DNA of 64,000 nt from Loktanella sp. SALINAS62 (GTDB lineage Bacteria; Pseudomonadota; Alphaproteobacteria; Rhodobacterales; Rhodobacteraceae), in assembly GCF_018263905.1 (NCBI RefSeq), contig NZ_JAAFZU010000055.1, forward strand, positions 491,818-555,817, read 5' to 3'. The position numbers were made by a program, and so were the translations under genes. Shown here piece after piece: positions 1 through 64,000 of this stretch. Below the pieces are notes generated by a model. It was not told the DNA's origin and ran no database searches. It was given only the letters and a program-made list of their open reading frames with translations. The first letter of the stretch is position 1; each line of letters starts with the position of its first letter.

Positions 1-1
1 T

Positions 2-652
2 CTGTCGGACACGCGGCAGGTGATCGCCGTGGATATGCGGAACCACGGCGACAGCTTTCACAGCGACACGCACCGTTATCCCGATATGGCAGACGATCTG
101 GCCCACGTCATCGCGGCACATGGCGGGCACGCGGATGTGCTGGGGCATTCGATGGGGGGCAAGGCTGCGATGGTGCTGGCATTGACGCAACCCAATATGG
201 TGCGCCGCCTGATCGTGTCCGATATCGCGCCAAAGGCCTATGCGCACGACCAGTTCGGTCCACTGAACGCGATGCGCGGCGTCGATCTGTCTGCGGTCGA
301 AACCCGCAAAGACGCCGCAGCACAGATGGATATCGACCCCGCCGTGATCCCGTTTTTGCTGCAAAGCCTGAACCTGCGCGACCGCCGCTGGGATCTGAAC
401 CTGACTGCATTGGGGGACGATATGGACCATATCACGGGCTGGCCCGAACCAGTTGGACGCTTTGGCGGACCGGTACTGGTGCTGCGCGGCGAAAATTCCG
501 ATTATGTCGCGGACGCTGATGCCGATGCGATCAGTGCGGTTTTCCCCGGTGCCCGGATCGAAACGGTGGCGAACGCAGGCCATTGGCTGCACGCCGAACA
601 GCCCCGCGCGGTGGAATCCGCCGTTCGCAGCTTTCTGGAAATGGCCGCATGA
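2..652 (+). CDS. Alpha/beta-fold hydrolase, 5' end outside window (partial)
   Basis: The reading frame is open from base 2, so the N-terminus lies upstream of the window. The visible part has the signatures of a serine hydrolase of the YbfF-like esterase type: the DMRNHGDS stretch after the first strands, the nucleophile elbow GHSMGG, and the catalytic histidine in GHWLHAEQP near the end. The substrate cannot be told from sequence; family members cleave acyl esters in the cytoplasm. Its stop codon overlaps the start of rbsD by ATGA, so the two are probably translationally coupled. Confidence 0.85.
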
Positions 653-1020
653 AAAAGCGCGGTATCCTGAACGCAGCCCTGTCGGCGGCCATCGCGCGGA
701 TGGGACATGGTGACGGTCTTGTCATTGCGGACGCAGGCTTGCCCGTGCCGCCCGGCGTGCCCGTTGTCGATCTGGCGGTCATTGCAGGATTGCCCAGTTT
801 TGCCGATGTCCTAGCCGCGATCCTGACAGAGTTGGAAGTCGAACATTGCCTGATGGCGCAAGAGTCAGGTACGGACCTGCAATTGCTTGCGCCCTGCCCG
901 CCCCGGCTGGTGACACACGATGCGTTCAAGCTGGCGACACGGGACGCACGCGTTCTGGTGCGCACCGGGGAAACCACACCCTATGCCAATATCGTTTTGT
1001 ATTCCGGTGTTACATTCTGA
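649..1020 (+). CDS. rbsD: D-ribose pyranase (RbsD/FucU family)
   Basis: This 123-aa protein begins [12 protein letters not shown] and continues with ARMGHGD and [12 protein letters not shown], the diagnostic N-terminal pattern of RbsD mutarotases. The catalytic His is at position 20, as expected for the family. The enzyme interconverts pyranose and furanose forms of ribose before phosphorylation. I chose the ATG at 649, which overlaps the preceding hydrolase stop (ATGA) and gives a family-typical length. No rbsABC transporter or ribokinase is visible in the window, so the sugar-uptake partner must lie elsewhere or the gene has another role here. Confidence 0.88.
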
Positions 1021-1092
1021 CCCGTGCGTTGAAGACGCGGTTGCCGGATCTACTTTAGCTGCTCAACTGTATCATATACAAAGGTGCCCATC

Positions 1093-1230
1093 ATGACCCG
1101 TCTGACTATCGTCGCCATTGCGCTGACTGCACTGACCGCCTGCAACACCATTGCGGGTGCAGGTCAGGATCTGTCAACCGCCGGTTCAACCATCACGCAG
1201 GAGACGCGCGAAATTCAAAGCGACCTGTAA
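1093..1230 (+). CDS. Entericidin A/B-like small lipoprotein
   Basis: A 45-codon gene. The product has a short hydrophobic signal sequence ending in LTALTAC, a lipobox with the lipidated cysteine at residue 17, then a mature part of about 28 residues rich in G, T, Q and S, including NTIAGAGQDLSTAG. This is the layout of the entericidin EcnA/EcnB family, membrane lipoproteins known in enterobacteria as a toxin/antidote pair linked to programmed lysis. Only one copy is present here; single copies are common in alphaproteobacteria and their role is not established. It starts at the ATG at 1093 behind a weak AAGG. Confidence 0.75.
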   Translation: MTRLTIVAIALTALTACNTIAGAGQDLSTAGSTITQETREIQSDL

Positions 1231-1273
1231 GCGCATCACTTCACGTCCCGTTCTGACCAAAGGAAATTTTAGC

Positions 1274-1627
1274 ATGTCCCTGACCCGAAGCGTCATTGTC
1301 GCCGTCATTGCCGGTATCATCGGAACGATCGCCAACGCGATTGCCATCAATATACTGGCGGGCGCGGATGTGATGCCGCTGATTATGTCCTTTGGTCGGA
1401 ACGCCGTGGCGGTGTTGATCGCGCTGTTGCTGATCCCGTTGTTTCATCGTGGCACCGGGGCCGGGGCGTTTTTTGGGGGGCTTGCGTTGCTGACCGTTCT
1501 GCCGTCCCTGCTGGCGGTCTATGTCTTTGACGCGAACGCACCATGGAGCTTTGTTCTGGGCGTGAACTTTGTCTATGCGCTGACCGCGACGATCATCTTT
1601 GCGGCCACCTACCGCAAGAAATCCTGA
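1274..1627 (+). CDS. Small integral membrane protein, unknown function
   Basis: The 117-aa product is almost entirely hydrophobic, with about four predicted transmembrane helices (roughly residues 5-27, 35-58, 66-86 and 92-112) and a short basic tail YRKKS. The ATG at 1274 follows AAAGGAAATTTTAGC, a good ribosome-binding site, and is preferred over earlier in-frame codons that would run into the entericidin gene. I do not recognise a named family. It ends just before a strong terminator, so it is the last gene of its unit. Confidence 0.7.
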   Translation: MSLTRSVIVAVIAGIIGTIANAIAINILAGADVMPLIMSFGRNAVAVLIALLLIPLFHRGTGAGAFFGGLALLTVLPSLLAVYVFDANAPWSFVLGVNFVYALTATIIFAATYRKKS

Positions 1628-1646
1628 TCCGTTAATGTCATCTCAG

Positions 1647-1687
1647 GCGGACCCGTGCCATAACGCGCACGGGTCCGCTTTCGTTTA
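1647..1687 (+). terminator. Rho-independent terminator
   Basis: Perfect 11-bp inverted repeat GCGGACCCGTG / CACGGGTCCGC (1647-1657 and 1668-1678) with a 10-nt loop, followed by a T-rich tract TTTCGTTT. It separates the small membrane protein gene from mprF. Confidence 0.85.
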
Positions 1688-1707
1688 TCCCCGGACCGGA
1701 GCAATGG

Positions 1708-4296
1708 ATGTCCGACACGCCCGCCGCACACAACAGAATGTCCGGCATCCTGTCGCATCCCCTGCTGCGAATGCTGATCCCGCTGGCGATCATGCTGATC
1801 GCGCTGTTTGTCCTGCGCAATCTGAGCCGCGAAATCGTGCCCGCCGACCTGATGCGCGCGGTGCAGGGCTATTCCTGGCAGGCGATTGGAATGTCGGTCG
1901 CGGCGATGGTCAGCAGCTACATTGCGCTGGCGCTTTATGATCCGGTGATCCTGCGCGGGATGAAAACGCCCGCGATGCCGGGCTGGGTGCCCGTCCTGAC
2001 CGGCGTCAGTTCAATGGCGGTGTCGAACCTGCTGGGTTTTTCATGGCTGACAGGCGGTGCGATCCGGTATCGCATTTATGCGGCGTTCGGGGTCGATATC
2101 GCTGCCGTCGCGCGTCTGATCGCCACGTCTTGGATCGCCTTTGCATTAGGTCTGCTGACGCTGATCGGGCTGATGTTCACCTTTCGGCCCGAAGGGCTGT
2201 CGCAGGTCATCAATCTGCCAGCACTACCGGGCACGATCATCGGATTGAGCTTGCTGGCCGGTGTCGGCGCATTGTTTTTATGGACCTGGCCCAGCAGCCG
2301 TGAATTGCGGATCGGCGTGCTGTCCACCTCGTTGCCAAAGGCGACGCGCGGATTGACTCTGATGGCCATTGCGCTGACCGACCTGATCGCCACGGCGCTG
2401 ACCCTGTATTTTCTGATGCCGGCGGATCTGGCGGGCAATTTCGTTTATTTTTTCATCATCTTCATCGGTGCGCTGGGGCTGGGGTTCATCAGCAACGCCC
2501 CAGGCGGCCTGGGTGTGTTTGAGGCGACGATCATTGCCGCGTTGGGCGGCACCGGGCGGCCCGACCTGTTGGCCGCACTGCTGGTCTACCGACTGATTTA
2601 TACGCTGATGCCCTTTGGCATTGCTGTTTTGGGTCTGGCACTGGCCTGGACCCTTGCGAACCGCCGTCGTGCGGGTGCGGCGGCACTGGCGCTGCGCCGG
2701 GCCATGCGCCCGATCGTGCCGGTTCTGACCGCCGTACTGGCGATGCTGTCAGGCGCCGCGCTGCTGTTGTCGGGCGACCTGCCTACCGTGTCAAAACGGA
2801 TGGACATTTTGCAAGATATCTTGCCGCTGGCGCTGATCGAAACCTCGCATCTGCTGTCATCGGTTGCTGGCGTCATGTTGCTGATCGTGGCGCGCGGGCT
2901 ATATCGCCGGATGCGCCGCGCATGGCTGATCGCGATGGGGTTGCTGGCTGCCGGGCTGGTCGCATCACTGCTGCGCGGCATCGAATACGAAGCAATGATT
3001 GCCCTGTCGCTGTCACTGCTGGTGTTGTGGTCGTTTCGCGACGCGTTCCACCGGGTCGGTCTGGGATCTGCCCTGCGGCTGAATGTGCGCTGGATCGTGT
3101 CGCTGGTGCTGCTGTTCGCGGGGATCACCTGGATCGGGTTTTTCGCCTATCGCAACGTCGCCTATTCGCAAGAGCTGTGGTGGCAGTTCGCGTGGTCCGC
3201 CGATGCGCCGCGTTTTTTGCGCGCGACGGTCCTCGTATCGGTCCTGCTGGCGGCGGTATCGCTGAATTCGCTGATCAGCCGCGCCGCAACCCGGCTGCGT
3301 CCTGAACCGATCCCGGACGTGGTGCGCAAGCTTGTGGCGCAAAGCACGGTCACCGATGCCGCGATGGCGCTGACCGGTGACAAACGGTTCTTAATCTCAC
3401 CCGACGGCGACGCCGCGATCGCCTATGCCGATACCGGGCGCAGCCTGATCGCAAAGGGCGACCCCATCGGCAACCGCGTGTCAGGCGAATCGCTGATCTG
3501 GGACCTGCGCGACATGGCCGACCGCATGGGGCGCACCTGTGCATTCTACGCGGTGCAGACCGCCTATCTGCCAGCCTACCTTGATCTGGGGCTGCATGTG
3601 GTCAAGATCGGGGAAATCGCGCGGGTGCCACTGGCCGGGTTCAGCCTGGACGGTCCAAAACGCAAGGACTGGCGCCATGCCCAAAGCCGCGCGATCCGCG
3701 ATGGTTATGACTTTGCCATCATCCCTGCCGCAGAGGTGCCGGAATATATCGATGCGCTGCGCACGGTATCGGACGCCTGGCTGGCGCTGAAGGGGGGATC
3801 GGAAAAGAATTTCGCACTGGGCCGGTTCGATCCGGCGTTCCTGCAATATTTCGATATTGCCGTTCTGCGCCACCGCGAAACGGGGCGCATCGCGTCCTTT
3901 GCCAACATCTTGAAGGCGTCCGACAAGAGCGAACTGGGGATCGATTTGATGCGGTACGATCCAGCGACCACGCCTGCGGCGATGGACGGGCTGTTCGCGG
4001 GGTTGTTGTTGTGGGCGCGGGACAGTGGATACACATGGTTTTCGCTGGGGGGCGCCCCGTTGGCAGGTCTGGAAAGCCGTCCGCATGCGCCCGTCTGGAA
4101 CCGTGTCGGTGGGTTCATCTATACCCACGGCGCGCGGTTCTATCATTTCGAAGGGCTGCGGTCGTTCAAGCAGAAATTCGACCCCGAGTGGGAGCCGAAC
4201 TACCTCGCCTCTCCGGGGCAGTTGCAGGCCGCGCGGGTGCTTTATGAAGTGTCGCTGCTGATTTCAGGGGGATTGCGCGGATTGCGGCGCAAGTGA
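1708..4296 (+). CDS. mprF: Bifunctional lysylphosphatidylglycerol flippase/synthetase MprF
   Basis: The 862-aa product fits MprF. The N-terminal two thirds hold many transmembrane helices, including the flippase signature NAPGGLGVFEATIIAALGG around residues 265-285. The last ~300 residues are soluble and carry a DUF2156/GNAT-like synthase domain with FSLGGAPLAGLE and the ending FKQKFDPEWEPNYLA. MprF aminoacylates phosphatidylglycerol, usually with lysine, and flips it, lowering envelope negative charge and giving resistance to cationic peptides. An alternative ATG at 1704 is out of frame. The gene stands alone between a terminator and a GC-rich repeat. Lysine rather than alanine specificity is an assumption. 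Confidence 0.93.
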   Translation: MSDTPAAHNRMSGILSHPLLRMLIPLAIMLIALFVLRNLSREIVPADLMRAVQGYSWQAIGMSVAAMVSSYIALALYDPVILRGMKTPAMPGWVPVLTGVSSMAVSNLLGFSWLTGGAIRYRIYAAFGVDIAAVARLIATSWIAFALGLLTLIGLMFTFRPEGLSQVINLPALPGTIIGLSLLAGVGALFLWTWPSSRELRIGVLSTSLPKATRGLTLMAIALTDLIATALTLYFLMPADLAGNFVYFFIIFIGALGLGFISNAPGGLGVFEATIIAALGGTGRPDLLAALLVYRLIYTLMPFGIAVLGLALAWTLANRRRAGAAALALRRAMRPIVPVLTAVLAMLSGAALLLSGDLPTVSKRMDILQDILPLALIETSHLLSSVAGVMLLIVARGLYRRMRRAWLIAMGLLAAGLVASLLRGIEYEAMIALSLSLLVLWSFRDAFHRVGLGSALRLNVRWIVSLVLLFAGITWIGFFAYRNVAYSQELWWQFAWSADAPRFLRATVLVSVLLAAVSLNSLISRAATRLRPEPIPDVVRKLVAQSTVTDAAMALTGDKRFLISPDGDAAIAYADTGRSLIAKGDPIGNRVSGESLIWDLRDMADRMGRTCAFYAVQTAYLPAYLDLGLHVVKIGEIARVPLAGFSLDGPKRKDWRHAQSRAIRDGYDFAIIPAAEVPEYIDALRTVSDAWLALKGGSEKNFALGRFDPAFLQYFDIAVLRHRETGRIASFANILKASDKSELGIDLMRYDPATTPAAMDGLFAGLLLWARDSGYTWFSLGGAPLAGLESRPHAPVWNRVGGFIYTHGARFYHFEGLRSFKQKFDPEWEPNYLASPGQLQAARVLYEVSLLISGGLRGLRRK

Positions 4297-4350
4297 CCGG
4301 GGGCGCTGCCCCCGGACCCCCGGGATATTTACGGCAAGAAGAAGCCGGGC
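4297..4350. repeat. GC-rich intergenic repeat, copy A
   Basis: Between the convergent mprF and dehydrogenase genes lies a run of alternating G5-6 and C5 blocks (GGGGGCGCTGCCCCC, then GGACCCCCGGGATATTT) ending in GGCAAGAAGAAG. The same arrangement, with C-block, TATTT and GGCAAGAT, occurs at 14991-15043. The G/C blocks can fold as a hairpin. I read it as a dispersed intergenic element of the REP type that is common in this bacterial family; it may also help bidirectional termination. Confidence 0.5.
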
Positions 4351-4352
4351 CG

Positions 4353-5213
4353 TCAGCGCGTCAGACGTTTCAGCAGGGAAGATGTATCCCAGCGGCCGCC
4401 GCCCATGGTCTGGACGTCCTTGTAGAACTGATCGACCAAAGCGGTGACGGGCAGGCTGGCGCCGGTTTCATTCGCCTTGGCCAGGCAAATGCCCAGATCC
4501 TTGCGCATCCAGTCGACGGCGAAACCGTGGTCGTAATGATCCGCCAGCATGGTGTCCGACCGGTTGGCCATCTGCCATGATCCGGCGGCGCCCTGACTGA
4601 TCACCTCGACCACGGCAGCGGGATCAAGGCCCGCCTTTTGCGCGAAATGCAGCGATTCCGCGAGACCCTGCACAAGCCCCGCGATGGCGATCTGGTTGCA
4701 CATCTTGGTGGTCTGGCCCGCGCCCGACGCGCCGATGCGGCGGCACAGTTTGGCATAGGTCTGCATGACAGGTTCGGCTGTGTCATAGGCGGCCTGATCA
4801 CCGCCGCACATGATCGACAGCTGGCCGTTTTCCGCCCCCGCCTGCCCGCCGCTGATCGGCGCATCGACAAAGTGCAGGTCAAGCGCGCGGGCGGCGGCGT
4901 ACAGTTCCGCCGTGACCTGTGCGCTGACGGTGGTGTGGTCGACAAAGACCGCCCCTGCTGCCATGCCCGCGAATGCGCCGTCCGACCCCAGCGTCACGCT
5001 GCGCAGGTCGTCGTCGTTGCCCACACAGGCAAAGACGATGTCGGCGCCCTGTGCCGCCTTGGCCGGAGTGTCGGCGTGTTTGCCGCCGTGTTCACTGGCC
5101 CAGCCTTCGGCCTTGGACGCGGTGCGGTTGTAGACGGTGACGCTGTGGGATTTGGCGAGGTGGCCCGCCATCGGGTAGCCCATCACGCCAAGGCCGAGGA
5201 AGGTGAGGTTCAT
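4353..5213 (-). CDS. NAD(P)-dependent beta-hydroxyacid dehydrogenase (tartronate semialdehyde reductase / 3-hydroxyisobutyrate dehydrogenase family)
   Basis: The 286-aa protein starts MNLTFLGLGVMGYPMAGHL, the Rossmann GxGxMG signature of the beta-hydroxyacid dehydrogenases. It also has DAPISGGQAGAENGQLS, the substrate-binding signature, and GAGQTTKMCNQI with the conserved catalytic lysine. Members reduce tartronate semialdehyde or oxidise 3-hydroxyisobutyrate and similar short hydroxyacids; the exact substrate cannot be fixed. The frame extends 28 codons upstream, but the ATG at 5213 gives the normal family start directly before the dinucleotide-binding strand. It is monocistronic, facing mprF across repeat copy A. 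Confidence 0.88.
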   Translation of the reverse strand: MNLTFLGLGVMGYPMAGHLAKSHSVTVYNRTASKAEGWASEHGGKHADTPAKAAQGADIVFACVGNDDDLRSVTLGSDGAFAGMAAGAVFVDHTTVSAQVTAELYAAARALDLHFVDAPISGGQAGAENGQLSIMCGGDQAAYDTAEPVMQTYAKLCRRIGASGAGQTTKMCNQIAIAGLVQGLAESLHFAQKAGLDPAAVVEVISQGAAGSWQMANRSDTMLADHYDHGFAVDWMRKDLGICLAKANETGASLPVTALVDQFYKDVQTMGGGRWDTSSLLKRLTR

Positions 5214-5318
5214 GGTGGGGGTCCTTGTTTGAGACGCAGCATGTTGATTTTGCCGCAACTGTGAAGCGGAGTCGGCCGCCAAATTAGGGAAGAGCAAACC
5301 TTATTAAACGAGATAAAG

Positions 5319-6119
5319 CTAGGATCTAACATATCGCCAAGATATATTTATTTCATCGTCAAAGGCCTCTGGGACTTCGGTATGTACTTTCTCAATAAGC
5401 CTATTTAATAATTCCCAGCACTCCGAACCTAGTGCATCTAATTCATTCGCTTCTGCTTTTTCATGCGCTGTCCAAGGGCCCGGGGACAGCCGACGTGCTT
5501 TAACGTAAATTCGCGCCGATTCCTCATCGCCCTCTCGAGTAGTATTGGTCGCAAGCTGCTGTATGAATTTTATAAACTTGAAACTAAAATCATCAAAAGA
5601 GTTACGTAGACGAGGTTTTTGGAATTTAATCAGTCTACGGTCAATGTCTGTAGTTAATGCAGAAAACTCATCAAAATATTCCGACGGCAGGCTGTTTCTA
5701 AAACTGTGCTCCCACAGTAAAGTCCTAAGTTGATGCGCATGGTATCCCAAAAATAGCTTTGCCACCCTAATATCGTTGGCTGTTGACGCACGGTAAACAA
5801 TCTCATCACTCCTTTTAAATTCGGTTGAAAACCAAACAAATAGTGAAATTGAAAATGTAAGTAGTGGTTCAGCGTCAGGTGCGGTTAAAACCCCGTCCCA
5901 AAACAACCAAGTTAAAGCAGCCATAGAAACCAAGCCGGCTCCTATTCTCGCAATGGTTTGCGGAACTCTAGGAAAATCACTCACAGATCGAGTACGCCCT
6001 CTAAAAATAATCGCTACAAAAATATATCGAGACTGTAGCGTTTCTCTTGTCCAACTCCATTCTCCAAAAATACCACAAGCATGGAAACACCTTGATCTAT
6101 TTTCGCTTAACTCAGACAA
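5319..6119 (-). CDS. Unrecognised two-helix membrane protein in an AT-rich insert
   Basis: I do not recognise this gene. The frame encodes up to 266 aa with no in-frame ATG near its 5' end; it could begin at a TTG (6119) or a GTG (5984, giving 221 aa). Around residues 55-95 there are two adjacent hydrophobic helices, IARIGAGLVSMAALTWLFW and PLLTFSISLFVWFS, followed by a long, charged, mostly helical cytoplasmic part that ends INISWRYVRS. Base composition is very unlike the neighbours: the 60 bases from 5581 contain only 20 G/C. That and rare codons point to recent acquisition. The AT-rich character continues upstream to about 6300 with no other gene visible there. A two-helix anchor plus a helical soluble domain is seen in some defence and stress effectors, but nothing here proves that. 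Confidence 0.6.
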   Translation of the reverse strand: MSELSENRSRCFHACGIFGEWSWTRETLQSRYIFVAIIFRGRTRSVSDFPRVPQTIARIGAGLVSMAALTWLFWDGVLTAPDAEPLLTFSISLFVWFSTEFKRSDEIVYRASTANDIRVAKLFLGYHAHQLRTLLWEHSFRNSLPSEYFDEFSALTTDIDRRLIKFQKPRLRNSFDDFSFKFIKFIQQLATNTTREGDEESARIYVKARRLSPGPWTAHEKAEANELDALGSECWELLNRLIEKVHTEVPEAFDDEINISWRYVRS

Positions 6120-6351
6120 AAGGAGCTAAATTTCTCGATCCTCACGACATATGTCCAGCGGTCGGCGGGCATAGACGAAGCTCACCAACAGCAACTTTTC
6201 GTCGCAAGGCGCTCTAGTCTCATGTAAAATAAGTTTTGCGTTACTCACAAAGCTAACATACCGCAGAAGCAAGTCACGCAAAAAACTGCTGGGACATAAC
6301 CCGGTGCCGGCCGAAGTTGGCTACGCCAACCGCTTTCCCGCACGCGCGCCT

Positions 6352-6380
6352 AAAATGGCCAGCTTTCAGCTGTCCATTTT
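6352..6380 (-). terminator. lepA terminator overlapping its stop codon
   Basis: On the minus strand the last codons of lepA form AAAATGGACAGCT, which pairs with AGCTGGCCATTTT (12 of 13 positions) across a 3-nt loop that contains part of the TGA stop. The hairpin ends in TTTT, so the left arm is coding sequence. It plausibly terminates lepA transcription and insulates it from the AT-rich region beyond. Confidence 0.55.
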
Positions 6381-8165
6381 AAGCGCGGAAATAAACGCTT
6401 CCTGCGGGATATCCACCTTGCCGAACTGCCGCATCTTCTTCTTACCGGCCTTCTGCTTGTCCAGCAGCTTGCGTTTGCGGGACGCATCGCCGCCGTAGCA
6501 TTTGGCGGTGACGTCCTTGCGTAGGGCGGACAGGGTTTCGCGGGCGATGACCTTGCCGCCAATGGCGGCCTGAATCGGGATCTTGAACATGTGGCGGGGG
6601 ATCAGGTCCTTGAGCTTTTCAACCATGGCGCGGCCCCGCATTTCGGCCCGGTCACGGTGGACCATCATGGACAGCGCATCGACGGGTTCGTCGTTCACCA
6701 GCACGCTCATCTTGACCAGATTGTCCTGCTGATACCCCGTCAGCTGGTAGTCAAAGGAGGCGTAGCCCTTTGTCACCGATTTCAGGCGGTCGTAGAAATC
6801 GAACACCACCTCGTTCAGGGGCAGGTCATAGACCGTCATGGCGCGCGACCCGGCATAGGTCAGTTCCATCTGCACGCCGCGGCGGTCCTGACACAGCTTC
6901 AGCACGTCGCCCAGATATTCGTCGGGCACAAGGATCGTCGCCTTGATCCGCGGTTCCTGAATGTGGTCGACCAGCGTCAGGTCGGGCATGTCGGCGGGGT
7001 TGTGCAGATCGACCTGCGTGCCGTCTTTCATATAGACGTGGTAGACGACAGAGGGCGCGGTCGTGATCAGGTCGATGTTGTATTCACGTTCGATCCGGTC
7101 GCGGATCACTTCGAGGTGCAGCAACCCGAGGAAGCCGCAGCGAAACCCAAAACCGAGCGCGGCAGAGGTTTCCATTTCATAGCTGAAGGACGCGTCGTTC
7201 AGGGCCAGTTTGTCGATGGCGTTGCGCAAATCCTCGAATTCGGCGGAATCGACCGGGAACAGGCCGCAGAACACCACCGGTTGCGACGGCTTGAAGCCGG
7301 GCAGCGGTTTGTCGGCGCCCTTGCGTTCGGTGGTGATCGTGTCACCGACGCGGGTGTCGCGCACTTCTTTGATCTGGGCGGTGAAAAACCCGATTTCGCC
7401 GGGGCCCAGTTCGTCGACGGGCAGCATGCCGGGCTTGAACACGCCAAGCCGGTCGATCAGATGCAGCGTGCCATTCTGCATGAAACGCACGCGTTCCTTG
7501 ACCTTCATCACGCCGTCGATGATGCGGACCAGCACCACGACGCCCAGATAGCTGTCATACCAGCTGTCGACCAGCATCGCCTTGAGCGGGGCATCGCGGT
7601 CGCCCTTGGGGGCGGGCAGACGGGTCACGATGGCTTCGAGCGTTTCCTTGATGCCGACACCGGTTTTGGCGCTGACGCGGATCGCCTGCGATGCGTCGAT
7701 GCCGATCACGTCTTCGATCTGTTCGGCGACGCGGTCGCATTCGGATGCGGGCAGGTCGATCTTGTTCAGCACGGGCACGATTTCGTGATCTGCGTCAATC
7801 GCGTGATAGACGTTGGCCAGCGTCTGCGCCTCGACGCCCTGGGTGCTGTCGACCACCAGCAATGATCCTTCGACGGCGCGCATGGACCGGCTGACCTCGT
7901 AGGCGAAATCGACGTGACCGGGGGTGTCGATCAGGTTCAGCACATAGGTTTCGCCGTCGTCCGCCTTGTAATCAATACGCACGGTCTGCGCCTTGATTGT
8001 GATGCCGCGCTCACGCTCGATATCCATGGAATCAAGCATTTGTGCTTTCATGTCGCGGTCGGCCACGGTGCCGGTCGACTGGATCAGGCGGTCGGCCAGC
8101 GTCGATTTGCCATGGTCGATATGCGCCACGATAGAGAAATTGCGGATACGGGACAGATCGGTCAT
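6366..8165 (-). CDS. lepA: Elongation factor 4 (LepA), back-translocating translational GTPase
   Basis: The 599-aa length and sequence match LepA. The GTPase motifs are complete: AHIDHGKST (P-loop), DTPGHVDF (G3) and LNKIDLP (G4). The LepA-specific C-terminal domain is present, with [20 protein letters not shown] just before the end. EF4 acts on stalled or mistranslocated ribosomes, remobilising them under ionic or temperature stress. The gene is transcribed divergently from the lipoprotein gene at 8392, with about 226 bases of shared upstream region that contain no other gene. Its stop codon sits inside a hairpin. Confidence 0.97.
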
Positions 8166-8391
8166 CGGGACATGCTTTCCGGCAAATTCGGGTTACGTGT
8201 CAATGCCGTCATGCACCCGCTTTTGCAAGAGGACACGCCGCCGCGGCTGCACCCCAAAAACCACGCCTGTGATGCGTCAGTGCACCCGATCCGGCATTGC
8301 CACGCACGGGCTGTGCTGGCATAGTTGAGTCAGGCAGTGGGCGATGACACCGGAAAACCGGGCGCGTCCGGGTAAATTGACAGGCAGCACC

Positions 8392-8694
8392 ATGAAATTT
8401 TTGTTTCTGGCCGTGACGGTCCTTGTTTTGAACTCCTGTGGTTTCGGCGTGCGTGGTGAATTGGGCAAGGCCTGCATGGCCTCTGGCCGGTCGGCGGCGA
8501 ATTCGGCCTTGTGTTCCTGCGTGCAGCAGACCGCCAACCAGAATCTATCGGGACGCGACCAGAAACTGGCCGCGACGTTCTTTGACGAACCGCAAAAGGC
8601 GCAGGATATCCGCCAGTCCGACAGATCCGCAGACGAAGCGTTCTGGGCCCGCTACAAATCATTTACAGATCGCGCCCAGCGCCAGTGCCGCTAG
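8392..8694 (+). CDS. Small exported/lipoprotein, cysteine-containing, unknown function
   Basis: 100 aa. It starts MKFLFLAVTVLVLNSCGFG, a signal sequence with a marginal lipobox (LNSC, cysteine 16); the Asn before Ser is unusual, so simple secretion is an alternative. The mature part contains GKACMASGRSAANSALCSC and ends in QRQC, giving four further cysteines that could form disulfides in the periplasm. I chose the ATG at 8392 because an earlier in-frame ATG would put 16 polar residues before the signal sequence. Similar small proteins are widespread in this group, but I know of no proven function. Confidence 0.65.
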   Translation: MKFLFLAVTVLVLNSCGFGVRGELGKACMASGRSAANSALCSCVQQTANQNLSGRDQKLAATFFDEPQKAQDIRQSDRSADEAFWARYKSFTDRAQRQCR

Positions 8695-8787
8695 ATCGCG
8701 GCCATCGGCTGGCGGTCCAGCCGTGTTCTGGCTAGACAGGTGGCACAAGGCCGGGGCGCCCGCATCCGGCCACCACAGGGGGACGCG

Positions 8788-9768
8788 ATGACCGACATTG
8801 CCGCCATGGCCAAGGCTGTCCGCACCGGTGACCGCAGGGCGCTGGCCCGTGCGATCACGCTGGTCGAAAGCGGCAAAGCCGATCATCGCGATCAGGCGCT
8901 TGCGCTGCTGGATGCCGTGGGTTCAGATCGGCAGGCGTTGCGGATCGGGATGTCCGGCACCCCCGGCGTCGGCAAATCCACATTCATCGAAAGCTTTGGC
9001 TTGATGCTGACCGCGCAGGACATGCGTGTCGCGGTGCTGGCGGTCGATCCGTCATCAGCCCGGTCGGGTGGGTCCATTCTGGGCGACAAGACGCGTATGG
9101 ATCATCTTAGCCGCGATCCGCGCGCGTTCATCCGCCCCTCGCCCAGCCAGACGCATCTGGGCGGGGTCGCGCGGCGCACCCGCGAAGCGATCCGCCTGTG
9201 CGAAGCGGCAGGCTTTGACGTGGTGCTGGTGGAAACGGTGGGCGTTGGTCAATCCGAAACCGTCGTTGCCCTGATGACCGACCTGTTCGTGTTGCTGCTG
9301 GCCCCAGCGGGCGGGGACGAATTGCAAGGTGTGAAGCGCGGCATCATGGAAATCGCGGACTTGGTGCTGGTGAACAAGGCCGACGGCGATTTGCGCGCAC
9401 AGGCCAGCCGGACCTGCGCCGATTATGCGGGCGCGTTGCGCCTGATGCGGCGGCGCGAGGGTGACCCCGACGGATATCCAAAGGCGATGACCGTCTCTGC
9501 GCTGGACCACAGCGGGCTGGACCAGGCATGGACCGACATGCAGACGCTGGCCGCGTGGCGGCGCGATACGGGCCATTGGGACGCCGTGCGGGCACGTCAA
9601 GCGCGTCATTGGTTCCAAGAGGAGCTGCGCGCCGAAATGATGGCCTTGCTGACCAACGACGCGACCCTGCGCAGCCGGCTGGCCGACCTGGAGAACGACG
9701 TCGCACAAGGGCGTATGACCCCGGCGGCAGCGGCCCGTGCAGCGCTGGCGCCGCTGGACCGCGGATGA
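8788..9768 (+). CDS. meaB: Methylmalonyl-CoA mutase chaperone GTPase MeaB (ArgK family)
   Basis: The 326-aa G3E P-loop GTPase carries GTPGVGKSTFIE (Walker A), VDPSSARSGGSILGDKTRM and VETVGVGQSE, and NKADGD as the guanine-specificity motif. These are diagnostic of MeaB/MMAA. It protects B12-dependent methylmalonyl-CoA mutase and gates delivery of its cofactor. The ATG at 8788 follows AGGGGGACGCG. The next gene overlaps by ATGA. The mutase is not in the window, but the epimerase of the same pathway (mce) is at 27.7-28.1 kb, consistent with an active propionate or ethylmalonyl-CoA route in this organism. Confidence 0.93.
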   Translation: MTDIAAMAKAVRTGDRRALARAITLVESGKADHRDQALALLDAVGSDRQALRIGMSGTPGVGKSTFIESFGLMLTAQDMRVAVLAVDPSSARSGGSILGDKTRMDHLSRDPRAFIRPSPSQTHLGGVARRTREAIRLCEAAGFDVVLVETVGVGQSETVVALMTDLFVLLLAPAGGDELQGVKRGIMEIADLVLVNKADGDLRAQASRTCADYAGALRLMRRREGDPDGYPKAMTVSALDHSGLDQAWTDMQTLAAWRRDTGHWDAVRARQARHWFQEELRAEMMALLTNDATLRSRLADLENDVAQGRMTPAAAARAALAPLDRG

Positions 9769-10538
9769 TTGTCACGCGGCGGTTCGACGGCGCCTACCTG
9801 CGCGCCGATCTGGTCAGCGCAGGGCATCGCCGACTGGTCGTGTCGTTCGACTGGCGGGTGATTGGCCGCAGCGGGTTCACCGACATGACCCCAAACCCGC
9901 GCTTTCTGGCGGCGGGCTATGACCAGTTGATGATCGGCACGGCGGCGAACGATTGGTTCGTCAACGCCGATACCCGCGCCCTGGAAACCGCACTGGCCCC
10001 GGTGGCACAGGATTATGATCAGGTGCTTGGCATCGGGTTTTCGATGGGCGGCTATGGCGCTGTGCGGTTCAGCCGGAAACTGCGGATCAACCGGATCGTC
10101 GCCGTGTCGCCGCAAGTCTCGATCAGCCACATCCATGCCCCGTTCGAATGGCGCTACCGCGAAGAAGCGGTTGGTTTCGATGCGGCCCTTGGCGATCTGA
10201 CAACCACCGCCGATCCTGCATTGGCCGGGCATATCCTGCTGGATGACCTGAACGCCGCCGATCTGGCCCACGGCAAGGCTTTGCAACGGCTGTGTCCGCG
10301 CTTGCGGCTGGTCCGCCTGACGGGTGGCGGGCACCCCGCCGTCGGTGTGCTGCGCGAAGCAAAGCGTGCCGGACGCGTCCAGGGGCTGCTGCTGGACCCT
10401 GACGCGGGGCTGCGGCCCTTGCTGGACGACCACCGTGCCGGACGCGGCGGGCAACAGGATTACTGGTCCCGTCTGGCGCGCGGATTGGATCGCAACCACC
10501 CGGTCTGTGCGGCAAAAGCGCGTGAACGGACGCGCTGA
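9765..10538 (+). CDS. Alpha/beta-hydrolase-like protein coupled to meaB
   Basis: 257 aa, starting at the ATG at 9765 that overlaps the meaB stop (ATGA). It has a nucleophile elbow GFSMGGYGA near residue 90 and a candidate catalytic histidine in TGGGHPAVG near residue 190, so a hydrolase fold is likely. The flanking sequence does not fit a named esterase family, and relatives can include non-catalytic members. The tail after residue 200 is basic and may be an extension. Coupling to meaB does not by itself indicate a CoA-pathway role. Confidence 0.7.
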   Translation: MIVTRRFDGAYLRADLVSAGHRRLVVSFDWRVIGRSGFTDMTPNPRFLAAGYDQLMIGTAANDWFVNADTRALETALAPVAQDYDQVLGIGFSMGGYGAVRFSRKLRINRIVAVSPQVSISHIHAPFEWRYREEAVGFDAALGDLTTTADPALAGHILLDDLNAADLAHGKALQRLCPRLRLVRLTGGGHPAVGVLREAKRAGRVQGLLLDPDAGLRPLLDDHRAGRGGQQDYWSRLARGLDRNHPVCAAKARERTR

Positions 10539-10563
10539 CACGCGGCGGCCAGCCTCTCGGGGG

Positions 10564-10592
10564 TTGACGCGAAATCCGATTCACCGTAGGCG
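10564..10592 (+). promoter_or_regulatory. Candidate promoter for rpmB
   Basis: TTGACG is followed after exactly 17 bases by TAGGCG, about 130 bases upstream of the rpmB start. The -35 box is good and the -10 box is weak, as is common for housekeeping promoters in this group. Supported only by motif and spacing. Confidence 0.35.
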
Positions 10593-10720
10593 CTGCAAAC
10601 TGAATTCACGCCCTCGTCCCGCGCGGGCCAAATGTCCATCCGGCCACCCCTGCGTGGCCTCCATGTCAGGCCTGCGGCGCACCGCGACGCACGGACCGAA
10701 GAAGAAGAAGGAACACGCCC

Positions 10721-11002
10721 ATGTCGCGCCGTTGCGATCTGACCGGAAAAGGCCCGATGTCGGGCAACAACGTATCCCACGCGAACAACCGCACGCGTCG
10801 TCGGTTCCTGCCGAACCTGCAGGACGTGACTTTGATGTCCGACACCTTGGGCCGGACATTCAAGTTCCGCGTGTCCAACGCAGCCCTGCGCACCGTTGAT
10901 CACCGCGGCGGTCTGGACGCGTTCATGGCAAAAGCGAAAGAGGCAGAATTGTCTGCCGAGGCGCTGAAAGTCAAAAAAGAGATCGCAAAAGCAACGGCAT
11001 AA
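10721..11002 (+). CDS. rpmB: 50S ribosomal protein L28
   Basis: The 93-aa protein starts [20 protein letters not shown] and continues [12 protein letters not shown], the unmistakable L28 N-terminus. The ending KKEIAKATA is alphaproteobacterial in character. L28 binds 23S rRNA near the E site of the large subunit. The start is preceded by GAAGAAGAAGGAACACGCCC, a clear purine-rich ribosome-binding site. It is a single-gene unit with its own promoter candidate upstream and a strong terminator 28 bases downstream. Confidence 0.96.
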
Positions 11003-11029
11003 GCCTTGCCCCGCGCATCTGACGATATG

Positions 11030-11056
11030 GCCCGGTTGGTTTCCAGCCGGGCTTTT
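11030..11056 (+). terminator. rpmB terminator
   Basis: Inverted repeat GCCCGGTTGG / CCAGCCGGGC (one G-U type position) with a 3-nt loop, followed by TTTT. It lies 28 bases after the rpmB stop. Confidence 0.85.
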
Positions 11057-11117
11057 CGCGTAAAGCCACCGAAAATATCGGACACCGCCGGTATTTTTGC
11101 TGAAATGCAGTGCGGTC

Positions 11118-13538
11118 ATGACTGATCTGCCTATTGATCTTGTGCTGCCTGACGTTGTGGCGGCCTTGCGCACGACGGGCCGCGTCGTGCTTCAGGCCCC
11201 GCCCGGCGCGGGCAAGACGACCCGCGTGCCGCTGGCGCTGTTGCAGGCCGATTTGACCGCAGGGTTGATCGTGATGCTGGAACCCCGGCGTCTGGCCGTG
11301 CGCGCCGCCGCCGACCGACTGGCAGCACAACTGGGCGAACAGGTCGGCACGCGTGTCGGCTACCGCATGCGCGGCGAATCCAGCGTCGGTCCGGACTGTC
11401 GCATCCTTGTCGTGACCGAAGGCATTCTGACCCGCATGGTGCAGGATGATCCGGAATTGACGGGCGTCGGCGCCGTCATCTTTGACGAATTCCACGAACG
11501 CTCGCTTCAGGCCGATCTGGGGCTTGCATTCGTATGGGAAATCAAGACCGCGCTGCGTCCTGACCTGTCGCTGATCGTGATGTCCGCGACGCTGGACGCA
11601 GCCCCGGTCGCCGCGATGCTGGACGACGCACCCGTCGTCACGGCACAGGGCCGCGCCTATCCCGTCGATATCCGCTATCTGGACCGGTCGCTTGGGCCAC
11701 GTGTGCGCCTGACACATGCCGTCGCCGATCTGGTTGCCCGGATCGTCCCGGACACGGACGGCGGGGTGTTGGTCTTTTTGCCCGGTGCAGGTGAAATCCG
11801 ACAGGTCGCTGCCGCCCTGAACGGACGGTTGCCGCCAGATTGCGACATCCGGCCACTTTACGGCGCATTGCCGTTTGCCGCACAGCGCGCCGCGATCGCG
11901 CCCGTCACCTCGGGCCGCAAGATCGTGCTGTCGACGGCCATTGCGGAAACATCGCTGACAATCGAGGATATCCGCGTCGTCGTGGACGCAGGACAGGCCC
12001 GGCGTGCGCGGTTCGATCCCGGATCAGGCATGTCTCGGCTGGTGACCGAACGGGTATCGCGCGCCGAAGCCGACCAGCGCGCGGGTCGCGCGGGCCGTGT
12101 GGCCGCAGGCACCGCCTATCGGCTGTGGACGGCTGGTGAACACGGCGCGCTGCCCGGCTTTGCCCCCCCCGAAATCGCCGCTGCCGACCTGACCGGTCTG
12201 GCACTGGATCTGGCGCAATGGGGCAGCGAAGATTTGTCGTTCCTGACCCCGCCCCCCACCACCGCGCTGGCAGAGGCGCGCGCCCTGCTGCGCGATCTGG
12301 GCGCGCTGGATGCACAGGACCGGATCACGTCACACGGGCGCGCGCTGGCCGCCCTGCCCCTGCATCCACGGCTGGGTCACATGCTGGCCACCGCCGGGAC
12401 GGCCGCAGCCACGCTTGCAGCACTTTTGGATACGCGCGATCCGCTGCGCGGGGCGGGCACCGATCTGTCGCTGCGTTTGACGGCGCTGCAAGGTGGGTCT
12501 GTGCCGGGCACCGCCGACCGCGCGGCACTGGCACAGATCAAGGCAGAGGCGAAACGCCTGACGCGCACCGTGCCGCAGGGCGCGCGTCTTGGTGCCGCGC
12601 AGATGGCCGCACTGGCCTATCCCGACCGTATCGCGCTGCGCCGCCCGGGGGATGATCCGCGCTACCTGTTGTCCGGCGGCAAGGGTGCGATGCTGGACGC
12701 TGCCGATCCTTTGGCGGGTCAACGGTTGCTGGTGGTGACGGACACCGACGGCAACCCGCGCGAAGCAGGGATCTGGCAGGCCATCCCGATTGCCGAAGCG
12801 GAGCTGCGCGCCGTGCTGGGGGACCGGATCGCGTGGCATCGGGTCTGCGCATGGTCCCGCCGCGATCGTCGTGTCGTCGCGCGCGAACACGAACAACTGG
12901 GCGCCATCGTGCTGGATGATCGCCGTTGGGATGACGCGCCGCAGGACGCGACCGCCCGCGCGATGCTGGACGGGGTGCGCCACCTGGGCCTGCGTCCCAG
13001 CCCTGCTGCGCAGCGGTTCCGCGCCCGTGTCGCACTGGTCCGTGCCGGTGGCGTGGACCTGCCGGATCTGTCGGACGACGCCCTGATGGACACGCTGGAC
13101 GACTGGCTGCTACCGCATCTGGGTCAGGTCAGGTCCGCACAAGACTGGGCGCAGTTCGATCTGCTGGACCCGTGGCGCGCGATGCTGGACTGGGATCAAT
13201 TGCAGGCACTGGACCGGGCCGCACCGCCTGTTTTTACCACGCCGCTGGGACGGCGGATTCCGATCGATTACGACAGCGAGGTGCCCGAAATCACCCTGCG
13301 GATTCAGGAAATGTTTGGCCAGACCGTGCATCCAACGGTTGGGCGCACACCGCTACGCGTCACGTTGTTGTCACCGGGACACAAGCCGGTTCAGACCACG
13401 CAGGATCTGCCGGGGTTCTGGGAAACATCCTATGCTGACGTGCGCCGGGACATGCGCGGACGCTACCCACGTCACCCTTGGCCAGAAGACCCCCGCGCCG
13501 CTGATCCGACCCTGCGCGCGAAACCCCGCAAGCATTAA
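11118..13538 (+). CDS. hrpB: ATP-dependent helicase HrpB (DExH)
   Basis: The 806-aa DExH helicase has APPGAGKTTRVP (motif I), FDEFHERS (motif II, DEFH), MSATLDA (motif III) and QRAGRAGRVAAGTAYRLW (motif VI), followed by the HrpB-specific C-terminal half ending near PRHPWPEDP. HrpB proteins are ATP-dependent RNA/DNA helicases of uncertain physiological role and are distinct from HrpA, which is longer. The ATG at 11118 is preferred to an upstream TTG. The gene runs alone between the rpmB terminator and the NUDIX gene. Confidence 0.93.
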   Translation: MTDLPIDLVLPDVVAALRTTGRVVLQAPPGAGKTTRVPLALLQADLTAGLIVMLEPRRLAVRAAADRLAAQLGEQVGTRVGYRMRGESSVGPDCRILVVTEGILTRMVQDDPELTGVGAVIFDEFHERSLQADLGLAFVWEIKTALRPDLSLIVMSATLDAAPVAAMLDDAPVVTAQGRAYPVDIRYLDRSLGPRVRLTHAVADLVARIVPDTDGGVLVFLPGAGEIRQVAAALNGRLPPDCDIRPLYGALPFAAQRAAIAPVTSGRKIVLSTAIAETSLTIEDIRVVVDAGQARRARFDPGSGMSRLVTERVSRAEADQRAGRAGRVAAGTAYRLWTAGEHGALPGFAPPEIAAADLTGLALDLAQWGSEDLSFLTPPPTTALAEARALLRDLGALDAQDRITSHGRALAALPLHPRLGHMLATAGTAAATLAALLDTRDPLRGAGTDLSLRLTALQGGSVPGTADRAALAQIKAEAKRLTRTVPQGARLGAAQMAALAYPDRIALRRPGDDPRYLLSGGKGAMLDAADPLAGQRLLVVTDTDGNPREAGIWQAIPIAEAELRAVLGDRIAWHRVCAWSRRDRRVVAREHEQLGAIVLDDRRWDDAPQDATARAMLDGVRHLGLRPSPAAQRFRARVALVRAGGVDLPDLSDDALMDTLDDWLLPHLGQVRSAQDWAQFDLLDPWRAMLDWDQLQALDRAAPPVFTTPLGRRIPIDYDSEVPEITLRIQEMFGQTVHPTVGRTPLRVTLLSPGHKPVQTTQDLPGFWETSYADVRRDMRGRYPRHPWPEDPRAADPTLRAKPRKH

Positions 13539-13567
13539 TTGAATTTTTTCGCGCAAAACTATATGGT
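13539..13567 (+). promoter_or_regulatory. Candidate sigma-70 promoter for the NUDIX gene
   Basis: TTGAAT and TATGGT are separated by exactly 17 bases in a locally AT-rich gap immediately after hrpB, and lie 42 bases before the ATG at 13609. Each box matches the consensus at four of six positions. Confidence 0.35.
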
Positions 13568-13608
13568 TGAATGCAAGCAATAAGAAAAGCAGCAGAGTTA
13601 TCATCGTC

Positions 13609-14058
13609 ATGACCGCGAAAATGGATTTTATCGGGGCAGATCCTGTCACTTCGGAATTGAGCCCAGTGGTGCAGGTCGCTGCGCTGTGTCACCGCAAAGG
13701 CAAGAAGGGCCGCGAAGTCCTGCTTGTCACATCCTCTCGTGGGCGGTGGATCTTGCCAAAGGGCTGGCCAATCGACGGCCTGACCGATGCCGAAGCCGCG
13801 ATGCAGGAAGCCTGGGAAGAAGGCGGCGTGCGCAAGGGACAGGTCACAAGCAAGCCGGTGGCGAAATTCAACGGCAGCAAACGGTTCAGCGACGGCCGCC
13901 AAGTACCGGCCCGCGTGAAGGTTTACGGCATCCGGGTCAGCGAAATGTCCCGTAAATATCCCGAACGTCAGCGTCGTGACCGCCAGTGGGTCAGTCTGTC
14001 AAAGGCGGCCAAACTTCTGAGTGACAAGGGATTTCGCAAGGCCATCAAGGCACTGTAG
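13609..14058 (+). CDS. NUDIX hydrolase, DIPP-like, with altered NUDIX box
   Basis: The 149-aa single-domain NUDIX protein contains LVTSSRGRWILPKGWP followed by the NUDIX helix QEAWEEGGV. Against the canonical 23-residue box, the first Glu is Leu and the Arg is Gln, but the three metal-binding Glu of the REUxEE core remain, so catalysis is possible. Context around the box resembles diadenosine / diphosphoinositol polyphosphate hydrolases. I chose the ATG at 13609; an earlier TTG start would add 14 residues. Its stop abuts the argF stop with no space between them. Confidence 0.85.
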   Translation: MTAKMDFIGADPVTSELSPVVQVAALCHRKGKKGREVLLVTSSRGRWILPKGWPIDGLTDAEAAMQEAWEEGGVRKGQVTSKPVAKFNGSKRFSDGRQVPARVKVYGIRVSEMSRKYPERQRRDRQWVSLSKAAKLLSDKGFRKAIKAL

Positions 14059-14967
14059 TCACCCAGCTTGCAGGCAATAGCGCATGATCGCCTTTTGCGC
14101 GTGTAGCCTGTTTTCAGCCTCGTCGAAAATGACCGAATGCGGACCGTCCATGACGCTTGATGTCACCTCGTCATCGCGGTGGGCCGGCAGGCAATGCATG
14201 AATAGCGCGTCAGGATTGGCTTGCGCCATCAGCGCATCGTTGACCTGATAGCCGCGCAACTGGTTGTGCCGCCGTTCCCGCGCCGATTGCGGATCGTGCA
14301 TGCTGACCCACGTATCCGTCACCACCAGATCCGCCCCCTGCACCGCCCGGGCCGGATCACGTTCGATCGTATAAAGCCCGTTCAGGGCAGGTTCTGGGTC
14401 CAACGGTGCCGGTCCGGTGAAGACCAGATCAAAATCGAATTGCTTGGCCGCATGGGCAAAACTGGCAAAGACGTTGTTGCCGTCACCCGACCAGACCACG
14501 CGCTTGCCCTTGATCGGGCCACGGTGTTCTTCGAAGGTCATGATGTCGGCCATGATCTGGCAGGGGTGTGTGCGGTTGGTCAGCCCGTTGATAACCGGAA
14601 CCGTGGCGTATTCAGCCATTTCCAGCAACGTCGCTTCTTCAAAGGTGCGGATCATGATCAGATCGACATAGCGTGACAGCACACGGGCGGTGTCCGCGAT
14701 GGTTTCGCCGTGGCCCAGTTGCATATCGGCGCCCGACAGCACCATGGTCTGCCCGCCCATCTGGCGCACGCCCACGTCAAACGACACCCGCGTGCGCGTC
14801 GACGGCTTTTCAAAGATCAGCGCGACCATGTGATCCTTGAGCGGTAGTTCCACGTCAGGCTGGCCCTTTGGGTGGCCGTTGCGGGCCTGCTTGATGCGGA
14901 TCGCGTCGTCGATGATGGTCCGCAGATCAGCGGCAGGTGTCAGATGCAGGTCTAGGAAATGGGTCAT
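14059..14967 (-). CDS. argF: Ornithine carbamoyltransferase
   Basis: The 302-aa enzyme has the carbamoyl-phosphate motif [19 protein letters not shown], the ornithine-side DTWVSM and the catalytic HCLPAH. It makes citrulline from ornithine and carbamoyl phosphate, the sixth step of arginine synthesis, in the cytoplasm. It lies 77 bases downstream of argD on the same strand, with a GC-rich repeat in the gap, and the two likely form one transcript. carB in the same window supplies carbamoyl phosphate. Its stop codon directly abuts that of the convergent NUDIX gene. Confidence 0.96.
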
Positions 14968-14990
14968 GGTCGGTTCCTTGGCGGGCGAGG

Positions 14991-15043
14991 TCCGGGGGTT
15001 TCACACCCCCGCACCCCCGTGGAGTATTTCGGGCAAGATGATG
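14991..15043. repeat. GC-rich intergenic repeat, copy B
   Basis: CCGGGGGTTTCACACCCCCG, then CACCCCCGTGGAGTATTT, then CGGGCAAGATGATG, between argD and argF. It shares with copy A (4297-4350) the order G-run, C-run, second C-run, TATTT, GGCAAGA. The first part forms a G5/C5 hairpin. It lies inside a likely operon, so it may modulate argF readthrough or mRNA stability. Confidence 0.5.
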
Positions 15044-15044
15044 A

Positions 15045-16214
15045 TCACAGGCTGGCGGCGGCGGCGTCCAGCCGATCAACGGCCTGGGCGATTTCGTCGT
15101 CGGTGATGGTCAGCGGCGGCAAAAGTCGGACCACGTTGTCGGCAGCGGGCACCGTCAAAAGGTGCTGCGCATAACCCGCCTGCACAATATCGGCATTGCT
15201 GACCTTGCATTTCAGGCCAAGCATCAGGCCAGCGCCGCGCACGCTGTCAAAGACATCCGGATGCGATGCAACCAGACCTTCTAGCTTTTGTCGCAGCAGG
15301 CCCGCCTTGCGGTTGACCTCTGCCAGAAAGCTATGGTCGGTGATGATCTGCATCACGGCGTTGCCCACGGCACAGCCCAGCGGGTTGCCGCCATAGGTGG
15401 ACCCATGCGTGCCCGCCGTCATGCCCGATGCGGCCATTTCAGTCGCCAGAACGGCACCCAGCGGAAAGCCGCCGCCGATGCCTTTGGCAACCATCATGAT
15501 ATCGGGCGCGATCCCGGCCCATTCATGTGCGAAAAGTTTGCCCGTACGCCCGACGCCGCATTGGACCTCGTCAAATATCAACAGCAGACCGTGGGCGTCG
15601 GCCAGATCGCGCAGACCTTTCAGGCATTGGTCAGGGACCGGACGTATGCCGCCTTCGCCCTGCACTGGTTCGATCAGGATGGCGCAGGCGGTGGGCGATG
15701 CCGCCGCATCCGTCAGTCCGTCGTGATCACCGAAATTCATATGGACAAAGCCGGGTAACAGCGGGCCGAACCCCTTTGTCATTTTTTCCGAACCGGCGGC
15801 GGCGATCCCGGCGGACGACCGCCCGTGGAAGCTGCCGGAAAATGTGATGATGTCGGTGCGGTCGGGCTGGCCCGCGTCGTGGAAATACTTGCGCGCCATC
15901 TTGACTGCCAGTTCGCAGGCTTCGGTCCCGGAATTGGTAAAGAATACGGTATCGGCAAAGGTCGCAGCCACCAGCCGGTCGGCCAGTTCCTGCTGCGCGG
16001 GGATGTGATACAAGTTCGAGGTATGCCACAGCATCTGCGCCTGTGCGGTCAACGCCGCCACCAACGCGGGATGGGCATGCCCCAGCGCATTGACCGCGAT
16101 CCCGGCACCAAGGTCCAGATAACGGGTTCCGTCCTGTGCAATCAGCCAGCTGCCTTCGCCTTTTTCAAAGGCCATGGGCGCGCGGTTATAGGTCGGCAAA
16201 ACGGATGGGATCAT
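15045..16214 (-). CDS. argD: Acetylornithine aminotransferase
   Basis: The 389-aa class III PLP aminotransferase starts [20 protein letters not shown]. It has [26 protein letters not shown] and EPVQGEGG, and the PLP lysine in [16 protein letters not shown]. It converts N-acetylglutamate semialdehyde to N-acetylornithine and often doubles as succinyl-diaminopimelate aminotransferase. The ATG at 16214 has AGGAG eight bases upstream and matches family length; the open frame further upstream (45 proline-rich codons) is not protein-like. It is the first gene of the argD-argF unit. Confidence 0.95.
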
Positions 16215-16244
16215 CAGATCGCTCCTGTCAAACAACAAGCCCGT

Positions 16245-16273
16245 GTGATGCCGAAGCGGCGCGGGCGGGTCAA
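16245..16273 (-). promoter_or_regulatory. Candidate argD-argF promoter
   Basis: On the minus strand TTGACC is followed by a 17-base spacer and CATCAC, ending 30 bases before the argD ATG. The -35 box and spacing are good; the -10 box is weak. Confidence 0.35.
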
Positions 16274-16398
16274 CGATTTTTAGGTGTGGCAGACGTGCGG
16301 GATCGACAGACGGTGTCAGCGTCGGCGTCGGATCGGGGATGTGGCGCACATGTTCATACGCCTTTGCTACCCTTTGACTGACGCAACGGCAAGACTGT

Positions 16399-17211
16399 TC
16401 ATGCCTTCAGCCTGTAGCCGCGATCCAGCCAGCGCCAGACCAGCCCCAGCACAAACGCATTCGACACCAGCACGATCACCAGCCCCAACCACGGGGAACT
16501 GTCAGACACGCCGATCATGCCGTAGCGCACCCCGTCGATGATATAAAAGAACGGGTTCGCGTGCGATGCAGCCTGCAGGGGACCGGGCAGTGCTTCGATG
16601 CTGTAGAACGTGCCGGACAGGAACGACAGCGGCGTCACCAGAAAGTTGGAAATGGCTGACAACTGGTCGAATTTATTGGCGAAGATACCGGCGATCATGC
16701 CCAGCCCCCCCATGAACAACGAACCCAGCGTCACAAAGGTCAGCACCCATGGGATGTTCTGGATCGCGACCCCCAGAAAAATCCACGACCCCAATGCGAT
16801 GACAAAGGCGACGATCAACCCGCGTGCCACAGCGCCCGAAAGATAGCCGATCAGCAATTCCAGTGCCGACAGCGGCGGCATGAGCGTATCGACGATGTTG
16901 CCGCCGACCTTGGCCGATGCAAGGCTGGATGACGTATTGGCAAACGCGTTCTGGATGACGGTCATGATCAGGATGCCCGGTGCCAGAAAGGTCATGAACG
17001 GCACGCCCATGACGTCGCCGCGCTGCGGCCCGATCGCGATGGTGAAGATCATCAGCAACAGGCCGGCGTTGATCAGCGGGGCCATGACCGTCTGTGACCA
17101 GACATTCATGAACCGCCGCACCTCTCTGCCGGCAAGGGTAAGGGTGCCTTGCTTGTTCCAGCGCCCGAAACGGCGCACGCCCATCTGGGTGGGTCGTGTG
17201 GTGGTGGTCAT
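16399..17211 (-). CDS. ABC-2 type transporter permease (YadH/NodJ-like)
   Basis: The 270-aa protein has about six hydrophobic helices. It contains the ABC-2 permease hallmarks [34 protein letters not shown] and a C-terminal [13 protein letters not shown]. Such permeases form an exporter with a separate ATPase for drugs, polysaccharides or lipids. No ATPase gene is adjacent: gcrA diverges upstream and argD lies downstream. The ATG at 17211 is chosen because AAGGAGATCGCG precedes it; an earlier in-frame start would add ten residues. The substrate cannot be inferred. Confidence 0.85.
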
Positions 17212-17400
17212 CGCGATCTCCTTGGTCAATGCGCCAGACATAACCGACCCAGCCGGATTGGCCAGAGCAGCACAGCACTGCGATTTGCAGTGCGGCTGCG
17301 GTTGTATCCGCCGCTGGCATGCTTAGAATAGGGAACGACCCGATTTTGACGCAGGTCGGGGCTTTGATCCCCCCTGCCCCGAGTGAAGTAAGGAAAACCG

Positions 17401-18015
17401 ATGTCCTGGACTGACGAACGTGTCGACACGCTGAAACGGATGTGGGGCGAAGGCCAGTCTGCCAGCGTGATCGCCAAAGAGCTGGGCGGTGTGACCCGTA
17501 ACGCCGTGATCGGCAAGGTGCATCGCCTTGGCCTGTCAAACCGTGCCGGAACCGCCGCTGCGGCCCCCGCAGACGAACCCGAAACCCCCGTCGCGCCCGA
17601 ACCGGTCGAAGCCGCACCGATCAAGCCCGAAATGATGACCACATCGGCGGCCCCGCCTGCCAAGGTCAAAAAAGCTGTCGATGAGGACGAAGCCGAAGAA
17701 CTGGACGAAAACGGCATCCCGATCAGTGCAGCGCGGCGCGCGATTATTCCCGCAGGTCAGCCCCTGCCGCCGCAGCCCAGCGCCAATGAAATCAGCCCCG
17801 AAGCACTGGCCAAAGTGAACGAGGTTGAAAAATCCGCCCGCAAGATCGGTTTGATGGACCTGACCGAAAAGACCTGTAAATGGCCGGTCGGTGATCCCGC
17901 GACCCCGGATTTCTGGTTCTGCGGATTGCCGTCGCAAGCTGGCAAACCCTATTGTGAAGCGCATGTCGGGGTTGCGTTTCAGCCGATGTCATCACGGCGC
18001 GACCGTCGCCGCTAG
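17401..18015 (+). CDS. gcrA: Cell-cycle regulator GcrA
   Basis: The 204-aa protein opens with MSWTDERVDTLKRMWGEGQS and VTRNAVIGKVHRLGLS, the GcrA DNA-binding domain. An acidic and proline-rich linker (residues ~50-125) follows, and the C-terminus has KTCKWPVGDP and FCGLPSQAGKPYCEAH, the sigma-70-interacting part with its conserved cysteines. In Caulobacter GcrA binds sigma-70 holoenzyme and activates promoters carrying CcrM-methylated GANTC. Presence of gcrA places the organism in Alphaproteobacteria. It is monocistronic with a strong terminator 32 bases after its stop. Confidence 0.95.
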   Translation: MSWTDERVDTLKRMWGEGQSASVIAKELGGVTRNAVIGKVHRLGLSNRAGTAAAAPADEPETPVAPEPVEAAPIKPEMMTTSAAPPAKVKKAVDEDEAEELDENGIPISAARRAIIPAGQPLPPQPSANEISPEALAKVNEVEKSARKIGLMDLTEKTCKWPVGDPATPDFWFCGLPSQAGKPYCEAHVGVAFQPMSSRRDRRR

Positions 18016-18047
18016 ACTGGTTGACCGGCGAATATGATGCAGAATGG

Positions 18048-18081
18048 ACGCCGCACCCGATGATATGGGCGCGGCGTTTTG
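18048..18081 (+). terminator. gcrA terminator
   Basis: ACGCCGCACCC (18048-18058) pairs with GGGCGCGGCGT (18067-18077) with one mismatch and an 8-nt loop, followed by TTTT. Confidence 0.75.
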
Positions 18082-18184
18082 CTTAGCAACGTCATTTGTT
18101 GTGGCGATTATTACACGACTTTACCTAAACCCCGGCGGACGACATGATCGCAAAGTTGACCGCATCATTCGTCAGGACCGCTTT

Positions 18185-18961
18185 ATGCCAAACCTTGCCT
18201 TGATTACTGGCGCATCGTCCGGGATCGGAATGGAATTCGCTCGCTACCACGCAAGCCGTGGCGGCGATCTGATCATCACGGCCCGCAGCGGCGACAAGCT
18301 GGACGCCCTGAAGGCGGAACTTGAAACGGCGCATAGGGTAAGTGTGCAGACCATCGCACTTGATCTTGGCACCCCGGACGGCGCGGCCGATCTGGCGGAA
18401 CAGGTCAGTGGGCAGCCTATCGACATCCTGATCAACAACGCGGGTTTCGGCGGTCACGGTCAGCATATCGACCGCGACCTTGTGCGCGAACAGGCGATGA
18501 TCGACCTGAACGTGAAGGCATTGGTCACACTTAGCCATAACATCGGGCAGCAGATGGCCTTGCGCGGCAGTGGTCGCATCCTGAACGTCGGGTCAACGGC
18601 GGGAATGATGCCCGGTCCGCTACAGGCGGTTTATTTCGCGTCCAAGGCATTCGTACGCAGTTATTCGCTGGCACTTGCCCATGAACTCGCGCCAAAGGGC
18701 GTCACGGTCACCGTGCTGGCCCCCGGCTATGTGAAAACCGGCTTTGCCGATGTGGCCGATCTGCAGGGCACCAACCTTGTCAAAAGCGGGGCCGCCACGC
18801 CGGAACAGGTGGCACGCTTTGGCTATGACGCGATGATGAAGGGCAAGCTGCACGTCATCAACGACCGCAAGCTCGACATCGCGTTGAACTGGATTTTCCC
18901 GCTTTTACCGCTGCGTGCCGTGCTGGCTGGCGTTTACCGCATGCAAAAGAAACAGCGTTAG
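18185..18961 (+). CDS. Short-chain dehydrogenase/reductase (SDR)
   Basis: The 258-aa classical SDR has TGASSGIG (NAD(P) binding), LINNAGFGG, catalytic Ser in VGSTAG and YFASK (the YxxxK pair), then APGYVKTGF. The basic residues after the second strand (TARSGDK) favour NADP. The substrate is unknown; this DltE-like subtype is common and poorly characterised. The ATG at 18185 starts one residue pair before the first strand and is clearly the right start. Its TAG stop is interleaved with the stop of the convergent EEP gene in the tetranucleotide TTAG. Confidence 0.88.
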   Translation: MPNLALITGASSGIGMEFARYHASRGGDLIITARSGDKLDALKAELETAHRVSVQTIALDLGTPDGAADLAEQVSGQPIDILINNAGFGGHGQHIDRDLVREQAMIDLNVKALVTLSHNIGQQMALRGSGRILNVGSTAGMMPGPLQAVYFASKAFVRSYSLALAHELAPKGVTVTVLAPGYVKTGFADVADLQGTNLVKSGAATPEQVARFGYDAMMKGKLHVINDRKLDIALNWIFPLLPLRAVLAGVYRMQKKQR

Positions 18962-20055
18962 GCTTCGTCTTCCCACTCGCTACCGATGGCTTCGCGGTTG
19001 GACTTCTTTTCGCGCGCGATCATGTCTTCGACTTCTTCCATCTCCTCCTCCTCGATCTCTTCGGGGCGGGTTTCGGCCTCTTCGCGCGGCGTCAGCAGCA
19101 GTTTGAAATACATGGGAAAGTGGTCGGAATTGATGTCTTCCAGGCGCTTCATTTCAACCAGACGGAACTGCGCGTCATGAAACAGGTGATCCAGCGGCCA
19201 GCGCATCAACGGCATGCGTGCCGAAAAGGTATTGAAGAACCCGCGACCGACACGTGGATCTAGCAACCCCGACACGTTCTGGAACCGCTTGGTCGTGATC
19301 GACCAGGCCACGTCGTTCATGTCACCTGCCACAATGGCCGGCAGCGGGTCGTCACGCACCTCGATGCCCGCGGCACCCAATTCCGCATCCCGGCCTTCGG
19401 TATTTTGAAAGGGCACGGGCGGTTCTGGATGCAGCACATACAGCCGGAAAGACTGCCCCGACGGCAACGTGACCCGCGCGCGCAACGATGGAACATCATC
19501 CACCACAAGCGTGCGAAAGGCCGCCAGTTCCAGCGGATATTTGCTGTAAACCGCCATGCCATAGCCGTTGTCCTGCGGCTGCGTCATTACATGGGGGTAA
19601 GTGTCGGCCAGCGATGCAAGCCCTTCGACCCAGTCAGCGTCGGTTTCCAAAGCCATCAGGATATCCGGTTCGATTTTCCTGACCAACTGGATCAGGCGGT
19701 GATATTCGCGATTCGACTTTTTGACATTGGCCGCGATCAGACTGACGGTATGGCCGGCTTCAATCGCTTCGTTGACGCGCGGGCGCAGCGACTGCACGTG
19801 CCAGATCGGCAGGTATCGCCCGATGTAGAACCCCTGATTCAATCCGCAGAGGGCCAGCAGCCCCATCATCCACATCCATCCCGCAGGGTTCAGCCAGCCT
19901 GCGAAACCCAACAGCACAACCACAAGGACCAGCAATTGCTGACGGGGAAAATCGGCCGCGCGAATAAATCCGTGCGATACCCGGGACATCGGTACCACAG
20001 TCATGAAAACCACACAGGCCGTCAGCACCCAAAGCGTAATCGAGATCACAAGCAT
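18958..20055 (-). CDS. Membrane-anchored endonuclease/exonuclease/phosphatase (EEP) family protein
   Basis: 365 aa. The N-terminus holds three hydrophobic helices (about residues 1-22, 40-58 and 60-80). The EEP domain follows, with the metal-binding Glu in [18 protein letters not shown] and the terminal SDHFP. The domain should face the periplasm. The C-terminus is a highly acidic tail ([13 protein letters not shown], residues ~335-350). EEP proteins hydrolyse phosphodiesters or phosphomonoesters in nucleic acids, lipids or sphingomyelin; which applies here is unknown. Its stop codon shares the TTAG tetranucleotide with the SDR gene. Confidence 0.82.
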
Positions 20056-20182
20056 CCGTCATCCTTGCATGTCATTGCTGCATCACCCCGGCGCGGCGGA
20101 ATGTTGCGCCCTCATCTGTGCCAAAACGTCTCAGGATGCACCACCCCTTTCCGAAACCGGCCACCCGGCGTATAGGCGCCGT

Positions 20183-21580
20183 ATGACACAGAACCCGCCA
20201 GAGCTTCGCCCCGATCTTGCCCGCGCCCGTGTGACCGACGCCGCGCGCCCCGGCCAACCTGTCATCGGCATGGTGTCACTGGGCTGCCCCAAGGCGCTGG
20301 TGGACAGCGAACGCATCCTGACGCGCCTGCGCGCCGAAGGTTACGCGATTTCGTCCGACTATACGGGTGCGCAGGCGGTCATCGTCAACACCTGCGGGTT
20401 TTTGGACAGCGCCAAGGCTGAAAGCCTTGACGCCATCGGAGAGGCGTTGGTCGAAAACGGACGTGTTATCGTGACAGGCTGTCTGGGGGCGGAACCGGAT
20501 TACATCCGCGAACATCACCCCAACATTCTGGCCGTGACCGGCCCGCATCAATACGAACAGGTGCTGGACGCGGTGCATCTGGCCGTGCCGCCGTCGCCCG
20601 ACCCGTTTGTCGATCTTTTGCCCGCGCGCGGCGTATCACTGACGCCACGGCATTACAGCTATCTGAAAATTTCCGAGGGCTGCAATCACAAGTGCAAATT
20701 CTGCATTATCCCCGACATGCGCGGGAAACTGGCATCGCGCCCCGCCCATGCCGTGCTGCGCGAGGCGGAAAAACTGGTCGATGCCGGTGTGCGCGAACTG
20801 CTGGTGATCAGTCAGGACACCAGTGCCTATGGTCTTGACCGGCGCTATGATCTGAATCCGTGGAAAAATGGCGAAGTGCGCAGTCATATCACGGATCTGG
20901 CCCTCGAACTGGGCACGCTTGGCGCGTGGGTCCGGCTGCACTACGTCTATCCCTATCCGCATGTGCGCGACCTGATCCCGCTGATGGCGGACCCCGCGTC
21001 TGGCGTGCTGCCTTATCTGGATATTCCGTTTCAGCACAGCCACCCCGACGTGCTGCGCCGTATGGCGCGCCCCGCCGCCGGATCGAAAACGCTGGATGAA
21101 ATCGCGGCATGGCGCGCGATCTGCCCCGACATCACCCTGCGTTCAACCTTTATCGTGGGATATCCGGGCGAGACAGAGGCGGAATTCCAGCACCTGCTGG
21201 ACTGGCTGGACGTCGCACAGCTGGATCGCGTTGGCTGCTTTCAATACGAAAACGTCGCCGGCGCCCGGTCCAACGCCCTGCCCGACCATATCGCACCAGA
21301 GGTCAAACAGGACCGCTGGGATCGCTTTATGTCAAAAGCACAGGCCATTTCCGCCGCCAAACTGGAAGCAAAAGTTGGAAAAGTGCTAGAGGTCTTGATC
21401 GACGACATCGACGAAGACGGTATCGCCACATGCCGCACATGGGCCGACGCGCCGGAAATTGACGGGAATCTGTTCATCGACGAAAACACCGACGGACTGG
21501 CCGTCGGTGACATCGTCAAGGTGACGGTCGAGGAAGCCAGCGAATACGATCTGTGGGGCTCGCCCGCGCGCGTTCAATAG
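20183..21580 (+). CDS. rimO: Ribosomal protein S12 methylthiotransferase RimO
   Basis: The 465-aa radical-SAM methylthiotransferase has the N-terminal cluster cysteines in [19 protein letters not shown] and TGCLGAE, then the SAM-cluster motif [15 protein letters not shown], then a C-terminal TRAM domain ending EYDLWGSPA. It places a methylthio group on the conserved Asp of ribosomal protein S12. The PKALVDSE context distinguishes RimO from MiaB. The ATG at 20183 is chosen; an extended frame upstream runs through the divergent promoter region. The last seven bases overlap the convergent TPR gene. Confidence 0.96.
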
Positions 21581-22104
21581 TTGTAGCTACGGCCACTATT
21601 GATGGCCTGACGCAACGACGACTCAGCCCACGTACCGCTGCCGCCCCGCTGTTGAATTTCAGACAGCTGCACCGAAGCCAGCTCTATTTCGCCAAGTTCG
21701 ACATGGGCCTGCCCCATGTATGACCGCGCAAGCAAATTGGCTGGGTTGATCGCCAGCGCATCGGCATAGAAAGCCATGCCAGCGTCCATGTCCCCCATCT
21801 TGCGGGTGACGAAACCTTTGTAGGTCAGGACAAGATCATCCTGCTGGTCCGGCATCATCCGAAGGATCGCCGCGGCGTCGGTATAGCGCCCGAAATAAGC
21901 CAGCTCTCGCACGGCATCCATCATGGCGCTATCGTCGTTGGTGCTGTCTTCGGGTGCCATGCAGGTTTGCGTCGCAAGATCAAAAATCTGACCTTGCGGG
22001 CAATCTTCGGTCGTTTGCGTGGGCTTTGGCGGTGTGGGCGCCGGACCTGCGGCAAAGACTGACACAGGCATCATCGCAGCACCGACGATCAAGGCAATGC
22101 GCAT
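21574..22104 (-). CDS. Exported TPR-like protein, unknown function
   Basis: 176 aa. A cleavable signal sequence ([20 protein letters not shown]) is followed by a short cysteine-bounded segment [15 protein letters not shown], then about two tetratricopeptide-like helical repeats, of which [19 protein letters not shown] is the clearest. It is therefore a periplasmic scaffold or binding protein. A good ribosome-binding site GGAGAG precedes the ATG. It ends within the rimO 3' end (7-bp overlap) and is not obviously part of an operon with msrB, which lies downstream of no shared transcript. Confidence 0.75.
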
Positions 22105-22187
22105 AGCAACTCTCCGATTTGCAATCGCTAACGCAGATCGCGGTCAGCGCCTTTACCTTGACACACAAATAATCTGACGGTGTTGCG

Positions 22188-22682
22188 TTACGTTGTCTCA
22201 GGCACGAAATCCAACGCCACACCGTTCAGGCAGTGACGCTTGCCGGTGGGTTCCGGTCCGTCGTCAAAGATATGGCCCAGATGGCCGCCGCATGTGGCGC
22301 AATGCACCTCGGTCCGGGGCAGGACCATTTTGTAGTCGGTTTTGGTGGCCACCGCATTATCAAGGCTGTCCCAAAAGCTGGGCCAACCGGTGCCGGACAT
22401 GAATTTCGTATCCGACGGATAAACCGGCGTTTCACAGCCCGCGCAAATGAAAGTACCCGCGCGCTGTTCGTCGTTCAACGGGCTGGAAAAGGCAGGTTCG
22501 GTCGCTTCCTCTCGCAAAACGGCGTATTCCGCGTCGGTCAGGCGGGCGCGCCATTCTTCGGGTGTCAGTGAAACGGGAAAGTCCTGCGCTTGCGCGTCGG
22601 TGCCACGTGTGGCCAGAACCGCAGCACCACCCACCACGATCAGCGCCGTGCCGCCCAGTAAAAATGTGCGTCGTTGAGTCAT
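22188..22682 (-). CDS. msrB: Exported peptide-methionine (R)-S-oxide reductase
   Basis: 164 aa. The MsrB core is complete: ICAGCETPVY and HCATCGGHLGHIF supply the four zinc cysteines, GTGWPSFW is the substrate loop, and RHCLNGVALDF holds the catalytic cysteine. The N-terminus MTQRRTFLLGGTALIVVGG is a twin-arginine-like signal followed by an alanine-rich cleavage region, so the enzyme probably repairs oxidised methionine in the periplasm rather than the cytosol. The ATG at 22682 is favoured by its AGAGG site; another in-frame ATG six codons upstream is possible. Confidence 0.92.
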   Translation of the reverse strand: MTQRRTFLLGGTALIVVGGAAVLATRGTDAQAQDFPVSLTPEEWRARLTDAEYAVLREEATEPAFSSPLNDEQRAGTFICAGCETPVYPSDTKFMSGTGWPSFWDSLDNAVATKTDYKMVLPRTEVHCATCGGHLGHIFDDGPEPTGKRHCLNGVALDFVPETT

Positions 22683-22771
22683 GCAAGCCTCTTGCTTCAT
22701 TACGTTACAAGATCAACGCAAGGGCACTGATGCAGTTCCGCAGGCTTCAACACATCCGTGCGAGGATACCG

Positions 22772-23119
22772 TCAGCGACGGTCCAGATAAATGCGGACCG
22801 CGTCCTGCACCCGACGAAAGCGGTCACCACCCAGTTTCGTGCCACCGAACCAGCGCGTGACGACGACGATGTGGTTTTCCAACCCTTCGCGTTCCAGCAT
22901 CCGCAGGATCACCAGACCGGCGCCCGACTCTCCATCGTCGTTTTTCAGTGGGCCGTCCGGCAACAGCACAGCCCAGGTATTATGTGTGGCCTTGGCAAAT
23001 TTCTTGTTGCGACGCAGGGTTTTGACGAATGCCTTTGCGGCGTCGGCGGTATCAACGGTCCCGCCGGACACGGCATAGCTGGACCCACGATCCGTTAGGG
23101 CTTTTTCAATGATGCGCAT
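22772..23119 (-). CDS. IMPACT/YigZ (UPF0029) N-domain protein, short form
   Basis: 115 aa, carrying the UPF0029 core: DDGESGAG, then VVVTRWFGGTKLGGDRFRR, equivalent to the DDGEPSGTAG and VTRYFGGxxLGxGGL signatures of YigZ/IMPACT. The usual ~90-residue C-terminal ferredoxin-like domain is absent. Relatives in eukaryotes regulate Gcn2, and the bacterial function is uncertain. The ATG at 23119 gives a sensible N-terminus; upstream in-frame extension would cover the divergent promoter region with hemolysin III. Confidence 0.82.
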   Translation of the reverse strand: MRIIEKALTDRGSSYAVSGGTVDTADAAKAFVKTLRRNKKFAKATHNTWAVLLPDGPLKNDDGESGAGLVILRMLEREGLENHIVVVTRWFGGTKLGGDRFRRVQDAVRIYLDRR

Positions 23120-23180
23120 GGCAGCCTGCCTATATGGCGCAGCACAGATCGCCAACAGGGCAAGTGTGCCAGAAATCGAG

Positions 23181-23210
23181 GTGTCGTGACACAGCGTCAT
23201 CTACACGACA
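23181..23210. promoter_or_regulatory. Dyad symmetry in the divergent promoter region
   Basis: TGTCGTG (23182-23188) and CACGACA (23204-23210) form a perfect 7-bp inverted repeat with a 15-base spacer. The left arm also sits in the smaller palindrome GTGTCGTGACAC. Located between two divergent genes, this is a possible regulator-binding site; it could also be chance. Confidence 0.25.
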
Positions 23211-23236
23211 TCGTTCAGAATGGTTATCATATCGGA

Positions 23237-23884
23237 ATGACACAGACCTACCCGACGCAAGACAAATCGGCCCGGCTGGCCGATGCCACCGTTCATGCCC
23301 TTGGCGTGACCTTTGCTCTGATCGGCGGCACGCTGCTTGTCGGCTGGGCCGCGATGCACGCCAGCGGCGCGCATGTGGCGGCATTGGCGATCTATGGCTT
23401 TGGACTGGTCGCCACGTTTCTGGCATCCGGCGTCTATCACATGACGCCTTGGCATCACGTGCGGCCTACCTTGCGGCGGATCGACCATGCGGCAATTTTT
23501 GTGATGATTGCAGGCACAATCACCCCGCTGGCGGTCATGGTGGACACGACATTCGCCTACGTCCTGTTAGCTGCGGTCTGGGCGATTGCCGCAGTCGGCG
23601 TGACGCGCAAACTTTTTTTCTGGGCGACGCCCGGACGACTGGGGCCATTGATCTATCTGGCGATGGGCTGGCTGGGAATCTTGCTGGTGCGCGACCTGAT
23701 GGGGCTGGTGCCCGACGTGGCACTGGGCCTGATGGTTGCAGGCGGCGCGCTGTATTCGATCGGCGTGTTGTTTTACGCTGTTGTCGCGCTGCGGTTTGGC
23801 ACCGCCATCTGGCACGGATTTGTCGTGGCGGCCTCTGCCTGCTTTTTCGCGGCCATTGCGATCAGCGCCGCCGCACTGACCTAA
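23237..23884 (+). CDS. Hemolysin III family (YqfA-like) membrane protein
   Basis: The 215-aa protein has seven predicted transmembrane helices and the conserved residues of the progestin/adipoQ receptor-like bacterial hemolysin III family: SGVYHMTPWH, RIDHAAIFVMIAGT, and a C-terminal GTAIWHGFVVAAS with the histidine of the metal site. Despite the name, a haemolytic function is not general, and bacterial members are linked to membrane lipid homeostasis or hydrolase activity. The ATG at 23237 follows TATCGGA. Its TAA stop lies in the CTAA shared with the convergent M48 gene. Confidence 0.85.
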   Translation: MTQTYPTQDKSARLADATVHALGVTFALIGGTLLVGWAAMHASGAHVAALAIYGFGLVATFLASGVYHMTPWHHVRPTLRRIDHAAIFVMIAGTITPLAVMVDTTFAYVLLAAVWAIAAVGVTRKLFFWATPGRLGPLIYLAMGWLGILLVRDLMGLVPDVALGLMVAGGALYSIGVLFYAVVALRFGTAIWHGFVVAASACFFAAIAISAAALT

Positions 23885-24639
23885 TACCCCAGTGACCGGG
23901 CCGTCGCCTGAACCACCCGGACGCGGTCCGCGTTGGCGGGGTGACTGCCCAGAAACGTATTGCCCGGATCGGGAATGCGGAAAAAGAATTCAGCCCCCCG
24001 CAACGGATTGAACCCCGCGCGCGCCGCGATCTGTGTGCCCAGCACGTCTGCTTCAAGTTCGAACTGTTGCGAATAGGTGCGCGCCCCGACCGCCGCGCCA
24101 AATGCTGCCGCGTCGCGTCGTGCGCGCGGATCGTCAGACAGGCCGACCAACTGCCCCATCACTGCAGCCCCGATGGATGCGGCTTGCCGCTGTTGCGCGA
24201 TATGGCCCAGTATGTGGTGGGCTGCCTCATGGCTTAGGATGAACGCCAGTTCGTCGGCATTGCGCGCCTCTGCCACCAGCGATGCGGTGAACGCGATCAG
24301 GGGCTGGTCGCCTTTTACCAATGTCTGAAAGGCATTGGGCTGCGCCAGCGGGTTGGCATCGACCGCAAATTCGAAATTGCAATTCGGTTCGATACCGGCT
24401 TCGCGGCACGCCGCTTCGGCCACGGGTTCGATCCGGTCAACCACGCTGACCAGTGTGCGTACGGCGGTTTGCGCATCCATCCGGTCGACGAAACGCGATT
24501 CCGCAGCAGCCTGCGGCGTCAACACCACAGGGGCCGGGATCGCCACAGGTGCCGTGGGCACCGGGGCCGACGCTGCGCAGGCCGTCAGGGTCAATGCACC
24601 GATCACAGTCAGAATATGTCGCTTCACCACCCGCTCCAT
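23881..24639 (-). CDS. M48 family metallopeptidase, lipoprotein
   Basis: 252 aa. The signal peptide ends with lipobox LTAC (Cys 21), so the protein is a periplasm-facing lipoprotein. The zinc site is intact: HEAAHHILGH (His137, Glu138, His141) plus the downstream FELEADVLG Glu. SHPANADR near the end is typical of the Oma1/BepA-like subgroup. Such enzymes degrade misfolded envelope or outer-membrane proteins. The ATG at 24639 is chosen; the longer frame would place 12 polar residues before the signal. Its TAG stop is interleaved with the hemolysin III stop. Confidence 0.88.
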   Translation of the reverse strand: MERVVKRHILTVIGALTLTACAASAPVPTAPVAIPAPVVLTPQAAAESRFVDRMDAQTAVRTLVSVVDRIEPVAEAACREAGIEPNCNFEFAVDANPLAQPNAFQTLVKGDQPLIAFTASLVAEARNADELAFILSHEAAHHILGHIAQQRQAASIGAAVMGQLVGLSDDPRARRDAAAFGAAVGARTYSQQFELEADVLGTQIAARAGFNPLRGAEFFFRIPDPGNTFLGSHPANADRVRVVQATARSLGY

Positions 24640-24751
24640 GTCCGGTTCGGACACAGGGTAGCAACGCCGGGACAAGGGGACCAGAGCGTGTCAATGACAG
24701 TTGCGTCAAACCGCTCTTGGCCCGCGCTGATGGCCGCGCTAGGGTTGGCAC

Positions 24752-24997
24752 ATGTTTACCATCGAACACGATTTTGACGCGACGACCGTAACGCTTGTGG
24801 ACGACGCAGGACCGCCGTTCCAAGAGGACGTGATCATCAACACATTCGAAGACTGCGTCACCGTCAGCCAGTTTGACACGCGCCTGAACGAAGACCGCAC
24901 CATTACCCTGTCGCTGGCGCAGGTGCGTGATCTGTTCGCGGCGCTCGACCTGCCAGAAGGCGCCTACAGCCTGCGGCCAGCCAAGGATACATCATGA
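24752..24997 (+). CDS. Conserved-looking 81-aa protein coupled to the deacetylase
   Basis: An acidic 81-aa protein with alternating strands: MFTIEHDFDATTVTLVDDAG, IINTFEDCVTVSQFD, then a helix LAQVRDLFAALDLPEGAY. It has no membrane segment or signal. Its stop overlaps the next ATG by ATGA, which argues strongly that it is a real gene translated together with the class II deacetylase. I do not recognise the family. The fold suggestion (small alpha/beta) is only from pattern. Confidence 0.7.
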   Translation: MFTIEHDFDATTVTLVDDAGPPFQEDVIINTFEDCVTVSQFDTRLNEDRTITLSLAQVRDLFAALDLPEGAYSLRPAKDTS

Positions 24998-26097
24998 CGA
25001 CCGGGTTTTTCTGGGACGAACGCTGTTTCTGGCACGGCGGCGGCAATTACGCGGGCATCCTGCCCGTCGGCGGGCTGGTGCAGCCGATGGTGAGCGGTGG
25101 TCTGCCCGAAAGCCCCGAAACAAAGCGGCGGCTAAAGAATTTGATCGCCGTCACGGGGCTGGACCGCGATCTGGACATGCAAGGTGCCGCACCCGCCACC
25201 CAAGAAGAGCTGTTGCGCGTCCATCCCGCGTCATATCTGGCAGAATTCAAGGCACTGTCCGACGCGCAGGGCGGCGAACTGGGTCGCCGCACGCCATTTG
25301 GCCCCGGCGGATTTGAAATCGCGGCCCTGTCTGCGGGATTGGCAGTCGGCGCGCTGCGCGCTGTGCTGTCAGGGACGCATACCAATGCCTATGCCTTGTC
25401 CCGCCCGCCCGGCCACCACTGCCTGCCGGATTTTCCCAACGGATTCTGCCTGCTGGCCAATATCGCCATTGCCGTGCGCGCGGCACAGGCCGACGGAACG
25501 GCCGCACGCGTCGCGGTGCTGGATTGGGACGTGCACCACGGCAACGGGACAGAGGCGATTTTCTACGACGATCCCGACGTGCTGACCGTGTCCCTGCATC
25601 AGGACCGCAACTACCCGCTGGATACCGGCGCATTTGCCGACCGCGGGCGCGGTGCGGGGCTGGGATTCAACCTGAACATTCCCCTGCCGCCGGGTACAGG
25701 GCATGACGGGTATCTGGCCGCGATGGACAGGCTGGCCCTGCCCGCGATCCGCGATTTTGCGCCCGACGTGATCATCGTCGCCTGCGGCTATGACGCAGCC
25801 GGCAACGACCCGCTGGGGCGCATGCTGGCCACGGCGCAGACGTTTGGCGATATGACAACGCGGATCCGCGCATTGGCGCAGGACGTCTGCGATGGCCGCC
25901 TGCTCTTGGTGCACGAAGGCGGTTATTCCGAAACATATGTCCCGTTCTGCGGCCATGCGGTGCTGCAAGCCTTGTCGGGCAGCAGCATCACCGCACCTGA
26001 CCCGATGGCGGATACATTTGCGGCCCGGCAACCCGATGCCGCATTCGCCGCCTATCTGGACGGGGTGCTGTCAGGTATGGAACAGGCGTTGCGCTAA
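24994..26097 (+). CDS. Class II histone deacetylase-like amidohydrolase
   Basis: The 367-aa protein matches the arginase/deacetylase fold of bacterial class II HDAC-like amidohydrolases: RPPGHHCLPDFPNGFCLL (catalytic His pair), DWDVHHGNGTEAIF (zinc Asp and His) and VACGYDAAGNDPLGRM (second zinc Asp). These cytoplasmic zinc enzymes hydrolyse acetyl groups from polyamines, lysine or small amides; the bacterial substrate is often unknown. The N-terminus FFWDERCFWHGGGNY is characteristic of this subgroup rather than AcuC or acetylpolyamine amidohydrolase. It is translationally coupled to the 81-aa protein upstream. Confidence 0.9.
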   Translation: MTTGFFWDERCFWHGGGNYAGILPVGGLVQPMVSGGLPESPETKRRLKNLIAVTGLDRDLDMQGAAPATQEELLRVHPASYLAEFKALSDAQGGELGRRTPFGPGGFEIAALSAGLAVGALRAVLSGTHTNAYALSRPPGHHCLPDFPNGFCLLANIAIAVRAAQADGTAARVAVLDWDVHHGNGTEAIFYDDPDVLTVSLHQDRNYPLDTGAFADRGRGAGLGFNLNIPLPPGTGHDGYLAAMDRLALPAIRDFAPDVIIVACGYDAAGNDPLGRMLATAQTFGDMTTRIRALAQDVCDGRLLLVHEGGYSETYVPFCGHAVLQALSGSSITAPDPMADTFAARQPDAAFAAYLDGVLSGMEQALR

Positions 26098-26155
26098 TGG
26101 TTGTTCGCCTCCTTGCGGCAGCTTATCTGGGCAGCAATCGAAAGGACACGCCACT

Positions 26156-26734
26156 ATGCCAGATCGCAACGATGCCGCCCTGCAGTTCCTGCTGACACGG
26201 CGGTCACGTCCCAGTCTGACTTTGACCGCCCCTGTGCCGGACAGGGATCAGCTGACTGAAATCCTGACCGCAGCGGCGCGCACACCTGACCATGGCAAAC
26301 TGGAACCGTGGCGGTTCATCGTGCTGGAACGGCCTGCGCTGCAACGGTTGGCGCAGACGATCCCCGACATCGGCACGCGGCTTTCCATACCGGACGACAA
26401 GATCGCAAAGCAGCAAAGCCAGTTCAGCGCGGCCCATATGGCGGTTGTGGTGGTCGAATCCACAGTGGATTCCGAAAAGGTGCCGCAGATCGAACAGACC
26501 TATGCCGTCGGCGGTGTCTGCCTTGCGTTGGTGAACGCCGCGCTGGCTGCAGGCTGGGGCGCGCAATGGCTGTCCGGCTGGGCCAGCCACGCGCCCCTAT
26601 TCTCGCAGCAGCATTTGGGTCTGGCCGCACACGAACGCATTGCGGGCATCATCCATATCGGCACCGATACCAGCACGCCGCCCGACCGACCGCGCCCCGA
26701 TCTTGACCGGATCACACGCTGGGTTTCCGCATGA
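26156..26734 (+). CDS. Nitroreductase family protein (YdjA-like)
   Basis: The 192-aa FMN-binding nitroreductase-like protein contains LTRRSRPSL (the FMN phosphate-binding arginines near the start), AARTPDHGKLEPWRFIV (typical YdjA/TdcX-type motif) and AAGWGAQWLSGW. Members reduce nitro or quinone compounds or assist dehalogenation using NAD(P)H; the physiological substrate is unclear. It starts at the ATG at 26156 behind AAAGGACACGCC. It overlaps the next gene by ATGA and lies 58 bases after the deacetylase, so one transcript from 24752 to 27444 is likely. Confidence 0.87.
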   Translation: MPDRNDAALQFLLTRRSRPSLTLTAPVPDRDQLTEILTAAARTPDHGKLEPWRFIVLERPALQRLAQTIPDIGTRLSIPDDKIAKQQSQFSAAHMAVVVVESTVDSEKVPQIEQTYAVGGVCLALVNAALAAGWGAQWLSGWASHAPLFSQQHLGLAAHERIAGIIHIGTDTSTPPDRPRPDLDRITRWVSA

Positions 26735-27444
26735 TCCTGACGGCCTTTGCCCGCGCGATGTCACAACTGCCCGATCCCCGGTTCCGACGGGTGCTGTGGC
26801 TGGGCGTCGGGCTGTCGCTGGCCCTGTTGGGAATGATTTATGCGGTGATCCTGCTGTTGATCCAGTGGTTCGTATCCGGCCCCATATCGCTGCCTTGGAT
26901 CGGGCCTGTCACGTGGCTGGACAACCTGCTGGGCTGGGGGTCGCTGATCGGCATGCTGATTGCGTCTGTATTCCTGATGATTCCGGTCGCATCCGCCATC
27001 ACATCGCTGTTTCTGGACACCGTCGCACAGGCAGTAGAGGACAAACATTATCCATCCCTGCCCCAAGTCACACCCGTATCGGTCTGGGACGGCATCCGCG
27101 ACAGCGTGGGGTTTTTTGGCGTGTTGGTGGGGGCCAATATCGTCGCACTTGTCGCTTACGTGTTGTTGCCCATTGCCGCGCCGTTCATCTTTTACGGGCT
27201 GAACGGTTACTTGCTGGGACGCGAGTATTTTCAGGTCGCCGCGATGCGCCGTCTGGGTCGCGACGGCGCGCGCGTCTTACGCAAAAAGCACATGCCGACC
27301 ATATGGGCGGCTGGCGTTCTGATGGCGCTGCCGCTTTCGATCCCTTTGGTGAACCTGTTCATCCCTATCTTGGGGGCTGCGACGTTCACGCACCTTTACC
27401 ACCGGATTACTCGGGACGCAGGCTCGGCGCACCCATCCGGTTGA
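26731..27444 (+). CDS. EI24 / CysZ-like membrane protein
   Basis: The 237-aa protein has about five hydrophobic segments. It carries the EI24-domain features SLFLDTVAQAVEDKHYP (amphipathic region after helix 2) and APFIFYGLNGYLLGREYF and VNLFIPILGAATFTHLYH. CysZ, the best-known relative, imports sulfate; many alphaproteobacterial members have no assigned substrate. Start ATG overlaps the nitroreductase stop. The last 38 bases overlap the 3' end of the convergent DUF1467 gene, an unusually long antisense overlap. Confidence 0.85.
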   Translation: MILTAFARAMSQLPDPRFRRVLWLGVGLSLALLGMIYAVILLLIQWFVSGPISLPWIGPVTWLDNLLGWGSLIGMLIASVFLMIPVASAITSLFLDTVAQAVEDKHYPSLPQVTPVSVWDGIRDSVGFFGVLVGANIVALVAYVLLPIAAPFIFYGLNGYLLGREYFQVAAMRRLGRDGARVLRKKHMPTIWAAGVLMALPLSIPLVNLFIPILGAATFTHLYHRITRDAGSAHPSG

Positions 27445-27694
27445 ACCAGTCGAAATCCCGCACTTCGATGGCACCCGTCAGGATGATCCCGGCGATGATG
27501 ATATAGGCAAGGATCGCCCAAAGCGTCGTGGTGCGGGCCTTTTTCTTGAAACTGAAGCTGGCGGGTGCTGAACTATGGGTGCCCGGTTCGACATTGTTGT
27601 CTTCGCCTTGCGTCACGTTACGCAGCGGCAGCACGATAAAGAACGTCATCCACCAGATCACGGCGAACAGAACGATGGCTGAAACGATGCTCAT
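27407..27694 (-). CDS. DUF1467 family membrane protein
   Basis: The 95-aa protein has two transmembrane helices (MSIVSAIVLFAVIWWMTFF at the N-terminus and LWAILAYIIIAGIILTG around residues 58-75) separated by a polar loop with IVLPLRNVTQGE, the DUF1467 hallmark. It is found in alphaproteobacteria directly after methylmalonyl-CoA epimerase, as here, where only one base separates the two genes. Function is unknown; the conserved neighbour suggests a link to the same transcript rather than a proven biochemical one. Confidence 0.88.
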   Translation of the reverse strand: MSIVSAIVLFAVIWWMTFFIVLPLRNVTQGEDNNVEPGTHSSAPASFSFKKKARTTTLWAILAYIIIAGIILTGAIEVRDFDWFNRMGAPSLRPE

Positions 27695-27695
27695 G

Positions 27696-28100
27696 TCAGA
27701 CCTCTTCCAACTCGATCAGGCAGCCCTGAAAATCCTTGGGGTGCAAAAACAGCACGGGTTTGTTGTGGGCGCCAATCTTGGGCGTGCCATCGCCCAGCAC
27801 GCGGGCACCTGACGCGGTCAACTGGTCGCGGGCCGCGATGATATCTTCGACCTCGTAACAAATGTGATGGATGCCGCCTGCAGGATTTTTTTCAAGGAAC
27901 TTTGCGATGGGCGAATCGTCGCCAAGGGGGTGCAGAAATTCGATCTTTGTATTCGGTAGTTCGACAAAGATTACGGTGACACCATGGGCGGGCTGCGCGA
28001 TGGCCGGGCCGACACTGGCCCCCAGGGCACCACGATACTGGTCGGCGGCAGCGGTCAGATCCGGCACTGCGATGGCCACATGGTTCAAACGTCCGATCAT
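27696..28100 (-). CDS. mce: Methylmalonyl-CoA epimerase
   Basis: The 134-aa VOC-fold metalloenzyme starts MIGRLNHVAIAVPDL and contains VELPNTKIEFLHPLGDDSP, GGIHHICYEV and the ending CLIELEEV, which supply the His/Gln/Glu metal ligands. It interconverts (2R)- and (2S)-methylmalonyl-CoA between propionyl-CoA carboxylase and the B12 mutase; meaB in this window protects that mutase. AAAGGGGAACGTG in front of the ATG at 28100 supports that start over an ATG six codons upstream. Confidence 0.93.
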   Translation of the reverse strand: MIGRLNHVAIAVPDLTAAADQYRGALGASVGPAIAQPAHGVTVIFVELPNTKIEFLHPLGDDSPIAKFLEKNPAGGIHHICYEVEDIIAARDQLTASGARVLGDGTPKIGAHNKPVLFLHPKDFQGCLIELEEV

Positions 28101-28251
28101 CACGTTCCCCTTTTTCATAGACTGGTGCGCTTATGGCGTCCCGCAGCCCAGTTGCCAAGCATAAGGCCACGCCTGCCCTGCGGCATTAAGCACCCCTTCA
28201 CCTTCCAGTGATTTTGTAGGGCCAGACAGACAAAACAAAGGAATGGGGACC

Positions 28252-28968
28252 ATGGACAATGTCGACACCTTCATGATGCGGCGACCACCAACGGCGTTGC
28301 GCCCGCTTTTGGGACTCACCGTGCTATTGGTCGAAGACAGCCGTTTCGCCTGTGAAGCGGTCCGCATGATGTGCATGCGGTCCGGCGCGCGCATTCGTCG
28401 GGCCGACAGCGTGGCAAGCGCCATGAAACACCTGTCGATTTATCGGCCCAACGTACTGATCATCGATATCGGCTTACCCGACGGATGCGGTCTGGACCTG
28501 ATCGCGCAGCTCTCACAGGCGGTCCCGCGCATCGACGTGATCCTTGGCAGCTCAGGCAATCCCGATCTGCGTGATGCGGCCCTGTCGGCGGGCGCGGATG
28601 GGTTCATGGAAAAACCAATCGCCAGAGTCAGCGCGTTTCAGACGATTCTGTTTTCTTATCTGCCTGTCGAACGGCAACCTGCGGGGCCACGGCTGTTGTC
28701 AACAGAACGGATCACACCCGACCCGCTGGCCTACCGCGATGATCTTAAACATGCGGCCGGTGTGCTGGAACATGACCGTAGCGCCGAAACACTGGATTAC
28801 ATTGCACAGTTTCTGGCCGGGGTCGCATCCAGCGCTGATGACCGCGACCTGCAGGATGTGGTCGAACGGCTTTTGCTGGATCGTAAGGCGGGGTTGAATA
28901 CCGACCTGCCACTGACCGACCTGACGGATATGGTCACATCGCGGCTAAAAACCGCTGCCGGGTTCTAA
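28252..28968 (+). CDS. Response regulator: receiver domain with uncharacterised helical C-terminus
   Basis: 238 aa. After a ~20-residue leader comes a receiver domain with VEDSR (acidic pocket), LIIDIGLPDG (phospho-Asp 72), GSSG in the Thr/Ser position and GFMEKPI (conserved Lys). The remaining ~95 residues are helical and charged and match no output domain I know. It may act by protein-protein contact. Start: the ATG at 28252 has AAAGGA nine bases upstream; an in-frame ATG at 28243 sits too close to that site. No histidine kinase is adjacent. Its 3' end overlaps the convergent GNAT gene by 24 bases. Confidence 0.85.
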   Translation: MDNVDTFMMRRPPTALRPLLGLTVLLVEDSRFACEAVRMMCMRSGARIRRADSVASAMKHLSIYRPNVLIIDIGLPDGCGLDLIAQLSQAVPRIDVILGSSGNPDLRDAALSAGADGFMEKPIARVSAFQTILFSYLPVERQPAGPRLLSTERITPDPLAYRDDLKHAAGVLEHDRSAETLDYIAQFLAGVASSADDRDLQDVVERLLLDRKAGLNTDLPLTDLTDMVTSRLKTAAGF

Positions 28969-29685
28969 GGGCGCGGACAATGCCGGATCGGATGTCACGC
29001 GATACGGTGCGGTCATCGGACCCAGTCGACTGCGCTGCCGTCCCTGCGCGTCAAAATTAGCGGGTGTCAGCCATTCATCATAGGCGCGCGACAGGCCCGT
29101 CCAGTCACCATCGGTCATCGCAAACCAGGCGGTGTCGCGGTTTCGGCCCTTGACGATCAGGTGGTTGCGAAACACGCCTTCGTAACTGAACCCCAACCGC
29201 TGTGCGGCGCTGCGGGACGGGGCATTCAGCGCATTGCATTTCCAGACAACGCGGCGGTAACCGGCCGTGAACGCCCAGTCACACATCAGATAAAATGCTT
29301 CGGTTGCCACCGGCGTTTTTTGAAGAACCGGAGACAGGTTGACGTTGCCGATTTCGATATCGCCCGCGGCGGTGTTGATGTTCATCAGGCAGGCATATCC
29401 CAGCGGATCGGTCCGGCCTGCGCGGCAGATGGCGAAGAGCCGCACATCCTGTGCCGCAATGGCCAGCAGGATGGCCCGCAGATCGTCAACTGTCGCAGGC
29501 GGCGGTTCGAATAGATAATCATATAGCAAAGGATGCGGACCAAGTTGTACGAACAGCGCAGGCGCGTCGCCCACAGGGTCCAGCGGGCGCATATGCGCAT
29601 GGTGTCCGGTCAGTGCCAGATCAGTCGCCGGGCGGGCGGGCGGATGCCAGCCAGCCAAGACTGCGCCCAGTGGTCGATCCGTCAT
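28945..29685 (-). CDS. GNAT family N-acetyltransferase (RimJ/RimL-like)
   Basis: 246 aa. The central part fits the RimJ/RimL type of GNAT: RAGRTDPLGYACLMNIN, GDIEIGNVNLSP, the AcCoA-region YRRVVWKCNALNAPSRSAAQRLGFSYEG and RNHLIVKGRNRDTAWFAM. Members acetylate protein N-termini or small amines. The last ~30 residues extend beyond the fold and overlap the convergent response-regulator gene by 24 bases. It is followed 12 bases downstream on the same strand by nothing co-transcribed; the DUF1501/DUF1800 pair lies upstream. Confidence 0.87.
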   Translation of the reverse strand: MTDRPLGAVLAGWHPPARPATDLALTGHHAHMRPLDPVGDAPALFVQLGPHPLLYDYLFEPPPATVDDLRAILLAIAAQDVRLFAICRAGRTDPLGYACLMNINTAAGDIEIGNVNLSPVLQKTPVATEAFYLMCDWAFTAGYRRVVWKCNALNAPSRSAAQRLGFSYEGVFRNHLIVKGRNRDTAWFAMTDGDWTGLSRAYDEWLTPANFDAQGRQRSRLGPMTAPYRVTSDPALSAPLEPGSGF

Positions 29686-29697
29686 CGGCCCATATCC

Positions 29698-30900
29698 TTA
29701 CAACACGAGTTGGGGTGCATCCGACAGATCCAGACCCGGAAACACAATCGTTTCGATTGCATCGCGCGGCAGTCCGAACAGATCGCGCATCACGCCGCCT
29801 GCCGCCGCACGCACATCCACTGTCGGCATCAGATCGCGCCGTTCAAAAAGATCGGCTTCTGACAGGCCGGGCCAGCGGCCCAGCACCTGCCCACCGTCCA
29901 GCGCGCCCCCGGCGAACAGCATCGCGCCCCCGGTACCGTGATCGGTGCCCAGCGTCCCGTTTTCGCGCGCAGTCCGGCCGAATTCGGTCACGCACAAGAC
30001 GGCGGTGCGGTCCCAGATCGGCCCCAGTTCGCCGTGTAGCGTTGTGATCACCCGTGCAAGATTATCCAGCGCCCGCCGCAGGGAAATATGCTGCCGCCCG
30101 TGCGTGTCCCAGCCGTTCAGCGAAAAACTGGCGATCCGCGTATCGGCCCGCAACCGCTGGGCTGCAAAACGGGCGACGACGTCAGCGTCCTTTTTGGCTG
30201 AATCGGCGACCATCATCATCGCCCCCGTATCCTGCGCATCTTCAGCCTCTGCCGCTTCGGCGGTCAGGCTGTCCGCGATATTGACCGCTTCAAGTGCCGC
30301 GTTCCGAAACAAGGGATCATCATGCAGGATCAGTTCCAGCAGCCGCCGGGTCTGGGGCGTCATGTCCAACCGCGATTGCGGCGACCATTGCATCACCGGA
30401 TGCGGACCCGACAGGATCGCAGATTGATCGCGCCCGATGGCAAATGCGGTGTCAGCGGTCATGCCCGGCACGACGCCCAGCATCCGGTTCAGCCAACCAC
30501 CAGTGGCTTGCCCCATCTGCATGGTCCCCGCCTCTAGCAGGTCCTGCGCGTCAAAATGGCTGCGTGGCCCCCGGTAGGGGGTCGACGTGGCGTGCAACGC
30601 ACCGAACTGGCCCCGGTCCCATAACGGCAACAGGGGGGCCAGCGCCGGATGCAGTTCCCAGAACGGATCGACGGGTAAACCCAGTTCCATCGGCATCCTG
30701 GACCGCAGACCCATAAAATCGGGATCGCCGACAGGGCGCACTGCATCCAGCCCGTCCATCGCACCGCGCAACACGATCACCACAAGCCGCGCGTCCCATG
30801 GTCCGGACGCAAAGGCGATGGGCGTCATCAGCGGGCTGGCCGCCAGCGAACATCCCAAGGCAGCACCGTTTGCCAAAAACGTGCGACGGTCCATTGTCAT
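29698..30900 (-). CDS. DUF1501 protein with Tat signal
   Basis: 400 aa. A twin-arginine signal MTMDRRTFLANGAALGCSL is followed by the DUF1501 core: VVIVLRGAMDGLDAVRP, HATSTPYRGPRSHFDAQD, NGWDTHGRQ and VLCVTEFGRTARENG, then DHGTGGAMLFAGG. The family has a sulfatase/phosphatase-like fold and is exported folded, usually with a DUF1800 partner. Function is not established. Its ATG overlaps the stop of the upstream DUF1800 gene (ATGA), giving a coupled two-gene unit. Confidence 0.88.
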   Translation of the reverse strand: MTMDRRTFLANGAALGCSLAASPLMTPIAFASGPWDARLVVIVLRGAMDGLDAVRPVGDPDFMGLRSRMPMELGLPVDPFWELHPALAPLLPLWDRGQFGALHATSTPYRGPRSHFDAQDLLEAGTMQMGQATGGWLNRMLGVVPGMTADTAFAIGRDQSAILSGPHPVMQWSPQSRLDMTPQTRRLLELILHDDPLFRNAALEAVNIADSLTAEAAEAEDAQDTGAMMMVADSAKKDADVVARFAAQRLRADTRIASFSLNGWDTHGRQHISLRRALDNLARVITTLHGELGPIWDRTAVLCVTEFGRTARENGTLGTDHGTGGAMLFAGGALDGGQVLGRWPGLSEADLFERRDLMPTVDVRAAAGGVMRDLFGLPRDAIETIVFPGLDLSDAPQLVL

Positions 30901-32279
30901 ATCCTTTGAAATGCAGGCGCGGACAGAACAATTCCGATCCCGTCGGCGCGTGTCTCTGCGGCACTGGCGGCAAACACCACCTCCGCCGGGGGGCGCGGAC
31001 CCAGCGCATCGTTTACGAAATCGCGCGGGTCGGGCAGCGGGTCGGAAAAGACGGCAGGCGCACCGATGGCCCAGTTGATCCGTCCAGCCAGCCCCTGCGG
31101 CGTGATCCAGTCGGTCGGGTCCTCTGCCCAGCCGTCGGGACCGACCGGTGCCAGATAGGGTTGGGCCATGATCGCCATTGGTTTGCGAATCCAGTCGTCA
31201 TACACCTTTGGCGGAGTGGTCATGATTGCCTCGCCCGTGATGCCAAGGGCGCGCCACGCGGCCATCATGTAGATATCGGGCCTGCGCACCTTGGCCCGGA
31301 CAGGTGACCACGCCAACGGATGCGTCAGCATGGATTCGCAAACAGCAGCAAGATCACCGCCGGTGTCGTAAAATGCCGATTCCATCGTGGCGATCAGGTT
31401 CGGGTCAGGTGTGTCGGATACGAAATGCACCGCCAGTTTCGTGGCGATATGGCGCGCGACTTCGGGGCGGGTCGCCAGATCTTCAAGTGCGGCTTCGATG
31501 GTGCGCAGGGTCGCGTCCGCGCTGTATCTGCGACCCAGCACCACCTCTGCCCCCGGTTCGGCACGGTCTGCGCGAAATGCAAACCCGCTGCGGCCTTGAT
31601 ATTGCAGACCTGTCAGCAATTCGGCCAGTTCGGTCACGTCAGTCTGTGAAAAGTCCATATGCGGCCCGACCAGATGCAATTCCAGCAGTTCGCGGGCCAG
31701 ATTTTCGTTCAACCCGCGCCCTGTCCGCTGGCCAAAGACACTGTTCGGCCCACTGGATGACACCTGATCCAGATACATCAGCATCGCAGGATGAAATGTC
31801 ACAGCTTTCAGCATGTCGGAAAACCGGCCCACGACATGGGGACGGATCGCGTCTTGCACAAAGGGCGCGATCAGATAATGCGTGCCAAAATTCTTGGCTT
31901 TGACCGTGAAATGATCGGCCCAGAAATGCGTCAGCCGTTCGCGCAGACCGTCCGCAGCAGATACCCCGCGCGCGATGGTGGCCAGATGATCGGTGCGGTG
32001 GATCGTCGACATCGCCCGGCGGATCACGCGGGCGGCGTCGACGGTCGCATCTTCGCGCGGGGTGCCACCTGCAGCGCGTTTGGCGGCGTTGGCGTCCTGA
32101 AAATCACCCAATGACGGGGTCAGGTCATCCATCCCCGAAATGGGAAAGCGCGCGGCGGCATCATCGCGGCCCGTCAGCCGTTGCAGCATTTGATTTACCG
32201 AAGCGGGGGGCGACTGATGGGGTGAAAGCCCGATGCCGAACCTTGTGGCCGCCATGATCGGGTCGAAAGACGCGGTCAT
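30897..32279 (-). CDS. DUF1800 family protein
   Basis: 460 aa. DUF1800 signatures: ATRFGIGLSP near the start, LTHFWADHFTVKAKN, FHPAMLMYLDQVSSSGPNSV, GLNENLARELLELH (strongly conserved ELLELHT-type motif) and LTGLQYQGR. DUF1800 and DUF1501 are nearly always neighbours in diverse bacteria and are thought to act on an extracellular or envelope substrate; biochemical role is unknown. No obvious signal peptide is seen on this partner, unlike DUF1501. Upstream (32280-32467) is a divergent promoter region shared with the L,D-transpeptidase gene. Confidence 0.88.
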   Translation of the reverse strand: MTASFDPIMAATRFGIGLSPHQSPPASVNQMLQRLTGRDDAAARFPISGMDDLTPSLGDFQDANAAKRAAGGTPREDATVDAARVIRRAMSTIHRTDHLATIARGVSAADGLRERLTHFWADHFTVKAKNFGTHYLIAPFVQDAIRPHVVGRFSDMLKAVTFHPAMLMYLDQVSSSGPNSVFGQRTGRGLNENLARELLELHLVGPHMDFSQTDVTELAELLTGLQYQGRSGFAFRADRAEPGAEVVLGRRYSADATLRTIEAALEDLATRPEVARHIATKLAVHFVSDTPDPNLIATMESAFYDTGGDLAAVCESMLTHPLAWSPVRAKVRRPDIYMMAAWRALGITGEAIMTTPPKVYDDWIRKPMAIMAQPYLAPVGPDGWAEDPTDWITPQGLAGRINWAIGAPAVFSDPLPDPRDFVNDALGPRPPAEVVFAASAAETRADGIGIVLSAPAFQRI

Positions 32280-32414
32280 ATGGTCAAATCCTTTGCGCGC
32301 ACCATATCTGATAAGCTAGGTCCGGGCGGGCCGGAATAAAAGGTGTGTGTTCGACCACACAACATGGATCGAAACAATTACACATGCGCTTGTGACCGCC
32401 CGAGGCTTGCACCA

Positions 32415-32432
32415 TTGGTCAAAAGTGACCAA
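32415..32432. promoter_or_regulatory. Perfect palindrome upstream of the L,D-transpeptidase gene
   Basis: TTGGTCA AAAG TGACCAA, a perfect 7-bp inverted repeat with a 4-base centre, lies 36 bases before the ATG at 32468. A second short dyad, TGTGTG / CACACA, lies further up near 32344-32361. The size and position suit a regulator-binding operator at the promoter; no regulator is assigned. Confidence 0.4.
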
Positions 32433-32467
32433 ATATCACAATGATACGCGACTGAAGGACGAAACGC

Positions 32468-33070
32468 ATGATCGACCGCCGACGATTTTTGATGAGCTCT
32501 GCATTGGGTGCGGGCGGCCTGACGTTGCCGACACTGCTGCGCGCTCAGGAAGAAACCCAAGCCATCGAGGCGCCGTCCTTTGACCTGTCGCCCAAGTTGG
32601 TGCAGCTTGACAATCCGCTGCCGCCCGGTGAAATCCACGTCGTTCCGGATGTCTATTCACTGTATTGGACCCTGCCGGATGCCGAAGCGATCCGTTATTA
32701 TGTGGGTGTCGGTCGTGACGGGCTGTACGAAGCTGGCGAATTTAACGTCGGCGCGAAAAAGGAATGGCCAAGCTGGACACCCACGCCCGACATGATCGAA
32801 CGGGATCCTGAATCCTATGCCCAACATGCGGACGGGATGCCGGGCGGCCCCGAAAACCCATTGGGTGCGCGCGCGTTGTATCTGTTCCAACCGCAGGTCG
32901 GCGATACGTTCCTGCGTATCCACGGCACCAATGATCCTAGCACGATCCGCACAGATGTATCGAATGGCTGCGCACGTCTGACCAATGAACAGGTGAAAGA
33001 CCTGTATCCACGCGTGCCGATCGGCGCAAAGGTGTTCTTGTACGAAAAAAACCTGCTGCCCCGCGCCTGA
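32468..33070 (+). CDS. L,D-transpeptidase (YkuD) with Tat signal
   Basis: 200 aa. A twin-arginine signal MIDRRRFLMSSALGAGG precedes the YkuD domain. The catalytic signature IHGTNDPSTIRTDVSNGCAR has His152 and Cys168. These periplasmic enzymes make 3-3 peptidoglycan cross-links or attach lipoprotein to the wall. It is 200 residues long, the usual size for the short ErfK/YbiS/YcfS/YnhG-like forms without LysM. Ribosome-binding site GAAGGACGAAACGC. It is followed by a strong bidirectional hairpin. Confidence 0.92.
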   Translation: MIDRRRFLMSSALGAGGLTLPTLLRAQEETQAIEAPSFDLSPKLVQLDNPLPPGEIHVVPDVYSLYWTLPDAEAIRYYVGVGRDGLYEAGEFNVGAKKEWPSWTPTPDMIERDPESYAQHADGMPGGPENPLGARALYLFQPQVGDTFLRIHGTNDPSTIRTDVSNGCARLTNEQVKDLYPRVPIGAKVFLYEKNLLPRA

Positions 33071-33089
33071 TCAAACGGCGTTGACGCAC

Positions 33090-33124
33090 AAAAAAGGCGC
33101 GGCCCCGTCGGGTCGCGCCTTTTT
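33090..33124. terminator. Bidirectional terminator
   Basis: AAAAAAGGCGCGGCCC and GGGTCGCGCCTTTTT pair across a short CGTC loop with one mismatch. With A- and T-runs on both sides it can stop the L,D-transpeptidase transcript on the plus strand and the microprotein/aspS transcript on the minus strand. Confidence 0.88.
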
Positions 33125-33138
33125 CGTTGATCTTGTGG

Positions 33139-33207
33139 TTACCGGCGACCCCGGCGAAAGCGTTTGAAAGCTTTCCAGAACGCCAGATATTTCAACAGTC
33201 TACGCAT
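33139..33207 (-). CDS. 22-aa strongly basic microprotein behind aspS
   Basis: A 23-codon open frame (22 aa plus TAA) on the minus strand. The ATG at 33207 follows CAGGAGATATGCC, one of the best ribosome-binding sites in the window (AGGAG, 8-base spacing). The product starts MRRLLKYLAFWKAF and ends KRFRRGRR: ten of 22 residues are Lys or Arg and the rest are mostly hydrophobic or aromatic, a cationic amphipathic helix. It lies 50 bases after the aspS stop on the same strand and 15 bases before the terminator. It may be co-transcribed with aspS. Function unknown; RNA, membrane or ribosome binding are all possible. Confidence 0.6.
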   Translation of the reverse strand: MRRLLKYLAFWKAFKRFRRGRR

Positions 33208-33257
33208 GGCATATCTCCTGTCTTGGCAGGGAAATAACGCAGAACTTGCCGATTGGT

Positions 33258-35036
33258 TCAGTTTTCAGGTGGCAAAACCCGCAGACGCAATTCGCGCAAC
33301 TGTTCATTCTGCGGCTCCGACGGCGCACCCATCATCAGGTCTTCGGCGCGTTGGTTCATCGGGAACATGATGACTTCGCGGATGTTCGCTTCGTTCGCCA
33401 GCAGCATGACGATCCGGTCGATTCCCGCCGCACAGCCGCCGTGGGGTGGTGCGCCATACTGGAACGCGTTGACCATGCCACCGAACCGCTTTTCGACCTC
33501 GTCCCGGCCATAGCCTGCGATTTCGAACGCCTTGAACATGATTTCAGGGCGGTGGTTGCGGATGGCGCCACTGACCAGTTCGTAACCGTTGCAGGCCAGA
33601 TCATACTGATAACCCAGCACGTCTTCGGGGTCGCCTTCCAGTGCGGCCATCCCGCCCTGCGGCATTGAAAACGGGTTGTGTTCAAAATCGATTTTGCCGG
33701 TTTCTTCGTCCCGTTCGTAGATCGGGAAATCGACGATCCAAGCAAAAGCGAAACGGTCGGTGTCGATCAGGTTCAGTTCCGTCCCGATTTCGGTCCGCGC
33801 ACGCCCGGCGACGGATTCAAACGCATCAGGCTTGCCACCCAGGAAGAACGCCGCATCACCGATGCCCAGACCCAGTTGCTGGCGGATCGCTTCGGTCCGT
33901 TCGGGGCCGATGTTCTTGGCCAGCGGCCCGGCGGCTTCCATGCCGTCGCCCTGATCGCGCCAGAAGATATACCCCATGCCCGGAAGTCCCTCTTTCTGGG
34001 CAAAGGCGTTCATGCGGTCGCAGAACTTGCGCGACCCACCACCGGGCGCGGGAATGGCGCGGATCTGGGTGCCATCCTGTTCCAGCAGCTTGGCAAAGAT
34101 CGCAAAGCCGCTGTCGCGGAAATGGTCGCTGACGACCTGCATCTTGATCGGGTTGCGCAGGTCGGGTTTGTCGGTGCCATACCACAGGGCCGCATCGCGG
34201 TAGCTGATCTGTTCCCACGTCTGGTCGACCTTTCGACCGCCGCCGAATTCTTCGAAGATTCCGCCGATCACGGGCTGGATCGTGTCGAACACGTCCTGCT
34301 GCTCGACAAAGCTCATTTCCAGATCAAGCTGATAGAAATCCGTGGGCGAACGGTCGGCACGCGGGTCTTCGTCGCGGAAACAGGGGGCGATCTGAAAATA
34401 CTTGTCGTAGCCCGACACCATGATCAGCTGCTTGAATTGCTGTGGCGCCTGCGGCAGGGCATAGAATTTGCCGGGATGCAGCCGGGACGGAACCAGAAAA
34501 TCGCGCGCACCTTCGGGGCTGGATGCGGTGATGATCGGCGTCTGGAATTCGCGGAAGCCCTGATCCCACATCCGCTGACGCATGGACCGCACCACGTCGG
34601 ACCGCAGTTTCATGTTGGATTGCATCGCATCGCGGCGCAGGTCCAGATAGCGATATTTCAGACGGGTTTCTTCGGGATATTCCTGATCGCCAAAGACCTG
34701 CAATGGCAGTTCCTTGGCCGATCCCAACACCTCGATGCCGCGCACGAACACCTCGACCTCGCCGGTGGGCAATTTGGGGTTCACCAATTCGGGGGCGCGT
34801 GCCTTGACCTCTCCGTCGATGCGAATGCACCATTCTGCGCGGACCTTTTCGACGGCCGCAAAGGCGTCGGAATCGGGGTCGCACAAAACTTGTGTCACGC
34901 CATAGGTATCGCGCAGGTCGATGAACAGGATGCCGCCGTGATCGCGCACGCGGTGAACCCAGCCGGACAGCCGGACGGTATCGCCGACATTGGCGGCCGT
35001 CAGATCGGCGCAAGTATGGGTGCGATAGGCGTGCAT
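33258..35036 (-). CDS. aspS: Aspartyl-tRNA synthetase
   Basis: The 592-aa class II synthetase starts [19 protein letters not shown], followed by the OB-fold anticodon domain ([12 protein letters not shown]) and the catalytic core with [35 protein letters not shown] (motif 2) and [10 protein letters not shown] (motif 3). The bacterial insertion domain is present. The frame remains open far upstream of the ATG at 35036, but that stretch covers the region between aspS and cfa and is not protein-like. Whether the enzyme also charges tRNA-Asn cannot be told; gatCAB is not in the window. Confidence 0.97.
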
Positions 35037-35197
35037 GGGCTGGTCCTTTGGTCTGCAACGGGTCGCCCCGATACACCCCGCGCGCCCATGGAAGTCAAGG
35101 CAAAGCCTGCGCGACCGCCCCCCGTTTGGCATTGCGGCATTCTGCCCTAACTCAAATGGGAAACACTGCACCACCGCCGGGATGAAAGGACCCCGCC

Positions 35198-36424
35198 ATG
35201 TGGCACACCTTACTTGATAAGGCGCTGCGCCAGTTGATTGTGGTCGATACGCTGGATCTGACGTGGCCTGACGGGCAACAGGTGCGATATGGCCGTGGTC
35301 CAAACCCGGTCGCCGCAACGTTGCACAACAAGGACGTGATCCGGGGATTGGTTCTGCGGCCCGACCTGACGCTGGGCAATGCCTACATGAACGGTGACCT
35401 GACCGTCGCGGATGATGATATCGACGGGCTTTTGTCGCTGCTGATGCGCAACCGCCAGCAAGGCCACACAACCGCATTGATGGATGCCGCACGCAAGGCG
35501 GCCCTGCCCGTCCAACGCATCGTACGGCGCAATCCGCTGACGCGGGCGCGGGCAAACGTGGCGCATCACTATGATCTGTCGTCGCAGTTGTATGACCTTT
35601 TTCTGGACCGTGACCGTCAGTATTCCTGCGCCTATTTCCGCGATCCATCGATGTCGCTGGATGAGGCACAAGAGGCAAAGAAACATCACATCGCCCGCAA
35701 GCTGTGCCTGCAGCCCGATATGCGGGTTCTGGATATCGGTTGTGGCTGGGGCGGCATGGCGCTGACGCTGGCACGCGATTACGGCGTGCGGGTCGTGGGC
35801 GTCACATTGTCGGATGAACAGCACCGGATGGCCCGTGCGCGGGTGCACGATGCGGGGCTGCAGGACCGGATCGACATCCGGCTGCAGGATTACCGTCAGG
35901 CCAGCGGCCCGTTCGACCGGATCGTGTCGGTCGGCATGTTCGAACACGTCGGCAAGCCGCATTACCGCACCTATTTCAACACGCTGCGCGATCTGTTGAC
36001 CCCGGATGGCGTGGCACTGGTGCATACCATCGGCACCGCAACCCGGCCACGGGCCACCAGCGAATGGATTCGCACACACATTTTTCCGGGCGGCTATCTG
36101 CCTGCGCTGTCCGAAATGCAGCACACAATCGAATCCAGCGCGCTGATCCCCACCGATATCGAAGTGCTGCGCCTGCATTACGCCTATACCCTGCGGCACT
36201 GGCGCGACCGGTTCGAGGCGCGCGCCGACGCAGCCCGCGCGTTATATGACGAACGTTTCGTGCGGATGTGGCGTTTCTATCTGGCGGCGTCGGAACGGTC
36301 ATTCATCGACGAACGGCTGGTCGTATTTCAGTTCCAGTTAGCCCGCGACAAGGCGGCGGTGCCGATCACGCGCGATTATCTGCACCACACCGACCAGCCT
36401 GCGACAACCCAGCCAGACAGCTAA
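35198..36424 (+). CDS. cfa: Cyclopropane-fatty-acyl-phospholipid synthase
   Basis: The 408-aa protein has an N-terminal lipid-binding segment and a SAM methyltransferase domain: [38 protein letters not shown] (SAM binding), SVGMFEHVG and a C-terminal [18 protein letters not shown] synthase adds methylene across the double bond of membrane unsaturated fatty acids, hardening the membrane in stationary phase or acid. AAAGGACCCCGCC precedes the ATG. It is transcribed divergently from aspS; the ~160-base gap holds both promoters. Confidence 0.94.
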
Positions 36425-36518
36425 CCGCATACATCGGCAGGATGGGGTCGTTTGCCCCTTGCCCCCCGCAGCCGCGCCCCTATAACGCGGACAATTTGCC
36501 AGACCAGAGGGGGCCACG

Positions 36519-39500
36519 ATGCCGAAGCGCGACGATATCAAGTCCATCATGATCATCGGGGCCGGACCCATCATCATTGGTCAGGCCTGTGAATTCGACT
36601 ACTCCGGGGCGCAGGCTTGCAAGGCGCTGCGCGAAGAAGGCTACCGGGTCATTCTGGTCAATTCCAACCCAGCGACGATCATGACCGATCCGGGGATGGC
36701 CGACGCCACCTATATCGAACCGATCACGCCAGAGGTGGTCGCCAAGATCATTGCCAAGGAACGCCCCGACGCGCTGCTGCCGACGATGGGCGGCCAGACG
36801 GGTCTGAACACGGCATTGGCACTGGCCGACATGGGTGTGCTGGAAGAATACAACGTCGAACTGATCGGCGCCAAACGCGCCGCCATCGAAATGGCCGAAG
36901 ACCGCAAGCTGTTCCGCGAAGCGATGGACCGGCTGGGCATCGAAAACCCCAAAGCCACCATCGTCACGGCGCCCAAGGGCCCGAACGGTAAATTCGACAT
37001 CAAGGCCGGTGTGCAGGAAGCGGTCGAAGCCATCGAATACGTGGGCCTGCCCGCGATCATCCGGCCCGCCTTTACCCTTGGCGGCACCGGTGGCGGCGTG
37101 GCCTACAACCGCGACCAGTATGAATACTATTGCCGGACCGGCATGGAAGCGTCGCCAATGGCGCAGATCCTGATCGACGAAAGCCTGCTGGGCTGGAAAG
37201 AATTCGAGATGGAAGTGGTGCGCGACACCGCCGACAACGCCATCATCGTCTGTGCCATCGAAAACGTCGATCCGATGGGCGTACATACTGGTGACAGCAT
37301 TACGGTGGCACCGGCCCTGACGCTGACCGACAAGGAATACCAGATCATGCGGACGCACAGCATCAACGTGCTGCGCGAAATCGGGGTCGAAACCGGCGGG
37401 TCCAACGTGCAATGGGCCGTCAATCCGGACGACGGGCGCATGGTCGTCATCGAAATGAACCCCCGCGTGTCACGCTCGTCCGCACTTGCATCAAAGGCCA
37501 CGGGATTCCCGATTGCCAAGATCGCGGCGAAACTGGCCGTGGGGTATACGCTGGATGAATTGGACAACGACATCACCGGCGTCACGCCTGCGTCGTTCGA
37601 ACCGACCATCGACTATGTCGTGACCAAGATCCCGCGCTTTGCGTTTGAAAAATTCGCAGGGTCCGAACCCCTGCTGACGACTGCGATGAAATCCGTGGGT
37701 GAAGTCATGGCCATTGGCCGCACCATCCACGAATCCATGCAAAAGGCGCTGGCCAGCCTGGAAACAGGTCTGACCGGATTTGACGACATCACGATCCTCG
37801 GCGCACCCGACGCCACCGCCATCACCAAGGCGCTGGCCCGCCAGACGCCGGACCGGCTGCGCGTGATCGCACAGGCGATGCGGCACGGTCTGTCCAATGA
37901 CGACATTCAGGCGGTCACGCGGTTCGACCCGTGGTTCCTGGCACGCATCCGCGAAATCATCGATGCCGAAGCTGCGGTGATCGCAAACGGCCTGCCTGCA
38001 GATGCAAGCGGCCTGCGCAAACTGAAGATGATGGGCTTTACCGACGCGCGGCTGGCCACGCTGTCAGGCCAGCGCGAACAGGACGTGCGCCTGTCGCGGA
38101 CCCGCGCCGGTGTGACGGCGGTGTTCAAACGGATCGACACCTGTGCTGCCGAATTCGAAGCACAGACGCCCTATATGTATTCCACCTATGAATCCCCCAT
38201 GATGGGCGAGGTCGAAGACGAGGCGCGCCCGTCCGACCGTAAGAAAGTGGTGATCCTTGGCGGTGGCCCGAACCGGATCGGTCAGGGGATCGAATTCGAT
38301 TACTGCTGCTGTCATGCCTGCTATGCCCTGACCGATCAGGGTTATGAAACCATCATGATCAACTGCAACCCCGAAACCGTGTCGACCGACTATGACACGT
38401 CGGACAGGCTGTATTTCGAACCGCTGACGTTTGAACACGTGATGGAAATTCTGCGGGTCGAACAGGAAAACGGCACGCTGCACGGCGTCATCGTGCAGTT
38501 CGGCGGGCAGACCCCGCTAAAGCTTGCCAACGATCTGGAAGCCGCCGGAATCCCGATCCTTGGCACGTCGCCGGATGCGATTGATCTGGCCGAAGACCGC
38601 GAACGGTTTCAGGATCTCGTCAACCGGCTGGGTCTGAAACAGCCGATCAACGGCATCGCATCGACCGACGCGCAGGCGTTTGAAATTGCAAAGGACATCG
38701 GCTTTCCGCTGGTGATCCGTCCGTCCTATGTACTGGGTGGCCGGGCGATGGAAATCGTGCGCGATCAGGCGCAGCTGGAACGCTATATCACTGATGCGGT
38801 GGTTGTGTCGGGCGACAGTCCCGTCCTGCTGGACAGCTACCTGTCGGGCGCTGTCGAAGTGGACGTGGATTGCCTGTGTGACGGTGAAAACACCCATGTC
38901 GCGGGTATCATGCAGCACATCGAAGAAGCGGGCGTGCATTCCGGCGACAGCGCCTGTTCGCTGCCACCCTATTCGCTTTCGGATGCGATGATTGCGGAAA
39001 TCCGCAAGCAGACCGAAATGCTGGCAAAGGAATTGAAGGTCATCGGTCTGATGAACGTGCAATTTGCGGTCAAAAACGAAGAGGTCTACCTGATCGAGGT
39101 GAACCCCCGCGCATCCCGGACCGTGCCATTCGTGGCCAAGGCGACAGACAGCGCCATCGCATCCATCGCCGCACGGCTGATGGCGGGCGAACCGCTGTCG
39201 AACTTTCCGCTGCGCGCGCCCTACCCCGTCACCGAAAACCCGATGGACGTGCTGCCGTTGGGCGATGCGTTCACACTTGCCGATCCCAACACACCTTGGT
39301 TCAGTGTCAAGGAAGCGGTACTGCCGTTTGCGCGCTTTCCCGGCGTGGACACGATCCTTGGCCCAGAAATGCGGTCCACGGGCGAAGTCATGGGGTGGGA
39401 CCGGAACTTTGCCCGCGCATTCCTGAAGGCACAGATGGGTGCAGGCACGCATCTGCCAGAAGAAGGCCGGGTGTTCATGTCGATCCGCGACGACGACAAG

Positions 39501-39851
39501 ACCGACGCGATGGCGACAGCAGCACGCGGCCTGACCGATCTGGGCCTGACGATCGTCGCAACCCGTGGCACGGCGCTGTGGCTGACCGATCTGGGGATCA
39601 CCGCCGAAACCGTGAACAAGGTGTATGAAGGCGGGCGCACCATCGTGGACCGTCTCAAGGACAACGAAATCGCGCTGGTGCTGAACACCACGGAAGGCGC
39701 GCAAGCGGTCGAGGATTCACGCGAAATCCGTGCGGTCGCGCTGAACGACAAGATCCCGTATTTCACCACCGCCGCAGCCGCACAGGCCGCCGTGATGGCA
39801 ATGCAGGAGCGCGCGAATGGCGAAATAGAAGTCCGTAGCCTGCAAGGCTGA
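36519..39851 (+). CDS. carB: Carbamoyl-phosphate synthase large subunit
   Basis: The 1110-aa protein shows the duplicated ATP-grasp architecture: the N-half starts [20 protein letters not shown], and the second half begins [20 protein letters not shown] around residue 570. Both halves have the ATP-grasp signatures ([12 protein letters not shown] and [12 protein letters not shown]), and the C-terminus is an MGS-like allosteric domain. It makes carbamoyl phosphate from bicarbonate, ATP and ammonia delivered by CarA; carA is not within the window. It feeds both argF here and pyrimidine synthesis. At 1110 residues it is slightly longer than the enterobacterial protein. Confidence 0.97.
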
Positions 39852-39873
39852 ACAGACGTGCGCCACATGTGTT

Positions 39874-39910
39874 ATGATGGGTCCAATCCATAGGGAAAGG
39901 ACCCATCATG
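39874..39910 (+). promoter_or_regulatory. Hairpin burying the ribosome-binding site and start codon of the downstream lipoprotein
   Basis: ATGATGGGTCC (39874-39884) and GGACCCATCAT (39899-39909) are perfect 11-bp complements with a 14-base loop. The right arm contains the GGA of the AAAGGA ribosome-binding site and the AT of the ATG at 39908. In mRNA this would block initiation until melted or displaced. There is no T-run, so it does not look like an ordinary carB terminator, although a DNA-level operator is an alternative reading. Confidence 0.6.
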
Positions 39911-40189
39911 CTTCGATTGCTACCCCTTGTCGTGATTGCGGCCTGCACGACGGCGGCCGCACCGCCACCTGCGGATTTACCGCTGTTCGGTGACGGATAC
40001 CGCGCGGATGGTGACCCATGCCGCCGCGTGGGTGAAAACGCTTATACCAACCAGTTTCTGGACGACGCAGCCGATCTGGTCGCCTGTCCGGCCGATATGG
40101 AAAATCTGGGCGTCTTTGCACTGGATACCGGCGCTGCAGAAGTCGACCGCGTGCCCGGCTACGTGCTGTATTCGGTGCCCGTGCGCTAA
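39908..40189 (+). CDS. Small lipoprotein, unknown function
   Basis: 93 aa. MLRLLPLVVIAACTTAAAPPP is a lipoprotein signal with lipobox IAAC (Cys 13). The mature part has two cysteines (DPCRRVGENAY and LVACPADM) that could pair, and motifs FGDGYRADGDPCRR and ENLGVFALDTGA. No known domain is recognised. The start codon and ribosome-binding site lie in the stem of a perfect hairpin, suggesting translational control. It ends three bases before the convergent GYF/DUF805 gene. Confidence 0.75.
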   Translation: MLRLLPLVVIAACTTAAAPPPADLPLFGDGYRADGDPCRRVGENAYTNQFLDDAADLVACPADMENLGVFALDTGAAEVDRVPGYVLYSVPVR

Positions 40190-40192
40190 CCC

Positions 40193-40792
40193 CTAGCCAA
40201 AGCGGTTGGGGTGTTCATCCGGCACCTGGCAATGCCAGTAGATCAGGACCAGCCAGCCGATGACGGGGACCAGCGCCAGCAGCAACCACCAGCCCGATTT
40301 ATCGATGTCGTGCAAGCGCCGCACACTTAAAGCGATGCTGGGGATCAGCGTCGCCAGTGACCAGATATTCCCCAGCACACCATAGTTTGCCCCAACATCA
40401 CCAAACAGCAGGGCGTCAACGACGCCAAGCACGACACCGATGATAATGCTGTCGAGGATCAGCCACCAGAACTCTCCCCGGTTGCTGCGCCCCTGAAAAT
40501 CGAAATACCGCCGAAAGAATTCGACAAGGGCGTCTTTCATCCCGCTTTTACGGCGATAATCGCGCCCGCCACTGTCATCCGACGGTACCGCAGGCCGGAC
40601 CACGCGTGCTGATGTCCCTACCCCATCGGACACACCCGGCACATGCAGGCGCGCGGGTTCCCAGTTTTCCATCGTATCGGTCCAGACCAGCGTATCCGGC
40701 CCGACAACCCCGGACCGCGTCAGCGCACCGAATTCAGATTCGTCGATCGGCCCGTGTTCCTGACCGTCGTTCACATAATACCACTGGGCCAT
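40193..40792 (-). CDS. GYF_2 + DUF805 membrane protein
   Basis: 199 aa. Residues 2-48 (QWYYVNDGQEHGPIDESEF ... LVWTDTMENW) are a GYF_2 domain, which in eukaryotic relatives binds proline-rich peptides. A polar linker follows. Residues ~85-190 are a DUF805 domain with YFDFQGRSNRGEFWW, four transmembrane helices and VRRLHDIDKSGWW. DUF805 proteins are inner-membrane proteins without a proven function. The ATG at 40792 gives the expected N-terminus of the GYF domain; upstream frame extension is not protein-like. Confidence 0.85.
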   Translation of the reverse strand: MAQWYYVNDGQEHGPIDESEFGALTRSGVVGPDTLVWTDTMENWEPARLHVPGVSDGVGTSARVVRPAVPSDDSGGRDYRRKSGMKDALVEFFRRYFDFQGRSNRGEFWWLILDSIIIGVVLGVVDALLFGDVGANYGVLGNIWSLATLIPSIALSVRRLHDIDKSGWWLLLALVPVIGWLVLIYWHCQVPDEHPNRFG

Positions 40793-40915
40793 CGGTGGGC
40801 CTCCTGTCTGTTTCACGGAAATTTGCGACGAAACGGGACGCAGTGTAAAGGGAGCTGTCTCTGGACACCGCCCTGTCCCGGCGGCAATATCCAGCACGCA
40901 TCGAAAGGTTCCGAC

Positions 40916-42034
40916 ATGCCCACAGCCGCCATCACAGGAAGCGGTGTCTTTACCCCGCCAGAAACGATCACCAACGCCGAACTGGTCGCCGCCTATAACG
41001 CCTATGCGGACCGCTGGAACGCTGGAAACGCCGATGCCATCGCTGCTGAAACAATCGTGGCCAAACCCTATTCGTCAGAAGACTTTATCGTAGCCGCATC
41101 GGGCATCGAAAGCCGCTACGTCATGGAAAAGGCAGGGATTCTGGACCCTGACCGTATGTATCCCCGGTTCCGCGCCCGCAGCGACGACGAACCGTCCATG
41201 ATGGCCGAAATCGCGCAGGACGCCATTGCAAAGGCGCTGGCGCAGGCAGGGCTCGACGGGTCGGACGTCGATCTGGTCATTTGTGCCGCATCCAATCTTG
41301 AACGCGCCTATCCCGCTGTCGCGGTCGAAATTCAGGATCTGATCGGCGCGGGCGGCTTTGCGTTCGACATGAACGTCGCCTGTTCGTCTGCAACATTCGG
41401 CATCCAACTGGCCGCTGACATGATCAAATCGGGGTCCGTCAGGGCAGCGGTTGTGGTGAACCCCGAAATCACCAGCGGCCACCACGAATGGCGCGACCGC
41501 GACTGTCATTTCATCTTTGGCGACGTTTGCACCGCAACCGTCCTGCAACCCGCAACAGATGCCAAGGGTGCGCATTTCCGCGTGCTTTCGACCCGCTGTG
41601 CAACGGAATTTTCCAACAACATTCGCAACAACGCGGGATTCCTGCGCCGCACACGCGACCAGATGGAAGACCGCCGCGACATGCAGTTCATGCAGAACGG
41701 CCGCAAGGTGTTCAAGGAAGTGCTGCCGCTGGTCAGCCAGCACATGGCCGATCACATGGCCGACGAAGGTCTGGTGGCGACGGATCTGAAACGGCTATGG
41801 CTGCATCAGGCGAACAAGACGATGAACGCCTATATCGGCAAAAAAGTGCTGGGCCGCGACCCCGAACCGGGGGAACAGCCCAATATCCTGCAAGATTACG
41901 CCAATACCTCGTCCGCGGGGTCGATCATCGCGTTTTCCCAATATTCCGACGATCTGGTCGCCGGCGACAAAGGCATCATCTGTTCGTTCGGCGCCGGGTA
42001 TTCCGTCGGTTCCGTCGTCGTGGAACGCGCCTGA
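40916..42034 (+). CDS. Beta-ketoacyl-ACP synthase III homologue, FabH2 type
   Basis: The 372-aa thiolase-fold enzyme has the KAS III catalytic triad: Cys156 in NVACSSATFG, His297 in LWLHQANKTMN and Asn330 in DYANTSSAGS. It is longer than FabH (~320 aa), with an N-terminal insertion (residues ~28-60) and the NNIRNNAGFLRR segment. This matches the Pseudomonas PA3286-like group that condenses medium-chain acyl-CoA with malonyl-ACP. The ATG at 40916 is the natural start. It is not in the usual plsX-fabH operon, consistent with an accessory role. Its stop abuts the AKR stop. Confidence 0.87.
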   Translation: MPTAAITGSGVFTPPETITNAELVAAYNAYADRWNAGNADAIAAETIVAKPYSSEDFIVAASGIESRYVMEKAGILDPDRMYPRFRARSDDEPSMMAEIAQDAIAKALAQAGLDGSDVDLVICAASNLERAYPAVAVEIQDLIGAGGFAFDMNVACSSATFGIQLAADMIKSGSVRAAVVVNPEITSGHHEWRDRDCHFIFGDVCTATVLQPATDAKGAHFRVLSTRCATEFSNNIRNNAGFLRRTRDQMEDRRDMQFMQNGRKVFKEVLPLVSQHMADHMADEGLVATDLKRLWLHQANKTMNAYIGKKVLGRDPEPGEQPNILQDYANTSSAGSIIAFSQYSDDLVAGDKGIICSFGAGYSVGSVVVERA

Positions 42035-42868
42035 TCAGCCCAGACCGTTGAACTGTTCGGGATCGGGGCCGGTGCGTTCACCGGTATCGAGCGTGGCGAT
42101 TGCCGTCAGATCATCGTCGGTCAGGTTGAAATCAAATATATCCATGTTGGCGCGCAGGTGGTCGGTTTTTGTCGACCGGCTGATCACGGCATTGCCGATA
42201 TCCAGATGCCAGCGCAGGATCACCTGCGCGGGTGTCTTGCCGGTGCGTTCTGCAATCTTGGTGATCGGGTCCGCGTCAAACGATCGGGCATTGCCCAGCG
42301 GCGACCAGCTTTGCGTAACGATATCACGGCTGTCGTTGACCTGTGCCAACTGGGCCTGTTGCAGCTTTGGGTTCACCTCGATCTGATTCAGGACGGGACG
42401 AACACCTGTTTCTGCGATGACGCGGTCAAGGTGGTCCTTTTGAAAATTCGACACGCCGATGGACCGGACCTGTCCATCCTCTTGTGCGGCAATCAGCGCC
42501 TTCCATGCGGCGACATAGGTATCCTGAGCCGGAAACGGCCAGTGCAAAAGCATCAGGTCCAACTGATCGACGCCGATCCGTTCAAGGCTGTCATCGACCG
42601 ACCGGCGCACGGCATCGTGGTCCATCCTGTCGTTCCAGACCTTTGACGTCAGGAACAGGTCTGTGCGAGGGATGCCGCTGTCGCGGATGCCCTGCCCCAT
42701 TTCGGTTTCGTTGTCGTACATCGCGGCACCGTCGATCATGCGGTAACCCATCTCTATCGCCTCTCGGACGACGCGGGGGCAGTCGTCACGGGATACCTGC
42801 CAGATGCCTAGACCGAATGCAGGAATGGCGTGACCGTCGTGAAAGGTCTGGGTGGGGATCGTTGTCAT
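42035..42868 (-). CDS. Aldo/keto reductase (2,5-diketo-D-gluconate reductase-like)
   Basis: The 277-aa TIM-barrel AKR has RMIDGAAMYDNETEMGQGI (catalytic Asp and Tyr), LTSKVWND (catalytic Lys), LMLLHWPFPAQDT (catalytic His), GVSNFQKDHLDRV and a C-terminal ISRSTKTDHLRANMDIF NADPH-binding segment. The IPTQTFHDGHAIPAFGLG start is typical of AKR5/DkgA-like enzymes that reduce aldehydes, methylglyoxal or diketogulonate. Stop codon abuts the KAS III stop exactly. Monocistronic. Confidence 0.9.
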   Translation of the reverse strand: MTTIPTQTFHDGHAIPAFGLGIWQVSRDDCPRVVREAIEMGYRMIDGAAMYDNETEMGQGIRDSGIPRTDLFLTSKVWNDRMDHDAVRRSVDDSLERIGVDQLDLMLLHWPFPAQDTYVAAWKALIAAQEDGQVRSIGVSNFQKDHLDRVIAETGVRPVLNQIEVNPKLQQAQLAQVNDSRDIVTQSWSPLGNARSFDADPITKIAERTGKTPAQVILRWHLDIGNAVISRSTKTDHLRANMDIFDFNLTDDDLTAIATLDTGERTGPDPEQFNGLG

Positions 42869-42977
42869 GGGATCGTCCTTTTGCGTTTACAGGGCAAAAC
42901 GGACCGTGGCGAAATCTGTTCCGTCCCGATGTTGCGAGGTCTTGCACATCTACGGACCCAGACGGTAGGCAAGCGCC

Positions 42978-43577
42978 ATGGCAAAGCTGTATTTCAATTA
43001 TTCCACAATGAACGCGGGCAAGTCGACCGTGTTGCTTCAGGCCAGCCATAACTACATCGAACGCGGGATGCAGACCTATTTGCTGACCGCGCGGCTGGAT
43101 ACCCGCGCGGGTCAGGGCCGCATCGCCAGCCGCATCGGGATCGGAGAGCCGGCAGACACCTTTGCCCCCGGTGAAAATCTGTTTTCAAAGATCGAACGTC
43201 GGCTCGCCAGCGGTCCATGCGCTTGCGTTTTCATCGACGAGGCCCAGTTTCTGGAAGACGAACAGGTCTGGCAACTGGCCCGCGCGGTGGACGATCTGGG
43301 CGTGCCGATCATGTGCTATGGGTTACGTGTCGATTTTCAGGGCCAGCTGTTTCCGGGATCGGCCACGTTGCTAGCGCTGGCCGACGATATGCGAGAGGTC
43401 CGCACGATCTGCCATTGCGGGCGCAAGGCCACGATGGTTGTCCGCAAGGATGCGTCGGGCCGTGTGTTGCGATCCGGTGATCAGGTGCAGGTCGGCGGCA
43501 ACGAACGCTATATCTCGCTTTGCCGTAAACATTGGCGCGCGGCGATGGATGATGCGGAACCCGATCGGCTGCTATAG
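42978..43577 (+). CDS. tdk: Thymidine kinase (type II)
   Basis: 199 aa. LYFNYSTMNAGKSTVLLQ is the P-loop, FIDEAQFLEDEQVWQLA the Walker B / substrate site, and YGLRVDFQGQLFPGS and GGNERYISLCRKHW the lasso/zinc region with TICHCGRKA. The type II fold is homotetrameric and is regulated by dTTP. It salvages thymidine to dTMP, in parallel to the de novo thyA-folA route 10 kb away. The ATG at 42978 follows GGCAAGCGCC, a weak ribosome-binding site. Confidence 0.95.
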   Translation: MAKLYFNYSTMNAGKSTVLLQASHNYIERGMQTYLLTARLDTRAGQGRIASRIGIGEPADTFAPGENLFSKIERRLASGPCACVFIDEAQFLEDEQVWQLARAVDDLGVPIMCYGLRVDFQGQLFPGSATLLALADDMREVRTICHCGRKATMVVRKDASGRVLRSGDQVQVGGNERYISLCRKHWRAAMDDAEPDRLL

Positions 43578-43607
43578 GATTTGCCGATGGACAAAGGATG
43601 ACATGCC

Positions 43608-44096
43608 ATGTCGGACGTGCAGCGCTATTCCCGAAAACATATGGTGTTGCATTGGGTGATCGCCCTCATGGTGCTGGCACAATTCGTTCTGGCCGATGGG
43701 ATGTCAGCCGCATTTGGCGCGCGGATGGAAACCGCAACCGGCGGGTGGACCACCGGTGCGATCGTGCACGCGGTTCTGGGCACCTCAATCGGGCTGTTGA
43801 TGCTGTGGCGGCTATGCATCCGCCTGACCACCCAGATCCCGCCGCCACCAACCGACGCCCCCGCAGTCATTCAAAAAATCAGCAGCGCGACCCATTGGGC
43901 TTTTTATGCCATCCTGATCGGGATGCCGATGGCGGGCGCGTTGGCGTGGTTTTATCAGGCAAGGATGATCGCGGATCTGCATGAAATCAGTGCCAAGGCG
44001 CTGGTCGTGCTGGTCGTGTTGCACATCTGCGGAAGCCTGTATCATCACCTGATCAAGGGCGACAGGCAGGTCATCCGCCGGATGATCCCCCGCTAA
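43608..44096 (+). CDS. Cytochrome b561-type membrane protein
   Basis: The 162-aa four-helix protein carries heme-ligand candidate histidines in RKHMVLHWVIALMV (helix 1), GAIVHAVLGTSIG (helix 2), ATHWAFYAILIGMP (helix 3) and LHICGSLYHHLIKGD (helix 4). This is the YodB/CybB pattern; CybB of E. coli transfers electrons from quinol to superoxide. The short length (no fused domain) agrees. It lies 30 bases after tdk and its stop is interleaved with the convergent hydroxyacid dehydrogenase in CTAA. Confidence 0.87.
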   Translation: MSDVQRYSRKHMVLHWVIALMVLAQFVLADGMSAAFGARMETATGGWTTGAIVHAVLGTSIGLLMLWRLCIRLTTQIPPPPTDAPAVIQKISSATHWAFYAILIGMPMAGALAWFYQARMIADLHEISAKALVVLVVLHICGSLYHHLIKGDRQVIRRMIPR

Positions 44097-45037
44097 AGCG
44101 CGTTGGGCGGGCGGTGCCCGTCATCCCATGCCATCAGGTTATCGACCGCCATCTGCCCCATGGCTTCGCGTACCTCCAGTGCGGCGGTGCCAAGGTGCGG
44201 CAACAAGACGGCGTTTTCCAGATCCAGCAGTTCCTGCGGCACCTGCGGTTCGTTTTCGTAGACATCCAGACCTGCCGTGATGCGCCCTGATTTCAGCGCA
44301 GCAATCAAAGAAGCCTCGTCCACCACGTCGCCCCGCGCGATATTCACGAAAACAGCGCCGTCGTTCAGTTGCGCCAATGCGTCAGCGTCAATCAGTTGGA
44401 CGTTGTCACCGCCGCCCGGCACCGCCACGACCACCACGTCGGACTGGTTCATCAACGCGCCCAGATCGGGGACCTGACGGGCGGGAAAATCGACCTCTTT
44501 TTCGGATCGGTTGAAATAGATCACCTTCATGTCGAAACCGAAATGGGCGCGGCGTGCGATGGCCTGACCGATACGCCCCATGCCGACGATCCCCAAACGT
44601 TTGCCGGTCAGATGCATGCCCAGCAGTTGCGTGGGTGTCCAGCCGGTCCATTCCCCGGACCGCACGAGGCGTTCACCTTCGCCCGCGCGACGCGCGGCCA
44701 TCAGCATCAATGTCAGCGCGATATCCGCAGTGGAATCGGTCACGGCACCGGGCGTATTCGACACGGTGACGCCCGCAACCTTTGCCGCGCGCACATCGAT
44801 GTGGTTATACCCCACCCCGAAATTGGCCAGCATCCGGCAGCGCAGATCAGGCGTGGCAAATGCCATGTCGCTGAACCCGTCCCCCAGCGTGCACATGATC
44901 GCGTCAAAGTCCTGCAGCGCGGCGGCGGCGTCTTGGACCGACAGCGGCCCTGCGTCGCGGGTGGTGACATCGAAACGGGCGCGTGCGGCGTCGATGGTTG
45001 CGTCGGGAAAGGGTTGGGTCAGCAACAGGCGTTTCAA
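44093..45037 (-). CDS. D-2-hydroxyacid dehydrogenase (glycerate/glyoxylate reductase-like)
   Basis: 314 aa. The Rossmann core KRLGIVGMGRIGQAIARRA and the catalytic residues in VNIARGDVVDEASL (Arg), DVYENEP (Glu) and LLPHLGTAALEVR (His) define the family. NNTPGAVTD-type and GWTPTQLLG regions resemble D-glycerate dehydrogenase/hydroxypyruvate reductase. I place the start at a TTG (45037) that overlaps the csaA TGA stop and begins the natural N-terminus KRLLLTQPFPDA; a longer frame upstream is inside csaA and not protein-like. The TTG and overlap suggest coupled, lower translation. Confidence 0.88.
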   Translation of the reverse strand: MKRLLLTQPFPDATIDAARARFDVTTRDAGPLSVQDAAAALQDFDAIMCTLGDGFSDMAFATPDLRCRMLANFGVGYNHIDVRAAKVAGVTVSNTPGAVTDSTADIALTLMLMAARRAGEGERLVRSGEWTGWTPTQLLGMHLTGKRLGIVGMGRIGQAIARRAHFGFDMKVIYFNRSEKEVDFPARQVPDLGALMNQSDVVVVAVPGGGDNVQLIDADALAQLNDGAVFVNIARGDVVDEASLIAALKSGRITAGLDVYENEPQVPQELLDLENAVLLPHLGTAALEVREAMGQMAVDNLMAWDDGHRPPNAL

Positions 45038-45375
45038 TGCAAGCGCCCCCCGACCGGGACATCCATATCGGGTGTGGCCAGCACGACCGCACCATCCGCG
45101 TCGGGAAAGCCGAGCACCAGAACCTCTGACATGAACTTGCCGATCTGGCGGGGCGGAAAATTGACGACGGCCATGACCTGCCTGCCGATCAGACCGTCGG
45201 GCGTATAATGCACCGTCAACTGGGCAGAGGTCTTGCGTTCCCCGATGTCGCCACCAAAGTCGATCCACAGTTTGATCGCGGGCTTGCGGGCTTCGGGATA
45301 GGGTTCGGCACGGACCACCCGACCGACACGCACGTCGACCTTCATGAAGTCGTCGAAATCAATCTGATCAGTCAC
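45034..45375 (-). CDS. csaA: CsaA-like tRNA-binding (OB-fold) protein
   Basis: 113 aa with the EMAP/tRNA-binding OB fold: IDFDDFMKVDVRVGRVV, PAIKLWIDFGGDIGERKTSA, VNFPPRQIGKFMSEVLVLGF. CsaA in Bacillus is linked to protein secretion and binds tRNA and unfolded protein; in other bacteria it is a small tRNA-binding chaperone. The start is a GTG at 45375 that overlaps the end of proC by eight bases. It is the middle gene of proC-csaA-hydroxyacid dehydrogenase. Confidence 0.85.
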   Translation of the reverse strand: MTDQIDFDDFMKVDVRVGRVVRAEPYPEARKPAIKLWIDFGGDIGERKTSAQLTVHYTPDGLIGRQVMAVVNFPPRQIGKFMSEVLVLGFPDADGAVVLATPDMDVPVGGRLH

Positions 45376-46183
45376 GCGACAATTCCTTGCTGCGGTCGGT
45401 GGCGGCGGCAACGGCACGCGCCAGCAGCGCCGGAAACCCACGTTCGGCGTCCATCAACACCTCGAGCGCGGCTTGTGTCGTGCCATTGGGAGAGGTCACG
45501 TTGCGGCGCAATTGCGCAGGGTCTTCGTCGGAATCCTCTGCCAGCTGACCAGCACCGCCGACGGTCGCCTTGGCCAGTTTTATGGCGATATCGTCGGGCA
45601 ACCCCTGCGCGACGCCAGCGGCAGCCAGCGTTTCGATCAAATGAAACACATACGCAGGACCCGATCCTGACACGCCTGTGACGGCGTCGATCTGCATCTC
45701 GTCATCCAGCCGGACGGTCTGGCCCACGGCGTTCATCAGCGTTTCGGCCAATGCCATATGGTCGTCGGTCGCGGCCCGGTTGCCCACCAGTGCACTGATC
45801 CCGCGTCCGATCGCCGACGGCGTGTTGGGCATGGTGCGCACGATGGGACTGTCCGCACCAAAGGCTGTTTCGAACCGCGCCAGCGGCGTGCCTGCCGCCA
45901 CCGATATGAACAGGGTCCTGCCCCCGCCAAGCGCCGCCATCGTGGGCAGCGCATCGCCCATCATCTGCGGTTTGACCGCGACCAGTGCCACAGCGGGCGC
46001 ATCGGGTGTGCCGTCGTTGATATGGCAACCTGTGGCCTGCACCCAGTCGCTGGGGTTGGGGTCAAGTATCCAGACAGAGCCCGCAGGCAGCCCGGATTTC
46101 AGCCAGCCGTCCAGCAGCGCCGATCCCATCTTGCCACAGCCCAGCAGCACAAGGCCGCGTTCGGCAACATCGTTCATATCCAT
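45368..46183 (-). CDS. proC: Pyrroline-5-carboxylate reductase
   Basis: 271 aa, with LVLLGCGKMGSALLDGWL (NAD(P) binding), AVKPQMM, VRTMPNTPSAIGRGISAL and the P5CR signature GVSGSGPAYVFHLIETL through NVTSPNGTTQAALEVL. It reduces pyrroline-5-carboxylate to proline, the last step of proline synthesis. It begins the unit continuing with csaA; the YbjN gene is 82 bases upstream on the same strand and may be part of the same transcript. Confidence 0.95.
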   Translation of the reverse strand: MDMNDVAERGLVLLGCGKMGSALLDGWLKSGLPAGSVWILDPNPSDWVQATGCHINDGTPDAPAVALVAVKPQMMGDALPTMAALGGGRTLFISVAAGTPLARFETAFGADSPIVRTMPNTPSAIGRGISALVGNRAATDDHMALAETLMNAVGQTVRLDDEMQIDAVTGVSGSGPAYVFHLIETLAAAGVAQGLPDDIAIKLAKATVGGAGQLAEDSDEDPAQLRRNVTSPNGTTQAALEVLMDAERGFPALLARAVAAATDRSKELSRD

Positions 46184-46265
46184 GTAAAATACCCCGTTTG
46201 CGTCTTTTGCCAGACGCTACGCCCCGGCCCCGATGGGTGCAAGCAAGTGCCGCCGCGTCAGATGA

Positions 46266-46769
46266 TCAGGCGCGACCGTAGGTTTCGGCAATCGCAATTT
46301 TCAGCGCATCCGCAGGCGACCGGTTCGCCCAGGTGACCAGTTGCAGCGCGGGATAATAGCGTTCGCAGCAGGTGACAGCCGTATGGATCATCGTGTCGAT
46401 CTGTTCGGGGCTGGCGATCTGTTCGCCTGCCAGCACCAGACCGTAACGGTAAACCATCATCTTTTGGTCGCCCCACCATGTAAACGTGCCGGCCCAGCTG
46501 TCGTCGTTGATCGCGTTCAGCGCTTCGTACAGTGCGGGCAAACGCGACGCGGGCGGTTCCATTTCATAGGTGCAGATCAAACGCAGGGTTTCGTCATGCG
46601 CGGACCATGCCAGCGTGATTGAATACGTGCGCCACTGCCCTTCGACAGCCATCGCGATCCGGTCGTCGTGGACGCGGTCGAATTCCCAAGCATGATGTTC
46701 CGCCAACTGTTCGACAAGGTCGATCGGATGGATGTCATCGCTGTCCAGATAAGTGTCGGTCAGGGCCAT
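46266..46769 (-). CDS. YbjN domain-containing protein
   Basis: The 167-aa protein fits the alphaproteobacterial YbjN family, with DDIHPIDLVEQLAEHHAWEFDR near the start, YSITLAWSAHDETLRLICTYE and FTWWGDQKMMVYRYGLVL. YbjN resembles type III secretion chaperones and in enterobacteria affects motility and stress survival; here its role is unknown. The position upstream of proC recurs in this group. It is divergent from the M42 peptidase gene, with a 293-base gap that contains DnaA-box-like sequences. Confidence 0.85.
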   Translation of the reverse strand: MALTDTYLDSDDIHPIDLVEQLAEHHAWEFDRVHDDRIAMAVEGQWRTYSITLAWSAHDETLRLICTYEMEPPASRLPALYEALNAINDDSWAGTFTWWGDQKMMVYRYGLVLAGEQIASPEQIDTMIHTAVTCCERYYPALQLVTWANRSPADALKIAIAETYGRA

Positions 46770-46899
46770 GGCTTTGCCTTTCTCCGGGCTTCGGATGGTC
46801 GTCCTGCCCGCTTGTTCACTGCTCTAGGTCGGGTATGGTTCTTGTTCCGCCCCTACAAGATATCGTGACGTCATGCTGACTTTCTGTAAACCCTGTTCT

Positions 46900-46960
46900 T
46901 GGGGATAACCTGTGGACAAAGGCCGTATTTGGCTGATTTCACACCGTTTCACGGGGATAA
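46900..46960. other. Cluster of DnaA-box-like 9-mers
   Basis: Relative to TGTGGATAA (reverse complement of the DnaA box TTATCCACA), TGGGGATAA (46900-46908) and TGTGGACAA (46911-46919) each have one mismatch, and CGGGGATAA (46952-46960) has two; all are in the same orientation within 61 bases. The reverse complements of the first and third contain TCCCC, as in Caulobacter W-boxes. No dnaA, hemE or parAB lies nearby, and the region is only moderately AT-rich. It could be part of an origin, a DnaA-titration site, or chance. Confidence 0.35.
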
Positions 46961-47062
46961 CTCTGTGCTGGTGATCCTGCACGGGGTCATACCTGTCAGA
47001 TTGCCAGTGCCACAGACGGCGCATAGGGTGACGCCAATCCATATTTAACAAGAGCCTGACCC

Positions 47063-48094
47063 ATGAATATCGACCTGTTAAAGCGGCTGTGTGAAACCCC
47101 CGGCGTCCCCGGACGAGAGGACCGTGTCCGCGACCTGATCACGTCGGAAATCGCCGGGTTGTTCGACCACGTCGAAACCGACCCGATGGGCAGCTTGCTG
47201 TGCCGCCGCGACGCTGCAACTGCGGATGCGCCAAAGATCATGCTGCTGTGCCACATGGACGAAATCGGGTTTCTGGTCAGCCATATCGACGACAAGGGAT
47301 TCATCTATGTCCAGCCGGTCGGCGGGTTCGATCCGCGCAATCTGTTTTCACGCCGGGTGCTGGTCTGCACCGAAGACGGCGACCTGAAAGGTGTGATGAA
47401 CCCCGGCGGAAAGCCGATCCATATTTCCAGCGCCGAGGACCGCAAGAAGGTGCCAGAGGTCAGCGAGTTCTTTATCGACACCGGGCTGGGCGCCGCGACC
47501 AAGGATTGGGTGCAGATCGGTGATTTTGTCGTGATGGACGAACCATTGTTGGAGATGGGTGACAAGATCGTATCCAAGGCATTGGACAACCGCATCGCCT
47601 GCTGGCTGGGGATCGAAGCGATCCGCGCGCTGGGGGATGACGGGCGCGGCGCGGAAATCCACGTGGCCTTTACCAGTCAGGAAGAGGTCGGCTTGCGCGG
47701 CGCCAAGACAGCCGCACACCGGATCCAGCCCGATATCGGCATCGGCATCGACACCACACTGGCCTGCGACACACCCGGCATCGCGGACCATCTGGCAACG
47801 ACCCGTCACGGCAAGGGGTTCGGCCTGCATGTGCGGGACAGTTCGTTCATCGCGGACACGGGACTGGTGCGCGATTTCGCGGTGCTCGCGGATGAAAAGG
47901 GCATCCCCTATCAGCGGACGATGCTGGCGGCGGGCGGTCAGGACGGGGCCGCTGCACAGCAGGCGGCATCCGGCGCGCGCGCCATCGGGATCGTGGTCGG
48001 CACGCGCTATATTCATACCGTGACAGAAATGGTGGATCGCGGCGACCTGACGGCTGCGCGGGATATCCTGACCGCCTATCTGCGGACATTCTGA
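47063..48094 (+). CDS. M42 family aminopeptidase/endoglucanase-like metallopeptidase
   Basis: 343 aa. Metal ligands and surroundings match M42: LLCHMDEIGF (His), SKALDNRIACWL (bridging Asp), FTSQEEVGLRGA (catalytic Glu pair), GIGIDTTLACDTPG (Asp) and GTRYIHTVTEMVD (His). M42 enzymes form dodecameric cytoplasmic aminopeptidases; some were named cellulase in error. Starts MNIDLLKRLCETPGVPGRED, usual for the family. Divergent from the YbjN gene and followed by a perfect hairpin. Confidence 0.92.
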   Translation: MNIDLLKRLCETPGVPGREDRVRDLITSEIAGLFDHVETDPMGSLLCRRDAATADAPKIMLLCHMDEIGFLVSHIDDKGFIYVQPVGGFDPRNLFSRRVLVCTEDGDLKGVMNPGGKPIHISSAEDRKKVPEVSEFFIDTGLGAATKDWVQIGDFVVMDEPLLEMGDKIVSKALDNRIACWLGIEAIRALGDDGRGAEIHVAFTSQEEVGLRGAKTAAHRIQPDIGIGIDTTLACDTPGIADHLATTRHGKGFGLHVRDSSFIADTGLVRDFAVLADEKGIPYQRTMLAAGGQDGAAAQQAASGARAIGIVVGTRYIHTVTEMVDRGDLTAARDILTAYLRTF

Positions 48095-48126
48095 CCCACG
48101 TCACGACGGCAGCCGCAAACGAAATC

Positions 48127-48180
48127 GCCCCCGCACAACGATGTGCGGGGGCGCTGGCCTGACCCGAAAACGGGGGTCAG
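48127..48180. terminator. Paired hairpins between M42 and fasciclin genes
   Basis: GCCCCCGCACA (48127-48137) and TGTGCGGGGGC (48142-48152) are perfect 11-bp complements with a 4-base loop. A second hairpin, CTGACCC / GGGTCAG, lies at about 48159-48180. On the minus strand the first hairpin is followed by GATTTCGTTTG, so it more likely terminates the fasciclin gene; it can also stop M42. Confidence 0.7.
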
Positions 48181-48192
48181 GGTCAGTCAGTC

Positions 48193-48771
48193 TTATTCTG
48201 CTGCGGGCAGCAGAACCGTGTCGATCACGTGGACAACACCATTGGACTGCGTGACATCAGCCTGCACAACGGTTGCGACCTGGCCGCGTTCGTCGGTCAG
48301 TGTGATGGTGTCGCCGTCCTGCTTTGCGGTCAGTGTGCAGCCGCCGACGGTGGATACGGCGTGTTCGCCGTTGTCGTCAGCGATCATGCCTGCAATCGCG
48401 GTGGAATCGGCATTGGCCGCAACGACGTGGCAGGTCAGGATGTTGGCCAGTTGTGCCTGGTTTTCCGGCTGCAGCAGCATGTTCAGTTGGTCCTGATCCA
48501 GCGCTTCAAAGGCTTCGTTCGTGGGTGCGAACACGGTGAACGGGCCTTCGCCTGACAGCGTGTCAACCAGACCGGCGGCCTGAACGGCAGCGACCAGTGT
48601 GGTCAGGTTTTCGGCGTTGGATGCGTTTTCAACGATGGTCATGTCGGGCATCATCTCTGCGCCGCCAACCATCGGGTTGCCGTCCTCGCTCATATGAGCG
48701 GCGGCAAATGCGGAACCGGTGGACAGTGCCACGACAGCGGCGGCGGTCATCAGATTGGTCTTCATGGTCAT
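48193..48771 (-). CDS. Secreted fasciclin-domain protein
   Basis: 192 aa. Signal peptide MTMKTNLMTAAAVVALSTGS with cleavage after AFAAA is followed by one FAS1 domain (~residues 50-190). It shows the H1 motif GPFTVFAPTNEAFEALDQ and the H2 region NGVVHVIDTVLLPAAE. Single FAS1 domain proteins are secreted adhesion or surface proteins. I chose the ATG at 48771, which follows GAGAGAGTATTCTG; a second in-frame ATG two codons later is equally possible. Monocistronic, with a hairpin pair downstream. Confidence 0.92.
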   Translation of the reverse strand: MTMKTNLMTAAAVVALSTGSAFAAAHMSEDGNPMVGGAEMMPDMTIVENASNAENLTTLVAAVQAAGLVDTLSGEGPFTVFAPTNEAFEALDQDQLNMLLQPENQAQLANILTCHVVAANADSTAIAGMIADDNGEHAVSTVGGCTLTAKQDGDTITLTDERGQVATVVQADVTQSNGVVHVIDTVLLPAAE

Positions 48772-48955
48772 CAGAATACTCTCTCTATTACACATGGCGG
48801 GTCATTCCGCCTTCGATGTGAAAGAAACGGATGGCCGCGTGCGATAGTTTCGTCCGCCGGGAAATATTTCGCTGAATTGAGTTCACAACAACGTCAAAAC
48901 TCCGTGGATGGAACGGGAACGGCCACGTGGCGCCAGTGCGACACGAAGCCGATGA

Positions 48956-49234
48956 TCAGGTCCAGTTAACCTGTTCGTTGCCGGGCAACGCATAGCGTGC
49001 CAGCATCGGCACGTCGTAGGCATGGCCGTGAACATCACAGAATGCGACGACCCAATCGTCGCGTTGACACAGAAAATCCAGAAGGGCGGCCAGAAACGCC
49101 GTATCTGACGCACCTGCGCGCATGTCCTGAGGGGCAAGACCATTCGGCCCCATAAAGGCCGCACTCAGCTCTTGGTCGGCAACGACATGCGCAAGCGCCT
49201 GCAATGCGACGATTTCAGCGTGTTCTGGGGTCAT
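48956..49234 (-). CDS. DUF3572 family protein
   Basis: 92 aa. MTPEHAEIVALQALAHVVADQELSAAF begins the helical DUF3572 domain; a later FCDVHGHAYDVPMLARYALPG motif completes it. The family is restricted mainly to alphaproteobacteria and is repeatedly found next to pleD, as here (divergent, 93 bases apart). No function is proven. The region 48772-48955 between it and the fasciclin gene holds no gene. Confidence 0.85.
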   Translation of the reverse strand: MTPEHAEIVALQALAHVVADQELSAAFMGPNGLAPQDMRAGASDTAFLAALLDFLCQRDDWVVAFCDVHGHAYDVPMLARYALPGNEQVNWT

Positions 49235-49327
49235 GGGATTTCCGGCAGCAAAGAATGAACCTTTTTTTAATCTATCGCGCGCAGTGTCCAGTCAGAAGGT
49301 GGTGAAACCATCAAACAGGATTGAATC

Positions 49328-50719
49328 ATGTCCGGCAGATTATTGATCGTGGATGCCATGTCCACAAACCGCATCGTCCTTCGGGTCAAACTGCTGGCTG
49401 CAAAATACGATGTCGAAGCAGTGGCCAGTTGCGAAGCTGCGGACGCGGCCATTGCCCGACGGATGCCGGACCTGATCCTGATCAACCTGTTCGACGGGAC
49501 GGACGACAGCCTTGCGTTCTGCGCCCGTGTACGACGGGCTGCGGCGACCCGCAACATTCCGATCATTTCGGTAGGCGGACAGGATACCAGTGCCGCAAGG
49601 TTCAGCGCGCTTGACGCGGGCGCCGACGATGTGCTGCCGCGCCCGATTTGCGATACGTTGCTGATGGCGCGCGTTCGCAATCTGCTACGTCGTGGAAATC
49701 GCGCGCGTGAATTGGACATGCGGTCCGAAACCCTGCGCATGATGGGATTGGATGACGCGGCTGGCCCCCGGATCGCCCCGGCCTGCGTGACCCTGCTATC
49801 GGATTCAGGCATCGCCATCGCGTCCATCGGCGGCATGCTGCAATCAGGATTGCGGCAGCGTATCCGCACGATGGGTATCGATGGGGTCCTGTCGGATCAT
49901 GGCCAACCGGTATCGCCGGACGTCTTTGTTATTGATGCAAGGTCTCATTGCGACGCCGGTGACGATCTGTTCCGGCTGCTGGCCGATCTGCGGACCCGCG
50001 ATACGACGCGCCATGCCGCGCAACTGATCCTGTTGCCCGCGAACGATTTACGGACAGCCGCACTGGTTCTGGACCTTGGCGCGGACGATGTCATCCTTGG
50101 CGCATTCGAAGGCGACGAACTGTGTCACAGGACCCGCGCATTGGTCGCGCACAAACTGCACCGCGACCGGCTGATGGATCAGGTCAACACCGGGCTTGCC
50201 GCCGCGATGACCGATCCGCTGACCGGATTGTTCAACCGCCGCTATGCGCTTGCGCATCTGCATCGCATCGCCGAACAGGCCTGCGAATCCGGCTGCAACT
50301 ATGCGCTGATGGTGGCGGACATCGATCATTTCAAATCGGTCAACGACACCTATGGCCACAGCGTCGGTGATCGTGTGCTGATGGGCGTGGGTGCCTGCCT
50401 GCGCGACAGCTTTCGACCCGACGATCTGGTCGCCCGCATCGGCGGCGAAGAATTTTTGATCGTGATGCCACGCACATCGGTTGAGGATGCGACCGTCGCA
50501 GCACAACGCCTGCGCGAAATGATCGGGGCCAAACCGTTCGACGCGAACGGTGACCGTCCAGCCCTGCATGTGACGATTTCGGTCGGCATTGCCGCAGGAT
50601 CAGCCGCAATGCCCACTGGCGGCACCCTTGACGCTTTGTTCGACAGGGCCGATGTCGCGCTTTACCGGGCAAAGGCCGAAGGCCGCAACGCGGTCGCCGT
50701 GGACCTGTCCGCTGCCTGA
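49328..50719 (+). CDS. pleD: PleD-type diguanylate cyclase with degenerate first receiver
   Basis: 463 aa with the PleD order receiver (1-~120), receiver-like adapter (~150-280) and GGDEF (~290-463). The active site is GGEEF (372-376) and the c-di-GMP inhibitory I-site R363-x-x-D366 is intact, so cyclase activity and feedback are expected. In receiver 1 the phospho-acceptor position 53 is Asn (LILINLFDG) where Caulobacter PleD has Asp53; the acidic pocket is IVDA rather than VDD, and the conserved Lys is Arg105. Phosphorylation control is thus probably lost or altered. AACAGGATTGAATC precedes the ATG. Confidence 0.92.
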   Translation: MSGRLLIVDAMSTNRIVLRVKLLAAKYDVEAVASCEAADAAIARRMPDLILINLFDGTDDSLAFCARVRRAAATRNIPIISVGGQDTSAARFSALDAGADDVLPRPICDTLLMARVRNLLRRGNRARELDMRSETLRMMGLDDAAGPRIAPACVTLLSDSGIAIASIGGMLQSGLRQRIRTMGIDGVLSDHGQPVSPDVFVIDARSHCDAGDDLFRLLADLRTRDTTRHAAQLILLPANDLRTAALVLDLGADDVILGAFEGDELCHRTRALVAHKLHRDRLMDQVNTGLAAAMTDPLTGLFNRRYALAHLHRIAEQACESGCNYALMVADIDHFKSVNDTYGHSVGDRVLMGVGACLRDSFRPDDLVARIGGEEFLIVMPRTSVEDATVAAQRLREMIGAKPFDANGDRPALHVTISVGIAAGSAAMPTGGTLDALFDRADVALYRAKAEGRNAVAVDLSAA

Positions 50720-50997
50720 CGCCCCACGGTGGGATGCGATGGTCCAGCCAATGGCGCGCCGCTGCCCTTGCGTCCACGCAACCTGACCGCGCGGAAGCCA
50801 TTAACCGCAGACCGCAAACCACGGGCTCTTTTCTACAGGTCCCCCAACCATTCCTTGACTTGGATCAGGCTGGACGTTTCGCCGCGAGGCACCGGGCCAA
50901 TCAGGTATTGCCACGACCGGGCGACACCTGCGATGACGGAACAATAGCTTTCCTTCGCAGGCACATGCCTCAGTTCGATGGAAAAAGGACCTACGTT
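50720..50997. other. 278-base gap between pleD and DUF983
   Basis: No convincing gene. A minus-strand frame (about 50833-50961) beginning at a GTG would encode a 43-aa peptide starting MPAKESYCSVIAG and ending KEWLGDL with codon usage like real genes, but the ribosome-binding site is weak. CCTGCGA and TCGCAGG near 50928-50960 form a 7-bp inverted repeat with a long loop. Promoters for the DUF983 gene should lie here; I cannot place them. Confidence 0.3.
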
Positions 50998-51399
50998 ATG
51001 ACCCAAAGCGAGACCTATGAGCGCATCCGCGTCGATGACCGCGAAATGAAACCTGCGATGTGGCGCGGCTATCGTCGTAAATGCCCGAATTGCGGGGATG
51101 GTGCGATGTTCGACAGTTATCTGCACGTGCGCGACAATTGTGCGGCCTGTGACGAGGACCTGTCCCAGCACCGCGCCGATGACGGCCCTGCCTATCTGAC
51201 GATCCTGATCGTGGGACACCTGCTGGCGCCGCTGATGATCTGGGTCTTTACTGAATTCCGGCCCAGCGGTCTGGTCATGGCGATCGTCTTTACGATCAGC
51301 ACCGTCGCGCTGTCGCTTTATCTTTTGCCGCGGCTCAAGGGGGTTGTTGTGGCGATCCAATGGTCAAAAGGAATGCACGGATTTGGCAAAGCCGATTGA
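50998..51399 (+). CDS. DUF983 zinc-ribbon membrane protein
   Basis: 133 aa. Two cysteine pairs, CPNC and CAAC (residues ~25-48), form the DUF983 zinc ribbon, and two transmembrane helices follow (LTILIVGHLLAPLMIWVF and VMAIVFTISTVALSLYLLP). ATG at 50998 has AAAAAGGACCTACGTT in front and gives the normal family start MWRGYRRKCPNCGDG nearby. In alphaproteobacteria it often lies next to a NUDIX gene or cytochrome oxidase assembly genes; here a NUDIX gene overlaps its 3' end by 17 bases. Confidence 0.88.
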   Translation: MTQSETYERIRVDDREMKPAMWRGYRRKCPNCGDGAMFDSYLHVRDNCAACDEDLSQHRADDGPAYLTILIVGHLLAPLMIWVFTEFRPSGLVMAIVFTISTVALSLYLLPRLKGVVVAIQWSKGMHGFGKAD

Positions 51400-52081
51400 C
51401 CCACCGATCCAGGATGCAGCCACCGTCATCGTGCTGCGTCGGGGCGACTGTCCCGCGATCCTGATGGGCCAGCGCGGTGCCACAGCCGCATTCATGCCCA
51501 GCAAATTCGTGTTCCCCGGCGGTGCTGTAGATGCAAACGACGGCATTGTGCCCATTCTTGGCCTCGATCCCATGCAGGCAACCGCGCTGCAGTCGTTCAG
51601 CCGACTTAGCCCTGCCGCAATCGCCGCCGCAGCGATCCGCGAACTTTGGGAAGAAACCGGACAGATCCTGGGGACCACCGCCCCATGGACCGATCCGCCA
51701 CAGGGCTGGCGCGGGTTTGCGGCGACCGGACACCGCCCAACGGCCCATGGCATGCGATTTTTCTTTCGGGCCGTGACCCCGGCAGGCCGACCACGCCGGT
51801 TTGACGCACGGTTCTTTATCGTGGATGCGGATGCGCTTGTCACCGATCCCGATGATTTCACCCGGGCAGAAGATGAACTGTCACACCTGCACTGGGTTGA
51901 TCTGCACCGCGCGCGCGATCTGGACCTGCCGTTCATCACAGAAGTCGCATTGGCCGAACTGGTCCAGCATCTGTCCGATCCGGACGCACCGCTGACGGTA
52001 CCGTTTTTCAATAATGACGACGAACAGCATCTGGTCACAAGACTGGGTGGAATACGCCCGTTGGACACCGTGCCCCGCTAA
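51383..52081 (+). CDS. NUDIX hydrolase (RNase-like/CoA-type with long insertion)
   Basis: The NUDIX helix IRELWEETGQI is intact. The first Gly-rich part FPGGAVDANDG lies ~50 residues earlier, separated by an insertion, as in NUDT8/NUDT19-like hydrolases. The C-terminal half (~100 aa) ends in FNNDDEQHLVTRLGG. Substrate unknown: ADP-ribose, NADH or CoA derivatives are family options. No ATG lies at the natural start; I use a TTG at 51383 (232 aa), preceded by AAAAGGAA, which overlaps the end of the DUF983 gene by 17 bases. A TTG at 51344 is an alternative. Confidence 0.75.
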   Translation: MAKPIDPPIQDAATVIVLRRGDCPAILMGQRGATAAFMPSKFVFPGGAVDANDGIVPILGLDPMQATALQSFSRLSPAAIAAAAIRELWEETGQILGTTAPWTDPPQGWRGFAATGHRPTAHGMRFFFRAVTPAGRPRRFDARFFIVDADALVTDPDDFTRAEDELSHLHWVDLHRARDLDLPFITEVALAELVQHLSDPDAPLTVPFFNNDDEQHLVTRLGGIRPLDTVPR

Positions 52082-52404
52082 GTCAGGTGCTGGTCCTGCA
52101 CGTCGGATTTCCAGCCCAGCGTCCACAGGTCGCCATTCTGGATGACAGGGCGTTTCATCAACGTGGGAAACGTGGTCAGCAAATCTGAAGTGTCCTGCGC
52201 CTTTTCCGCGTCCGTCAACTGCCGCCATGTGGTAGACGACCGATTGATCAGTGCATCCCCGAAGCGCGCAATCAGGTCCGCACGATCCTGTTCAGACAGG
52301 CCATCGGCCCGAACATCGATCACATCTGGCGTGTGCCCAGCGGCGCGCAGGGCTGCCAGTGCCTTGCGGCAGGTATCGCATGATTTCAGGCTAAACAGTC
52401 GCAT
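52078..52404 (-). CDS. ArsC/Spx family thioredoxin-fold protein
   Basis: The 108-aa thioredoxin-like protein starts MRLFSLKSCDTCRKALAAL with the CxxC motif (Cys9-Asp-Thr-Cys12) and has the Spx/YffB-type region INRSSTTWRQL and LMKRPVIQNGDLWTLGW. True arsenate reductases carry three basic residues around the site that I cannot confirm, so YffB-like reductase of unknown substrate is more cautious. Its TAG stop shares CTAA with the preceding NUDIX gene. Confidence 0.85.
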   Translation of the reverse strand: MRLFSLKSCDTCRKALAALRAAGHTPDVIDVRADGLSEQDRADLIARFGDALINRSSTTWRQLTDAEKAQDTSDLLTTFPTLMKRPVIQNGDLWTLGWKSDVQDQHLT

Positions 52405-52537
52405 ACAGCATTCCTTTGGCTAATGTGCATCAGGTTTTCAACGTTTCGACCACCGGGTTCATTTGCAATCGGACCGGCCGCGCTAACCTTTTACAACAAG
52501 GCCAAGAAGGTCGGCCAGACGTTGCAGGAGACAAGAC

Positions 52538-52744
52538 ATGCCCACCGGCAAAGTAAAATGGTTCAACACCGCCAAAGGTTTCGGTTTCATCGCCCCCGAT
52601 GATGGTGGAAACGATATCTTTGTTCATATTTCAGCGGTTGAACGCGCCGGCATGACCGGCCTTGCGGACGATCAGCCGATCGGTTTTGAACTGATCGAAG
52701 GCCGCGATGGTCGCACGATGGCGGGCGAGCTTTACAAGCCCTAA
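52538..52744 (+). CDS. Cold-shock domain protein (CspA family)
   Basis: 68 aa. TGKVKWFNTAKGFGFIAPDD is RNP-1 and FVHISAVERAG is RNP-2 of the cold-shock domain; a full single five-stranded barrel is present. It binds single-stranded nucleic acid and melts mRNA structure. The gene has a ~133-base leader upstream, long enough for the structured 5' UTR common in csp genes, and GGAGACAAGAC precedes the ATG. Its TAA is interleaved with the folA stop (CTAA). Confidence 0.95.
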   Translation: MPTGKVKWFNTAKGFGFIAPDDGGNDIFVHISAVERAGMTGLADDQPIGFELIEGRDGRTMAGELYKP

Positions 52745-53223
52745 AATCTGACCCGCAGATATTCATCAAGCCGGCAGGCGGGGTCCGCCTGCCGGATCCT
52801 ACGCGTTGCAATGCGGTTCCACTGATTGGGATCAATGTCGGGGAAATGCGTGTCGGCATCCGGCACCGTCACATCGACCTGCGTGATCAGCAACCTGTCC
52901 GCCACCGGCAACAAGGCCGCATAAATCCCTGCCCCACCGATTCCATAGATGCGATGATATCCTGCGGCATAGCACGCGGCAACCGCCTGTTCGGTGTCGC
53001 CAAAGACATGATCGGTCAGTGTTGTGTCACGGGACACCACACAATTCATCCGGTTTTTCAGCGGCTTGACCGGCAGGCTGACCCAGGTGTTACGGCCCAT
53101 GATCACCGCCCCGCCTGTCGTTTCGCGTTGAAACATGGCAAGATCTTCGGGCGCGTGCCACGGAATTTCGCCGTTGCGCCCGATGGCACCGTCATTGGCG
53201 CGTGCAACAATCAACGTCAGCAT
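52741..53223 (-). CDS. folA: Dihydrofolate reductase
   Basis: 160 aa, starting [22 protein letters not shown] (Asn/Ile/Trp of the folate pocket), with HAPEDLAMFQRETTGGAVIMGRNTW and GGAGIYAALLPVADRLLITQV. It reduces dihydrofolate produced by ThyA to tetrahydrofolate using NADPH. Start overlaps the thyA stop by one base (TGATG), giving translational coupling. Confidence 0.95.
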   Translation of the reverse strand: MLTLIVARANDGAIGRNGEIPWHAPEDLAMFQRETTGGAVIMGRNTWVSLPVKPLKNRMNCVVSRDTTLTDHVFGDTEQAVAACYAAGYHRIYGIGGAGIYAALLPVADRLLITQVDVTVPDADTHFPDIDPNQWNRIATRRIRQADPACRLDEYLRVRF

Positions 53224-54041
53224 CAGACAGCCACCGGCGCGCGGATCCCAGGGTCAGGGTCGTATCCGTCAAAGGCGAAATCGTCGAACCTAAAATCGAA
53301 AATGCTGTCGACGGCGCGGGTCAACCGCAGTGTCGGCAACGGCTTTGGCCTGCGCGACAGCTGCAAATTCACCTGATTCATGTGGTTCAGATAAATATGG
53401 GCATCCCCGATGGTGTGAATGAAATCGCCCGGCGCATAGCCTGTGACATGCGCCAACATATGCGCCAGCAAAGCATAGGACGCGATGTTGAAAGGCACCC
53501 CCAGAAACATGTCGGCGGACCGTTGATAAAGCTGCAAATGCAGCTTGCCGTCGCTGATCCGGACCTGCCACAGCGTATGACAGGGGGGCAACGCCATGGC
53601 ATCCATCTCTGCCGGGTTCCAGGCGGATACGATCAGGCGGCGGCTGTCAGGCGTTTTGCGGATTGCATCGACGAGGCGGGCGATCTGATCGACCTCTCCC
53701 AGCAGCAGGGTGCCGTCGTCGGCTGCAGCCACGCTGGGAAAATGCCGCCATTGGTGGCCGTAAACCGGGCCAAGGTCGCCATTTTCGTCCGCCCATTCAT
53801 CCCAGATCGATACACCGTTTTGCTGCAAATAGCGCACATTCGTGTCCCCGGACAAGAACCACAGCAATTCATGCACAATGGATTTCAGATGCAGTTTTTT
53901 CGTCGTCACCAGCGGAAAACCGTCCACCAGCGGATAGCGGCACTGCATGCCGAAATGGCTGATGGTGCCCGTGCCGGTGCGGTCGGTTGACCGCACGCCG
54001 TGATCCAGAACGGTGCGCAGCGCGTCATGGTATTGGTGCAA
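53223..54041 (-). CDS. thyA: Thymidylate synthase
   Basis: 272 aa. The catalytic Cys154 lies in [11 protein letters not shown]; other ThyA features are [14 protein letters not shown] (dUMP-binding loop), [18 protein letters not shown] and [14 protein letters not shown]. It makes dTMP from dUMP using methylene-THF, supplying dihydrofolate to FolA encoded immediately downstream. Slightly longer than the 264-aa enterobacterial enzyme because of an insert after residue ~102. Presence of thyA rather than thyX fits a FolA-dependent folate cycle. Confidence 0.96.
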
Positions 54042-54167
54042 GGATAGCCGCCTTTCGGGTGGGGGATGATTCCGCGCTACGCTAGATCAAGGTCGGGGCA
54101 AGCGCAAAGCGCTCGTGACAAAAGACGCACGGCGGTGCACTTGTTGGCGTTGAAAACACCGGGCGCA

Positions 54168-54196
54168 TTGACTCAGACAAATGCGACTTGGACAAT
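54168..54196 (+). promoter_or_regulatory. Candidate promoter of the lipoprotein/Slam-like operon
   Basis: TTGACT and GACAAT separated by exactly 17 bases, 35 bases before the ATG at 54232. The -35 box matches the sigma-70 consensus at four to five positions, the -10 box at four. This is one of the better promoter candidates in the window. Confidence 0.45.
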
Positions 54197-54231
54197 GCAG
54201 CAATAATACGACCAGAGCAGGTGGCGCAACG

Positions 54232-55242
54232 ATGATCCGAATTTTGACCGTGGTGTCCGCACTGACGTTCCTTGCTGCTTGTGGTGACGGACAACCCTTG
54301 ATCGACACGCCTGCACCAAAAGGCGCAGACGACGCGGATCTGGACCTGCCACCCGGCACGGAAAACGTCACAGCATCATCGGACATCTTTCGCTTCGAAG
54401 CACCAAACGACGACGGCGGCGGTCTGGTCACTGACGTTTCCTATAACGCGAAAAACGATACGTTCAGCGTTGATAACCTTGGGTTCGATGGTGAAAATGT
54501 TTACAGTCGCAAAGCGGCGCCGCTTGCCTCATTGGGCAGCACGCGGATCTACGAGGCCGACGTAGAGGTCGAGGATTTCCTGACCGGTGACGCCGTCGGG
54601 CAGATCGTGCCCTATATCGCGCTTTACGGGGTCAGCAAGACAAAGGTCGGGGACGAACCGCAGACCAGTTTCGCGATCGTCAGAACCGGCGGTTACGCCG
54701 GTTATGGATTCGGTGGTTTCGTTTATGAACGCAACGGCGGCACCGTGCTGCCAAGCGCAGGGCAAGCGACGTTTTCGGGCGATTATGCGGGGGTCCGTGT
54801 GTTTGCACCGTCGCGCAGCACGATTGAATATGTCACCGGTGATATGACGATTGATATCGATTTCGAGGATTTCAACGCCAATGATGCTGTCAAAGGCCGG
54901 ATCACCGATCGTCGCATTTTTGACGAAGACGGGGTTCGGATCGTGACAGGGTTCGATGATGGCGATCTGCAGACGCCAAACGTGAATATCATCATCAGAG
55001 AAGGGACAAAGTCGCTGAGCTCTGCCGGGGAAATCGAAGTCAGCCTGAACAATTTCATCCGTGACGAAGACGGCAAGCTGGTTCAATACGAAACTGGCAA
55101 ATTTACCGGGATCGTCGCGGGCGACACGACCAAAGGAGATGGCGGCCAGATCGTCGGGATCGTCGTGCTGGATTCCGAAGATCCCCGTTTCGATGGAGAC
55201 ATCACGGTCAAGGAAACCGGTGGCGCGATACTTTACCGATGA
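54232..55242 (+). CDS. Surface-lipoprotein candidate with C-terminal TbpB-like beta barrel
   Basis: 336 aa. Signal and lipobox MIRILTVVSALTFLAACGDG place a lipidated Cys at 19. Residues ~30-60 are a flexible, acidic linker. The rest is beta-rich, and the last ~190 residues contain GQATFSGDYAGVRVF followed by TGDMTIDIDFEDF and GGQIVGIVVLDSE, a pattern like the eight-stranded handle barrel of transferrin-binding protein B-like surface lipoproteins. The gene overlaps the Slam-like gene by ATGA, as in type XI secretion cargo/translocator pairs. No ligand motif is seen; cargo function is unknown. Confidence 0.8.
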   Translation: MIRILTVVSALTFLAACGDGQPLIDTPAPKGADDADLDLPPGTENVTASSDIFRFEAPNDDGGGLVTDVSYNAKNDTFSVDNLGFDGENVYSRKAAPLASLGSTRIYEADVEVEDFLTGDAVGQIVPYIALYGVSKTKVGDEPQTSFAIVRTGGYAGYGFGGFVYERNGGTVLPSAGQATFSGDYAGVRVFAPSRSTIEYVTGDMTIDIDFEDFNANDAVKGRITDRRIFDEDGVRIVTGFDDGDLQTPNVNIIIREGTKSLSSAGEIEVSLNNFIRDEDGKLVQYETGKFTGIVAGDTTKGDGGQIVGIVVLDSEDPRFDGDITVKETGGAILYR

Positions 55243-56651
55243 TACGTTTTTGTGCCTTCGCGGCGGCCCTGCTTCTTTTGCCCTTGGCGGCACAGGCACA
55301 TGACGCGCAACTGAGCGTCGATCAGACCCGTGCGCTGGCCATTGATCTGGCGAATGCCGGTGATCTTGCCGCGTCGCAAACTGTGCTGGATGCACTGCTG
55401 GCACGCGATGCGCGCGATGTGACGGCGCTGATTACCGCAGCCCGCATTGCGTTGGCGCAGAACCGACAGGACGATGCTGTCACGCTGGGGGCACGCGCAT
55501 ATCGTGCGTCGCAGGACAGCGTTGAATCCTATGTTGCAGCCCGGCTGGTCGCGCGCGCGCATGTCGAACAACGCAATGACAGCCGCGCACAGCTTTGGCT
55601 GCGCCGCGCCCGTCAATACGCCCCAGATGCCGAAACCGCCGCCGGGGTCGCCGAAGACTATGCCTTTGTCCGCGACCGCAACCCGCTATCGCTTGACCTG
55701 ACATTCGGCCTTCGCCCGTCGTCCAACATCAACAACGGATCGCAATCGGAAGAAGCGTTCCTGTTGGGCCTGCCGTTTGCCCTGACCTTGTCACGCGACG
55801 CACAAGCGCTGTCTGGGCTGGCCTATAATCTAGGCGCAACGGGCCGCTGGCGGTTCCGCGAAAACGCAACATCTGCCACCTTTGCCGATATCAGCATCGA
55901 TGCGACGACCTATACGCTAAGCCGGGACGCGCGCGACGATCTGGAAGCAGAAGCACGCGCGGAAGACGCGTCCGGCGACATCGACAGCGCCGCCGCCCTG
56001 CGCGACATCGAAGGCAGCGATTACGGGTTCACGCAGCTGTCCTTTGGCCTGACGCACCGGGTTCAACTGACGCCTGATCTGTTGCCGACCACGCTGGCCG
56101 CGCGCATCGGAACCAGTTGGTATGGCGGCGATCCTTATCAACATCTGATCGATGTCAGTGCCGGGCAATCGCTGGCGACCAGCCAACGGTCACGCCTGCG
56201 CCTGACCGCAGGGGCGCAAAAGCAATTTGCGGACGACAGTTTTGACGATGTGACAAGCTTTCGTGTCGGTGCGACCTACAGCTATGTCCTGAATTGGGGG
56301 GATCTGGTGGCGGTGTCGGTCAACAACCGCGTCAGCCAGTCCGACAACGTGGAACGCGATTTTACGGCACTGCGGCTGGGGTTGGATTACGACCTGACCG
56401 AACCGGTGTTCGGGGTCCGCTTGGCATTTGGTGTGTCGGTCGAAAACCGTGGCTACGACTTTTCGCGCCTGAACGCGGGGCCACGCGACGATCTGACTGT
56501 GGATGCCAGGGTCAGCGCGCAATTCAGCCAAGTGGAATACTATGGCTTCCAGCCTGTCGGCACGCTGGAAATCAGCCGCACCAGTTCAGACAACGCGCTG
56601 TTTGACCGGGAATATATCAGCCTTGGATTTGATCTGCGGTCTGCGTTCTGA
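55239..56651 (+). CDS. Slam-like (DUF560) outer-membrane translocator
   Basis: 470 aa. A signal peptide (MIRFCAFAAALLLLPLAAQA) precedes an N-terminal periplasmic TPR domain (about residues 30-145; ALAIDLANAGDLAASQTVLD and LVARAHVEQRNDSRAQLWLR). From ~160 on, about fourteen amphipathic strands form a beta barrel ending in ISRTSSDNALFDREYISLGF and a terminal Phe, the outer-membrane insertion signal. TPR + DUF560 barrel with this end motif is the Slam architecture that moves lipoproteins to the cell surface (type XI secretion). Coupled to its likely cargo by ATGA. Function inferred from architecture only. Confidence 0.82.
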   Translation: MIRFCAFAAALLLLPLAAQAHDAQLSVDQTRALAIDLANAGDLAASQTVLDALLARDARDVTALITAARIALAQNRQDDAVTLGARAYRASQDSVESYVAARLVARAHVEQRNDSRAQLWLRRARQYAPDAETAAGVAEDYAFVRDRNPLSLDLTFGLRPSSNINNGSQSEEAFLLGLPFALTLSRDAQALSGLAYNLGATGRWRFRENATSATFADISIDATTYTLSRDARDDLEAEARAEDASGDIDSAAALRDIEGSDYGFTQLSFGLTHRVQLTPDLLPTTLAARIGTSWYGGDPYQHLIDVSAGQSLATSQRSRLRLTAGAQKQFADDSFDDVTSFRVGATYSYVLNWGDLVAVSVNNRVSQSDNVERDFTALRLGLDYDLTEPVFGVRLAFGVSVENRGYDFSRLNAGPRDDLTVDARVSAQFSQVEYYGFQPVGTLEISRTSSDNALFDREYISLGFDLRSAF

Positions 56652-56712
56652 CGGTTGGCGGGTTCCGCCTGAGCACTAGGTTTACCGGCAGACATGACAC
56701 AAAGGAAGAACA

Positions 56713-57141
56713 ATGCCTGTTAAGTATCTGCACACGATGGTCCGGGTAAAAGACCTGGAAAAGACGATGACCTTTTTCAACCTGCTGGGCCTGCGCGAAA
56801 TCCGCCGCCGCGATGACGAAGGCGGTCGGTTTTCGCTGATCTTCATGGCGGCCGAAGGGGACGAAGATTGCCCTGTCGAACTGACCTACAACTGGGATGG
56901 CGACGATGCCCTGCCCGATGACAGCCGCCATTTCGGCCATCTCGCCTATAGCGTGCCCAACATCTATGAGATGTGTCAGCACCTGATGGACAACGGCGTG
57001 ACGATCAACCGTCCGCCACGTGACGGCAACATGGCGTTCGTGCGGTCGCCCGACAACATCTCGATTGAGCTGTTGCAGGACGGCGACGCGCTGGCCCCGG
57101 CAGAGCCGTGGAAAAGCATGGAAAACACAGGGCACTGGTAA
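56713..57141 (+). CDS. gloA: Glyoxalase I (lactoylglutathione lyase) / VOC protein
   Basis: The 142-aa VOC protein starts MPVKYLHTMVRVKDLEKTMTFF and has LELTYNWD-type strand (VELTYNWDGDD), FGHLAYSVPNIYEMC and SPDNISIELLQ, which supply the His/Glu metal ligands of glyoxalase I. It converts the methylglyoxal-glutathione hemithioacetal to lactoylglutathione. AGGAAGAACA precedes the ATG. Its TAA shares an A with the ATG of the DUF1194 gene, so the three genes to 58561 are probably one transcript. Confidence 0.85.
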   Translation: MPVKYLHTMVRVKDLEKTMTFFNLLGLREIRRRDDEGGRFSLIFMAAEGDEDCPVELTYNWDGDDALPDDSRHFGHLAYSVPNIYEMCQHLMDNGVTINRPPRDGNMAFVRSPDNISIELLQDGDALAPAEPWKSMENTGHW

Positions 57142-57836
57142 TGCAATGGGGGTTGATCGCAGGGCTGACCCTTGCGGCGGCCCCCGCAGATGCCTGTCGG
57201 CTTGCGCTGGTCTTGGCCATCGATGTGTCGTCGTCGGTCGATGCGGCAGAGGATGCATTGCAGCGTCAGGGGCTTGCGGCAGCGCTGCTCGCCCCCGATG
57301 TGCAATCCGCTTTTTTCGCGTCGCCTGATCCCGTGGCATTGCATGTCTTCGAATGGTCAGGCCGGTACAATCAGGTCACGCTGTCCGACTGGCGTCTGAT
57401 CGAAGCGCCCGACGATCTGCGGATGGTCGCAGACGCCGTATCCACCAGCACACGCAGTTATGACGATTACCCGACCGCCCTTGGCTATGCGCTAGGACAT
57501 GCGGCGGTGGTGTTGCAACGCGGCCCGGATTGCCTGTTCAAGACGATCGACGTCGCCGGTGACGGCATCAACAATGAAGGTTTCGGTCCGGCAGAAGCCT
57601 ATGCCGCCTTTCCGTTTCGGAATGTGACGGTAAACGGGTTGATCGTGAACGCCGCCGATTACGAAGGCGAGGTCAATCTGATCCCGTTCTACACCGAAGA
57701 GGTGATCCGCGGTCCCGGTGCCTTTGTCGAAATTGCCAACAGCTTTGCCGATTACGAAGCCGCGATGCGCCGCAAACTGGTGCGTGAACTGGGCGTGCAG
57801 ATGTTGGGCGGGGTGCCGTCGGGCGCGTCGGGATGA
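57141..57836 (+). CDS. Exported DUF1194 protein (von Willebrand A-like), copy 1
   Basis: 231 aa. A signal sequence (MQWGLIAGLTLAAAPADA) is followed by LVLAIDVSSSVDAAED, a DxSxS MIDAS metal-binding site, and the DUF1194 hallmarks HVFEWSGRYNQV, TIDVAGDGINNEG and EVIRGPGAFVEIANSFADY near the end. The fold is that of vWA domains, which bind metal and partner proteins; the periplasmic partner is unknown. It overlaps the glyoxalase stop (TAATG) and is followed by a paralogue overlapping by ATGA. Confidence 0.88.
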   Translation: MQWGLIAGLTLAAAPADACRLALVLAIDVSSSVDAAEDALQRQGLAAALLAPDVQSAFFASPDPVALHVFEWSGRYNQVTLSDWRLIEAPDDLRMVADAVSTSTRSYDDYPTALGYALGHAAVVLQRGPDCLFKTIDVAGDGINNEGFGPAEAYAAFPFRNVTVNGLIVNAADYEGEVNLIPFYTEEVIRGPGAFVEIANSFADYEAAMRRKLVRELGVQMLGGVPSGASG

Positions 57837-58561
57837 GGTGGCTGGCCACCGTACTGGTGGTGATGCTGGGCCTTCCGGCGGATGCCGCCTGCCGTCAGGC
57901 GCTAGCGATGGGTCTGGATGTCAGCGGATCTGTCGATGACACCGAATACAGGTTGCAGCGCGACGGTCTGGCAGACGCATTGGGCCGCGACGCTGTGCAG
58001 CGCGTGTTACTGGACAGCGGCGCGCCCGTCCGGATCACCGTTTTTGAATGGAGCGGGCAGAACGATCAGGCGGTTCTGGTACCGTGGACCGCCATCACGG
58101 ACGCCCTTGTATTGGCCGCCCTGCAACAGCGCATCCGGTACGCGCCGCGCGGGGCCCTATCACCCACGACAGCGTTGGGGTCCGCGATGCTGACAGGGTT
58201 TGAACTGCTGGATAAACAAACCGATTGCTGGACGCGGACGCTGGATATTTCCGGCGATGGGCCGTCCAATACCGACCCACGCCCGCAGGATATCGGTATC
58301 GACCAAAGCCCTGCGGATGTCACGGTGAACGGCCTGACCATCGGCGCAGACACCACAATGGGCCATGACGAAAGCGCCGCTGATATCAAAGAGCTTTCGG
58401 CCTATTTCAAAACCTATGTGATCCGGGGGCCGGGCGCCTTTGTCGAAACGGCGCTGGGGTTTGCGGATTACGCCGACGCGATGGAACGCAAATTGCTGCG
58501 CGAACTACGTGCAGTTGGGCTAAGCGCGACACCAGCCACGTCAACGCAATCACCGTCGTGA
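57833..58561 (+). CDS. Exported DUF1194 protein (von Willebrand A-like), copy 2
   Basis: 242 aa. Similar to copy 1 throughout: signal sequence MRWLATVLVVMLGLPADA, MIDAS as LDVSGSVDDTEY, VFEWSGQNDQAV, LDISGDGPSNTDP and YVIRGPGAFVETALGFADYADAMERKLL. The tail after LRELRAV is Ser/Thr/Pro-rich. Tandem divergence suggests two subunits of one complex or duplicated partners. Ends before a perfect hairpin. Confidence 0.88.
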   Translation: MRWLATVLVVMLGLPADAACRQALAMGLDVSGSVDDTEYRLQRDGLADALGRDAVQRVLLDSGAPVRITVFEWSGQNDQAVLVPWTAITDALVLAALQQRIRYAPRGALSPTTALGSAMLTGFELLDKQTDCWTRTLDISGDGPSNTDPRPQDIGIDQSPADVTVNGLTIGADTTMGHDESAADIKELSAYFKTYVIRGPGAFVETALGFADYADAMERKLLRELRAVGLSATPATSTQSPS

Positions 58562-58564
58562 AAA

Positions 58565-58591
58565 GCCCCGCCCGGCAGATGCGGGCGGGGC
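58565..58591. terminator. Terminator between the DUF1194 and acs genes
   Basis: GCCCCGCCCG (58565-58574) and CGGGCGGGGC (58582-58591) form a perfect 10-bp stem with a 7-base loop. On the minus strand it is followed by TTTTCACG, so it can terminate acs; on the plus strand GTTTTTG lies 12 bases further. Confidence 0.8.
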
Positions 58592-58597
58592 GACCCG

Positions 58598-60553
58598 TCA
58601 GTTTTTGTTCATCCGGTTCGCGATCAGATCGTCGACAACTTCGGGTTCGGCCAGGGTAGAGGTATCGCCCAGCGCGCCGAAATCATTCTCTGCGATCTTG
58701 CGCAGGATGCGGCGCATGATCTTACCCGACCGCGTCTTTGGCAGACCGGGGGCGAACTGGATCAGATCGGGCTTTGCAATCGGGCCGATTTCGTGCCGCA
58801 CCCAGTCGGACAGGTCCTTGCGCAGTTGCTCTGTCGGTTCTTGCCCGGCCATCAGCGACACATAGGCATAGATCCCCTGCCCCTTGATGTCGTGCGGGTA
58901 ACCCACCACCGCCGCTTCGTTTACGGCCTCATGCGCGACCAACGCGCTTTCGACTTCTGCCGTGCCCATGCGGTGACCGGATACGTTGATCACGTCGTCG
59001 ACGCGGCCTGTGATCCAGTAATAGCCGTCGGCATCGCGGCGGCACCCATCGCCCGAAAAGAACATGTTCTTGTACTGACTGAAGTAGGTCATTTCGAACC
59101 GTTCGTGATCGCCCCAAATCGTACGCATCTGGCTGGGCCAACTGTCAGCGATGCACAACACGCCTTCGGCTTCGGTCTGGGTGACCTCTTTGCCCGTTTC
59201 CGGTTCCAGCACGACAGGTTTGATGCCGAAAAACGGCAGGGTCGCAGACCCCGGTTTCGTCGCTGTCGCACCGGGTAGCGGCGTCAGCAGGTGGCCGCCA
59301 GTTTCCGTCTGCCACCATGTATCGACGATCGGGACATTCCCCTTGCCGACGACGTCGTTGTACCAATTCCACGCTTCGGGGTTGATCGGTTCACCCACGG
59401 TGCCCAGCACCTTGAGCGCGCTCAGATCGTATTTTTCGACAAAGGCGTTGCCTTTGCCCATCAACGCCCGGATGGCTGTTGGTGCGGTATAGAACTGGTT
59501 GACCTTGTGTTCTTCGCACACCTGCCAGAACCGGCCTGCATCCGGATAGGTCGGCACGCCTTCGAACATCACGGTGGTGGCACCGTTGGCCAGCGGCCCG
59601 TAGACGATATAGCTGTGCCCCGTGACCCACCCCACATCGGCAGTGCACCAGAACACATCGCCGTCGTGATAATCGAACGTGTATTGATGCGTCATCGACG
59701 CATAGACAAGATAGCCACCCGTTGTGTGGACAACGCCCTTTGGCTGCCCGGTCGAGCCGGATGTATACAGGATGAACAGCGGGTCTTCGGCGTTGACTTC
59801 GGTGGGCGGGCAATCGTCGGAAACGTTTGCCTCCATCTCGTGCAGCCAGACGTCGCGGCCATCGACCATGGCGATGTCGCCCCCGGTCCGTTTGACGACC
59901 AGCGCTTTTGTATCGACAGTGATTTTTTCAAACGCCTTGTCTGCATTCACTTTTAGCGGGGTATTGCGCCCGCCGCGCGGCGCCTCGTCCGCCGTAATCA
60001 GCACCTTGGCTTCGGACCCGTTGACGCGCGCGGCCAGCGCATCGGCCGAAAATCCTGCGAAAACAACCGAATGGATCGCCCCGATCCGCGCGCAGGCCAG
60101 CATTGCATAGGCAGCCTGCGGGATCATCGGCAAATAGATCACAACGCGGTCGCCTTTGCCCACGCCCATTTCTTTCAGAACATTGGCGAATTTAGACACA
60201 TGGGCGTGCAGCTGCTGATACGTGATATGCTGTGCATCGGCATTCGGATCATCAGGTTCCCAAATGATCGCGGTTTGTGTCCCACGCGTCGCCAGATGCC
60301 GATCAATGCAGTTGGCCGCAACGTTCAGCGTGCCGTCTTCGTACCAGCGGATATCAATGTTGCCGGGTGCGAAACTGGTGTTCTTGACCTTGGTATAGGG
60401 GGTCATCCATTCCAGACGCTTACCATGCTCACCCCAGAACGCGTCTGGATCAGCGACAGAGTCAGCGTACATTTTATCGTAGCTTGCCTTGTCAGCATGC
60501 GCGTGCGCGGCCATTTCAGCGCTGGGCGCATATGTCTTTTCGGTTTCGGCCAT
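58598..60553 (-). CDS. acs: Acetyl-CoA synthetase
   Basis: 651 aa. AMP-forming ligase signatures: [20 protein letters not shown] (P-loop-like A3), [11 protein letters not shown] (A5), [20 protein letters not shown] (A7-A8) and the acetylation-site region [16 protein letters not shown] near the C-terminus. It activates acetate to acetyl-CoA through acetyl-AMP. ATG at 60553 has GGGGGAGACCTGAC in front and gives the usual [14 protein letters not shown]. The 293-base gap to the divergent outer-membrane gene holds the promoters; nothing else is recognised there. Confidence 0.96.
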
Positions 60554-60846
60554 GTCAGGTCTCCCCCCCGTTTTGCCTATGAGCGTCACCGACGTTAGCC
60601 GGGTCACATTCTGCGTCATCATGGGCAAGACCGTAGGAAATCCAAGCGGATGACACCAGACCGTCCTTGGTCGTGTAAACAAGTAGGACCATGACGGGCA
60701 TCGTGGGTAAATTTATTTACTACCAACGGTCGATTGCACCTGCAGACGCAATTGACGTGCTTGGCGCTGCTGTCGGCAACCCAATCACTCACATTAATGC
60801 AATCTTTACCATCAGGCGCGAATCCTGACGTTGTTGGAGGTCGCTT

Positions 60847-61515
60847 ATGAAATTTCGATGTCTGGTGGTGTCGTGGTTGCTGTGCATCTGCAATGCGGTT
60901 GCGGCCGGTCCATGGGCACGACAGCAGGACCAGACATTCATCGCCATTGGCGGTAACTTTTTGCTGTCAGAGGGTGCAGAATTGCCAGTGCACTATGATC
61001 CGACGCTTTATGTGGAATACGGTTTGCGGCCCGAACTTACCCTTGGGTTCGACTTTCACTCTGCGAACAAGGGCGACATTTTGTCGGGATTCACCTTTGC
61101 CCGGATTCCACTGGGGGATCCAGAAAATGCGCTGAAAACAGCGGCGGCATTGGGCGTCGGATTTCGTCGCAACAGCGACACAACCGAAGAACTGCTGATC
61201 CGCCCCGGTTTTTCACTGGGGCAATCGCTTCCGTCGGGCTGGCTCGCGTTCGATGGCACTGTGACCTACGGTGCCATCGATTCAAAGTGGCGTCCAAAAG
61301 CCGATTTTACATGGGGGCAGTCGTGGTCCCCACGCTGGACCACGACGTTTCAGGTGCAAACCGGCATGGGGTTTTCGGACGACCACTATGCAAAGGTCAG
61401 CCCGACCATGATCTACACGGCGAACGACCGTTTCAAAATCAACTTTGGTGCCGTCAGGGGATTGACCGGTGACAAGGGCAGTGCCCTGAAACTTGAAACA
61501 TGGATCACTTACTGA
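60847..61515 (+). CDS. Secreted beta-barrel protein, probable outer-membrane, unknown function
   Basis: 222 aa. A signal peptide (MKFRCLVVSWLLCICNAVAA) is followed by ~10-12 short amphipathic strands such as FIAIGGNFLLSEGAELPV, LYVEYGLRPELTLGFDFH and TTTFQVQTGMGFSDDHY, ending in LKLETWITY with an aromatic last residue. The pattern suits an outer-membrane beta barrel of unknown type. TTGGAGGTCGCTT gives a strong ribosome-binding site. Six bases separate it from the convergent broken beta-helix gene. Confidence 0.72.
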   Translation: MKFRCLVVSWLLCICNAVAAGPWARQQDQTFIAIGGNFLLSEGAELPVHYDPTLYVEYGLRPELTLGFDFHSANKGDILSGFTFARIPLGDPENALKTAAALGVGFRRNSDTTEELLIRPGFSLGQSLPSGWLAFDGTVTYGAIDSKWRPKADFTWGQSWSPRWTTTFQVQTGMGFSDDHYAKVSPTMIYTANDRFKINFGAVRGLTGDKGSALKLETWITY

Positions 61516-61521
61516 AACCGA

Positions 61522-63760
61522 TCAGACGGGATTATCCATCCGCACCGTGAACCGCACGGCGCCCCGGACGCTTTGACCAAATGACAGGCGAATATCCCGA
61601 TTATCGGCGTTAAAGCTTGTTTCGATCCATGGCACGTCGCTTACCGTCGCACCGGACCCTGTCCGCAACGCCTGCACCAAAGCAAAGCCATCGACGGTCC
61701 GTGCATGCCCCTTGAACGGCAAATACGGGTCCGTCCGGGCGACCCAACTGGACGACGCCGTATTCTGGGTATGGATCAATGACGCCGGATTATAGACCGG
61801 TTCGTCGACCCCGTTATAGGCGTTGCTGTCGAAAGACACCTGCCGCATCCGCGTCAAATCCAACCCCGCATGGGTGGTGTCGACACCTTCGATCCGGTCG
61901 ATCTTGCCGTTGACGGCCCGAAACACGTTTCCGACGACAGCAAAGCCCTGCACGAAATGACCCGGTCCATAGGGTTTGACCCTGATGAAATTGAAGCCCG
62001 ACGTGACATTGATGGAAATGAAATGGTTTCCGGTGATCGTCAGCCCACCAAACGAAAACTGGTTGGCGAATTCCGGTGTCGATTCATATTCGTTCGTCCA
62101 CTCGATCCAGCCGTTGTCGATATAGTTACCCGTGACGACGGACCTGCAATTCGGTGTGGCAAAGATCAGACCGGCAACACGCACGCCACCGGTTTCGCTG
62201 TCGCCATTGAACCAGTGGTTCGCCGTGATGGTCGACCCACCACCACCGATGACGGCAAAATGTTTGAACAAGGCGCAGCGATTGTCCCTGATCTTGACGT
62301 CTTCGGCGTTGGTGTTGAACGCAATTGTTGTCCGATCCTGTACGCGTAGCGCCTGTTCGCTGGAATTGAATTGACAACGGTCAATCATCATGCCCTGACA
62401 GCCGCGCCCGGGCGATGTAATGCCGCGATCCTTGGGCCGCGTCTCCGCTGGCAAGCCCGGCGCACTGAAATTCGATGTCATCCAGCACGAACTGCGCCAG
62501 ATCGTCGTATCCCGAGAAATCCACAAGATATTTGAAGCGTCTGAACGTAAACGTCTGCGTGCCGACTGCGTCGTACAACGGCTGGCTGAGTTCCAGTGTA
62601 CGGGCCCCGACGTTAACAGAGGTGACATAGACCTCGCGCCCGACGCCGGACCCGGTCACCAGTGATCCGACAGGGATGTTTGCGATGTTTGTGACATTGG
62701 ACAGGCGTTTTTCACTGCTCAGCGCATAGCTCGCGGGTGATGTCACGACGTGCGTATCCCATGCGGTCGTGTTCGCTGGCTGAAACTGACCGTTCCGCAC
62801 AACCCGGCGGGTGGCATAAACGGTACGGGTCGGATCGCAGGCCTGCATGTCCAACGGTTCGGTCAGCGTTACACGGATGCCGCCCATATCCAGCGACTCG
62901 TGATCAGAAAAGTTCAGCAGCGCCTGATATGCTTTTTTGAACGCCAGTTCTTCGTCACCGAATGCCTCGACATATTTGCGCAGGTTATAACCGTTTTGCA
63001 GGATCAGGCGCTTTTGTGCAGGTTGGGTCACCGTGCCTTCGAACCGGATCTTGCTTTGGATGCTGACGTCATCCGCCAGATGGTACACGCCGCGCGGCAC
63101 CAGAATTTCGCGTCCACGCGCCGCCGTGTCAGCCGCCTCGAATGCGACAGAGTCGTCGGTCACCCCATCGCCCATCGCCCCATAATCACGCACATCGACC
63201 ATGGAAATCAGATCGCGCAGAAACGCGACGGTGTAATCCTCGATTTCGATATCGTCGATCCGCACCAGACCACCGGATTCACCCACTAGGTCCAGCCCGA
63301 AATGGCCGTAGATTGCGTCCTGCCACACCAGATCCACGCCCGTTCGGTCACCGGTGCCGACAATCGCGGCCACCTCGACCACCGTGCCGTAACTGGTCAG
63401 TTGCACCTGCGGTCCGGTTGTCGTGGGGACGGACGCAGCACCACCCCCTGCCCGACCTGCAAAACCCGCGATGCGCACCGCAGGCAACGGCCCGGCAATG
63501 GCCTTTACCCGCGCCGTGATGCGCAAATAGGTGCCGGGCAGCAGCGGCGTTTCCGCCATGTAACGCAGTCGTTGGACGGTTTCGGTTTTCTGAACCTCCA
63601 AGGCACCGCCGAAATCCTGATCTGACGGAACGAATACACCAGTGCCACTGGTCGCGTAGGTATCGCTACCGGGCGTGCCGTCCCCACTGGACCAAACCGA
63701 AAGCCCGGCCGCAAACGGCAGTGGCTGAAAAACGATTCCGTCGGTAATTGCCTTGTTCAT
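61522..63760 (-). pseudogene. Pectate-lyase-superfamily beta-helix protein, interrupted by a frameshift
   Basis: A reading frame from the ATG at 63760 (site AAAGGATAGGGT) encodes 459 aa and stops at 62381. Continuous protein-like sequence resumes in another frame from about 62443 (TRPKDRGITSPGRGCQG onward) and runs to 61522. The first part holds VDVRDYGAMGDGVTDDSVAF (residues ~187-206), the pectate-lyase-superfamily start. The second has right-handed-helix repeats (ANHWFNGDSETGG, TGNYIDNGWIEWTNEYE) and ends VRFTVRMDNPV. The shift falls between LASGD and TRPKD; joined, they would give ~745 aa. It could be a real mutation, sequencing error, or (less likely) recoding. Confidence 0.8.
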
Positions 63761-63864
63761 ACCCTATCCTTTGCGCTACCCGGATCGACCCGGTCGTCGC
63801 GCAGAGGCTTAGGTTATGGTCGGTAAATCGAACCTGTCGGGGCCGGTCGGTGCAGAGGCAACGC

Positions 63865-64000
63865 CTAGACCCCGACGTCCGGCATCGGCAGCAGCGACAC
63901 GCCGTCGATCTTCCATCCGGCGTCCGTTTGCAGCATCGCGTATTCCAGCATGTGCAGTGTTCCAGTCGCGTCCTGTATCATCACCTGTTGGAACACACGT
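63865..64000 (-). CDS. DUF4864-like protein, C-terminal part only
   Basis: The frame enters from the right edge and ends at TAG (63865-63867); 45 codons are visible. The sequence RVFQQVMIQDATGTLHMLEY, then AMLQTDAGWKIDGVSLLP, resembles the last strand-helix of DUF4864 proteins, which are small secreted proteins of roseobacters with unknown function. Start and signal peptide lie outside the window. About 104 bases separate its stop from the ATG of the beta-helix gene; no other gene is visible in that gap. Confidence 0.6.
   Translation of the reverse strand, partial: RVFQQVMIQDATGTLHMLEYAMLQTDAGWKIDGVSLLPMPDVGV

Follow-up and report, generated by a model that had tools for sequence, protein, structure and literature searches.

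Among the closest described systems are the Slam1-TbpB/LbpB pairs of Neisseria, members of cluster 1 of the type XI secretion system (T11SS) exporters. Slam consists of two TPRs followed by a predicted 14-stranded barrel (PMC7857515), and Slam1 has been described with TbpB and the chaperone Skp (PMC9090332). Slam has also been searched for in alphaproteobacteria; the main text of that study names no Rhodobacter or roseobacter (PMC5449769). More recently, Grossman et al. 2025 (PMC12282271) described 'cluster 3' T11SS outer membrane proteins (OMPs), which are found almost exclusively in Rhodobacteraceae/Roseobacteraceae. Among the literature matches listed, no other paper dealt with T11SS in these families.

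In the text of PMC12282271, a cluster 3 locus contains a thymidylate synthase gene, an SPII cargo of 282-375 aa with an eight-stranded C-terminal barrel, the T11SS OMP, a lactoylglutathione lyase and DUF1194. This gene order, with a structure-predicted cargo lipoprotein, was reported for 10 of 11 strains, and thymidylate synthase and dihydrofolate reductase are both given among the cluster 3 neighbours. TbpB-type domains were detected at just 8 of 145 cluster 3 loci, for which the authors offered three readings: that the cargo is rarely linked, that it is too diverged to detect, or that the function has changed. By that account, the verified exporters are all members of cluster 1, and none is a marine member of cluster 3.

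Here, we analyzed a 64,000-nucleotide stretch of DNA (the window) from Loktanella sp. SALINAS62, located on contig C78 of a genome of 3.83 Mb in 101 contigs. Two adjacent genes of the window very probably form a translationally coupled T11SS/Slam operon and belong to the marine cluster 3 type. The gene order is dfrA and thyA on the minus strand, then the lipoprotein, the barrel protein, a glyoxalase and two DUF1194 proteins on the plus strand:

52741 to 53223, minus strand: dfrA, dihydrofolate reductase (PF00186); syntenic neighbor
53223 to 54041, minus strand: thyA, thymidylate synthase (PF00303); divergent syntenic neighbor, probably outside the mechanism
54168 to 54196, plus strand: promoter-like hexamers, a weak candidate (TTGACT-17-GACAAT, 9/12 matches)
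54232 to 55242, plus strand: predicted T11SS cargo lipoprotein, 336 aa (structure model, Foldseek, family-level Pfam); signal peptide and lipobox Cys17, N-terminal 'handle' at about 45-175, C-terminal eight-stranded barrel at about 178-335
55239 to 56651, plus strand: predicted T11SS outer-membrane translocon (SlipAM/DUF560), 470 aa (Pfam, structure model, distribution); signal peptide, TPR-type helices 27-147, 14-stranded barrel 150-468
56713 to 57141, plus strand: gloA, lactoylglutathione lyase/glyoxalase (PF00903); syntenic neighbor
57108 to 57836, plus strand: DUF1194 protein with a DxSxS motif seen by eye (PF06707, 226.6 bits); syntenic neighbor
57833 to 58561, plus strand: second DUF1194 protein, ATGA-coupled to the first (PF06707, 205.9 bits); syntenic neighbor

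This order agrees with the published cluster 3 synteny (PMC12282271), on which we base the assignment of the window pair to that cluster, and the cargo length falls within the published range. The window differs from the loci of Fig. 8 of that paper in having thyA and dfrA where those have a flavin-dependent thymidylate synthase gene (thyX). An initial annotation of the window had suggested that the pair would represent a new branch of Slam systems, a claim overtaken by the earlier description of the same gene order from Rhodobacteraceae/Roseobacteraceae in PMC12282271. To that account the present analysis adds how widespread the linkage is, a possible joint decay of the two genes, evidence that DUF1194 is separate from the pair, and barrel-only lipoproteins, which are linked to the exporter in Silicimonas but not in Loktanella.

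The cargo lipoprotein and its exporter

The lipoprotein reading frame is open from 54181 and ends with the stop at 55242; an ATG at 54232 sets a lipobox read from the sequence (LAAC, Cys17) in position. The structure model (pLDDT 87.8, pTM 0.85) contains eight C-terminal strands between residues 178 and 335, one of them just four residues long. In a Foldseek search with this model, ranks 1-8 were all TbpB or the hemophilin HphA (TbpB at 1-5, 7, 8 and 10, HphA at 6; best E 1e-4), with HpuA at 13-14; TM-scores against TbpB/HphA were low (0.30-0.36 by query). A Pfam scan of the window cargo itself gave no match. Among the 46 aligned cargo members, the two commonest Pfam families (E<=0.1) were FHBP_C, matched by 15 (best 2.7e-5), and TbpB_B_D, matched by 10 (best 1.4e-4), with the window member in neither. 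A PDB profile search with the cargo family placed factor H-binding protein on top at an E of just 0.083. Taken together, the model, the Foldseek ranking and the family-level Pfam matches indicate a C-terminal barrel of the TbpB_B_D/FHBP_C type. Conservation differs little between the two parts of the 46 aligned cargos: the most frequent residue has a mean share of 0.383 in the handle and 0.400 in the barrel.

No ligand is named by the Pfam, PDB-profile or Foldseek matches of the cargo, or in the passages of PMC12282271 consulted, in keeping with the initial annotation, which had noted the lack of a known ligand domain. The mature window cargo has no histidine past residue 20, which speaks against haem held by histidine. 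The same absence was seen in 13 of the other 45 aligned cargos, and haem binding through a conserved histidine was dropped on the count of 14 such members among the 46.

The exporter gene starts at 55239, overlapping the end of the cargo gene by ATGA, and stops at 56651; its nearest named relatives, from two Loktanella strains, are 79% identical. By eye, the N-terminus of the protein is hydrophobic and signal-peptide-like. An AlphaFold2 model from a 49-sequence alignment (pLDDT 92.0, pTM 0.82) predicts seven helices at 27-147 followed by 14 long strands that span 150-468; strands 3 and 4 are separated by an insert of three helices (229-262). The TPR_16 match of 24 bits lies under its 32.7 cut-off, and the best PDB match of the family profile is an engineered TPR protein (E 1.1e-18). 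SlipAM (PF04575) is matched at 23.8 bits, marginally above its cut-off of 22.

The window exporter is also matched by ShlB (PF03865), at 23.7 bits with a cut-off of 22.7, as would be expected if the barrel protein were a two-partner (TpsB/ShlB-type) transporter. TpsB transporters have POTRA domains ahead of a barrel of 16 strands. In our model, however, the periplasmic part is helical instead of POTRA and the barrel has 14 strands; moreover, at E<=1e-3 ShlB is matched by only one of the 49 aligned exporter members, the window protein, vs 26 for SlipAM. We regard a two-partner transporter as having almost no chance of being correct.

The top Foldseek matches of the exporter model were BcsC and PelB, both TPR-bearing polysaccharide exporters, and Slam was absent from the best 50. 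Together with the PgaA cluster noted within DUF560 (PMC8406197), this ranking would fit a PgaA/BcsC/PelB-like exopolysaccharide exporter, with the lipoprotein as its periplasmic partner. Such a role is nevertheless very improbable. The modeled barrel has 14 strands, the number given in PMC8406197 for T11SS, rather than the 16 given there for PgaA; the lipoprotein resembles TbpB/HphA; and a Pfam scan of eight neighbors found no polysaccharide gene. The same scan found no TonB-dependent receptor or iron gene.

In the latter respect, the window pair is unlike Slam1-TbpB/LbpB of Neisseria, as it is in the lack of histidine in the mature cargo; sequence similarity between the two systems lies at or under the Pfam thresholds. 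They are alike in having an exporter with TPRs and a 14-stranded barrel (PMC7857515) and a lipidated cargo with a C-terminal eight-stranded barrel. The hemophilins (HphA, HrpC) offer a second comparison: the HphA at Foldseek rank 6 is that of Vibrio harveyi, but hemophilins are soluble and unlipidated according to PMC12282271, whereas the window cargo has a lipobox; the 14 histidine-free members among the 46 aligned cargos are a further difference.

Most of what the initial annotation had read from the two genes was borne out: a lipobox lipoprotein with a TbpB-like C-terminal barrel, coupled by ATGA to a protein with a signal peptide, TPRs and a 14-stranded barrel that fits Slam/DUF560. Structure prediction for both proteins gave the helices with the 14-stranded barrel and the eight-stranded cargo barrel. 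The C-terminal stretch that it quoted for the exporter is present and the last residue is indeed Phe (...ISLGFDLRSAF), except that the protein extends six residues beyond the quoted stretch. Likewise, the hexamers that it proposed as a promoter lie directly upstream of the pair, yet they are not clearly distinct from chance, with 2 promoter-like sites found in the region vs 0.8 (sd 0.8) expected from shuffles, and the site was rejected as a promoter.

Judging from the lipobox, the lipoprotein would be exported by Sec, lipidated at Cys17 and transferred to the outer membrane. By analogy with Neisseria Slam1/TbpB, its C-terminal eight-stranded barrel would act as the recognition domain, and the 14-stranded barrel with its periplasmic TPR helices may pass the unfolded lipoprotein to the cell exterior, where its lipid would keep it anchored. 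The N-terminal handle would then face outward and bind a putative ligand. In this genus, the same exporter probably also serves three or more small lipoproteins that consist of the barrel only and whose genes lie elsewhere, for the most part next to prfC. To our knowledge, no export experiment has been reported for any cluster 3 member.

Linkage, co-occurrence and tree agreement

One scan of named genomes yielded 63 exporter loci. Counting by eye, a lipobox lipoprotein or a cargo-profile match lies directly upstream of the exporter in 57 of them. In the other six, the cargo is cut by a contig edge (L035, L037 and L051), the locus ends at a contig edge (L058), or there is no cargo on the exporter strand directly upstream (L029 and L064). 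A nine-sequence cargo profile matched in 46 of the 63 loci at E<=0.01.

Co-occurrence was assessed in 295 family genomes representing 294 genera, scoring at most five exporter and seven cargo candidates per genome. An exporter match at E<=1e-10 was present in 164 genomes, which we divided, after inspecting the list, into 141 strong (E<=1e-30) and 23 weak. The cargo profile (E<=1e-10) was present in 132/141 strong-exporter genomes, 2/23 weak ones and 2/131 genomes with no exporter match; both profiles derive from linked pairs and hence are biased toward this family. For cargo vs any exporter match, Fisher's test gave p 4.6e-51, a value uncorrected for phylogeny. We conclude that linkage of the cargo is nearly general among these bacteria. 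Of the three published readings, the presence of the cargo profile in so many strong-exporter genomes favors a cargo too diverged to detect (PMC12282271).

The trees of the two proteins also agree. Between cargo and exporter, the correlation of tree distances is 0.794; with gloA taken into account the partial value is 0.789 (45 loci), with thyX 0.772 (31 loci), and 0 of 2000 permutations gave values as high. The correlation between cargo and gloA is just 0.14, although the tree of so short a gene as gloA is noisy. The cargo and exporter trees agree far better with one another than either does with that of the neighboring gloA. The exporter is tracked slightly better by the cargo barrel than by the handle (partials 0.264/0.192 vs 0.077/0.123).

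The reading of the two genes as a Slam pair, first made in the initial annotation, is therefore supported by the SlipAM match, the structure models, the Foldseek search, the co-occurrence and the tree agreement. This is a type XI secretion pair of the published kind, computationally well supported; its surface export is putative, by analogy.

The neighboring genes

In 48 related loci having at least 3.5 kb on each side, we counted gloA in 46, DUF1194 in 36, thyX in 32, and thyA and dfrA in 12 each. The frequency of DUF1194, also seen at 102 of 145 loci in PMC12282271, raises the question of whether the exporter really serves the DUF1194 proteins, with the lipoprotein in an accessory role; that paper, too, considers DUF1194 as a possible cargo. 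Several observations speak against it. DUF1194 is out of reach in 12 of the 48 loci, 11 of which have cargo. Its presence in genomes fails to follow the exporter: six family relatives (G011, G012, G015, G017, G018 and G024) have DUF1194 without any exporter match, and three (G016, G020 and G023) have the exporter without a full-length DUF1194 match. We therefore rejected DUF1194 as a functional partner. In addition, the adjacency of gloA and DUF1194 persists in three genomes without a strong exporter match (L090, L105 and L114) and in the exporter-less locus of G310, and Pfam shows only DUF1194 in these proteins, with no cargo barrel. It is thus highly unlikely that DUF1194 proteins are the substrates. 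Because DUF1194 occurs independently of the exporter and stays beside gloA without the pair, we read the neighboring genes as conserved synteny and not as components of the export mechanism.

Exceptions and barrel-only lipoproteins

Nine strong-exporter genomes lack the cargo profile. In two (G203 and G178), the loci are interrupted by contig ends or gaps. In two others with no cargo, the exporter is shortened to 348 aa (G090) or split (G183). An exporter that looks intact stands without any linked lipoprotein in G240, next to thyX, and in G252, next to thyA and dfrA. In G102 (locus L061), the place just upstream of the exporter is taken by a lipoprotein of the barrel-only kind instead of a profile-matching cargo. 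In G163, as in locus L064, a CAP-domain protein is encoded divergently (the L064 copy carries a lipobox), and G277 has just a 67-residue frame with a weak match at its exporter locus. In the opposite direction, G199 has no exporter match and a shortened cargo without a recognizable C-terminal part. In G310, the cargo looks intact at a locus without an exporter, and another SlipAM protein is found elsewhere beside a TbpB-like lipoprotein. A paired decay is possible, in which the exporter is shortened (G090) or split (G183), or the cargo shortened (G199), when the partner is missing; the defects in these three genomes may also come from assembly errors. Plasmid-borne relatives of a second pair were considered and dropped, with one plasmid record found at E<=1e-8 and 25.8% identity.

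Weak matches of the cargo profile drew attention to three small lipoproteins of the window genome whose genes lie next to prfC, itself identified by eye, and a frame at G000:C3:125570-125929 is probably a fourth barrel-only lipoprotein. All of the first seven barrel-only proteins examined match TbpB_B_D, six of them over almost the full length of the domain, at E-values of 4.7e-5 to 0.033 that are under the curated cut-off; of 13 distinct barrel-only proteins scanned, 4 matched neither TbpB_B_D nor FHBP_C at E<=1. A profile of the barrel-only family (A6), made from sequences of three genomes within the genus, matches lactoferrin-binding protein B (E 8.3e-6) and TbpB (E 2.5e-3) in the PDB and aligns to the C-terminal half of the cargo profile with a probability of 91.6. 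A lipobox was present in the barrel-only proteins inspected, a subset of the A6 matches. The words unlinked, orphan and prfC are absent from the main text of PMC12282271.

At E<=0.01, three or more unlinked A6 matches are present in every one of the nine genus members sampled; among 32 relatives outside the genus, A6 gave only two marginal matches (G009 and G022; E ~0.0055). When A6 was run against all 63 exporter loci (3,096 reading frames), seven frames matched at E<=1e-3, and every one encodes a lipoprotein immediately upstream of the exporter gene. The best of these, from a Silicimonas MAG (L061), scores 54 bits and is barrel-only in size (206 aa), with the exporter starting 4 bases further on; Pfam gives it only a weak FHBP_C match (E 0.014). 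The barrel-only family is tied to T11SS exporters by this linkage, and the unlinked barrel-only lipoproteins of Loktanella presumably use the exporter found in the window.

We lean slightly toward the view that the Loktanella cluster 3 exporter is a hub that surfaces both its coupled cargo and dispersed barrel-only lipoproteins, in the window genome three beside prfC and probably a fourth. This view is strengthened by the exporter-coupled barrel-only lipoprotein of L061, and because A6 picks only exporter-linked lipoproteins among the 3,096 frames. If it is correct, barrel-only, handle-less cargo would be a class of T11SS client, and the exporter without linked cargo in one species would be explained. 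That species is Loktanella fryxellensis (G007, locus L029), which has an apparently intact exporter beside thyX, three unlinked A6 matches and no linked cargo.

The same species, the unlinked matches throughout the genus and the barrel-only size of the linked lipoprotein in Silicimonas could also be taken to mean that, in some lineages including Loktanella, unlinked barrel-only lipoproteins are the main clients of the exporter and the linked one is dispensable. However, the linked cargo is retained in 8 of the 9 sampled genus members and its tree closely follows that of the exporter; furthermore, the barrels may surface by another route or remain inside. A main-client role for the barrels is therefore rather unlikely. 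The unlinked barrel-only lipoproteins also offer a test of whether the barrel alone is sufficient as an export signal.

TbpB_B_D was considered as a marker of the exporter and rejected as not exclusive. In a smaller set of 41 relatives, all 13 genomes carrying it also had an exporter match, but it was found in 10 of the 131 family genomes with no exporter match; three of these 10 have another SlipAM protein above the cut-off and seven have none above it. Other family members likewise encode TbpB_B_D proteins apart from the exporter, and in G009 six of eight TbpB_B_D matches are on contigs other than that of the exporter.

Thymidylate synthase genes adjoining the pair

Beside the cargo-exporter pair, the same position was occupied by thyX in 32 of the 48 exporter loci with at least 3.5 kb on both sides and by thyA+dfrA in 12 (loci among L024-L086). 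In the window, this is the position of:
52741-54041, thyA+dfrA, where thyX and thyA+dfrA alternate across L024-L086
Both thyX and thyA+dfrA were present in only one of the 63 exporter loci, L027, which comes from a Loktanella MAG and is not part of the 48-locus count. This locus resembles an intermediate of a swap between thyX and thyA+dfrA.

Other exporter loci

The window genome carries a second pair, whose exporter is 35% identical to that of the window, and a divergent T11SS locus was found in G009:
G000:C45 (L120) 9207-11776, second cargo-exporter pair
L121 2255-5787 (G009), divergent T11SS locus
The 12.9-kb contig of the second pair also holds recombinase-, transposase- and relaxase-like genes, assigned by eye. 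At L121, two cargo lipoproteins lie directly upstream of the exporter, with TbpB_B_D scores of 29.4 and 32.1 bits, both above the cut-off.

CAP-domain proteins adjoin two exporters found in other gene contexts:
L064 4294-4800, minus strand, CAP-domain protein (70.3 bits)
L154 2350-3231, plus strand, CAP-domain protein (68.1 bits)
Both are divergent to the adjoining exporter, and the L064 protein has a lipobox. It is possible that they represent a different cargo type.

Small lipoproteins away from the pair

Matches to the barrel-only profile were present in all nine genus members. In the loci read, from the window genome and two relatives, barrel-only lipoproteins adjoin prfC; a further small lipoprotein of the window genome matched TbpB_B_D at 26.8 bits, scored with in-frame neighbours:
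L117 1487-3660, small barrel-only lipoproteins beside prfC (also L119, L118, L126-L131)
L164 1954-2595 (G000:C3), additional small lipoprotein with TbpB_B_D match
A transhydrogenase-like gene lies near the latter. The family genome G317 had 12 TbpB_B_D matches, the highest count among the 50 genomes with any such match, together with two exporter matches.
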